Part shown: in pieces, positions 1 through 32,995 of the stretch
Position numbering within the stretch: position 1 is the stretch's first letter
Layout of the letters: every line of letters starts with the position of its first letter
Assembly: GCA_036574215.1 (NCBI GenBank)
Contig: JAINCR010000066.1
Coordinates: forward strand, 1 to 32,995
DNA: 32,995 bases
Source of the DNA: Caldisericaceae bacterium
GTDB lineage: Bacteria; Caldisericota; Caldisericia; Caldisericales; Caldisericaceae
Direction of reading: 5' to 3'
The notes under the pieces: generated by a model
Databases searched by the model: none
Seen by the model: only the letters and a program-made list of their open reading frames with translations
Told to the model about the DNA's origin: nothing
Made by a program: the position numbers and the translations under genes

Positions 1-641
1 TTAATGCATCCAGCAATGAAATTCTCATACGGCTTTCTGAATTTACTGAAAAGGGGAACGAAATAAAAAAGAAAATTGTTTCTATTGATGCAATACCTCA
101 ACTTGAGACAGCCGTCAGTAATGACAACATATCATTAAGTGCAAATGCAATAAGAATTATCCCGCTTGTTGATGGAAATAGAAGTTTAAGAGAGATCGCT
201 GAATCTCTTCACATGTCCTATTTTGATGTAGCAGAGATTACTTCAGATTTGATAGATCGCACACTTGTTAAGATTAAGGGAATAAAGAAAATTACAACTA
301 TTGAACCTGTAGCACTTACCGTCCAAATCGCCCACAACCTATTGGAAGGTGAAAATGGGATATGGATGAGTAGGATCTTAGGCATGGCACCGGGAAGCAC
401 CGTTGATGAATTTGAAGATGAATACGTCGTATGGCTTGATGTAGAACTTGTAGGGAAGTGGGAGCAAATTTTAAAGAGAAGAATAAATTCCATTGTTGCA
501 GAGACTCCCAGGTATGATGAACTCGTCCTTCGGATAAGTCCGCAGATTTCTCTTCAGGATAGTATAGTATTCCATGACAAACTCGTCAAGAAGTACAACT
601 TAAAAGAAGGAGATGTAGTAAAAGTTACGCCCAACATATAG
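1..641 (+). CDS. Unrecognised protein, 5' end outside window (possible DUF4388-like helical domain)
   Basis: The reading frame is open from the first bases of the window (codons start at base 3), so the N-terminus lies upstream; about 212 residues are visible. An internal ATG at 213 is not needed as a start, because the upstream codons continue without a stop. Visible residues around 50-90 (VDGNRSLREIAESLHM and following) look like the winged-helix-like C-terminal part of DUF4388-type regulatory proteins, where a 'DG.rtl.eia' motif precedes a short helical bundle. That family link is a resemblance only. The remainder is an acidic alpha/beta-looking segment I do not recognise. No membrane segment or signal peptide is visible. 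The stop lies 15 nt before the TRAP small-subunit ATG, so the genes are probably co-transcribed. Confidence 0.6.
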   Translation, partial: NASSNEILIRLSEFTEKGNEIKKKIVSIDAIPQLETAVSNDNISLSANAIRIIPLVDGNRSLREIAESLHMSYFDVAEITSDLIDRTLVKIKGIKKITTIEPVALTVQIAHNLLEGENGIWMSRILGMAPGSTVDEFEDEYVVWLDVELVGKWEQILKRRINSIVAETPRYDELVLRISPQISLQDSIVFHDKLVKKYNLKEGDVVKVTPNI

Positions 642-656
642 TCGGAGGTGATAAAA

Positions 657-1154
657 ATGATGAAAAGTGAAATGAAAAAGAAAAGGAAATTTGAAATAGA
701 TGAGCTCATTATGGGTTCGTTGCTTTTTATAATGGCTGTTATAGCTTTCTTAAATGTCTTGGGAAGATACGTATTTCACTATTCTCTTGCATTTACCGAG
801 GAAATCGGTGTGAATTTTTTTGTCTGGGTTACAGTCATTGGCATGGGTGTAGCATTTGAAAGAGGTTCCCATCTTGGCATGGTGACTCTGTTTAGGAAAT
901 TTTCCAAGCCTGTTAAGAAATATATCATATGGCTAAATTTAGCACTTTCAGTTTTTCTTATAGGCGTAGTAGATTTGTTCGTTTTAAGAACTATCTATGA
1001 GGAATTAACGCTATTTCATTCAACATCTCCTGCATTAGACATACAGATGTGGATATATTATATGGGGATCCCGATTTTTTCTATATTTGTATTTATTAGG
1101 ATGATAAGAGGGCATAAGAAATCCCTTGCAAAACTTGAGGAGGTGGCGAAGTGA
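657..1154 (+). CDS. TRAP transporter small membrane subunit (DctQ family)
   Basis: A 165-residue membrane protein with four predicted hydrophobic segments, which is the size and topology of DctQ, the small integral subunit of tripartite ATP-independent periplasmic transporters. The stretch FTEEIGVNFFVWVTVIGMG is typical of the family. In the complex it pairs with DctM, and an extracytoplasmic DctP protein delivers an organic acid or related solute driven by an ion gradient. An in-frame GTG at 648 overlaps the ribosome-binding site GGAGGTG (644-650). The ATG at 657 with 6 nt spacing is the better start. The stop codon overlaps the GTG start of the next gene, so the two are translationally coupled. 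The substrate cannot be inferred. Confidence 0.93.
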   Translation: MMKSEMKKKRKFEIDELIMGSLLFIMAVIAFLNVLGRYVFHYSLAFTEEIGVNFFVWVTVIGMGVAFERGSHLGMVTLFRKFSKPVKKYIIWLNLALSVFLIGVVDLFVLRTIYEELTLFHSTSPALDIQMWIYYMGIPIFSIFVFIRMIRGHKKSLAKLEEVAK

Positions 1155-2449
1155 ATCCGGCAGTTTTACTACTTATCATGTTTATGATACTCGTCGTTAT
1201 TGGTGTTCCTATTGCAGTTGCTTTAGGTTCTACTGCACTGATTGTGATCATTCTGTATAAGTTAGGGATTGTAATGATTTCACGAAATTTTTACGCAGGG
1301 ATTGCAAGTTTCTCTCTACTTGCTATACCGTTCTTTGTGCTTGCTGGAATGATCTTTGAAAAGGCAAGACTTGCAGAAAAGATTGCAAGACTTCTTGAAC
1401 TCATTGTAGGGAGATCAACTGGTGGACTTGCAATGACAGCTGTGCTTACTGCAATGTTCTGGGGTGCCATTTCTGGGTCTGGCCCTGCAACAACCGCAGC
1501 GGTAGGCATTATACTCATTGTTCCTATGATAAGACATGGATACAGCAAGTATTTTGCTGCAGCAACAGTCGCATCTACAGCAGACCTTTCTATTATTATT
1601 CCTCCGAGTATCGCATTCATTATTTATGGTAATATTACATCTGCTAGCGTAAGCGCTCTCTTTACTGCAGGGATTATCCCAGGGATTCTTATGGGTCTTT
1701 TCTGTGTTGTAGCTGCATATTTCGTTTCTAAGAAGCGTGGTTATCGAGGCATCACAGAGAGAGGTAGTGCAAAGGAAATCCTCATTGCGCTAAAAGATTC
1801 AGTGTGGGCCATTCTTGCGCCATTCATTATTCTTGGTGGTATATATGGAGGGGTATTCACACCTACAGAAGCAGCAGTTGTCGCTGTATTCTACAGTTTA
1901 TTTGTTGCTACAGTGATTTATCGGACTTTAAACTGGCGAACATTTATGGAAATTCTCATTGAGGCCTCTGCTACAAGCTCTGTTATTATGACGATTGTTG
2001 CGTTTGCGGGTATATTTTCCTGGACTACAACGGTATCTGGTGCTGTAGAAAGCTTAACACACTCTATAATTAATATTACAAAAAATCCGTGGATGTTTAT
2101 CATCCTTATTGATATTGTGCTACTTGGACTTGGTATGATCCTGGATGCAATTTCTATTTCTTATCTTGTTTTACCACCCCTTATCCCCATTCTAAAACTC
2201 TATCATATCGATCCTATCTGGTATGGAGTCATCTTTGTTGCAGCGCTTGCTATAGGGCAAGCAACACCTCCTGTTGGAGTAAACTTGTTTACTGCGGCAA
2301 GCCTTATAAATAGTGACCTTGACCCAATAGCAAAAGAGGCTATACCATACATCATTGCAAGTATCATTGCATTGATTATCATCTCCTCTGTCCCTGCACT
2401 TTCTACTTACCTCCCAATACATGCTGGTCTATATAAGATTGCTCCATAA
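1151..2449 (+). CDS. TRAP transporter large membrane subunit (DctM family)
   Basis: A 432-residue, highly hydrophobic protein with about 12 membrane segments, which is full length for DctM, the translocation subunit of TRAP transporters. Family hallmarks include an N-terminal 'GVPIAVALGS' segment, the central 'GAISGSGPATTAAVG' loop, and the C-terminal 'GQATPPVGVNLFTAASL' motif. It starts at GTG 1151, preceded by a GGAGGTGG site and overlapping the DctQ stop. No DctP gene lies in the visible part of the operon; it may be upstream of the window or elsewhere. No terminator hairpin is seen in the 70 nt that follow. Confidence 0.95.
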   Translation: MNPAVLLLIMFMILVVIGVPIAVALGSTALIVIILYKLGIVMISRNFYAGIASFSLLAIPFFVLAGMIFEKARLAEKIARLLELIVGRSTGGLAMTAVLTAMFWGAISGSGPATTAAVGIILIVPMIRHGYSKYFAAATVASTADLSIIIPPSIAFIIYGNITSASVSALFTAGIIPGILMGLFCVVAAYFVSKKRGYRGITERGSAKEILIALKDSVWAILAPFIILGGIYGGVFTPTEAAVVAVFYSLFVATVIYRTLNWRTFMEILIEASATSSVIMTIVAFAGIFSWTTTVSGAVESLTHSIINITKNPWMFIILIDIVLLGLGMILDAISISYLVLPPLIPILKLYHIDPIWYGVIFVAALAIGQATPPVGVNLFTAASLINSDLDPIAKEAIPYIIASIIALIIISSVPALSTYLPIHAGLYKIAP

Positions 2450-2480
2450 ATTAAGGAGAAAATATTCTAAATTTTAAAGC

Positions 2481-2521
2481 TTACTATAATTTTTGTAAAA
2501 ATGTTATAATATTAAAAGGAG
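2481..2521 (+). promoter_or_regulatory. Promoter and ribosome-binding site of the NrdD-tail gene
   Basis: TATAAT occurs at 2485-2490 and again at 2505-2510, either of which could be a -10 element; no good -35 box is seen. AAGGAG at 2516-2521 is too close to the ATG at 2522 but well spaced (9 nt) from the ATG at 2531, which decides the start. The signals imply that the small gene is transcribed separately from the TRAP genes. Confidence 0.5.
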
Positions 2522-2530
2522 ATGGTGAAC

Positions 2531-2713
2531 ATGACTAACACTACAGAAGGAAAAGACCTTGTGCTTGAAGATGGGACGGTGATTCCAGAACATTCACGAA
2601 CAAAATGTGAAGTTTGGAGTAGGCCTGTTGGTTATCTAAGACCGGTACAGCACTGGAACAAAGGAAAAAGAGAAGAATTTAAAGAAAGAAAAAATTACAA
2701 TATCGAAAAGTAA
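2531..2713 (+). CDS. Stand-alone glycyl-radical tail of anaerobic ribonucleotide reductase (NrdD C-terminal domain)
   Basis: A 60-residue protein whose second half closely follows the extreme C-terminus of class III anaerobic ribonucleotide reductase: CEVWSRPVGYLRPVQHWNKG, then a KREEF.ERK-type end. In full-length NrdD the glycine of the 'R.VGYL' motif carries the catalytic radical; here it is Gly34. There is no room for the roughly 600-residue catalytic barrel, nor for the Cys4 zinc site. The protein has its own promoter, ribosome-binding site and strong terminator, which argues against a random gene fragment. A role like that of YfiD/GrcA, which replaces a damaged radical tail in pyruvate formate-lyase, is an inference. 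Alternatively, it is a separately encoded subunit. An NrdG-type activase is encoded at 30749-31432. Confidence 0.85.
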   Translation: MTNTTEGKDLVLEDGTVIPEHSRTKCEVWSRPVGYLRPVQHWNKGKREEFKERKNYNIEK

Positions 2714-2720
2714 GTATTAA

Positions 2721-2747
2721 AAGGCAGGCGTTTGCCTGCCTTTTTTT
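2721..2747 (+). terminator. Intrinsic terminator of the NrdD-tail gene
   Basis: A 9-bp stem AAGGCAGGC / GCCTGCCTT (2721-2729 with 2734-2742) and a 4-nt loop are followed by a run of T to 2747. It stands 7 nt after the stop codon. Confidence 0.9.
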
Positions 2748-2766
2748 AAGTGTATTCAAAAATTAA

Positions 2767-3495
2767 TTAGTCAAAAGTAAAAACAACATTAACTGTCACG
2801 TTAACCTTCAATGTGCCCCCTTCAACAGGAACCGATGCTTCATTTTCTACTCCTGCAAATGATTTAAATAAAGGTATAGGATAACTAACTGATTCAATTG
2901 AGATAGTTTTAATACCAGTAACTTTGTAATTTGTGCCATTAAGTGCTGCATCTGCCTTTGCTCTTGCATTTTTCATAGCGTTTTCAATTGCTTGAAGTTT
3001 TAATTCATCCCTATTTGATGCATCAAAGACAATACCTCCAATGTTATTAACACCAGATTTTACAACAGCAGAAAGAACTTTTGAAGCTTTTTCAATTTCT
3101 GTTATTACAACAAAATCTTCAGAAGCATGGAACCCTTTGAGTTTTGATTCCCCTGTTTGTGGATTGTAATCATAAACTGGATACAGGCTAAGGTTAGATG
3201 TCTTTATCTTTTCTTTAGGTATTTTTAAATCAAGAAGCGCCTTAATAATAGCGTTTGCCTTTTTACTAAGTAAGTCCATTGCTTGTTCAGGATCAGAGTC
3301 TTCGGTAAAAATACCAAAATTTAAATTAACTATGTCAGGTATCACCTCAACTACACCTTCTCCTGTAACTGAAATAGTATGGTTAGTTGGATCGTCAGTT
3401 GCCTTAACTTCTCCTTTAGGAAGAGTTTTTCCACCAATAAAAATTACACTTAAAATTGCAATGATTACAAATAAAGCTAATAATTTTTTGTTCAT
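2767..3495 (-). CDS. Secreted or membrane-anchored SIMPL-domain (DUF541) protein
   Basis: A 242-residue protein with an N-terminal hydrophobic segment (residues 4-21) that acts as a signal peptide or anchor. A SIMPL/DUF541 domain follows, recognisable by the start 'ISVTGEGVVEVIPDIV', the middle 'LSLYPVYDYNP' segment and the C-terminal beta strands ending 'VNVTVNVVFTFD'. SIMPL proteins are periplasmic or outer-envelope proteins of poorly defined function, some linked to stress protection. GGAGGTG lies about 9 nt before the ATG. Immediately upstream is an ECF-type promoter motif (3514-3543) shared with the secreted-protein island near 20.7 kb. The gene stands alone; downstream it converges with the NrdD-tail gene. 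Confidence 0.9.
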   Translation of the reverse strand: MNKKLLALFVIIAILSVIFIGGKTLPKGEVKATDDPTNHTISVTGEGVVEVIPDIVNLNFGIFTEDSDPEQAMDLLSKKANAIIKALLDLKIPKEKIKTSNLSLYPVYDYNPQTGESKLKGFHASEDFVVITEIEKASKVLSAVVKSGVNNIGGIVFDASNRDELKLQAIENAMKNARAKADAALNGTNYKVTGIKTISIESVSYPIPLFKSFAGVENEASVPVEGGTLKVNVTVNVVFTFD

Positions 3496-3513
3496 CTTCT
3501 TTCACCTCCATTA

Positions 3514-3543
3514 ATTAGATACAAGATACACCTAAAAAGTTCC
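3514..3543 (-). promoter_or_regulatory. ECF-sigma-like promoter motif before the SIMPL gene
   Basis: Read on the minus strand: GGAACTTTTT, 11 nt, then GTATCTAAT. The same two blocks with the same 11-nt spacing occur at 20657-20686 (identical blocks) and 25296-25325 (one mismatch). The blocks match the general shape of ECF sigma promoters, with an AAC-containing -35 followed by T-runs and a CGTA/TCTAA-type -10. The -10 ends about 20 nt before the ATG, so the transcript leader would be very short, barely including the ribosome-binding site. Confidence 0.6.
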
Positions 3544-3582
3544 AACAGTTTTTTAAAAATTTCAAAAATTCTTACAAAAACT

Positions 3583-3608
3583 AAAAAAGGGGGTAAAATT
3601 ACCCCCTT
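3583..3608 (-). terminator. Terminator of the fatty-acid synthesis operon
   Basis: On the minus strand, the stem AAGGGGGT / ACCCCCTT (3601-3608 with 3587-3594) is followed by a T-run encoded by the A-run at 3583-3588. It lies 23 nt beyond the fabF stop codon. Confidence 0.8.
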
Positions 3609-3630
3609 CCTCCTTTAATATATAAATAGG

Positions 3631-4872
3631 TCAGCCTTCAAATTTTTTAAAAACAAGAGCTACATTATGCCCACCAAAACCAAAAGAATTTTTCAAAGCC
3701 ACTTTTACGTTAGCTTCCCTTGGTGTGTTTGGCACATAATCAAGATCAAGTTCAGGATCTTTTTCTTCGTAATTTATTGTAGGGAAAATCATGCCTTTTT
3801 CAATTGAAAGGACTGTTGCAACTGACTCAACACTAGCTGCAGCACCAAGTAAGTGCCCAATTTGTGATTTTGTAGAACTCACTGGTATCTTGTATGCAAT
3901 ATCCCCAAAGAGTTGCTTAATTGCAAAAGTTTCGTTTTTATCATTTAAAGGTGTAGATGTGCCGTGTGCGTTTATGTAGCTTACATCTTCTTTTTTAACG
4001 TTTGCTTTATTTAAAGCCAATTCCATTGCTCTTATTACTTCTTTTGCAGTAGGATCTGGTGCAGTAACATGGTAGGCATCAGTTGTGGTCCCATAACCAA
4101 CAAGTTCTGCATAGATGTGTGCTCCTCTTTTCTTTGCAGAAGTAAGAGATTCGAGCACCAAAATACCTGCACCTTCCCCCATTACAAAACCATCTCTATT
4201 CTTATCAAATGGACGAGATGCATGTTCAGGATCATCGTTTCTTTTTGACAGTGCTCTCATTACTGCAAAAGCAGCAACCGCTGTTGGAGTAAATGGTGCT
4301 TCTGAACCTCCTGCAACAATAATATCAAGGTCACCTCTTTCAATTGCAAGCATAGCAAGCCCAATAGTTTTTGCAGATGAAGCACATGCTGCAACGGCCG
4401 CATTCGTCTCGCCTCTAAAACCATACTTCAAAGCAATATAGGCAGGAATTGCATCAATAATCATTTGAGTTACAAGAAATGGGCTTACTCTTGTTGGACC
4501 TTTCTCCTTATTTACTAAAATCTGTTGCTCCAGGCTAATAACCCCACCAATTCCAGATGTTACATACACACCAACCCTCTCGGGGTCAATATCACTTCCA
4601 ATTTTTGCATCTTCGATTGCTTCTTTTGCGGCAGCAAAAGCAAAATGCTGCACTCTATCAAGGCGAGAAATTTCTTTTTTGTCAATGTAGTTTTCAGGAT
4701 TAAAATCTTTTATTTCTGCTCCAATCTGAACAGAATAATTAGACGCATCAAAAGATGAGATTTTTGAAACACCAGACTTGCCGCTCTTAAGACCATCTAA
4801 AAATGCATCTTTTCCAATACCAATAGGAGAAACAACACCAAGTCCAGTAATTACTACTCTTTCTTTTTCCAT
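3631..4872 (-). CDS. fabF: 3-oxoacyl-[ACP] synthase II (FabF)
   Basis: A 413-residue condensing enzyme that elongates acyl-ACP with malonyl-ACP in type II fatty-acid synthesis. The thiolase-fold triad is intact: Cys163 in 'AACASSAK', His303 in 'NAHGTSTPLND' and His340 in 'GHLLGAA', the same numbering as I recall for the E. coli enzyme. Length is normal. It is the last gene of the six-gene fab operon, starting 1 nt after the acpP stop, and is followed by a terminator. FabF rather than FabB is called on the Cys-His-His pattern and on its position beside acpP. Confidence 0.97.
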   Translation of the reverse strand: MEKERVVITGLGVVSPIGIGKDAFLDGLKSGKSGVSKISSFDASNYSVQIGAEIKDFNPENYIDKKEISRLDRVQHFAFAAAKEAIEDAKIGSDIDPERVGVYVTSGIGGVISLEQQILVNKEKGPTRVSPFLVTQMIIDAIPAYIALKYGFRGETNAAVAACASSAKTIGLAMLAIERGDLDIIVAGGSEAPFTPTAVAAFAVMRALSKRNDDPEHASRPFDKNRDGFVMGEGAGILVLESLTSAKKRGAHIYAELVGYGTTTDAYHVTAPDPTAKEVIRAMELALNKANVKKEDVSYINAHGTSTPLNDKNETFAIKQLFGDIAYKIPVSSTKSQIGHLLGAAASVESVATVLSIEKGMIFPTINYEEKDPELDLDYVPNTPREANVKVALKNSFGFGGHNVALVFKKFEG

Positions 4873-4873
4873 A

Positions 4874-5116
4874 CTAACTTAGATGCTCCTTAATGTAAGA
4901 AATTGTTTTACCAACAGTGTCAATTTTACCCAAATCTTCATCAGGAATTTTTACACCAAACTCGTCTTCAAATGCCATTGCAATATCAACAAGTGCAAGT
5001 GAATCTGCACCGAGATCTTTAATATACTCTGCAGAATCAACAATTTTAGATTCATCAACACCTAATTTTTCTGTAATTACTTTTACTACTTTTGCTCTAA
5101 TTTCATTTTCTTCCAT
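4874..5116 (-). CDS. acpP: Acyl carrier protein
   Basis: An 80-residue acidic helical protein with the phosphopantetheine attachment motif 'GADSLALVD', in which Ser39 receives the cofactor. It carries the growing acyl chain between FabD, FabH, FabF, FabG and FabZ, all encoded around it. A clear ribosome-binding site (AAGGAGGT on the minus strand) precedes the ATG. Placement between fabG and fabF is a classical arrangement. Confidence 0.97.
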   Translation of the reverse strand: MEENEIRAKVVKVITEKLGVDESKIVDSAEYIKDLGADSLALVDIAMAFEDEFGVKIPDEDLGKIDTVGKTISYIKEHLS

Positions 5117-5141
5117 GTTTTTACCTCCTTAAAATTTTTTA

Positions 5142-5897
5142 TTAAGTTAAAGATAAACCACCATCAACTACAAAAACACCACCTGTAATATACGAAGCAA
5201 GAGGAGATGCAAGAAAAATAACCATATTTGCAACATCCTCAGGAAACCCAGCCCTTTTAAGGACAACCTTATTTAGGAAAGTCTCTTTTATATTCTTAGG
5301 TAATTTTTCTGTCATTTCAGTTTCAATATAACCGGGTGCAACAAGATTTGAAGTAATATTTCTACCACCGTATTCTAACGCAACTGCTTTTGTAAAACCA
5401 ATAAGCCCTGCTTTAGAAGCTACATAATTTGCTTGCCCAATATTGCCAGTAATCCCCACAATTGAACCAATGTTAATGATTCTTCCAAAACTATTTTTCA
5501 TCATGAATTTAAGTGCCTGCTTTGTCATCAAAAATACACCTTTCAAATTAGTATCCAAAACAGCATCCCAATCACTCTCACTCATCCTTAAAAGGAGGGT
5601 GTCTTTTGTAATACCTGCATTATTTACAAGTATGTGGATATTTCCAAACTGTGCAACAATATCACTTATAACATGTTCTACCTCATTTTCAGAAGAAACA
5701 TCACATTGGAAAATTTGAGCAACACCACCAAAAGAAGCAATTTCTTCTTTTACCTTTAAAGCACTTTCAGTTCTACTTGCATAGACAATTGCAACCTTAG
5801 AATTAGCCTTCGCAAGACCTAAAGATATGGCTTTCCCAATACCTCTTGAACCCCCAGTCACAACAGAAACGCTTCCTGAAAGGTCAATTTCAACCAT
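5142..5897 (-). CDS. fabG: 3-oxoacyl-[ACP] reductase (FabG)
   Basis: A 251-residue short-chain dehydrogenase that reduces 3-oxoacyl-ACP with NADPH. It has the Rossmann motif 'TGGSRGIG' (residues 14-21), 'NNAG' near 92, and the catalytic set Asn117, Ser145, Tyr158 and Lys162. An upstream in-frame extension to 5948 exists. The ATG at 5897 is chosen because AGGAGG lies 6 nt before it and the protein then begins at the usual place ('LSGSVSVVTGG'). The start overlaps the fabD stop by 8 nt, indicating translational coupling. Confidence 0.96.
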   Translation of the reverse strand: MVEIDLSGSVSVVTGGSRGIGKAISLGLAKANSKVAIVYASRTESALKVKEEIASFGGVAQIFQCDVSSENEVEHVISDIVAQFGNIHILVNNAGITKDTLLLRMSESDWDAVLDTNLKGVFLMTKQALKFMMKNSFGRIINIGSIVGITGNIGQANYVASKAGLIGFTKAVALEYGGRNITSNLVAPGYIETEMTEKLPKNIKETFLNKVVLKRAGFPEDVANMVIFLASPLASYITGGVFVVDGGLSLT

Positions 5898-6789
5898 TAA
5901 ATACCTCCTCAGCAAGTTCAACCCTAACATTACTAAGTGTTTTATCAATAAGACCTTTTAAAACATTTTTTGGACCAACTTCATAGAAGTCTTTAACGAG
6001 TAATGAATCCATTTTAAGAAGAGTATCCACCCATTTAACAGAACCTGTTAACTGCTTTTTTAAATTCTCTTTTATTTTTTCGGGTTCTGTAGTAATCTCG
6101 GCATTAACATTCTGAATAACAGGAATTTCTGGTTTTTTAAATTCTTCTTTGTCGATAGCATTAGACATATCAGCAACGATTGGTTCCATTAATGGTGAAT
6201 GAAATGCAGCAGACACATTAAGAGGCTTTGCAAGACGAGCCCCCTTTTCTTTTGCAAAAATTACTGCTTGTTTTACTGCTTCAATACTACCAGATAGCAC
6301 AACTTGGTCAAAAGAATTGTAATTTGCTAACACAATCACACCAAATTTTGATGCTTCACTAATTACTTCATCAACCTTATCTTTGTTTAGGCCAACAACT
6401 GCAAGCATACTTCCAGGAGATTTATCGGAGGCTTCCTTCATAAGAAGTCCTCTTGTGCGCGTCAACCTCACACCTGTTTCAAATGAAATTGCCCCTGCTG
6501 AAAAGAGCGCCGAATACTCACCAAGGCTATGCCCTGCAACTATATCAGGCTTGATTGCACGTTCCTTTAAAAGAATATCGTAAATAGAGGAAACTGTAAA
6601 CAATATCGGTTGAGTGATATCTGTTGAGGTTAATAGAGTGTCTGGCCCTTTTTGTGAGACTTCAAGAAGATCAAAACCAACAATAGAAGAAGCCTTGTAA
6701 AATAATTCTTTTTTAATACTACTTTCAGGGATTTTCGAAGCCATCCCTACGTACTGCGAACCTTGTCCTGGAAAAACAAACGCTAACAT
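5890..6789 (-). CDS. fabD: Malonyl-CoA:ACP transacylase (FabD)
   Basis: A 299-residue acyltransferase that loads malonate from CoA onto ACP. It has the N-terminal 'FPGQGSQYVGM', the nucleophile elbow 'GHSLGEYSAL' with Ser88, and His197 in 'AAFHSPLME'. Length is typical. It sits between fabH (1 nt gap) and fabG (8 nt overlap). Confidence 0.97.
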   Translation of the reverse strand: MLAFVFPGQGSQYVGMASKIPESSIKKELFYKASSIVGFDLLEVSQKGPDTLLTSTDITQPILFTVSSIYDILLKERAIKPDIVAGHSLGEYSALFSAGAISFETGVRLTRTRGLLMKEASDKSPGSMLAVVGLNKDKVDEVISEASKFGVIVLANYNSFDQVVLSGSIEAVKQAVIFAKEKGARLAKPLNVSAAFHSPLMEPIVADMSNAIDKEEFKKPEIPVIQNVNAEITTEPEKIKENLKKQLTGSVKWVDTLLKMDSLLVKDFYEVGPKNVLKGLIDKTLSNVRVELAEEVFNG

Positions 6790-6790
6790 C

Positions 6791-7771
6791 TCACCACCTC
6801 ATTAAAATTGCACCAGAAGTCATTCCTGCCCCGAATGACACCATTAATACCAAATCACCCTTTTTAAGTTTATCCTGTTTTCTTAAGAAGTCAAGTGAAA
6901 CAGGAATGGAAGCAGCCGATGAATTTCCAAATTTATCAATGGTTACAACAACTTTATCCATTGGTATTCCAAGTTTTTCTGCACCTGCTTGAATGATCCT
7001 TAAGTTTGCTTGATGAGGTATAAACCAATCAACATCTTCAATTTTTGTATTTGTTTTTTCAAGAAGGATATTTGAAATCCTTGAGATTTCTCTTACAGAA
7101 AATTTAAAGACTTCGTTACCATTCATCTGAGTAAAATAACTTCTTTCTTTTAAAACTTCTTCAGAAAAAGGTTTTCTTGAACCGCCTGCAGGTAGTGTAA
7201 GATATTGTGATAAAGAGCCATCTGCAAAAAGTTCAAACCCTAAAAAGCCTCCATCTTCAACGTGAGATAGGACAACTGCACCTGCACCATCTCCAAATAG
7301 AACGTAAGTCCCTCTATCAGTTGGATCCATCATACGGGTAATAGCTTCAGCACCTATTACGAGGACATTTTTATACGCTCCACTCTGTATGAACTGACTC
7401 CCAACAACTGTTGCATAAATCCATCCAGGGCAGCCTGCTTGTAAATCAAAGGCAGCACACTTTTTTGATAAATTAAGTTTTTCTTGGACAAGACATGCCG
7501 TTGCAGGGTAAAGCATATCAGGAGAATTCGTTCCAACAATAATAAGATCAATGTCTTCGGGAGAAATCTTTGCATCTTCTATTGCACGTTTTGCAGCAAT
7601 TGTAGCTAAATCAGAAGTTGCTTCACTTTCTTTTGCATACCTTCTTTCTACTATGCCTGTGCGAGTTCTTATCCACTCGTCAGAAGTGTCAAGAAATTTT
7701 TCAAGATCAGTATTGGTTACAACTTTCTCTGGGATATAACTTCCCAAGCCGATGATGCCTACTTTTCCCAC
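6791..7771 (-). CDS. fabH: 3-oxoacyl-[ACP] synthase III (FabH)
   Basis: A 326-residue initiation condensing enzyme that joins an acyl-CoA primer to malonyl-ACP. The KAS III triad is present: Cys114 in 'LQAGCPGW', His253 in 'PHQANLRI' and Asn283 in 'FGNSSAASIP'. Length is typical. Primer preference (acetyl or branched) cannot be read safely from sequence, although the neighbouring ilvE-type aminotransferase would fit branched-chain primers. The start overlaps the fabZ stop by 13 nt. Confidence 0.97.
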   Translation of the reverse strand: MGKVGIIGLGSYIPEKVVTNTDLEKFLDTSDEWIRTRTGIVERRYAKESEATSDLATIAAKRAIEDAKISPEDIDLIIVGTNSPDMLYPATACLVQEKLNLSKKCAAFDLQAGCPGWIYATVVGSQFIQSGAYKNVLVIGAEAITRMMDPTDRGTYVLFGDGAGAVVLSHVEDGGFLGFELFADGSLSQYLTLPAGGSRKPFSEEVLKERSYFTQMNGNEVFKFSVREISRISNILLEKTNTKIEDVDWFIPHQANLRIIQAGAEKLGIPMDKVVVTIDKFGNSSAASIPVSLDFLRKQDKLKKGDLVLMVSFGAGMTSGAILMRW

Positions 7772-8226
7772 TTCAAACCTCCTTTTTTATCTACAAAATA
7801 AGCTTTTATTACTCCCTTTGAAAAAATCGTATCGCCATTAAAAATTTCGACTTTTGTTCTTGCAATATTATGTCTAAAATCAAGAATCTCACTTTTACAA
7901 TAAACTTCCATTCCAGGAAGCACCTTCTTTAAAAATCTAAAATCTTCTACCTCTAAAAGATACCCAAAAAGATCTTTGTAATCATCGTGGAGAAGAATCA
8001 TAAATGCAGAAACCTGTGCTGAAAATTCAATGAGAATAACACCTGGCACAATGGGGTTATTTGGAAAATGTCCTTTAAAGAAATATTCGTCTTCTTTAAA
8101 AACTTTTTTGCCAATTGCATAACTTCCAACACCAACTTCAACAATTTCATCCACAAATAGAAACGGTGCTCTATGAGGTAATATCCTCTCAACATCACTT
8201 TTTGAAAGATTTTTTACAATTTTCAC
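7759..8226 (-). CDS. fabZ: 3-hydroxyacyl-[ACP] dehydratase (FabZ)
   Basis: A 155-residue hot-dog-fold dehydratase with the 'GHFPNNPIVPGVILIE' signature; His53 and Glu67 are the expected catalytic residues. It is the first gene of the operon and starts with GTG at 8226 after AGGAGGT. A fabA-type isomerase function is unlikely because Glu replaces the Asp usual in FabA. No enoyl-ACP reductase (FabI, FabK, FabL or FabV) is encoded in this operon, so the last reduction step must be supplied from elsewhere. Confidence 0.95.
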   Translation of the reverse strand: MKIVKNLSKSDVERILPHRAPFLFVDEIVEVGVGSYAIGKKVFKEDEYFFKGHFPNNPIVPGVILIEFSAQVSAFMILLHDDYKDLFGYLLEVEDFRFLKKVLPGMEVYCKSEILDFRHNIARTKVEIFNGDTIFSKGVIKAYFVDKKGGLKWEK

Positions 8227-8251
8227 TTTTACCTCCTAAAGTTTCAAACGT

Positions 8252-8279
8252 ATTATAATAAAATTTCCAAAATTTCCAA
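8252..8279 (-). promoter_or_regulatory. Promoter of the fab operon, with a direct repeat
   Basis: Minus strand: -35 TTGGAA (8274-8279), 16-nt spacer, -10 TATAAT (8252-8257), then about 25 nt to the fabZ GTG. The -35 and spacer contain a perfect 9-nt direct repeat, AATTTCCAA twice in tandem on the plus strand (8262-8270 and 8271-8279), which could be a repressor site. It is not the known FapR palindrome. Confidence 0.6.
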
Positions 8280-8286
8280 ATAATAC

Positions 8287-8310
8287 AAAAAAGCCACACA
8301 AAAGTGGCTT
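8287..8310 (-). terminator. Terminator of ilvE or of read-through toward ilvE
   Basis: The stem AAGCCAC / GTGGCTT (8291-8297 with 8304-8310) has a T-run on the minus strand (A-run at 8287-8292). It lies 31 nt beyond the ilvE stop and upstream of the fab promoter, separating the two minus-strand transcription units. Confidence 0.8.
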
Positions 8311-8341
8311 TTAATATGATAAGTTGTCTTTAAAGATTAAA

Positions 8342-9265
8342 TTAGTACGCTTTTGCTTCAACAAACTCTAACCAATTAAACGGGTCAACTCCATCAATTA
8401 CTATTTCTCTAAATTTTTCCGAGATAAGTTTTGTAATTTTCCCTACTTTACCATCGGAAACAGGAATTCTATCAACAGAAACAATTGGAGTAATTTCTGC
8501 TGCAGTGCCACAGAAGAAAATCTCGTCTGCAACGTAGAGCATTTCTCTTGGAAGATTTTGTTCTTTTACCGTAAGCTTTAAGTACTCGGCAATTTTTATA
8601 ACCGAATCTCTTGTAATACCTTTAAGAATAGATGAGCCTAAAGGCGGTGTATAAATTACACCATCTTTAACAAGGAAAATATTTTCTCCAGGGCCTTCTC
8701 CCACATACCCAAACACATCAAGCATAATTGCTTCATCGTATCCGTTCTCTTCTCCCTCTATCATGGCAAGCTCAGAATTTAAATAATTACCAGTTGCCTT
8801 TGCAAGAGCTAAAGTTGTATCTGGAGCAAACCTTCTATAAGAAGAAACACAAACATTTATTCCGTAAGAAGCCTTCTCATTAAAGATGTTTGGCATCTCA
8901 AAAGCGGCAATTGCCGTTTCAATAGGTGCATGTAGAGGGTTTGGGGATATTGAACCAAGCCCTCTATAGACAACAGGCCTTACATACGCACTTTTTAGTT
9001 CATTTCTCAAAAGGAGTTCCTTTGTTATATTAATGTAGTCTTCTACTGTTTCTTTTGTTTCCATTCTGTATATCTTCATCGATTCCTTAAGTCTTTTATA
9101 GTGGTCATATGCTCTAAAAATTGCAGTTCCCAATTTTGTTTCATAGGCTCTAATTCCTTCAAACACTCCCGACCCATACTGAATTACATGCGAAAGGATG
9201 TGAATTTTTGCATCATTCCAATTGACAAAATCTCCGTTAAAGTAGATAAACTTTGACTCCAACAT
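8342..9265 (-). CDS. ilvE: Branched-chain amino-acid aminotransferase (class IV)
   Basis: A 307-residue PLP-dependent class IV aminotransferase. It converts Leu, Ile and Val to 2-oxoacids with 2-oxoglutarate, or the reverse. Family marks are 'HVIQYGSGVFEGIRAY', 'AYVRPVVYRG', the PLP lysine in 'LALAKATGNYLNSELA' (Lys156), 'VGEGPGENIFLV' and 'FFCGTAAEITPI'. Length is standard. AAGGAGG lies before the ATG. It is monocistronic and upstream of the fab operon on the same strand. D-amino-acid transaminase or aminodeoxychorismate lyase are less likely, given the length and the strong IlvE-type motifs. Confidence 0.95.
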   Translation of the reverse strand: MLESKFIYFNGDFVNWNDAKIHILSHVIQYGSGVFEGIRAYETKLGTAIFRAYDHYKRLKESMKIYRMETKETVEDYINITKELLLRNELKSAYVRPVVYRGLGSISPNPLHAPIETAIAAFEMPNIFNEKASYGINVCVSSYRRFAPDTTLALAKATGNYLNSELAMIEGEENGYDEAIMLDVFGYVGEGPGENIFLVKDGVIYTPPLGSSILKGITRDSVIKIAEYLKLTVKEQNLPREMLYVADEIFFCGTAAEITPIVSVDRIPVSDGKVGKITKLISEKFREIVIDGVDPFNWLEFVEAKAY

Positions 9266-9291
9266 AAAAAACCTCCTTACAAAATTTTAAT

Positions 9292-9322
9292 ATTATATAA
9301 GATTTTTGAAAAATAGTATAAT
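9292..9322. promoter_or_regulatory. Divergent -10 elements between ilvE and the GGDEF gene
   Basis: A minus-strand TATAAT (9292-9297) faces ilvE, and a plus-strand TATAAT (9317-9322) faces the PAS-GGDEF gene. No convincing -35 boxes are seen. The two promoters would overlap back to back within about 60 nt, so they may interfere with each other. Confidence 0.4.
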
Positions 9323-9359
9323 ATATAACAAAATTAGAGTTTTTTGAAAAATACTGCCT

Positions 9360-10901
9360 ATGAAAGATTATCCTTATGCAAATTTTACTTTTGAAAGGAG
9401 TGTAAAAACCTATAGAGGTTTACTTAAAGGAGTTCTTAGTGAAGAAAAAGACTTTTTTAATACCCTTTCTCTTAAGCATGTTAATACATTAAAAGAACTT
9501 GTAAGAATTTCGCAAACAATAATGCATTTACTAAAACTATTTGCACTACATCAAAGTAGGACATCTATCGGTTTTACCCAGGGGGATAACGTGTATACAG
9601 TTGAAGCACTAATCAAAAGTAAAAAGCCTTATACAATCTCTTTAAGAATCATAAAAGAAAGTGTTATTTATACATTCAAAAATATTACAGATTTATCTCC
9701 AGTTGCTATGGTTTTATTAGACGAAAATTCAAATGTTATTGAGGTAAATAAAAAATTTGAGGACCTCTTTGGTTATAAAGAATCCGAAATCATTGGGAAA
9801 AACATAAATAAAATCATTACACCACCTTCGGAAATAGAAGACGGTGAAACTCTTGACAACATTGCAAAACAGATAGGTTATTTAAAAGTTGAAAGAAAAA
9901 GACTAACAAAGGATGGAAGAAGTATCTCTGTTCTTATTTCAGGGCAACCTCTTGAATTGGGAAATGACAAAATTGGTATTATTGGCACTTATGAAGATAT
10001 AACAGAGCTTAAGAAATTACAAGAAAAACTGCACTATGAAGCAACACATGACCTTTTAACAAACCTTCCCAATAAGAGGATTTTTTCCGATAGATTTGCA
10101 GTTGAAAAAGCCTATGCCGATAGGAATAACACAAAAATTGCCCTATTTTTCATGGACATATACGAATTTAAATTTATAAATGACACCTACGGGCATGAAT
10201 TTGGCGATAAAGTGCTAAAACGTGTGGGAGAGAAAATCCTCTCGGCGGTTCGTTCAACAGACCTAGTTGTTCGGTTTGGAGGAGATGAATTTGTAGTATT
10301 GTGTAGTGGCATTGGAAAATTTGAAGATATAGTAGGTATTGCTTTAAAAATTTTAAACCAATTTATGGAACCTATAAAAATTGACGATAGAGAAATTTCG
10401 ATTGGAATTAACATTGGCATTACAGTGTATCCAGATGATGGAGCAGAACTTGATGACCTAATTCGTAAAGGAGATATTTCAATGTACAAAGCAAAAGCAA
10501 ATGGAGTAAACAATTTTGTTTTCTACACAGAAGATATTGAAAAAAACTTCAAGAAAACCATAGAAATTAAATCAAAAGAAATCATATTCAGCACTTTTTT
10601 TGAGAATATTTTAGCTCCTTTACTAATACTGGATAAAGATTTAAACATCATAAGAGCAAACAAAAGATTTAAAGACGTGTTTAAAAAAACTGCCAAAAAC
10701 GTATTTTTAAAGAACATTTCTGATGTTTTAAATAGCGATATTTTTTCCGAACACACCAAAAGATTAGAAAAAGAAGAAGCGGTATTTTTTCCCTTTAAAT
10801 TCAAATTAGAAAATAAAGAGTATAATTTTAGGTGTATGATGAATGCAATTAAAAGTTTTGGTGAATTGTATTATTTTATTGCTTTCATGAAGGGGGAATA
10901 A
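9360..10901 (+). CDS. PAS-GGDEF diguanylate cyclase with a second, C-terminal PAS-like domain
   Basis: A 513-residue cytoplasmic sensor with no membrane segment. Residues 1-100 are an unassigned N-terminal region, 110-220 a PAS domain ('LLDENSNVIEVNKKFEDLFGYKE'), about 225-385 a GGDEF domain, and 400-510 a second PAS-like segment ('LLILDKDLNIIRANKRFKDVF'). The active-site loop RFGGDEF (307-311) is intact, and an inhibitory-site RxxD (R298-D301) sits five residues before it. Cyclic di-GMP synthesis with product inhibition is therefore expected. The usual 'DxD.FK' strand reads MDIYEFK, keeping the first Asp. No ribosome-binding site is visible before the ATG. The stop is 1 nt before the clpB ATG, so this regulator and the disaggregase share a transcript. 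Confidence 0.93.
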   Translation: MKDYPYANFTFERSVKTYRGLLKGVLSEEKDFFNTLSLKHVNTLKELVRISQTIMHLLKLFALHQSRTSIGFTQGDNVYTVEALIKSKKPYTISLRIIKESVIYTFKNITDLSPVAMVLLDENSNVIEVNKKFEDLFGYKESEIIGKNINKIITPPSEIEDGETLDNIAKQIGYLKVERKRLTKDGRSISVLISGQPLELGNDKIGIIGTYEDITELKKLQEKLHYEATHDLLTNLPNKRIFSDRFAVEKAYADRNNTKIALFFMDIYEFKFINDTYGHEFGDKVLKRVGEKILSAVRSTDLVVRFGGDEFVVLCSGIGKFEDIVGIALKILNQFMEPIKIDDREISIGINIGITVYPDDGAELDDLIRKGDISMYKAKANGVNNFVFYTEDIEKNFKKTIEIKSKEIIFSTFFENILAPLLILDKDLNIIRANKRFKDVFKKTAKNVFLKNISDVLNSDIFSEHTKRLEKEEAVFFPFKFKLENKEYNFRCMMNAIKSFGELYYFIAFMKGE

Positions 10902-10902
10902 A

Positions 10903-13509
10903 ATGGACCAAAACAAATTTACAGAAAAGGCCCAAGAAGCACTCATTGAAGCAAAAGAAATAGCCATAAAAGAAGGTAATCAGGCAGTAGACGTTGAGCA
11001 CTTACTTATTGCGATGATAAACCAACAAGAAGGTTTTGTGCCGATTATTCTTGATTTCCTTAAAGTAGATAAAGAAAAACTGATAAACGATTTATACTAT
11101 AACATCGAAAGATTCCCAAAAACCCATGTAAGCGAAGATTCGCAGTTCTACATTACAAATAGACTCAACACAGTCTTTATAGGGGCAGAAAATGAAGCAA
11201 AAGCAATGGGTGATGAGTTTATAACAACCGAACACCTATTTCTTGCAACCCTTCACGATTATGAGATTGGAGGCATTTACACAAAGTATGGTATTACAAG
11301 AGAAAATGTCCTTAAAGCAATTCAAACAATTCGAGGAGGTGAAAAGGTGGTTGACAAAAACCCTGAAGCAAAATACAAAGTTTTAGAAAAATACGGAAGA
11401 GACCTTGTAAAACTTGCAAGAGAAGGAAAACTTGACCCAGTAATAGGAAGAGATGAAGAAATAAGAAGGACAATACAGATCCTTTCAAGAAGAACAAAAA
11501 ATAACCCAATTCTTATTGGGGAAGCAGGCGTTGGAAAAACAGCCATAGTCGAAGGGATTGCACAGAGAATCGTTTCTCAAGACGTGCCAGAAACCTTAAA
11601 AGATAAAACCATTTTTCAACTTGATATGGCAGCACTCATTGCTGGAACAAAGTTTAGAGGAGAGTTTGAAGACAGGCTTAAGGCAGTGCTTGATGAAATT
11701 AAAAAATCCGATAGACAAATCATCCTCTTCATTGATGAGATACATACAATCGTGGGTGCAGGAGCCTCTTCAGAAGGGGGAATGGATGCATCAAACATGC
11801 TTAAACCTGCTCTTGCAAGAGGAGAAATAAGAACAATTGGTGCAACAACAATAGACGAATACAGAAAATACTTCGAAAAAGATGCGGCTTTACAAAGAAG
11901 ATTTCAACCAGTGCTTGTAAAAGAACCAAGTGTAGAAGAAGCCATTGCTATTTTAAGAGGCTTAAAAGAAAAATACGAAGTTCATCACGGAGTGAGAATT
12001 AAAGATTCAGCAATTGTTGCGGCTGTGAAACTCTCCTACAGGTATATAACCGACAGATTCCTTCCAGACAAGGCGATAGACCTTATTGATGAAGCAGCGT
12101 CTCTATTAAGAATGCAAATTGATAGTATGCCTGTTGAACTCGATGAAGCAACAAGAAAATTAAGACTCCTTGAAATGGAAAAGAAGGCACTTGAAAAAGA
12201 AGAAGATGAAGAATCAAAAGCAAAACTTTCTCAAATAGAAAAAGAAATTACCAGTCTAAAAGAAACTGTTGATCGTTTAACAATGAAGTGGAAACAAGAA
12301 AAATCAATTATCGAAGAAATTAGAAAGATAAAAAGCCAAATAGAAGATCTCAAGACAAAAGCAAATCTTGCTCAAACCCAAGGTGATCTTGATACAGCTG
12401 CAAAAATCCTCTATGGGGATATCCCAAACCTAAACAAAACTCTTGAAGAAAAATACAAAGAGCTCGAAAAAGTGCAGGGTGAAAACCCTCTTCTTAAAGA
12501 AGAAGTAGGAGAAGAAGAAATCGCACAAGTCGTTTCAAAATGGACAGGGATCCCAGTTGCAAGGATGCTTAAAACAGAAAAAGAGAAATTACTCAACCTT
12601 GAAGGTTCTTTAAGAAAAAGAGTTAAAGGACAGGATCAGGCAATCTCTGCTGTTGCAAATGCAATAAGACGTGCAAGGGCAGGGTTATCAGATCCAAATA
12701 GACCATTTGGGTCTTTCATTTTCCTTGGCCCAACTGGTGTTGGTAAAACAGAACTTGCAAAAGCACTAGCTGAAGCACTCTTTGATACAGAAAAAGCACT
12801 TATAAGAATTGATATGTCTGAATACATGGAAAAATTTTCTGTTTCAAGGCTCATTGGAGCACCCCCAGGTTACGTAGGATACGAAGAAGGAGGACAACTT
12901 ACCGAAGCCGTGAGAAGACAACCCTATTCGGTAATCCTTCTTGATGAAATTGAAAAGGCACATCCAGATGTATTTAACATCCTCTTGCAGGTGCTTGATG
13001 ATGGAAGGTTAACGGATTCAAAAGGAAGAACCGTTGATTTTAGAAACACAATTATAATAATGACTTCAAATATTGGAAGTAAATACATCGCAGAAATCAA
13101 CGCAATCCCTGGAACGGCAGAATACATGGAACAATACGAAAGAATAGTCGATAGAGTCAATGACGAAATGAGACACATCTTTAGGCCAGAATTCCTTAAC
13201 AGAATAGATGAAATCGTAGTATTTAACCCTCTTTCCATGAAAGAATTAAAACAAATTGTTGAACTCCTTCTTGAAAGAACGAATGAAAAACTCAAAGAAA
13301 AGGACATTATTTTAGATTGTTCAGAAGATGTAAAAACGTTCATCATCAACAAGGGATTTGACCCAGTTTACGGTGCAAGACCACTGAGAAGAGCCATTCA
13401 AAAGTACATAGAAAACCCCCTTGCAGAATTTTTACTCCGTGAAAACTTAGAAAAAGGTGTTGTGGAGTGTTTTATGGATAAAGGCGAAGTTAAATTCAAA
13501 GTAAAATGA
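10903..13509 (+). CDS. clpB: ATP-dependent disaggregase ClpB
   Basis: An 868-residue AAA+ chaperone that threads and rescues aggregated proteins with DnaK. The order is: Clp N-domain (1-150); AAA1 with Walker A 'GEAGVGKT' (206-213) and Walker B 'ILFIDEIH'; a long coiled-coil middle domain (about 400-530); AAA2 with 'GPTGVGKT' (609-616) and '[15 protein letters not shown]'; and the small C-terminal domain. The full-length middle domain distinguishes it from ClpC, ClpA and ClpE. No CIRCE-type or HAIR-type heat-shock operator is seen just upstream, because the gene abuts the GGDEF gene. Its stop overlaps the rsmG ATG by 4 nt. Confidence 0.97.
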
Positions 13510-14240
13510 ATTTTAGAGAATTATTAGCAAACGCCCTTAAGGAAGTATCAATTCCATTTGACGAATCTCACTTAACTTACTTTGAAATTTATAAAAACCT
13601 CCTTGTAGAATGGAATAAGTCCATAAATTTAACTGCTATTGAAAATGAAGAAAACATAATTTACAAACACTTTATAGACTCTATTATGGTGCTTAAGGTA
13701 GTGGATGAATTTTCAAGTTTGCTTGACATAGGAAGTGGAGCAGGTTTTCCAGGTATTCCTCTAAAAATTGCAAAAAGAAATTCGGAACTTACACTCATTG
13801 AATCTCAAAAGAAAAAGGCGTTGTTTCTTGAAATTTTACTTGAAAGGCTTTCGTTAAGTGAGAGTGTTGTATACACTACAAGAGCAGAAGAACTTGCAAA
13901 AGGAGACTTAAGGGAACATTTTGACCTCGTATGCGAAAGGGAGTTTGGTAAACTTTCCTTAAATCTTGAAATTGGGATGCCTTTTGTTAAAAAAGGAGGA
14001 CATCTTGTTCTACATAAGGGGGAAAAAGATATAAAAGCATTACCAAATTACGAACCTTTTATAGAAGAACTAGGTGGCTCAATAGAAAGTATTTTTTCAT
14101 ACAAATTAAATGACCCCCTAAATCGGTATCTTGTAAAGATTAAAAAAGAGTGGCATACACCAAAAAGATACCCAAGGAGTTATTCAGCACTTCTAAAAGA
14201 GGTTAAAAGGTGGGAAGGCATAAACCACACAAACAATTAG
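13506..14240 (+). CDS. rsmG: 16S rRNA (guanine-527-N7)-methyltransferase RsmG
   Basis: A 244-residue SAM-dependent methyltransferase of the GidB family that modifies G527 of 16S rRNA. The SAM-binding motif 'LLDIGSGAGFPGIPLKI' (from about residue 74) and the preceding 'LTAIENEENIIYKHFIDSI' are diagnostic. It overlaps clpB by ATGA and overlaps the next gene by 31 nt, so it is part of a compact operon. Confidence 0.95.
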   Translation: MNFRELLANALKEVSIPFDESHLTYFEIYKNLLVEWNKSINLTAIENEENIIYKHFIDSIMVLKVVDEFSSLLDIGSGAGFPGIPLKIAKRNSELTLIESQKKKALFLEILLERLSLSESVVYTTRAEELAKGDLREHFDLVCEREFGKLSLNLEIGMPFVKKGGHLVLHKGEKDIKALPNYEPFIEELGGSIESIFSYKLNDPLNRYLVKIKKEWHTPKRYPRSYSALLKEVKRWEGINHTNN

Positions 14241-15982
14241 TAAAATACTTTCTACTTATAGGGCTTATTCTATTTTTGATGTTTTCCAATACTTTAAAGG
14301 CAACGGGAGCATATTTTAATAACTTTTCTAACTCTTACCAAGAAAAAGTAATCGTAATTAGTAGTGAGAATTTAATAAACACACTACTTGAACTTAAAAG
14401 CGAATTCACAGATTACAACTTCTATTTTGTTAAAATTGAGGATATTGGAAGTTCTCACCCAAAAAGTATAAGAAACTATATTTTTGAAAGATTTAACTCA
14501 GGCTATTTACTTATTGTTGCAAGCGAAGAGAAAATACCTCCTTATACTCTTACAATTACCCAGGAGGGTAGTTTTTCTCCCAAAGAAATTAAAACGGATG
14601 CGTTCTATGGTATTGAAGAATTAGATTTTGATAACGATGGAATTTTCGGCGAATTACACGACGATATCATTAAAACAGGATTACATTTTAGGTTTTTTGT
14701 TGGGCGTATCCCTTTTGACACGAGAAAGGAAGTGCAAAATTACTTAGATAACCTCAAGAAGTTTAAAACTTTAAAAGATAACGTCCTATTAGCTTCATCT
14801 TTTATTTCATTTCCAAACGAAATTTACGAAAATGCTAACATCCTTACAGGAGATGGTGCAAGATTAATGGAGCTAATAAAAAATGAGTTTTTTAAAAACG
14901 CCACAACTCTTTATGAAAAAGGTGGTGATTTTCCATCCATATTTAACTCACAACCCCTTACAAAAGAAAATTTCATTAATGAGATAAAGGACAAAAAATT
15001 CATTCTTTGGGATGCGCACGGCTCTAAATACGGAGCTTACTCTGAAATATGGATTGACAAAAACCTAAATGGCTTTCCAGAGAAAAACGAAGAATATTTT
15101 ACTCCCTTCATAACAACCACTGATATTTTTACAACAAATGGCGTTGTTTTTTCTTTAAGTTGTTTAAATTTGAGTGGAAGCGAGAACCTTGGAAAAACAT
15201 TCTTAAAAAACGGAGCAGTTGCCTTTATAGGATCAAGAGATGTGTCATATTCACCTTCTTATTTTACGCTTCCTCATGATGGCGGTTCGTCAAGTATTGC
15301 ATACTATTTTGTTAAAGACATATACGATAAAGTCACCATTGGAAAAGCACTATACAATTCTTTTACATACTATTTTGAGCACCTTTTTGTAAACGACCTT
15401 GAAGACCCAAAAGAAGCAAATCTTCTTAACATTTATGATTTTAACATTTATGGATTACCCTTCCTTAAATTCAACTTTGAGAATATGAAAGATTTTGAGG
15501 ATCCTCCAACAAAAAGTTGTGAAAAAACAATTGATTACCAACTTCATATAGATTCAGGGAGATTTTCTCTTAAAATAGATAATATAAAGGATACTTTTAT
15601 AGTTCTTCCTAAAAATTTCTATGTAAAAAATCTCTACTTTTTAGATTGCAATTCAAAACCTATCTACGATTGGTATTTTAACATTGTAAGGGTAAATAGC
15701 CACCACAGTTTGCAAATAGAAGGATACATAAGAGGAAACGTCAATTCGGCAATACAGGTTATAGATAGTGAATGTAAAAGTGCAATAAACATAAATTCAA
15801 AAGGTTTTAGCCCAATTGATTTTAATTTTGATGGCATAGAAAACTCAAAAGACTACGATATCATTAAATCAAGTTTTGGAGAAACTTACATGTCAAATGG
15901 CTTTAACAATCTATGTGATATTAACTACGATCTTAAAGTAGATGGAGTTGATTTATTCTTATTTTTCATAAATTATGGATAA
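14210..15982 (+). CDS. Secreted gingipain-like (C25-type) cysteine protease with a C-terminal dockerin-type domain
   Basis: A 590-residue protein starting at GTG 14210 (AGAGG 7 nt upstream); this start is needed to include the hydrophobic export signal (about residues 10-30). The central part resembles the caspase-like fold of family C25: 'VGRIPF' strand, candidate catalytic His270 in 'WDAHGSKYG', and candidate Cys318 in 'VFSLSCLNLSGSE' followed by 'GAVAFIGSRDVS'. The C-terminus holds two EF-hand-like loops of dockerin type, DFNFDGIENSKD and DINYDLKVDGVD, each with Asp/Asn at positions 1, 3, 5 and 12. Substrate and cohesin partner are unknown. The protein may be a surface or secreted endopeptidase. 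It ends 2 nt before a convergent gene, with no terminator hairpin seen. Confidence 0.8.
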   Translation: MGRHKPHKQLVKYFLLIGLILFLMFSNTLKATGAYFNNFSNSYQEKVIVISSENLINTLLELKSEFTDYNFYFVKIEDIGSSHPKSIRNYIFERFNSGYLLIVASEEKIPPYTLTITQEGSFSPKEIKTDAFYGIEELDFDNDGIFGELHDDIIKTGLHFRFFVGRIPFDTRKEVQNYLDNLKKFKTLKDNVLLASSFISFPNEIYENANILTGDGARLMELIKNEFFKNATTLYEKGGDFPSIFNSQPLTKENFINEIKDKKFILWDAHGSKYGAYSEIWIDKNLNGFPEKNEEYFTPFITTTDIFTTNGVVFSLSCLNLSGSENLGKTFLKNGAVAFIGSRDVSYSPSYFTLPHDGGSSSIAYYFVKDIYDKVTIGKALYNSFTYYFEHLFVNDLEDPKEANLLNIYDFNIYGLPFLKFNFENMKDFEDPPTKSCEKTIDYQLHIDSGRFSLKIDNIKDTFIVLPKNFYVKNLYFLDCNSKPIYDWYFNIVRVNSHHSLQIEGYIRGNVNSAIQVIDSECKSAININSKGFSPIDFNFDGIENSKDYDIIKSSFGETYMSNGFNNLCDINYDLKVDGVDLFLFFINYG

Positions 15983-15984
15983 TT

Positions 15985-16503
15985 TTATTTAAGGATAAAA
16001 ATACCTGTAAAACCTGCAATAAGAAGGATTAAAACAGGTGATTTTTTATAGAGCGTAAAAATAAACAAACCTACAAGAGCCATAAGATAGTATACAGGGG
16101 TTGTAAAACTATGCTGAATAATTAAGTAGGATGCATTTATAAGAAGAGCAATTATAACAGGTTTGACTCCAAGCATAAATCTTCTGTAAATAGCGTTTTC
16201 TTTAAACTTTTTTTCAAAATGTGCTACAATAAGAATAATAAGGAATGATGGTGCTATAACTCCAAGTGTTGCAATAATAGAACCAATTACTCCTCCAAGA
16301 TCATAGCCAATAAAGGTTGCCATGTTTAACGCAACAGGCCCTGGTGTAACCTCGGCAACAGAGACGAAATAAAGAAACTTCTCTTGAGTTATCCAGCGCA
16401 ACTCTCTTACCAAAGAATGCTGAAGGATTGGAAGCATCGCCTGTCCACCGCCTAAGGTTACAATACCAATCTTAAAAAATTCAAAAAACATTCTAATGAG
16501 CAT
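15985..16503 (-). CDS. Half-size CHR (chromate transporter family) protein, second of a pair
   Basis: A 172-residue membrane protein with the CHR-domain marks 'TLGGGQAMLP' near the N-terminus and 'EVTPGPVALNMATFIGY'. Short-chain CHR proteins occur as tandem pairs that together correspond to one full-length ChrA and probably work as a heterodimer. Transport of chromate or another oxyanion is only the family label. It overlaps its partner by 11 nt. Confidence 0.9.
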   Translation of the reverse strand: MLIRMFFEFFKIGIVTLGGGQAMLPILQHSLVRELRWITQEKFLYFVSVAEVTPGPVALNMATFIGYDLGGVIGSIIATLGVIAPSFLIILIVAHFEKKFKENAIYRRFMLGVKPVIIALLINASYLIIQHSFTTPVYYLMALVGLFIFTLYKKSPVLILLIAGFTGIFILK

Positions 16504-17041
16504 TTTTTACCTCAAAGAACTTTCCAAAAACTATACCCAAAGCCCCGCCAATTAAAATAACATAAATTGGATCAATTTTTAGAACAAACAACTCAATAAT
16601 GGAAAGTAAAAGTATTGATAAGTAAAAAATTGTTTTTTTTGCTTTTATAAAGAGGTCAAATGTAATATAGACAATTTCTGCAACAACACCAGTAAGAATG
16701 CCAAGAAAAAATTTTTTTACCCAAGGAATATCAATAAAATTGGTAAAGTAAATCGATATAAGCAAAATTGTAATAAAAGACGGCAAAGAAACCCCTACAG
16801 TTGCAAAGATAGAACCAACTAAACCTCCCTCTCTATACCCAACAAACGTAGCCATATTTATTGCAATAGGTCCTGGTGTTATTTGGGAGATAGCAAGCAT
16901 CTCAAGAAATTCATCTTCGGTTAAAGAATTGTTTCTATAAACTAAAGTTTCTCTCATAAGGGGTATCATTGCATAACCACCACCGATAGTAAAGAGACCT
17001 ATTTTAAAGAAATTAAAAAACAATGAAAAATACTTCTTCAT
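16493..17041 (-). CDS. Half-size CHR (chromate transporter family) protein, first of a pair
   Basis: A 182-residue membrane protein with 'TIGGGYAMIPLM' and 'QITPGPIAINMATFVGYREGG', paralogous to the next gene. It overlaps the MFS gene upstream by 4 nt (17038-17041) and the second CHR gene downstream by 11 nt, so all three are one operon. The true substrate is unknown. Confidence 0.9.
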   Translation of the reverse strand: MKKYFSLFFNFFKIGLFTIGGGYAMIPLMRETLVYRNNSLTEDEFLEMLAISQITPGPIAINMATFVGYREGGLVGSIFATVGVSLPSFITILLISIYFTNFIDIPWVKKFFLGILTGVVAEIVYITFDLFIKAKKTIFYLSILLLSIIELFVLKIDPIYVILIGGALGIVFGKFFEVKNAH

Positions 17042-18360
17042 TTTTTAGGGAGGTTTCCTTCGTAAGGCCCACTTGCATGCCTTATATTTAAAGAGCTAAC
17101 TCCAAAAATTTTATTGTAACGTTTAAAGTAAATGTATACTACTGAAATCAAAATGATCACACCAACAAAAACAAAAGTAAAATTAACCGATACCTTTTCA
17201 CTTAAAGTTCCTGTAAGAAGCGCACCAAACGGAGTAAAACCAAGTAGTATAAGTGAGTAAATACTCATAACCCTTCCTCTGTAAGATTCCTCACATTCCA
17301 TCTGCAAGAGAGTATTTGCCGTATTGAGAAAAAGCACCATTGCAAAACCAGATAGTGCAACAAACACTGAAACATAAGTCAAATGATGTATAAGCCCAAT
17401 AAAAATCTGAGTTAAACCAAGAAGCAATGCACTAAAGAATAGATACAGATGTTTTACTCCTTTATAACTAATAACGGCAAGTAATGTGGAGCTCGTTAAC
17501 GCACCAACTCCTAAAAGAGACATAAGAAAACCATATTCAGTTGCGTGTAAATTAAACACATCTTTTGCAAGTGTAGGTATCAACACGTTAAAATTGAGTC
17601 CAAAAATATTTACGATGGTAAACAATGCAAATATTAAAAGGATAATAGGAATCTTAGCGATGTACTCTAAACCAGAAACAACATCCTTATTTACATTTTG
17701 AAGTTCTTTAAAAGAGAATTTTCTAATAGATGGTGTTCTTTCAACTATAAAAAATAGAGCAGCGATTACAGGCAAAAAGCTTAAGGCGTTCAAATAAAAA
17801 CTCCAAGAGTATCCCACAATGCCAATGAGGACACCTGAAATTACAGGTCCAAAGATACGCGCAAGATTAAATGCAGATGAGTTTAAAGCAATAGAGTTCA
17901 TAAGATGCTCTTTTGGAACAAGTTCAATATAGAAAGATTGTCTTGCAGGCATATCAATTGTATTAATAAGTCCCATTAAAAAGGCGATAATTAAAATTTG
18001 GTAATATTGTATAACTCTGAGTGTTATAAGTAATCCTAAAATAAAGGCAAGGACGGCTAAAGAAGATTGTGTAAATATAAGGATCTTCTTCTTAGAGAAT
18101 TTATCAATGAGAACTCCTGCATAAAGTGATAAAAATAGCGCTGGTAAAAATTGCACAGCAGATAAAAGACCCAACTTGAAAGGGGAATTCGTAATCTGTA
18201 ATACAAGCCAACCTTGGGCTGTAGCTTGCATCCAACTGCCTACCACCGAAACAAGTTGGCCAAAAAAGAATAGTCTAAAATTTCTATACTTAAAAGAAGG
18301 AAAGTGTAAATAAAATCTATTTTTAATTTTCTCAAAAATTTGATTTTCTTTATTTTCCAT
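17038..18360 (-). CDS. Major facilitator superfamily exporter (MFS_3-like)
   Basis: A 440-residue protein with about 12 membrane helices. The N-terminus 'FKYRNFRLFFFGQLVSVVGSWMQATAQGWLVLQITNSP' class of motif is typical of the EntS/MFS_3 drug or siderophore exporter group, and the loop 'AGVLIDKFSKKKIL' corresponds to the MFS motif A position. Start ATG at 18360; the only nearby purine-rich site is weak. It is first in an operon with the two CHR genes. Substrate not predictable. Confidence 0.9.
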   Translation of the reverse strand: MENKENQIFEKIKNRFYLHFPSFKYRNFRLFFFGQLVSVVGSWMQATAQGWLVLQITNSPFKLGLLSAVQFLPALFLSLYAGVLIDKFSKKKILIFTQSSLAVLAFILGLLITLRVIQYYQILIIAFLMGLINTIDMPARQSFYIELVPKEHLMNSIALNSSAFNLARIFGPVISGVLIGIVGYSWSFYLNALSFLPVIAALFFIVERTPSIRKFSFKELQNVNKDVVSGLEYIAKIPIILLIFALFTIVNIFGLNFNVLIPTLAKDVFNLHATEYGFLMSLLGVGALTSSTLLAVISYKGVKHLYLFFSALLLGLTQIFIGLIHHLTYVSVFVALSGFAMVLFLNTANTLLQMECEESYRGRVMSIYSLILLGFTPFGALLTGTLSEKVSVNFTFVFVGVIILISVVYIYFKRYNKIFGVSSLNIRHASGPYEGNLPKK

Positions 18361-18378
18361 GAGGTCCTACAGATTTAG

Positions 18379-18462
18379 ATTTTACCACAAATTTAATTTA
18401 TTGAAAAATTTTTTAAGAAATTTACAAAAATCTTCAAAAGAAACCCCAAAGAGTGGTAAAAT
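18379..18462. promoter_or_regulatory. Facing TGGTAAAAT boxes in a perfect 10-bp inverted pair
   Basis: ATTTTACCAC (18379-18388) and GTGGTAAAAT (18453-18462) are exact reverse complements 64 nt apart. The first reads as an extended -10 (TGGTAAAAT) for the MFS operon on the minus strand, about 20 nt before its ATG. The second would point toward the secreted-protein island. No good -35 is seen for either, and the pair could instead be a regulator site. Confidence 0.4.
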
Positions 18463-18465
18463 ATT

Positions 18466-18533
18466 GGATCCTTCGCTTTACTCAGGAAGAAGTAATTAGG
18501 GTAGCATTACTTTTCCCAGCATCAGGATGATAT
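18466..18533. repeat. REP-like element, partial copy
   Basis: GATCCTTCGCTTTACTCAGGA (in the stretch 18467-18489) matches the reverse complement of the element at 30450-30472 with about 3 mismatches in 23 nt. A second 'TCAGGATGA' lies at about 18521. The element sits just upstream of promoter module A, where copies B and D of the module instead carry the ECF-like motif. It may therefore have replaced that part by insertion or recombination. Confidence 0.55.
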
Positions 18534-18538
18534 GCTTT

Positions 18539-18650
18539 AGAAAAAACTAAAAATTCTTCCTAAAAGGTATTGACGTAAGAGAGAGTATATAATGTAGTAG
18601 AAAGGAGATGGTGTAATATGGAAGCAAAAAGGAAGGTAGATGGGTTGTGA
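18539..18650 (+). promoter_or_regulatory. Promoter/leader module, copy A (short GA spacer)
   Basis: The conserved block AAAAAACTAAAAA (from 18541) is followed by TTGACG (18570-18575), a GA-rich 12-nt spacer, TATAAT (18588-18593), AAAGGAG (18601-18607) and a 10-residue leader ORF at 18618-18650 (MEAKRKVDGL). The 12-nt spacing is too short for a normal vegetative promoter, unlike the 18 nt in copy B. From the leader ATG to the first gene is 103 nt of almost entirely purine-rich sequence. Confidence 0.6.
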
Positions 18651-18720
18651 GAAAAGAGGAAAAAAATATCAGGAAAAGAAAATATTTCTAAATAAAAATC
18701 TAAGAAGCAATGGGGTTAAA

Positions 18721-19359
18721 ATGAAGAAAGTTTTAGGTTTAATTATCGTCGTTAATCTTCTTTTGAGCTTGACTTTTATAAGTAAAGTAGTTGCTAACCA
18801 GTGGAGTCCGAGAGAAGATTGGGGTCCACAAAGTAAGCCATTTTCCCCTGATTGGGGAAGAACTGTAATGTATGAGTATAATGATAGCGCATATAATTTG
18901 TATGTTTCCCCTCAAGCGAGGTTTAGATTTACTTGGGATGCAATTAAAACAATAAAAGAGTACTATGAATATTTTTACCCACCATTGTACTATACTTTTG
19001 ACATTTCAGTAGTAGATAAGACTTGCACTGGCGAAGGGTGTAATACCACTGTCTCTGCTCTTAATACAACAATGTATTACTCTACACTTCCCTTTCCACA
19101 CTTTGATAGAGACGACGACCCTGAAGAAACAGGAGGCAATGGTTATTATGATGAAACAGAAGTTACTTGTTTGCAACCTTTAGCTATGCGCGCAGATACA
19201 GATTATCGCTTTGACTCACGATTTAAAGTATATTCTACTACTCCTATCACATTTGAATTTGCTTCACAGATGAGCTTTTATGATTACGGATCTGGTGAGT
19301 ATAATACAGCACCGAATTTTAATGAGACACACCTATCAAGAAATTATCCTTGGTATTAG
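18721..19359 (+). CDS. Secreted protein of unknown function
   Basis: I do not recognise a family. With the ATG at 18721 the protein has 212 residues and a clean signal peptide (MKK, hydrophobic 4-23, probable cleavage after VVA at about 27). An in-frame ATG at 18640 would add 27 charged residues ahead of the signal, so it was rejected. The mature part is rich in Tyr, Phe, Thr and Asp, with three cysteines (a TCTGEGCN pair and a later VTCL) that could form a disulfide. The acidic loop FDRDDDPEETGGNGYYDE could bind calcium. It is the first gene of a three-gene unit behind promoter module A. Confidence 0.75.
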   Translation: MKKVLGLIIVVNLLLSLTFISKVVANQWSPREDWGPQSKPFSPDWGRTVMYEYNDSAYNLYVSPQARFRFTWDAIKTIKEYYEYFYPPLYYTFDISVVDKTCTGEGCNTTVSALNTTMYYSTLPFPHFDRDDDPEETGGNGYYDETEVTCLQPLAMRADTDYRFDSRFKVYSTTPITFEFASQMSFYDYGSGEYNTAPNFNETHLSRNYPWY

Positions 19360-19369
19360 GAGGTAAAGT

Positions 19370-19996
19370 ATGAAGAAAATAATATTCATATTGATAATTT
19401 TAATGTCTCTTACATTAGGTGTCTTTGGATTTTTAAAGGCGTTTTCTCAAGATAAACCTTACTTTGATATGTTTTCTATTGCAAGAGAATTTTCTTTAAG
19501 TAAGGAACATCTTCTAAATTATAAAAACAAGATAGATAAAGTTCTTGATAGAATAAAAGATAAAGAATCTCCTTTTGAGAAATACTTTTTAACAATTACA
19601 TTCTCAAAGTATATTAATAAAGAGGAACTTGAAAGACTTGTAAAAGCATACAATATAGAAGTGCTTGCAATAGAAGGAAGGAGTATTGAAAAAGGCACAA
19701 ACCTTAAAGGGACTTTTCTTGTAGGTCCTGAAAATGGAATGCTTTACGATGAAAAACTCCTATTAGATATGCTTAAAAGAAACAATACAGAATTTAAAGG
19801 ATTTACTGCTATTATTGGTAACATCCAAAATAAAGATATACAAAGATTAAGAAACAATAAAATTGTATTCCTTATTGACCCATCAGCCGATACCCATTTT
19901 GTAAGAAACCCAAAACATGAAAAAACAAAATCTTGGGATGGATATATGCCAAGCGTTTTTCCTGAGCTTGAGAAAAACAACTTATTAAACTATTAA
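19370..19996 (+). CDS. Secreted or membrane-anchored protein of unknown function
   Basis: A 208-residue protein with an N-terminal hydrophobic segment (residues 4-22), no lipobox, and an exported soluble domain without cysteines. Its C-terminal third ('VFLIDPSADTHFVRNPKHEKTKSWDGYMPSVFPELEK') has the feel of a conserved domain, but I cannot name it. AGGAGG with good spacing precedes the ATG. It lies 10 nt after the first gene of the unit and 3 nt before the next, so they are clearly one operon. Confidence 0.75.
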   Translation: MKKIIFILIILMSLTLGVFGFLKAFSQDKPYFDMFSIAREFSLSKEHLLNYKNKIDKVLDRIKDKESPFEKYFLTITFSKYINKEELERLVKAYNIEVLAIEGRSIEKGTNLKGTFLVGPENGMLYDEKLLLDMLKRNNTEFKGFTAIIGNIQNKDIQRLRNNKIVFLIDPSADTHFVRNPKHEKTKSWDGYMPSVFPELEKNNLLNY

Positions 19997-19999
19997 GGT

Positions 20000-20584
20000 A
20001 TGAAGAAGAAAGTGATAATTATAATAATTACTGCAGTTATCCTACTTCTCATTATAGTATCTACTGATTACTACAGTAGAGGTAGAGGGACTAAAACAGT
20101 AAAAATGTTAGAAAGAGCACAACTTGGTTGGTCTGGTATTTACTTAACTTTGTTAGATTACAAATTTGTTCATCCATCTATTGAAGAAAAGTTCCAAAAA
20201 TACATTGCATTTCAAGTGTTATTAGACGGAAGCAAAAATAGAACCAAAAATGATTATGTCCATTTTGGTGAACATTATAATTGTAAATCTTATAAATGTT
20301 ATGAGTTATACGGCTGTTTTATTGTTGCAGGAAAACTCCATTCTAAACAAACATCATATGGTTCTATCCATCCAGAGGATGCAGTTAAACTTTTTGGAAA
20401 TAAGTTTCCTATAATTGGTTTAGGAAAATTAGAAAATAATATAGCCTTTGGCTGGGTTGTTTTTAAAGTTCCTGAAGATTTTGAGATTAACGAATTTATT
20501 TATACACATTTTGAGAGAGACGATTTAGATAAAATTTTCCCCAATGCAACAGTTAAGGTAATCTTTAAAGAACCTATAAAATAA
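20000..20584 (+). CDS. Membrane-anchored protein of unknown function with a cysteine cluster
   Basis: A 194-residue protein: MKKK, one strong N-terminal membrane segment (residues 4-21), then an exported domain with three close cysteines in YNCKSYKCYELYGC. These could form a disulfide or bind a metal. No family recognised. The ribosome-binding site is weak (TAAGGT directly before the ATG), suggesting coupling to the upstream gene. It is the last gene of the unit and is followed by a terminator. Confidence 0.72.
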   Translation: MKKKVIIIIITAVILLLIIVSTDYYSRGRGTKTVKMLERAQLGWSGIYLTLLDYKFVHPSIEEKFQKYIAFQVLLDGSKNRTKNDYVHFGEHYNCKSYKCYELYGCFIVAGKLHSKQTSYGSIHPEDAVKLFGNKFPIIGLGKLENNIAFGWVVFKVPEDFEINEFIYTHFERDDLDKIFPNATVKVIFKEPIK

Positions 20585-20606
20585 ATACTTCTTTTGTAAT
20601 TAGCTC

Positions 20607-20640
20607 GAGGGTGCTTTTTTAAAGGCACCCTCTTTAAAAA
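20607..20640 (+). terminator. Terminator of the first island unit
   Basis: The stem GAGGGTGC / GCACCCTC (20607-20614 with 20625-20632) has additional T/A pairing in the loop and is followed by a short, imperfect T-run. It is 22 nt after the stop codon. Confidence 0.7.
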
Positions 20641-20656
20641 ATTCCTTTAAACTTAT

Positions 20657-20686
20657 GGAACTTTTTTATGATCTTACGTATCTAAT
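20657..20686 (+). promoter_or_regulatory. ECF-sigma-like promoter motif before the second island unit
   Basis: GGAACTTTTT, 11 nt, GTATCTAAT, with both blocks identical to those before the SIMPL gene at 3514-3543. The downstream sequence ATATATGAGGAAAAGGAATTTT is shared in related form with 25321 onward and 23441 onward. The motif lies about 70 nt upstream of a vegetative-type promoter (20756-20785), so unit B may have two promoters. Confidence 0.6.
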
Positions 20687-20727
20687 ATATGAGGAAAAGG
20701 AATTTTTGGTTAGAGCAAATATTTTTT

Positions 20728-20808
20728 AAAAAACTAAAAATTTTCCTAAAAGGTATTGACAAGAGAGAGAGAGAGAGAGTATAATGTAGTAGAAAGGAGA
20801 TGATGTAG
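20728..20808 (+). promoter_or_regulatory. Promoter/leader module, copy B (long GA spacer)
   Basis: AAAAAACTAAAAA at 20728 is followed by TTGACA (20756-20761), an 18-nt pure AG repeat and TATAAT (20780-20785). This is a good vegetative promoter whose whole spacer is a dinucleotide microsatellite. AAAGGAG (20793-20799) and a leader ORF follow. Copy A has 12 nt and copy D has 8 nt in the same place. Confidence 0.75.
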
Positions 20809-20809
20809 T

Positions 20810-20875
20810 ATGAGGGTAAAAAAGAAAGTAGATGGGAGGTGGGAGAGAGGAAAAACTCTTATGAAAAGAAAGTAA
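20810..20875 (+). CDS. Leader ORF, 21 residues
   Basis: ATG preceded by AAAGGAG at 10-nt spacing; encodes a very basic peptide beginning MRVKKKVDG. The counterpart at 18618-18650 has 10 residues and that at 23673-23690 has 5 (MRVKK), so length is not conserved while the ribosome-binding site and first codons are. It might be a regulatory leader, a 30S-docking site that stabilises the mRNA, or the decayed start of a duplicated gene: the real gene at 20928 also begins MRVKK, with different codons. Translation is unproven. Confidence 0.35.
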   Translation: MRVKKKVDGRWERGKTLMKRK

Positions 20876-20927
20876 AAATAAGGTGTAGAAAAGTAGTAGC
20901 AAAATTTTTTGCAAGGAGGTTACCAAA

Positions 20928-21818
20928 ATGAGAGTTAAAAAAATGATTATTTTGTTAGTTGTTTTTATCTTTTTGGTGGGTTTTATTCCGTTTGAGAAAA
21001 TGGTTAAGGCAGATGAAGGATACGGAGTAATTAATACAGAAAAAGGCAAAATGTATAGAGATACACACGGGAATCTATTTCCTATTATTGTTATTAACGG
21101 TAAAAAGGAAGTAAAGATCAATGAATATGAACTTGCTCCTCTTGAGGCACTTTTGGAAAGAGACGGAAAACAATCAAAAGGTAAAAGTGCATTGCCTGAA
21201 GAAATTCTTAAGAAATACTATGTTTCAAAGAATCTTTTTATAAATTCAGATTTCTCTACAACACTTCCATCAATTGTTTCATATAACCAAAGATACAAGT
21301 TATGGTGTAAGGAAAAATTAGGATTTGGCCCATCTACAATTGGAGGAGCTGGTTGTTTTCTTACTTCTTGTGCAATGATGCTTGCAACATATAACCTTAC
21401 GATAAATGGTAGTATTGTAACCCCTTTAAATTTAAACACATGGTTGAAGAATAATGGAGGTTTTAGCGGTGACAATTTAATTTTTGGTGCCATCGCAAAA
21501 TTTCCTGGGATAAGTAGTATTGGTTATTTTGATAGCTTTAATGACGCAGCAATTGCCATTTTCTATCGGATAGTTCCAATTTTACGTATGACACCTTCAC
21601 ATTTTGCTCCATTGGTAAAAACTAATGGAGAAAGAAATAGAAAGACTAATTGGATCATGAATACATACAGTAGAGATTACAACTATGATTATAATAATCC
21701 CGGTTATCGGATTTATGCACCATATGATGGAAAGACTCCTTACTACCAAACAGTAGAAGAAAGTGGATATGATTTTGCAAGTTCATCCGTATTTAGAACT
21801 GCTTACCCACAACAATAA
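20928..21818 (+). CDS. Secreted C39-like (papain-fold) cysteine peptidase
   Basis: A 296-residue protein with a signal peptide (MRVKK, hydrophobic 6-20, cleavage near VKADE). From residue 118 it follows the peptidase-C39-like pattern: 'YNQRYKLW' with oxyanion Gln121, 'TIGGAGCFLTSCAMML' with nucleophile Cys143, and 'SHFAPLVKTNG' with His225. The third residue, usually Asp in a 'DP' motif, is less clear here ('IMNTYSRDY', Asn245 or Asp250). AAGGAGG has ideal spacing to the ATG. It is the first gene of unit B, behind both the ECF-like and the GA-spacer promoters. The substrate could be a wall peptide or a leader peptide; neither is shown. Confidence 0.8.
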   Translation: MRVKKMIILLVVFIFLVGFIPFEKMVKADEGYGVINTEKGKMYRDTHGNLFPIIVINGKKEVKINEYELAPLEALLERDGKQSKGKSALPEEILKKYYVSKNLFINSDFSTTLPSIVSYNQRYKLWCKEKLGFGPSTIGGAGCFLTSCAMMLATYNLTINGSIVTPLNLNTWLKNNGGFSGDNLIFGAIAKFPGISSIGYFDSFNDAAIAIFYRIVPILRMTPSHFAPLVKTNGERNRKTNWIMNTYSRDYNYDYNNPGYRIYAPYDGKTPYYQTVEESGYDFASSSVFRTAYPQQ

Positions 21819-21837
21819 TAGTTTTTATGAGAAGAGT

Positions 21838-23244
21838 ATGAGAAGAGTTGTAGTAATATTATTAATATTGTTTTTTATATTATTATCTCAAGGTTGTGAT
21901 AAATCAACACATACTTCTGTCCCTGTTTTTTATGGTCAATACTGTAATGCTCAACGCACATCCTACCGAGATGTTGAAGGATTAAAAGAACTTCCTAACA
22001 AAGTATCATGGCAATATACACTTACCGAAGCAGATGAAATTTTTTTTATCACAATGGATGCTCCTACTGTTGAAGAGAACAGAGTGTTTATGGTAAGTGG
22101 TAGTATAATGAGTTGCGTTGATTTAGATACAGGGAAAGAAATTTGGAGAAAGAGTTATCCGGATCCTTTCCCTCCTTTTTCTGAGTTTAATTATTCGCCA
22201 GTTGTTTATGAAGACAAATTGATTGTTGTTGAAGGTTTTCCTGCTGCTCAATACCTTGCCGCATTTGATAAAAATACAGGAGAGTTACTCTGGAAAAGCG
22301 AACTCATTGGTAATATGGAAGTAAACGACACATCACGTCACCCGTTGATCATTAATGGAAAGATTTACCTTGCAGCATCAAGTGCAGAGAGTTATAAGAA
22401 AAATAAAGATGCACAGGCTGGTATATGGGTTTGGGATATAGAAACAGGGGAAGTTTTGGATAAGATATTTATAGAGCCTGTAGCAGAACCAGTCGTTGGG
22501 AAGTATCGCTCAATGTTTCCCGTATCAGTGGCTCTTGCAGCAGACGGTTCAGACATCTACGGAGTTACACAGTTCACTAATGATAGCACATACCGGACTT
22601 ATATATTCTCTTATGATACTCTAAGAAAAAAATTTACATGGTTTGAACCAGTTGGCGAAGAAGGCTTTAGATCTCCTGGTTATAGAGCACAAATTGCAGT
22701 AGATAACAACTTTGTTGCTGTAGGTATGGTTGGAGACCAGTGGGGTGAACCTGAGCCTCAATTCTTCATTAAAGTTTTTGATAAGACTTCGCATAAGCCG
22801 TTGTGGCAAAACATTTCAGAGACTAGTAGAGAATTAAACCCTGTATTTACTATTTCACATTTAGCTATTCATAATGGGAAGCTCTATGCGATGACTATGG
22901 ATAAAAGATTAGCTTGTTTCAATATTGAGACAGGAGAAATAGTATGGAGTTTTAAAGATAAGGATTGGCAGAGCAACTGGTGGAACACTTGGAATAAAGA
23001 TGAAAATCGTTTTAGAGAACACGATATAGTTATTTCAAAGGATGTTGTTTATTTTAATGTAGATAAGGCAATTTATGCATTCGATACAGAAGCAGGAAAA
23101 TTATTATGGCGCAAGGTAGTTAAGAAAGGACATAGTTTTATTAACATGATGCCTGTGGATAATGGTTTAATAGTGCGTTATCAAGATAACCGTGCTGGGT
23201 ATGACATGCCTCAGGAGCCTTCTGTCGCTGAACTATGGAAGTAA
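21838..23244 (+). CDS. Lipoprotein with PQQ-type beta-propeller repeats
   Basis: A 468-residue lipoprotein. The lipobox LSQGC puts the lipidated Cys at residue 20 when the ATG at 21838 is used; a longer in-frame start at 21763 would bury the signal peptide. The body contains repeated 'Y.FD..TG...W' blades of the PQQ/pyrrolo-quinoline-like propeller: 'LAAFDKNTGELLWKS', 'LACFNIETGEIVWSF', 'IYAFDTEAGKLLWRK'. Propellers of this kind (BamB-like) serve as scaffolds, or as dehydrogenases if PQQ is bound; no dehydrogenase motifs are visible. The start codon lies in an 11-bp tandem duplication (21827-21848). Confidence 0.88.
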   Translation: MRRVVVILLILFFILLSQGCDKSTHTSVPVFYGQYCNAQRTSYRDVEGLKELPNKVSWQYTLTEADEIFFITMDAPTVEENRVFMVSGSIMSCVDLDTGKEIWRKSYPDPFPPFSEFNYSPVVYEDKLIVVEGFPAAQYLAAFDKNTGELLWKSELIGNMEVNDTSRHPLIINGKIYLAASSAESYKKNKDAQAGIWVWDIETGEVLDKIFIEPVAEPVVGKYRSMFPVSVALAADGSDIYGVTQFTNDSTYRTYIFSYDTLRKKFTWFEPVGEEGFRSPGYRAQIAVDNNFVAVGMVGDQWGEPEPQFFIKVFDKTSHKPLWQNISETSRELNPVFTISHLAIHNGKLYAMTMDKRLACFNIETGEIVWSFKDKDWQSNWWNTWNKDENRFREHDIVISKDVVYFNVDKAIYAFDTEAGKLLWRKVVKKGHSFINMMPVDNGLIVRYQDNRAGYDMPQEPSVAELWK

Positions 23245-23275
23245 ATTAAACCGAAACAATTTTTAAAATTAACAG

Positions 23276-23299
23276 TATAGGGGGGTTTACCTCCCTATA
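23276..23299 (+). terminator. Terminator hairpin of the second island unit
   Basis: A 10-bp stem TATAGGGGGG / CCTCCCTATA with a TTTA loop and one G-T pair, 31 nt after the stop codon. The T-run after it is poor (TTATTTAG), so its efficiency is uncertain. Confidence 0.6.
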
Positions 23300-23413
23300 T
23301 TATTTAGTCATCTATTGTGAGGACAAAATTAAAGTCCTATAGTAAACCTTCTCATTTTGAAAACATTATGTGAGGAAACCATTTTATAAAGAAATCGAAA
23401 ATTCTTGTTAAAT

Positions 23414-23580
23414 TTTGGAACTTTTTGAGTTTGAGAGTCCAATATATGAGAAGAAAAAATTTTTAAAAATTCTCTGAAAAATTGGGAACAAATTTCCAAA
23501 TTCTTAGGTCTTATTGTATGAGAAGAAAAAAATTTAAAAATTTTTTCAAAATCGTGGGAAAATTTTTTAGGATTTGGAAC
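23414..23580 (+). repeat. Tandem degenerate copies of the ECF-motif region, about 72-nt period
   Basis: GGAACTTTTT...GAGTCCAATATATGAGAAG (from 23417), GGGAACA...TCTTATTGTATGAGAAG (from 23484) and TTTGGAACATAATCTAAT (about 23573) are successive, decayed versions of the GGAAC / TATCTAAT / TATGAG-AAAA series. 'TATGAGAAGAAAAAA' recurs at 23445 and 23517, a 72-nt period. In the first copy the spacing between blocks is 3 nt shorter than in the intact motifs. The rest of the 23245-23765 gap holds a small GAGGAT / ATCCTC hairpin at 23596-23614. Confidence 0.55.
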
Positions 23581-23649
23581 ATAATCTAATCTATAGAGGA
23601 TGAATAAAATCCTCAGAAAGAAGATGGTAAAATGGAAGAAGATAAAGTT

Positions 23650-23690
23650 TTAGAGAAAGGAGGCGGTGTAATATGAGGGTAAAAAAGTAG
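23650..23690 (+). promoter_or_regulatory. Leader module, copy C (no clear promoter boxes)
   Basis: AGAGAAAGGAGGCGGTGTAAT (within 23652-23672) followed by ATG and the five-residue ORF MRVKK-stop (23673-23690) aligns with the leaders at 18598-18650 and 20789-20875. So does the next 60 nt of purine-rich sequence. The TTGAC / TATAAT part found in copies A and B is not recognisable here. It is 93 nt upstream of the amidase-like gene. Confidence 0.55.
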
Positions 23691-23765
23691 CGATGGAAGA
23701 TGAGGAAGGAGGAAAACTATCACGTAAAGGAAAAAGTTTAAAAAATCGAGAACAATGAGGCAAAA

Positions 23766-24671
23766 ATGAAAAAAAGATTGATTTTATCCGTTTTAGTTCT
23801 GGTTTTGTTGTTTAGTACATTTAGTATAAAAGTTTTTTCAGCAGATGATTACACCATCGGCAAGCGGGAGATTACAAGATACATTGATTCCAAAGGACTT
23901 AATCTAAAAGAGGGTACTCCTGAATATTTTGATTTTTTGAATAACTTACTGTGGGGTGAGTATAACAAAGATTTACAAAATTCACCATACTTCAGGAAAA
24001 TTGTTAAATATGCTGCATATTACTATGCACACCCAGAAATCCTATATCCTGCACAATGCAAAGATCGTTTAGATGATATCATCACCAATAATAACACCAA
24101 GAGTACTACATGGGTATACAATCCATCCTTAGCTGTGAACTATGCCTATCAGTATTCGATTGAGGGTGGCAAAGGCCAAAATCCAGATTTTCCTGATTTT
24201 AGGAACAAAGGTGGTGACTGCACTAATTTTGCAAGTCGGGTGGTGAATGCAGGAAAAGTTCCAATTGATGGGAGTGGTACTTGTTCAAGCTATTCAACTA
24301 TTACAAAATGGTATGTAAACAGAGCACAATGGTGGTGCTTACAATCAAGATGGGCATGGTCTACTTCTTGGTCTATTGTAGGAGATTTCTATACATATCA
24401 AAGCCAGTACAAAAATAACGCCACCTCTTCAGTATTTGGAATAAGTCAAATTAATTCTCTGAGAGCTTCTGCTGTTCCAGGTGATGTTATCCAACTCGAA
24501 ACTGGTGGGAGTAAATGGCATTCACTAATAGTAACCAAAAAACAAAATGGAGAAACATATTTGACTTATCACTCTGGCCCTAATGGTTATGATTGTGTTG
24601 ACCATTCCTTACAGTCAATAATTAATGGTCATAGCATTATTGACCACTTTTACCTTTTGCATTTCCACTAA
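23766..24671 (+). CDS. Secreted amidase-domain protein (Amidase_6 type cysteine hydrolase)
   Basis: A 301-residue protein with a signal peptide (MKKR, hydrophobic 5-24, cleavage after VFSA). From residue 120 it shows the Amidase_6 pattern: 'NPSLAVNYAYQYSIEGG', then 'FRNKGGDCTNFASRVVNAG' with candidate nucleophile Cys152, a 'W.Y....W' aromatic stretch, and 'SKWHSLIVTKK' with candidate His252. These domains occur in secreted firmicute-type proteins and are thought to cleave amide bonds of wall or peptide substrates. GAGG precedes the ATG. It is the first gene of unit C. Extra cysteines (98, 173, 191, 277) could form disulfides. Confidence 0.85.
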   Translation: MKKRLILSVLVLVLLFSTFSIKVFSADDYTIGKREITRYIDSKGLNLKEGTPEYFDFLNNLLWGEYNKDLQNSPYFRKIVKYAAYYYAHPEILYPAQCKDRLDDIITNNNTKSTTWVYNPSLAVNYAYQYSIEGGKGQNPDFPDFRNKGGDCTNFASRVVNAGKVPIDGSGTCSSYSTITKWYVNRAQWWCLQSRWAWSTSWSIVGDFYTYQSQYKNNATSSVFGISQINSLRASAVPGDVIQLETGGSKWHSLIVTKKQNGETYLTYHSGPNGYDCVDHSLQSIINGHSIIDHFYLLHFH

Positions 24672-24688
24672 CACAGAGGAGGTACAAA

Positions 24689-25240
24689 ATGCTTAAAAGG
24701 GCCTTTATTTTTGTTATTATTATCTTCTTAATCTTGCTTGGATTATTGTATCTTTTTCCTTGCGAAGCTAAGGTTGAAAGTGTAAAAGTCCATGATTTAA
24801 CTAACGATACTGAGAGACTTAATTTTTGGCTGAAGAAAGGTAAGTGGAATTTTAATCCACAAAAGAAATATCTTATTCTTTTCTATACAGTATCTGTTCG
24901 TCCCCTCTTACCTTTTTCATTTCAATTTGGAAAAGAAACTTTTAAACAATTAAGAGATGATTTTAGTGTAATTATTTTAGAACCTGCCATACCTCGCCAG
25001 GAACAATGGGGACCTTTCAAAAAAAGATATATATACTTTGGTATTGTGGTAGAAAGTCCTAAAGATATGAGTTCAAGAACGATTATAAATAATATCGAGC
25101 TTAAACTCCACGCTCAAAGAGAGGTTAAAAATCCAGAATGGGAAAAACATCCAGCTCATACAACTTATTCTTTTTCTCAGCCCAGCTGGCCTACTATAAA
25201 GGTTAACGTCCCTAAAAATCTAACAATTGAGGTAAACTAA
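24689..25240 (+). CDS. Membrane-anchored or secreted protein of unknown function
   Basis: A 183-residue protein with a strong N-terminal hydrophobic segment (residues 5-24) and a 'FPCEAK' sequence that is not a good lipobox. The exported domain looks beta-rich and contains 'LIILFYTVSVRPLLPFSFQFG'-like strands; no family recognised. GAGGAGG precedes the ATG. It follows the amidase gene by 17 nt and is the last gene of the island. No terminator hairpin is apparent after it. Confidence 0.73.
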   Translation: MLKRAFIFVIIIFLILLGLLYLFPCEAKVESVKVHDLTNDTERLNFWLKKGKWNFNPQKKYLILFYTVSVRPLLPFSFQFGKETFKQLRDDFSVIILEPAIPRQEQWGPFKKRYIYFGIVVESPKDMSSRTIINNIELKLHAQREVKNPEWEKHPAHTTYSFSQPSWPTIKVNVPKNLTIEVN

Positions 25241-25295
25241 AGTGTTGAAGATGGATGATACTACTTTCGTTTCTATTAGTTCAGTGAAAAATTAT

Positions 25296-25325
25296 AGAAC
25301 TTTTTTATAAGTTTACGTATCTAAT
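25296..25325 (+). promoter_or_regulatory. ECF-sigma-like motif, orphan copy
   Basis: AGAACTTTTT, 11 nt, GTATCTAAT: one mismatch to the motifs at 3514-3543 and 20657-20686. The region 25296-25420 aligns along most of its length with 20657-20785, which makes it a duplicated promoter region. No intact gene follows it. Confidence 0.5.
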
Positions 25326-25370
25326 ACATGATGAAAAGAAATTTTGCATATAGCAGAAATGTATTTTTAG

Positions 25371-25418
25371 AAAAAACTAAAAAATCTTCTTAAAAGTATT
25401 GACGGAAGAGAGTAAAAT
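25371..25418 (+). promoter_or_regulatory. Promoter module, copy D (shortest GA spacer), orphan
   Basis: AAAAAACTAAAAA at 25371, TTGACG (25399-25404), an 8-nt GA-rich spacer, TAAAAT (25413-25418). The spacing is too short for activity as a standard promoter. The leader ORF part is missing. Confidence 0.5.
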
Positions 25419-25420
25419 AA

Positions 25421-25609
25421 GTTGTCTCTCTTTTCTTCTTTTATCTCATTATAACAGGTGGAACAATATTACTTTTTCCTCTGTTTCTATTTGAAGGCTT
25501 AATTAGTATGTTTATATTGGCTTTCCCCTACTTTGAAATGCCTCTTATTTTTTCAGGCATACTTGCATATGTCTACATAAAGAAGATTTCTAAGAAGTCT
25601 TCTCATTGA
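25421..25609 (+). pseudogene. Remnant of a membrane-protein gene
   Basis: An open frame of 62 codons with no standard start before the ATG at 25508. It encodes two hydrophobic segments and a basic end (KKISKKSSH). It follows the orphan promoter copy and looks like the 3' end of a gene whose start was lost, possibly by the duplication that left module D. If the ATG at 25508 were used, it would be a 33-residue membrane peptide. The perfect ribosome-binding sequence GAGGAGGTGAT directly after the stop (25608-25618) has no proper start codon after it. Confidence 0.3.
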
Positions 25610-25728
25610 GGAGGTGATACGAAGTAAGTTTTTAAATTCTCTTAAAAACGGGAAAAATTAAAAAGGAACAAATTTAACCCATTGATCCTTCAACAACCTA
25701 TCCTCTATTGATAAGGTAATTCAACCTC

Positions 25729-25771
25729 TTGACAAGATTAAAAATTTGTATAAAATTCAAATCGTTTGAAT
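25729..25771 (+). promoter_or_regulatory. Promoter and palindromic operator of the radical SAM gene
   Basis: TTGACA (25729-25734), 16-nt spacer, TAAAAT (25751-25756). A perfect inverted repeat, ATTCAAATCGTTTGAAT (25755-25771), overlaps the end of the -10 box and the expected transcription start, which is a classical repressor position. The regulator family is unknown. Confidence 0.65.
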
Positions 25772-25792
25772 AATAAATAGAGGGAATAAGAA

Positions 25793-26581
25793 TTGGCATA
25801 CAAATATATTTATGGGCCTATTATTTCAAGGAGGTTGGGAGTCTCCTTGGGGGTAACTACAATACCTCATAAAGTATGTAGTTTTAATTGTATTTATTGT
25901 GAGATTGGATTTACTACACTTCAAACCTTACAAAGAAAAGAATACATAAATGCAGATGATATCTTAAATGAACTTAAAGACTTTTTATCAAACAACACAA
26001 ACAAAATCGACCATATTACCTTTTCAGGTTTAGGTGAACCAACTCTTAACATAAAACTTGGCTACATAATAAGAGAACTTAAAAAGATAACAACCATACC
26101 TGTTGCAGTTTTATCGAATGGTTCCCTTATAACCCAAGAAGATGTAAAAGCGGACTTATTAGAGGCAGATATAGTTAAATTTACATTAAATGCAGCAGAT
26201 GATACCACTTATAGAAAAATCAATCTAAGCCCTCCTAAAGTAAAAGTTGAAGATGTCATTAAAGGCATTGTTGATTTTAGAAAAGTCTTTAAAAATGAAC
26301 TCTGGATAGAAGTCTTATTAGTAAAAGGAATCAACAATACCATTGAAAATTATCTAAATCTTTACAACGCCCTTTCTTTGATTAGACCTGATAAAATACA
26401 TATAAATACCATTGTAAGAGCGCCTGCTTTAAAAGTTTCTGAGCCCTTATCTTTTTATGAACTACTTGAAGCCTCACGTATTATTAACCACGGTTCAGAG
26501 GTAATATACAAAAAGGGAAGCACAAGAATTGCACCTCAAAGCCAAATTATAAATTCTTCAAATTCAAAATCACTTAGTTAA
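25793..26581 (+). CDS. Radical SAM protein (COG0731-like Fe-S oxidoreductase)
   Basis: A 262-residue protein starting at TTG 25793 (AGAGGG 9 nt upstream). The N-terminus 'YGPIISRRLGVSLGVTTIPHKVCSFNCIYCEIG' class of motif is characteristic of the COG0731 group. Cys29, Cys33 and Cys36 form the CxxxCxxC site for the 4Fe-4S cluster and SAM, and 'FSGLGEPTLN' is the SAM-binding GGE-like motif. The substrate is not established for most members. The stop codon overlaps that of the convergent ABC ATPase gene by 4 nt at a TTAA palindrome. Confidence 0.9.
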   Translation: MAYKYIYGPIISRRLGVSLGVTTIPHKVCSFNCIYCEIGFTTLQTLQRKEYINADDILNELKDFLSNNTNKIDHITFSGLGEPTLNIKLGYIIRELKKITTIPVAVLSNGSLITQEDVKADLLEADIVKFTLNAADDTTYRKINLSPPKVKVEDVIKGIVDFRKVFKNELWIEVLLVKGINNTIENYLNLYNALSLIRPDKIHINTIVRAPALKVSEPLSFYELLEASRIINHGSEVIYKKGSTRIAPQSQIINSSNSKSLS

Positions 26582-27303
26582 CTATTTTCATTGATTATTT
26601 GGGAAAGCACATATTCTACTATTGAAATAAACGTAGCCTCTTTTAAAGTATCAATTGTCCTTGGATGAGGAATATCCACATTGACAATTTCTTGCACTTT
26701 TCCAGGATAACCATGCATAATGATAACCACATCTGAAAGAAATACCGCTTCTTCAACATCATGAGTCACCATAATTGTTGAAAAATAAAATTTTAACCTC
26801 ATTTCCTCAAGATAAAGCCAGAGTTTTCTTCTGTTTAGGGCATCCACTGCACCAAAGGGTTCATCTAAAAGCAGAAGCTCTGAATCTGTTAATAGAGTTC
26901 TAAGTAGAGACGCTCTTTGGTACATACCACCCGAAAGCACCTTAGGATAACTGTTTTCAAAACCTTTTAAGCCAAATTGTTCAAGTAGTGGGTATATTCT
27001 TTCTTTTGCTTCTTTTGGAGAATACCCCTTTATTAATAATGGTATTTCAAGATTTTTAAGAACGAAAAACCATGGGAGTAGCACGCCTTTTTGTGGCATA
27101 TATCCTACAGGCCCCTCAGGGCGTAAAATTTCACCTTCATAAGGCATAAGGCCTGCAATTGCCTTAAGAAGTGTAGTTTTACCGCAACCTGAGGGACCAA
27201 TTATTGCAAGATGCTTACCGTAGGGAAGTGAAAAACTTACCCTATCTACTGCAAGAAAACCTTCGTAATTGACGCTAACTTCTTTAACCTCTACTTTTGA
27301 CAT
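26578..27303 (-). CDS. ABC transporter ATPase, thiamine-precursor uptake (ThiZ-type)
   Basis: A 241-residue NitT/TauT-class ABC ATPase. Walker A 'GPSGCGKTT', signature 'LSGGMYQRASLLRTLL', Walker B 'LLLLDEPFGAVD' and the switch His in 'MVTHDVEEAV' are all present. It powers the permease and binding protein encoded upstream. Because that operon begins with a TPP riboswitch, the likely cargo is a thiamine precursor such as hydroxymethylpyrimidine. It overlaps the binding-protein gene by 13 nt. Confidence 0.92.
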   Translation of the reverse strand: MSKVEVKEVSVNYEGFLAVDRVSFSLPYGKHLAIIGPSGCGKTTLLKAIAGLMPYEGEILRPEGPVGYMPQKGVLLPWFFVLKNLEIPLLIKGYSPKEAKERIYPLLEQFGLKGFENSYPKVLSGGMYQRASLLRTLLTDSELLLLDEPFGAVDALNRRKLWLYLEEMRLKFYFSTIMVTHDVEEAVFLSDVVIIMHGYPGKVQEIVNVDIPHPRTIDTLKEATFISIVEYVLSQIINENS

Positions 27304-28289
27304 GGTAAAAATTCGTTTGTAAAAAATTCATCTAAGTTTTCAGGGAAAGAGTTTATCACTTTTAATTTTACCATAAGATTGGTGAAGTTTTCCCATACTG
27401 ATGGTTTCATATAGCCAAAACAACCATTTTCATTAAGATAATAAGGTGAAAGCCATTTTTGAGATTCCATAACAAGATCTTTATTGAGTTCAGGTGCATA
27501 TTTAAGAAGTATGGTAGCTCCCTCTTCTGGGTTTTTCGCTGCGTATGTATATCCTTCTGAAATTGCCTCAACAAAAGCTCTTACAACATCTTTTTTGTTT
27601 TCTACCATATCTCTACTTGTAATAAAAATGGGTGAGTAGTGGTTAAACCCTTCTATATAGTCTTTTAAAGGGTAAAACGTAAAATCCAATTTCCTTATTT
27701 TTGCATCAATTCCTTCCCAACCATAAAAAATCCAAGTAAAATCGTAAACATGCTTCTCAAGTCCTGTAATCTGATCAAAAACTCCGAGTTCTACCTTTCT
27801 AACTGTTTTAGGATCTACTCCGTTTTGTTCTGCAATATAATCTACAATAGTGTTTTCCCAAGTTGAACCCCAACCCCCATAAGTCTTATTAGCAAAATCT
27901 TTGGGTGAATTAATTCCGCTTTCTTTTAACCATATAAGTCCAGATGTGCTCTGCTGAAGTATTGCTGAAATTGCAACAAGTGGAGCATTCTCATTAACCA
28001 CATACCGCGTTAAGCCCTCTTGGAAGGAGATACCAAAATCAGCTTTACCCGAGGATACTGCACTCTCTGGCCATACTTCAGATGGCTGAATGATTTTCAC
28101 ATTGAGATTCCTTTTAGAAAAGTAACCTTTTTCAACGGCAACGTATATACCTGTATGGTTTGTGTTTGGTGTCCAGTCAAGCATAAGAATTACATTAGTT
28201 ACATTAGAAAGTTTTGTTTCTCTTGGTGCACAACCAGTTGAAACTAAAAAAAGCATAAATACTACTAAAAAAACCGTTAACTTCTTCAT
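27291..28289 (-). CDS. thiY: Thiamine-precursor binding lipoprotein (ThiY/NMT1-like)
   Basis: A 332-residue substrate-binding lipoprotein; the lipobox VSTGC gives lipidated Cys20. The domain begins 'VILMLDWTPNTNHTGIYVAVEKGYF', the pattern of the NMT1/THI5-like family that binds formyl-aminopyrimidine or HMP thiamine precursors. The 'GWGSTWENTIVDYI' and 'FYGWEGIDAK' segments also fit. It sits between the permease (4 nt overlap) and ATPase genes under the TPP riboswitch. Confidence 0.93.
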   Translation of the reverse strand: MKKLTVFLVVFMLFLVSTGCAPRETKLSNVTNVILMLDWTPNTNHTGIYVAVEKGYFSKRNLNVKIIQPSEVWPESAVSSGKADFGISFQEGLTRYVVNENAPLVAISAILQQSTSGLIWLKESGINSPKDFANKTYGGWGSTWENTIVDYIAEQNGVDPKTVRKVELGVFDQITGLEKHVYDFTWIFYGWEGIDAKIRKLDFTFYPLKDYIEGFNHYSPIFITSRDMVENKKDVVRAFVEAISEGYTYAAKNPEEGATILLKYAPELNKDLVMESQKWLSPYYLNENGCFGYMKPSVWENFTNLMVKLKVINSFPENLDEFFTNEFLPCQK

Positions 28290-29164
28290 TTTTCACCTCC
28301 TAAGTATCTTGTAAATCTTCTACGGAGGGATACCGCAATGCCCCAAGTGATGAGGCTGAAGCCTATGATTATTATTGCCCCTGCAAAAACCTGTCCAAGT
28401 TCAAAGGAAGAGAAAGATCGTCTTATGTAAAGACCCATACCTATATCAGTGCCCATCCACTCAGCAGTTAGGGTGCCTAAAATCGCATAGGGAGACGAAA
28501 TTTCAATACCAGTTAAAATGTACGTAAGAGTGTGGGGTAATACAACATATTTGAAGATATCAGAAGTTTTTGCGCCAATTGCCTTAAGCACATCAACCAT
28601 ATCCTGATCGATACTTTTTAGTCCAACAAGTGTATTCACTGTAATGGGAAAGAATGTAGCCCACACAACCACTCCAATTTTAGGAAGACTTCCAAAACCA
28701 AACCAAAGTATAATAAGAGGTGCAATTGCGATTGTAGGAGTAGACTGAGAAATGACAGCTATCGGGTAAATAAGATCCTCAATGGGTCTAATAAGATGCA
28801 TCAAAAAGGCAAGAGAAACGCCAAACAAAATTGAAAGTATAAAACCAAAAAAAGTTATTTTGAGTGTAGAGATGAGATTGGGTATAATAACATCTTTTTG
28901 AGAAATAATAATATTTAATACCCTGAGAGGTGAGGGCAGTATATAGGAAGGAATAAAAAGAAGGCGATCCGTTACAAGATACCATAGATAAACAAAGATA
29001 AAAAAAGAAAGGATTTTAAGTATGCGTGAGTCTTTGACAAAAAGTGAAAGGATGACAACAAGCAAAAGAAAAGTTGATATGGTAATAAATTTATTTGGTG
29101 TAAAAGTAAGTAGAAATAGAGACACAAGTAGTGCAGTCTTGAAGATACCTTGGTACTTTTTCAA
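28286..29164 (-). CDS. ABC transporter permease, thiamine-precursor uptake (ThiX-type)
   Basis: A permease of the BPD_transp_1 family, 292 residues, with about 6-7 membrane helices. The EAA loop region reads 'LVGLKSIDQDMVDVLKAIGAKTSDIFKYVVLPHTL'-like (conserved Ala/Gly in 'AIGA'). The start is set at TTG 29164: AGGAGG (29174-29179 on the minus strand) lies 9 nt upstream, and the protein then begins KKYQGIF before the first helix. The longer frame to 29218 would run into the riboswitch. First gene of the operon. Confidence 0.88.
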   Translation of the reverse strand: MKKYQGIFKTALLVSLFLLTFTPNKFITISTFLLLVVILSLFVKDSRILKILSFFIFVYLWYLVTDRLLFIPSYILPSPLRVLNIIISQKDVIIPNLISTLKITFFGFILSILFGVSLAFLMHLIRPIEDLIYPIAVISQSTPTIAIAPLIILWFGFGSLPKIGVVVWATFFPITVNTLVGLKSIDQDMVDVLKAIGAKTSDIFKYVVLPHTLTYILTGIEISSPYAILGTLTAEWMGTDIGMGLYIRRSFSSFELGQVFAGAIIIIGFSLITWGIAVSLRRRFTRYLGGEK

Positions 29165-29173
29165 ACTTTTAAA

Positions 29174-29192
29174 CCTCCTAAAATTTAGGAGG
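29174..29192 (-). promoter_or_regulatory. Hairpin that hides the ThiX ribosome-binding site
   Basis: Minus strand CCTCCTAAATTTTAGGAGG is a near-perfect palindrome. Its right arm is the AGGAGG ribosome-binding site and its left arm is an anti-Shine-Dalgarno. Placed directly after the TPP aptamer, it suggests translational control: ligand binding would leave the site paired. A second hairpin (GCAAGG / CCTTGTGC, about 29194-29214) lies between. Confidence 0.7.
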
Positions 29193-29216
29193 GCACAAGG
29201 CAATAAACCTTGCACC

Positions 29217-29309
29217 ATCTCCCTACGCCGGCATTACCCGGATCAGGTTCCAGGGGTCGAGCAAATACTTTGCTCCTCTCAGCTTCAAAAAGCTCCCCCG
29301 TAGCCAGAT
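29217..29309 (-). promoter_or_regulatory. TPP riboswitch (THI element)
   Basis: On the minus strand the conserved core is clear: GCTGAGAGGAGC, then an extra GAGCAAA...TTTGCTC stem (P3 extension), ACCCCTGGAACCTGATC, and GGGTAATGCCGGCGTAGGGA. The ends ATCT / AGAT can close helix P1. Thiamine pyrophosphate is expected to bind and reduce expression of the downstream transporter genes. Confidence 0.95.
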
Positions 29310-29311
29310 TA

Positions 29312-29339
29312 ATTATAACAAAATTTAGAAAAATTTCAA
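29312..29339 (-). promoter_or_regulatory. Promoter of the thiamine-precursor transporter operon
   Basis: Minus strand TTGAAA (29334-29339), 16 nt, TATAAT (29312-29317). Transcription would start about at the 5' edge of the riboswitch. Confidence 0.75.
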
Positions 29340-29389
29340 ACATTTTTTTATTGTTTGCAAAGTATCTTGCTATTTTTAGCAAAAGCCGT

Positions 29390-30292
29390 TCATGTTAAAA
29401 AATGAGGTAAAGACCTCATATGTTTTGATAGATCTCTAATTAATTTTACATACTCAATTTCCTCATCTAAAATGCCTTCTTTATGAAGTTCAGTAAGTAA
29501 ATCATTCTCTAATGCATAGAGAATGGTATCGATTTTTTCATAAGAAATTTGAAGAGCAAATTCATCTGTGATACCTGGTGCAAGATCTGGAGAGGGTGGT
29601 TTTGAAATAATAACTTCTGGCACATGAAGATATTTTGCAAGTTCATACACTTGTGTTTTGTATAAGTGTGCAATTGGTTCAAAATCGCAAGCTCCATCAC
29701 CATATTTGACAAAATAACCAGTAAGTTTTTCTGTTTTATTACAACAACCTGCAACAATAAAATTTTTCTGTTCCCCATAAAAATAAAGCAAAATTGCCCT
29801 TAATCTATGCTTAACTCTCAAAAAGGCGTTAGCCTTCATAATGTAAGGATTGCCTTCACCACCTTTAAGGGATTTAACAAATGTTGTATTGTATGGTTCA
29901 TTAAATTTTAGGTACTTACTCTTTGCATATCGTTCCTGTATAGATCTGGGAATTAAAAAAGGACTTGGTTCAAGTGCATAAACACCCATCCTTTTAAGTA
30001 TTGAAGTTATATTTACTTCTTTAAGGTTAATACCAAGATTACTAGAAACTAACCTTGCATGCTCTAAACTCTCTTTATTTGAATCTCTTTCTCCCATAAA
30101 AACAGCTTGGATCTTCTCTTTTGGGAGCGCTTTTGCTAAAAGATAAGCAACAAGAGAAGAATCTATTCCACCACTTAGACCAAAAATTACTCCCGATGCA
30201 TTGAAATGTTTCATTTCATCAACTATAAAAGAAACAATTTTATCTACTGTTTCTTGTGGATTTTTTAACTTTAAATAATTTTTAATTAGCAT
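29390..30292 (-). CDS. nadE: NH3-dependent NAD synthetase
   Basis: A 300-residue synthetase that amidates nicotinate adenine dinucleotide, the last step of NAD synthesis. The PP-loop 'FGLSGGIDSSLVAYLLAK' is intact and 'IVAGCCNKTEKLTGYFVKYGDGACDFEPI' is the family signature. There is no N-terminal nitrilase domain, so ammonia is the nitrogen donor unless a separate amidase is used. The ATG at 30292 is preferred over the GTG at 30301 because GGAAG lies 9 nt before it. The last codons encode a terminator hairpin (29397-29419). Confidence 0.95.
   Translation of the reverse strand: MLIKNYLKLKNPQETVDKIVSFIVDEMKHFNASGVIFGLSGGIDSSLVAYLLAKALPKEKIQAVFMGERDSNKESLEHARLVSSNLGINLKEVNITSILKRMGVYALEPSPFLIPRSIQERYAKSKYLKFNEPYNTTFVKSLKGGEGNPYIMKANAFLRVKHRLRAILLYFYGEQKNFIVAGCCNKTEKLTGYFVKYGDGACDFEPIAHLYKTQVYELAKYLHVPEVIISKPPSPDLAPGITDEFALQISYEKIDTILYALENDLLTELHKEGILDEEIEYVKLIRDLSKHMRSLPHFLT
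29397..29419 (-). terminator. Intrinsic terminator inside the nadE 3' end
   Basis: Minus strand ATGAGGT-CTTT-ACCTCAT followed by six T. The hairpin and T-run encode the last amino acids (MRSLPHFL) and the stop codon comes after them. It separates nadE from the riboswitch-controlled operon. Confidence 0.75.
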
Positions 30293-30381
30293 ATAAATCA
30301 CTTCCTTCTAATTATTATTTTAGTATTCAAATAAGAAATTTTCATCAAGGTTTTATGTTTAACGGAATGTTTCTTTTTAAA

Positions 30382-30403
30382 TTGAAGGGGTAAACCCCCT
30401 CAA
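30382..30403. terminator. Hairpin in the nadE-nrdG spacer
   Basis: TTGAaGGGG-TAAA-CCCCcTCAA is a strong short hairpin. No T-run follows on either strand, so it may be a processing or stalling structure, or part of the adjacent repeat, more than a true terminator. Confidence 0.35.
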
Positions 30404-30414
30404 GGCTCTTCTGT

Positions 30415-30720
30415 CCTTACCTTGTCAACCTGAGTATTTTTTTCCTTGTCATCCTGAGTGAAACGAAGGATCTCATCCTTTTGGGGAGCATCGAGGGGGA
30501 TTATTCCACCCCCTCGAATTTGAGATTCTTCCTTACTCACTACATTCGCTCGTCAGAATGACGAGGGACTTACGCCACTTGACTTCGTCAAGGAGAATAT
30601 TGCGGAATGACACCAGGGAATGGCTTCGCCTTGAAAGAATCATAAAAGGGCTTATGCTCTTAAAATGCCACGGAGGTTACGCCCTTAGAATGATCACAGT
30701 GGTAGTGACTTGTGAATGAC
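30415..30720. repeat. REP/MITE-like palindromic repeat cluster
   Basis: CTTGTCAACCTGAGTA (about 30421) and CTTGTCATCCTGAGTG (about 30445) form a direct pair. The arm GTCATCCTGAGTGAAACG..GGATCTC (30448-30474) is inversely repeated as GAGATTCTTCC...CGCTCGTCAGAATGAC (30522-30562), enclosing the hairpin CGAGGGGG / CCCCCTCG (30492-30499 with 30509-30516). Further units follow, each ending in GAATGAC or GAATGAT (30604, 30688, 30714), with the small hairpin CTTGAC-TTC-GTCAAG at 30578-30592. It resembles the widespread TGTCATyCTGAGcGAAgCGAAG intergenic repeats. No ORF is present. Confidence 0.75.
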
Positions 30721-30748
30721 AAAAAAGGAAAAGCTAAATTACACTCAT

Positions 30749-31432
30749 TTACCTCACTTCAACGATTTTTACAAACTCCTTAAGGAGTTTAACTATCGCA
30801 CTAATTTCTTCTTCTTTAAAGGTTTCAAAATTATAATTTGGGTCTAAAACCTTATCAAAGTGTGGCTTTTGCAAATAATATGCTTTTGCTCCTCTTATCA
30901 AATTGCCAACACTTATAAAACTTTCAACTGTTTTAAAGAAGTTTTTAAAAATTGTGGTCCTAAATTCGTAATCATAAGCCTCATTCATAATCAAGTTTAT
31001 ACTCTCTTTTATTTTGTTAATATCAACGCCTACTTGAGTTGCTTCGGTATATGTTTCTAATGGCGCTTTTATATCCATTGCAATATAATCAGTGTAAGGG
31101 ATAATTTCTTTTAATCTTTCAGGCATTGAACCATTTGTATCAACTTTAACAAGAAAACCCATATCTTTAATTTTCTTTATGTAGGAAACTAAGTCCTTAT
31201 GTAGTAGCGGTTCTCCCCCAGTAAATTCAACTGCATCAAGTAAACCTACTCTTTTCTTTAAAAATTCTTCAATTTCTTCAAAACTAACAGGCTTTGGAAA
31301 TTCATTTTCAAGCACAAGTTCCCTATTGTGGCAGTAAGGACAACGAAAACTACACCCAATAGTAAATATAATTGCACAGGTTTTGTTAGGATAATCTACC
31401 AAAGAAAATCTATTAAGCGCACCTATAAGCAT
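30749..31432 (-). CDS. nrdG: Anaerobic ribonucleotide reductase activating protein (NrdG-type radical SAM)
   Basis: A 227-residue radical SAM activase. Its 'GALNRFSLVDYPNKTCAIIFTIGC' N-terminus, with Cys27, Cys31 and Cys34 in GCSFRCPYCHN and with 'FTGGEPLL', is typical of the NrdG2-type family. This family installs the glycyl radical on class III ribonucleotide reductase. It starts 4 nt after the HD-GYP stop and has no clear ribosome-binding site of its own, so it is probably coupled. Its likely partners are a full NrdD outside the window and possibly the stand-alone tail protein at 2531-2713. Confidence 0.9.
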   Translation of the reverse strand: MLIGALNRFSLVDYPNKTCAIIFTIGCSFRCPYCHNRELVLENEFPKPVSFEEIEEFLKKRVGLLDAVEFTGGEPLLHKDLVSYIKKIKDMGFLVKVDTNGSMPERLKEIIPYTDYIAMDIKAPLETYTEATQVGVDINKIKESINLIMNEAYDYEFRTTIFKNFFKTVESFISVGNLIRGAKAYYLQKPHFDKVLDPNYNFETFKEEEISAIVKLLKEFVKIVEVR

Positions 31433-31436
31433 AGTA

Positions 31437-32995
31437 TTAAAGTTTAATCAGTTTTAAAATATAGGCAAGAATTTCATCAAAATCGGTTGTAAAGGCCTCT
31501 TTTATTGAATCCTTGAGTTCAAAAAACTTTTTTGCAAGTTCCATATCAAACTGTGCACCGCCGTTTTTTAAAATTTCTTCCATTGCTTCATCTATACTCC
31601 TTGCCTTTCTGTATGGCCTATCTGTTGTCATTGCATCAAAGGCATCAACTATTGAAAGTATTCTTGATAAATAAGGAATTTCACCATTTTTAAGTCCGTA
31701 TGGATAGCCTTTTCCATCATATCTTTCATGATGGTGGAGAACAATTCTTGCAACTTCATCTAAAGCACCAATTGTGCTAATTATCTCATAACTTTTCAGA
31801 GGATGCTTTTTTATTTCATCCATATCCTCTTTTCCTAACGGCTCTTTCTTTAAGAGGATGGCATCATTTACCCCAATTTTGCCAACATCATGTAAGATTG
31901 AAGCAAATACAAGTTTTTTTAAACTATCTATATCTAAGTTTAAGTATTTACCAAAGAAAAACGCATATTTTGTAACATTTTCACTATGTAATCTCGTGTA
32001 AGGATCTTTAGAGTCAATTGCCTTTGCAAAAGCAAACATAACATCAGCAAAAAGTTTTTTAATCTCTTTAACTGCAAAAAATCTTTCAATAATTGGTAAG
32101 ATTGCAACTTCTATTTGAGAAATTATGTTTTTATCTAACGGGTTTAAAGTCCCAACTTCAATTTGTGCGTTTTGTGTTTCATAGACAATGGGGATGGCTT
32201 TAAAATCAAAATCGCTATTTGTTTCAATACAATCTTGTAGAAGAACCTTATTACTATCTACAAAGATCTGTTTGCACTGCCCTTCGACTGTAATGTGTAG
32301 CTTCATATAAATAGCATCTTTAAGTGATGCTGTAAGTAATTTATACACATTCCTTAAAAAACTGCTTACTTCTTCCTCGGTATTACCGCTTTTAGAAATC
32401 TTTAATGCTAATGAGTCGACAGCTAATTCATCTTTCAACTCTTTAAATAGTTTATGCGTCTGTAAAAATAGCGATCCAAAGTTTGAAACTGCATACAAAA
32501 GTTCAAAATCCTCGGTTTTAAATGGGATATCCAATCGTGTTGTATCTACAAATAAACTTCCATAATACTCTCCTTCAACCCAAAATGTGCCAGCAAGTGT
32601 ATGTTTAGTATTCATAACATTTTCATCGATTTCATCTACCAAGTTTCTTTTACCTATGCTATCTATAAGGTTCACCTTTTGTTTTTTTGACATCTCTTCA
32701 TGGGTTTTCCTATCAACCTTTATGATTTTGTTTAGTTTTTCTTTATCAAAACCAATTGCTGCAATACACTTCATTTCACCATCGTAAGGTAACCATACAG
32801 AGCCAGTTTCTCCTCCACTTACTAAAGACAATGTAAAAGAGAGTAATTTTGAGAAAAACTCTTCAACTGTTTCAGTAAAAGTTGTAGCTGTCATGAGCTC
32901 AACTATCAACTTTAGATTGGATGCTTTTGCTTTTTCTTCTTCACTTATTTTCTTAAGCTCTCTAAGTAAAAGATTAATCTGTAAATAAAAACTTA
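31437..32995 (-). CDS. GAF-HD-GYP phosphodiesterase, N-terminus outside window
   Basis: The frame stays open to the end of the window, so the in-frame TTG at 32909 and the ATG at 32894 are not needed as starts; 518 residues are visible. A charged coiled-coil stretch comes first (LRELKKISEEEKAKASNLK), then a GAF-like domain, a linker, and an HD-GYP domain with 'ASILHDVGKIG', 'HPLKSYEII', 'VLHHHERYDGKGYP' and 'ILSIVDAFDAMTTDRPYR'. HD-GYP proteins hydrolyse cyclic di-GMP. The metal-binding His and Asp residues are present, so it is expected to be active. It is operonic with nrdG. Confidence 0.92.
   Translation of the reverse strand, partial: SFYLQINLLLRELKKISEEEKAKASNLKLIVELMTATTFTETVEEFFSKLLSFTLSLVSGGETGSVWLPYDGEMKCIAAIGFDKEKLNKIIKVDRKTHEEMSKKQKVNLIDSIGKRNLVDEIDENVMNTKHTLAGTFWVEGEYYGSLFVDTTRLDIPFKTEDFELLYAVSNFGSLFLQTHKLFKELKDELAVDSLALKISKSGNTEEEVSSFLRNVYKLLTASLKDAIYMKLHITVEGQCKQIFVDSNKVLLQDCIETNSDFDFKAIPIVYETQNAQIEVGTLNPLDKNIISQIEVAILPIIERFFAVKEIKKLFADVMFAFAKAIDSKDPYTRLHSENVTKYAFFFGKYLNLDIDSLKKLVFASILHDVGKIGVNDAILLKKEPLGKEDMDEIKKHPLKSYEIISTIGALDEVARIVLHHHERYDGKGYPYGLKNGEIPYLSRILSIVDAFDAMTTDRPYRKARSIDEAMEEILKNGGAQFDMELAKKFFELKDSIKEAFTTDFDEILAYILKLIKL

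Follow-up and report, generated by a model that had tools for sequence, protein, structure and literature searches.

The DNA analysed here, a window of 32,995 nucleotides from a hot-spring bacterium of the Caldisericaceae, raises the question of why one 30-nt element should stand both ahead of a gene for an envelope protein and ahead of an island of secreted proteins, and which factor might read it. Matches to GGAACTTTTT-N11-GTATCTAAT are exact at 3514-3543 (minus strand) and 20657-20686 (plus strand) and carry one mismatch at 25296-25325 (plus strand), with the same box-to-box spacing at all three sites and no further match in the window at up to three mismatches. Three sites compare with a chance expectation of 0.03, and none of 100 shuffles reached that number. 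The sites and their identical spacing are therefore as an earlier note on this DNA had described them, and a fourth, degenerate copy at 23417-23442 lies beyond the three first listed. Our reading is that the element is very probably the core promoter recognised by an ECF sigma factor of RpoE/AlgU-like type, whose gene lies on contig C22 of the same genome, and that it serves an envelope regulon together with feedback on the anti-sigma gene. The sites in the window are as follows.

3514-3543, minus strand: predicted ECF promoter of the SIMPL gene (-35 GGAACTT, -10 TCTAA), exact motif, conserved before SIMPL orthologues
20657-20686, plus strand: predicted ECF promoter P1 of the C39-like unit, exact motif, the intact copy of a duplicated upstream module
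23417-23442, plus strand: decayed ECF site upstream of the amidase unit, reading GGAACTTTTT-N10-GTCCAAT, with a module-like downstream flank
25296-25325, plus strand: orphan ECF site and module copy, one mismatch, flanks homologous to those at 20657

The element consists of a -35 GGAACTT with a T-run and a -10 TCTAA lying within GTATCTAAT, separated by a 17-nt gap. As the earlier note had also remarked, the flanks of the first site differ from those of the others: the surroundings of the 3514 site are unrelated to those at 20657 and 25296, which are homologous to each other over more than 100 bp. These latter two were therefore counted as one duplicated module, and the window alone provides two independent cases only. 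More than 100 bp of the same flank recurs at sites on contigs C46, C79 and C51, from which we conclude that all five copies have one origin, so that the independent occurrences in the window genome are the SIMPL gene, the anti-sigma gene and the module. The genes and signals around the window sites are listed below.

2767-3495, minus strand: SIMPL (DUF541) protein with an N-terminal signal/anchor, putative regulon member (PF04402, E 8.6e-48)
3583-3612, minus strand: intrinsic terminator closing the fab operon upstream, directly before the ECF site (terminator scan)
20810-20875, plus strand: mini-ORF (MRVKKKVDGR...) with a ribosome site in the leader of the C39-like unit, read from the sequence
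20928-21818, plus strand: secreted C39-like protein with a signal sequence and a weak Peptidase_C39_2 match below cut-off
21829-23244, plus strand: beta-propeller lipoprotein of PQQ/BamB type, encoded second in the C39-like unit (PQQ_2, E 2.2e-20)
23766-24671, plus strand: secreted Amidase_6 protein (PF12671, E 3.5e-23)

The 3514 site stands 19 nt ahead of the SIMPL gene. The 20657 site is preceded by a GC-rich inverted repeat, read from the sequence, which closes the previous unit and is absent from the list produced by the strict terminator scan. Leader mini-ORFs with ribosome sites similar to that of the C39-like unit occur at 18618-18650 (MEAKRKVDGL) and at about 23673-23690 in the amidase leader (MRVKK), and MRVKK resembles the N-terminus with which the C39-like protein itself begins. 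The amidase signal peptide gave weak hits to NCBIfam models of Shiga toxin B, which fall far below cut-off and are meaningless.

Within the duplicated module, the ECF site is followed after about 70 nt by TTGAC-(AG)n-TATAAT, a ribosome site and often a mini-ORF (MRVKK...). Three copies of the TTGAC-(AG)n-TATAAT part in the window are relevant.

18570-18593, plus strand: P2-like element of the 18.6 kb secreted unit, where the ECF site is lost and only the downstream half of the module is kept
20756-20785, plus strand: predicted sigma-70-type promoter P2, TTGACA-18-TATAAT with an (AG)n spacer
25399-25418, plus strand: P2-like remnant of the orphan module, TTGACG-8-TAAAAT

This second element offers the alternative that survives best, namely that the working promoter of the secreted island is P2, phase-varied by its (AG)n spacer, with the ECF site secondary. 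Some 100 nt separate P2 from the 20657 ECF site upstream of it, and P2 agrees with the sigma-70 consensus at 12 of 12 positions with an 18-nt spacer, and the 18.6 kb unit has retained P2 while losing P1. The AG spacer is 8, 8, 12 and 16 nt long in other P2-like copies of the window genome, and in the single-contig genome G004 two otherwise identical copies (L121 and L123) have spacers of 30 and 40 nt, a difference of five AG units. Such differences in AG number are a signature of slippage, and to judge from assemblies only the island could be phase-variable. Many copies, however, have an 8-nt spacer that is incompatible with sigma-70 and yet persist, P1 is intact at 20657, and the alternative does not extend to the SIMPL gene or the anti-sigma gene, so we regard a merely secondary role for the ECF site as rather unlikely even for the island. 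Two further features of the module copies were noted. Another interspersed repeat (CACCGCATGCAGTCATCCTTCGC...), present also at about 18460-18530 of the window, has inserted in the copies on C79 (L005) and C51 (L022), where it parts the ECF site from the gene. Behind the orphan module, positions 25400-25600 hold a membrane-protein-like frame of about 57 residues that does not have the usual start codon and is apparently a gene remnant.

The candidate reader of the element lies outside the window, which encodes no sigma factor, as had been said before. The window genome (1.31 Mb in 109 contigs, genus Caldisericum) has four Sigma70_r2 matches, and the relevant one is an ECF sigma gene at 11818-12336 of C22. 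Its 172-aa product has the Sigma70_r2 and r4_2 regions only and scores above the TIGR02937 cut-off; the ECF sigma of this genome is 91% identical to one from Caldisericum exile. The sigma gene is followed by 19 nt, the motif, 6 nt and then the gene for a 202-aa protein with a single transmembrane segment. The sigma factor has its best solved relatives in AlgU/SigH of P. aeruginosa (6in7) and sigma-E of E. coli (1or7). Against the curated RpoE model TIGR02939 it reaches 102 bits where 236 are required, and we therefore describe it as RpoE-like and do not file it as RpoE. In E. coli sigma-E, residues R171, S172 and R176 contact the GGAACTT -35 (G-35, G-34 and C-31; PMC3397946), and in the alignment these positions are K/R, S and R in 16 of 16 sigma orthologues of the family.

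The one-transmembrane protein is encoded directly downstream of sigma in 17 genomes. RseA_N matches were obtained for 8 of 17 anti-sigma orthologues, all of them weak (best E 1.1e-4), and for the copy encoded in the window genome itself no Pfam match is significant. The AlphaFold model of the anti-sigma (pTM 0.41) has helices on the cytoplasmic side, one long membrane-crossing helix and an outer alpha/beta domain that is predicted confidently (pLDDT about 90; L011:4392-5000). Neither a structure search of the PDB with the model nor a PDB profile search returned anything significant, and the outer domain, as modelled, may be a new sensor domain. An RseP-like protein with a PDZ domain and an HEFGH motif is encoded on C37. 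Judged by their sequences, the two proteins of the C22 locus probably work like RpoE and RseA.

The window genome has a second ECF sigma gene on contig C49, and overlapping specificities are common among ECF sigma factors, which makes it conceivable that the C49 factor, or both factors, read these promoters. This is improbable: the site lies within the C22 sigma/anti-sigma locus across the family, the C22 factor is nearest to sigma-E/AlgU, whose -35 is GGAACTT, and G009, the one family genome without sites when searched for the GTCTAA form, also lacks a close C22 orthologue (its sigma match is only 33%, and it has no SIMPL match).

We return to the C22 factor and to the distribution of its putative sites, which a genome scan at up to one mismatch placed on C22, C46, C79 and C51 in addition to the three window sites; the reversed-pattern control, run with exact patterns, gave 0. 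Sites with two or three mismatches in this genome are mostly chance (controls of 4 and 8), and one of them, the two-mismatch site on C103, lies inside a gene. Across five Caldisericum genomes, 34 sites were found when at most one mismatch was allowed; the control, for which two were allowed, gave 4. Each genome has 3-12 copies of the element, nearly all ahead of genes for exported, lipoprotein or membrane-anchored products. The GTCTAA variant gave 41 sites against 1 in the control, and outside the family none of 31 genomes of this class had a GTCTAA-type site. The sites on C79 and C51 and at 25296 have no gene nearby. Hits were neither randomly scattered nor concentrated in coding regions, the only coding hits in the genus being two weak sites with two mismatches.

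The genes behind the sites share a pronounced bias, as a strongly hydrophobic N-terminus is found in 36 of 36 scored genes compared with 11 of 32 window genes; orthologues and module copies are counted among the 36, which makes the nominal p-value smaller than it should be but leaves the direction of the bias plain. In Caldisericum the putative targets include SIMPL, which is one in each of the five genomes and is joined in G004 by a second SIMPL, as well as the anti-sigma gene, a polysaccharide deacetylase, a DUF4349 protein and several lipoproteins, among them a Gmad2/GerMN protein; in other genera they include SIMPL, PEGA, SurA_N, Cu_amine_oxidN1 and DUF3160 proteins. Sites thus stand both ahead of such genes and ahead of the gene for the anti-sigma in an ECF pair, which lends support to the shared envelope-stress regulon that the earlier note had suggested, and that now appears very probable from the genomic pattern.

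That the sites are merely parts of an interspersed repeat family, alike through duplication and not through regulation, would fit the flank of more than 100 bp common to 20657, 25296, C46, C79 and C51. It is very improbable as a general explanation: the SIMPL and anti-sigma sites have flanks of unrelated sequence, which refutes it there, and from genus to genus the boxes are conserved with a free spacer between them.

The promoter reading gains further from conservation at the sigma locus itself. Of 18 family genomes, 17 have the element between the sigma and anti-sigma genes; G017, which belongs to the 17, has a -35 mismatch, AGAAC, and its site was caught only once that base was relaxed. The sequence between the two boxes varies freely among genomes, and the site lies 3' of the sigma stop codon in Caldisericum whereas it overlaps the last codons of sigma in g2, g5, g7 and g9; this free spacer and shifting position argue that conservation acts on a DNA element and not on a peptide. 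SIMPL genes are preceded by the site in 11 genomes of six genera, those without it being in G005 (at a contig end), in G012 and in one paralogue group of g7. That the stretch before the anti-sigma gene instead serves translational coupling, as a mini-ORF that is translated (MELF...) or as coding sequence of sigma, is scarcely credible: a short ORF overlapping the anti-sigma start is possible in Caldisericum and G007 and the stretch overlaps the sigma 3' end in g5, g7 and g9, but in other genera the frame runs into a stop (G011) or is shifted (28 versus 29 nt) and so is not kept, and these boxes also stand ahead of unrelated genes.

The promoter has drifted between genera. Caldisericum sites end in GTATCTAA and those of other genera mostly in GTCTAA, a form with only two hits in all five Caldisericum genomes. 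From GGAACTT to TCTAA, Caldisericum sites have a gap of 17 nt, as do nearly all sites in g3, g4 and g8; the gap is 16 nt in g5, g7 and g9, with 15 at the g5 SIMPL sites and 16 at the g2 anti-sigma site. The sigma stretch from WLYRI to REII is 54-56 residues long in the 17-nt set (g1, g4 and g8 measured) and 61-63 in the 16-nt set. The 16-nt genomes form one clade in the sigma tree (support 91/96) and thus amount to one correlated change, which is suggestive and no statistical proof. Tentatively, and as a possibility that we would not favour on balance, the promoters may have been rewritten together within the family, with sigma linker and promoter spacing co-evolving regulon-wide, and the sigma-70 member of the island's tandem promoters, with its unstable (AG)n spacer, may phase-vary.

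The sequence elements, the sigma/anti-sigma neighbourhood, its conservation and the bias of the targets are direct observations from these genomes, and they are consistent with a mechanism in which the RseA-like one-transmembrane anti-sigma, encoded just behind the sigma gene, would hold sigma at the membrane. Envelope stress would free it, presumably by regulated proteolysis in which the RseP-like protease could take part, and free sigma would then bring RNA polymerase to the sites, where transcription of SIMPL, the C39-like and other secreted proteins, and lipoproteins would begin. The motif before the anti-sigma gene suggests autoregulation through the shared promoter, in which sigma would also transcribe its own anti-sigma gene and so generate negative feedback.

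A literature search found no account of sigma factors in Caldisericum or Caldisericota. These bacteria would gain a concrete envelope-stress regulon with a predicted sigma factor, anti-sigma, promoter and target list. The conserved and poorly explained SIMPL proteins, along with DUF4349, DUF3160 and PEGA-domain proteins, become tied to a likely envelope-stress response, and the genus-by-genus shift of -10 and spacing across the regulon constitutes a natural data set on joint change of sigma and promoter.

Among known systems, the earlier comparison with SigW/SigX-type promoters holds for the general ECF layout, which B. subtilis SigW, SigX and SigM promoters share together with AAC in the -35, but not for the type. 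The -10 of SigW is of the CGTA kind; the sites described here have neither this nor a TGAAAC-type -35 and read GGAACTT and TCTAA. The B. subtilis SigW -35 is ATTGAAACCTTT, and GGAACTT is an RpoE target where ATTGAAAC is a SigW target (PMC8103513). Thermoanaerobacter tengcongensis Tt-RpoE1 likewise comes from a thermophile and is an ECF sigma whose gene is followed directly by that of its anti-sigma, but its -35 is tGTTAC and its -10 is GC-rich (PMC3397946). Nearest by sigma sequence are E. coli sigma-E (RpoE)/RseA and P. aeruginosa AlgU/MucA, which have the GGAACTT -35 with matching contact residues; their promoter, GGAACTT-N16/17-TCTAA, is the best match to the Caldisericum element in its TCTAA-like -10 and its gap of 16-17 nt. 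The -10 is TCAAA in E. coli and TCTAA in the meningococcus (PMC2893595). Common to these systems and ours are an RseA-like one-transmembrane anti-sigma encoded downstream, envelope targets and apparent feedback on the anti-sigma gene. Caldisericum differs in belonging to another phylum, in a sigma factor far under the curated RpoE cut-off, in a promoter placed between the sigma and anti-sigma genes with none seen ahead of the sigma gene, and in its long T-run after GGAAC, its GTATCTAAT -10, its target set and a novel outer anti-sigma domain. The element thus adds to a known kind of ECF promoter, nearest to that of sigma-E/AlgU, and the more novel features are the regulon-wide drift of the promoter and the variable AG spacer.

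Follow-up and report, generated by a model that had tools for sequence, protein, structure and literature searches.

A GA-repeat promoter cassette dispersed through the Caldisericaceae and its proposed switching by spacer slippage

A promoter-like sequence whose −35 and −10 boxes are separated by nothing but a dinucleotide repeat raises the question of whether changes in repeat number could switch the genes behind it. Such a sequence lies in the window, by which we mean the whole 32,995-nt stretch analysed here, contig C66 of a 1.31-Mb genome (109 contigs, 98% complete).

The GA-spacer promoter and its upstream ECF-type motif

At 20756..20785 (+), a putative σA-type promoter consists of a TTGACA −35 box (20756-20761), an (AG)9 spacer (20762-20779) and a TATAAT −10 box (20780-20785). 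The spacer is 18 nt of pure AG, described by TRF as period 2, 9 copies and 100%. Two homologous copies were found on the same strand: TTGACG-TAAGAGAGAGTA-TATAAT at 18570..18593, with a spacer of 12 nt, or of 10 nt when its TATATAAT box (TATATA) is counted from the first base, and TTGACG-GAAGAGAG-TAAAAT at 25399..25418, with a spacer of 8 nt. All three sites sit in homologous upstream regions (repeat families D1-D3 and D5), and the original prediction of three homologous, GA-rich promoters with spacers of 18, 12 and 8 nt was borne out by the sequence and by these shared families. It had also held that the 18-nt copy alone has near-normal spacing; this is correct within the window but not for the genome, which carries a 16-nt copy at G000:C51:1526-. 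The 25399 promoter is apparently joined by a deletion to the remnant of a membrane-protein gene (25421..25609, +; the last ~59 codons), whose 59 residues share 81% identity with the end of a 287-aa protein encoded in the G001:C12 unit. On this comparison, the 25399 copy stands before what is left of a deleted unit and has no intact secreted unit behind it.

The hexamer pair alone is unremarkable, as TTGACA-N(8-38)-TATAAT occurs once in the AT-rich window and at least once in 37 of 100 shuffles. A GA tract of at least 12 nt (AGAGAGAGAGAG) gave four overlapping matches in the window, all within the 20756 tract, and none in 100 shuffles. The locus thus has, by sequence, the arrangement that characterizes promoter-spacer phase variation, a simple repeat between −35 and −10, and we infer that the TTGACA and TATAAT boxes are used as a promoter.

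A predicted ECF-sigma-type promoter, GGAACTT-N17-TCTAA, lies at 20657..20685 (+; motif at L001:1518), some 70 nt 5′ of the GA promoter. A counterpart, AGAACTT-N17-TCTAA, at 25296..25324 (+), stands upstream of the 25399 copy and belongs to family D5 (86% to the 20649 copy). The unit that starts at 23766 with an Amidase_6 gene has ECF-like promoters upstream, including a variant GGAACTT...TCCAA at 23417..23442 (+; families D4 and D12), and is without a GA promoter. Classical ECF sigma (sigma-E-like) promoters have a motif and spacing of the form GGAACTT-N16/17-TCTAA. The same motif recurs 5′ of the cassettes and is also found in the window genome (L010) in front of an anti-sigma-like gene that immediately follows an ECF sigma gene, as in the regulons of such sigma factors. 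Sigma domains were detected in the product of the L010 sigma gene; the anti-sigma-like label rests on gene position, because that protein has no Pfam match. Unlike in the classical targets, the predicted motif stands here in tandem with a repeat-bearing promoter, and such a tandem would combine regulated and random control. GGAACTT-N17-TCTAA also occurs at 3515-3543 (−), before a SIMPL/DUF541 gene (2767-3495), which suggests that the ECF regulon extends past the secreted units.

Copies of the cassette and their spacer lengths

DNA searches with the 20756 region revealed a cassette dispersed over the window genome and those of other family members. It is modular, with the ECF-type promoter followed by the GA promoter and then by a Shine-Dalgarno/short-ORF module. 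A TTGAC + GA + TATAA pattern matched in 19 of 54 genomes of the phylum; on our reading of the matched letters, true cassettes appear to be confined to the window's own family. We tabulated 28 copies, picked by hand as TTGAC, a GA stretch and a −10-like box, from the window genome (G000), from G004, a member of the same genus whose genome is a single contig of 1,558,103 bases, and from G005, G008, G010, G011 and G024. Matches that seemed coding or unrelated were excluded, as were two ambiguous relatives, G000:C47:469 (8 nt to TAAGAT or 13 to TATAAT) and G001:C12 (a mixed CA/GA tract of 18 or 19 nt).

All 28 spacers were even and ranged from 8 to 38 nt, with 8 nt the commonest (11/28), followed by 10 (6 copies), 16 (3), 14, 18 and 28 (2 each), and 26 and 38 (1 each); these spacings hinge on the hexamer list, because the −10 box was chosen from a fixed one. 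The choice at G004:55387 (GACAAA, spacer 10) is weak. For copies with the TATATAAT box the first TATA was counted; taking the last TATAAT would shift 10 to 12 or 14 and 18 to 20, which are still even. The independent copies number fewer than 28, because the two 14-nt entries represent one duplication and the two long G004 copies share an origin. In the window genome, the clean copies have spacers of 8, 8, 8, 10/12, 16 and 18 nt, the last two of which fall within the range that we propose below to be active.

In G004, a 57-bp exact direct repeat that contains the promoter (L123, 8671-8727 and 10668-10724) flanks an IS-like gene and resembles a very long target duplication. Cassettes in L003, L006, L007 and L031 are adjoined by further dispersed repeats (GTCATTCTGA..GAAGAATCTC and TGCATGCGGTGTTTT), several of them at contig ends. 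Sixteen stretches with TATTGACAAGAGAGAG were found on viral contigs; none had cassette flanks by eye, and we took them as chance.

The spacing preferred by promoters of the family was read from exact TTGACA-N-TATAAT pairs. Among the matches listed for four family genomes (148 rows from G005, G012, G011 and G004, one listed G003 row being left uncounted), the spacer was 16 nt in 69 and 17 nt in 26, and any other length occurred in at most 5 rows. With the pairs peaking at 16-17 nt (95 of the 148 listed rows), (AG)8 matches the preferred spacing and (AG)9 exceeds the peak by one base. By our reading, the probable rRNA promoter of a congener is TTGACA-AGAGAGCAAAAAGTAG-TATAAT (L068). The cassette spacers therefore straddle the preferred distance, as those of phase-variable promoters do, and the 8- and 28-nt forms should be inactive.

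Slippage in the spacer and its consequences

Whole-unit differences between near-identical sequences, a further mark of phase variation, were found in two genera. Two duplicated 5,050-bp segments of G004 share 99.7% identity (5 mismatches, 2 gap openings); the large gap comprises five GA units, or 10 nt, of the spacer, the AG tract being 36 nt in one copy and 26 nt in the other. In another genus, G008:C6:31650 (spacer 8) and G024:C27 (spacer 26), from two species, have flanks that are identical at 65/66 and 58/59 positions, and further pairs involving G008 likewise combine similar flanks with different spacers. GA tracts are also nearly restricted to this position: (GA)6 or longer occurs at nine places, spread over six of the 18 family genomes; eight are cassette spacers, and the ninth, in G006:C42, lies elsewhere and is not preceded by TTGACA. 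No (AC)6 tract was found in the 18 genomes. Loss of mismatch repair would raise slippage. Curated models of MutS1 and MutL reached their cut-offs in none of the 18 family genomes, compared with 11 of 14 control genomes. Matches to MutS1 below the cut-off, in 15 of the 18, came from open frames 785-798 aa long, a length expected of MutS2, and those to MutL, in 13 of the 18, covered just ~40-55 profile positions. Taken together, the whole-unit differences, the near restriction of GA tracts to the spacer and the lack of MutS1 and MutL above cut-off uphold the earlier suggestion of slippage, and the view that DNA slippage changes the length of the GA spacer is well supported.

We propose, with a probability of roughly 0.7, that the cassettes are phase-variable promoters switched by slippage in the GA spacer. 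The repeat would serve as the spacer of a σA promoter, and slippage would lengthen or shorten it by whole GA units. With a spacer of 16-18 nt, that is (AG)8 or (AG)9, the boxes would stand near the distance expected by RNA polymerase and the promoter would be on; with shorter (8-14) or longer (20-38) spacers it would be weak or off. The upstream ECF-type promoter could give regulated transcription regardless of GA length. Since the cassette recurs, mostly before genes for secreted or lipoprotein-like products, individual cells in a population may differ in the subset of these that they express. From sequence, we infer that expression depends on spacer length and that switches occur often and can be reversed.

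Against this model, most copies have spacings at which the promoter is expected to be off, and the commonest length is 8 nt, with both boxes retained. The one clear slippage event would also have switched nothing, because the G004 duplicates (28 and 38 nt) both lie outside the active range. Many short copies hold just three or four GA units and may hardly slip. The 8-nt form could have a use of its own or be a frozen end state. The switching model by itself leaves its abundance unexplained, and we attribute it provisionally to tracts that have shrunk until slippage nearly stops. A helical-turn rule, suggested by the series 8, 18, 28 and 38, was considered but set aside, because spacers of 10, 14, 16 and 26 nt occur as well.

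The same observations bear on an alternative in which the GA tract slips neutrally, the cassette having spread as a repeated upstream region in which the ECF promoter works, the GA promoter is a relic and its length is irrelevant. The dominance of 8-nt spacers would fit, as would the ECF-type promoter upstream of many copies, the deleted unit behind the 25399 copy and the origin of one copy pair in the IS-flanking 57-bp duplication. However, TTGAC and the −10-like box are kept between genera while the tract between them varies, the sequence 5′ of TTGACA is A-rich as in strong promoters, and neutral slippage would not predict that eight of the nine long GA tracts of the 18 genomes lie in the cassette spacer. 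We therefore consider a neutral relic unlikely.

Less probable still is that the 8-nt form is the working one, with TTGACAAGAGAGAGTATAAAAT, in the leader of the ECF transcript, serving as a signal at the protein or RNA level and the long GA tracts being accidental. In keeping with this, 8 nt is the mode, is found in G000, G004, G008 and G011, and is also the minimum, no shorter spacer having been seen among the cassettes although the search pattern would have revealed one of 6 nt. Yet the boxes match the exact σA hexamers that other promoters of the family use at 16-17 nt, the leaders have no Rfam match, and a floor near four units is also expected if slippage stops in short tracts. Recombination between cassettes (gene conversion or IS transfer) in place of slippage is very improbable as the source of the length differences: the repetitive nature of the cassettes, some of which adjoin IS-like genes, would favour it, but the flanks of the G004 duplication are near-identical for kilobases on both sides, its large difference consists of GA units only, and every tabulated spacer differs from the others by even numbers.

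Genes behind the cassettes and related systems

If the cassettes are switched by slippage, the genes that they precede indicate what would vary. Behind the 18-nt promoter, a putative short leader ORF of 21 codons, read from the sequence (20810..20875, +), follows a strong Shine-Dalgarno sequence; such ORFs (MRVKK.., MNVGG..), likewise with strong Shine-Dalgarno sequences, lie behind the GA promoter in many copies. The first gene of the 18-nt unit (20928..21818, +) encodes a protein with a secretory-like N-terminus and a weak match, below the curated cut-off, to the C39-like peptidases (Peptidase_C39_2, E 0.0025). It has a relative in L059 (64%), and no GA promoter was seen in the 351 bases around the start of that relative. 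The second gene (21838..23244, +) encodes a lipoprotein-like PQQ beta-propeller protein (PQQ_2, E 2.2e-20).

The 12-nt unit comprises three genes on the + strand: one for a secreted protein with no Pfam or NCBIfam match (18721..19359), and two for products with an N-terminal hydrophobic segment, of which the first (19370..19996) has only weak matches below cut-off and the other (20000..20584) is without an assigned family. In the unit preceded by ECF-like motifs only, the gene for a secreted Amidase_6 protein (23766..24671, +; PF12671, E 3.5e-23) is followed by one for a product with an N-terminal hydrophobic segment and no assigned family (24689..25240, +).

By a crude hydrophobicity rule, the first gene was secretory-like in 17 of the 28 copies, that is, in 17 of the 22 for which a frame was found, and in 6 of 25 other window genes. 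Of the other five first frames, two are probably spurious, one is an IS-like gene and one encodes a small Cys-rich peptide; the fifth is the gene behind 18570, for which a downstream start at 18721 gives a hydrophobic N-terminus. No first gene was found in 6 of the 28 copies, two of which are at contig ends. Amidase_6, C39-like, PQQ propeller and SurA_N-like proteins are encoded behind cassettes, and several first genes have no family match. The GA promoter of G024:C56 (L133), with a 16-nt spacer, is followed by two small Cys-rich peptides, a radical SAM protein and a second frame similar to the latter; the radical SAM protein resembles RiPP maturases (Clo7bot model, E 4.6e-74, below its cut-off), and the locus is likely a RiPP (Clo7bot/ranthipeptide-like) cluster. 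Control of surface or secreted products, another feature of phase variation, is thus indicated by gene context alone. This context agrees with the original proposal of length-variable control of secreted-protein units, except that its 25399 example heads a deleted one. With the whole-unit changes in repeat length between near-identical copies, it points to random up- or down-regulation of genes for secreted proteins.

Promoter-spacer repeats underlie phase variation in Haemophilus hif (TA repeats) and in Neisseria porA and opc (homopolymers). As in those systems, a simple repeat between −35 and −10 changes their distance by whole units. Unlike there, one GA-spacer cassette precedes many units, an ECF-type promoter lies upstream, and tracts reach 36 nt. 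In PMC2791445, simple-sequence tracts between core promoter elements are described as frequently reported, so the mechanism is known in kind, and the TAAA repeat of Neisseria nadA is placed upstream of the core promoter, where it works through a repressor. As at nadA in that account, repeat number would, by our proposal, alter promoter output with other control on top; unlike at nadA, the GA repeat is the core spacer itself.

What appears new is the multi-copy cassette, its tandem with an ECF-type promoter, and the lineage, on which our literature searches found no such report: none joined Caldisericum and phase variation, and Caldiserica with microsatellite matched only what appears to be a gut microbiota study. 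Repeat-driven phase variation is best known from host-adapted bacteria. The window's family belongs to a deep-branching lineage and is one that we take to be free-living and probably thermophilic; if its GA-spacer promoters do switch, random switching of secreted proteins serves outside hosts too. A broader proposition is possible but tentative, namely that a family lacking MutS1 and MutL keeps parallel contingency loci, in the form of one mobile GA-spacer promoter cassette, that vary secreted proteins and modified peptides at random from cell to cell over ECF stress control, perhaps with lengths of 8, 18, 28 and 38 nt, in steps of one helical turn, grading the output. This would amount to repeat-driven bet-hedging outside host-adapted bacteria. 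Any sequencing data reveal the spacer length, so that heterogeneity within populations of uncultured members is directly countable.

An Rfam search of the window and eight loci gave no match in the leaders and only a TPP riboswitch (RF00059, 29202-29309, −; 75.7 bits), upstream of ABC transporter-like genes. Several leaders of G004 and G011 (L081, L047, L048, L123 and L138) share, behind the GA promoter, a conserved and apparently structured stretch, GGAGC..CTCCCTC..GAGGGCAAGGCTCC, which has no Rfam match and is a candidate leader RNA.
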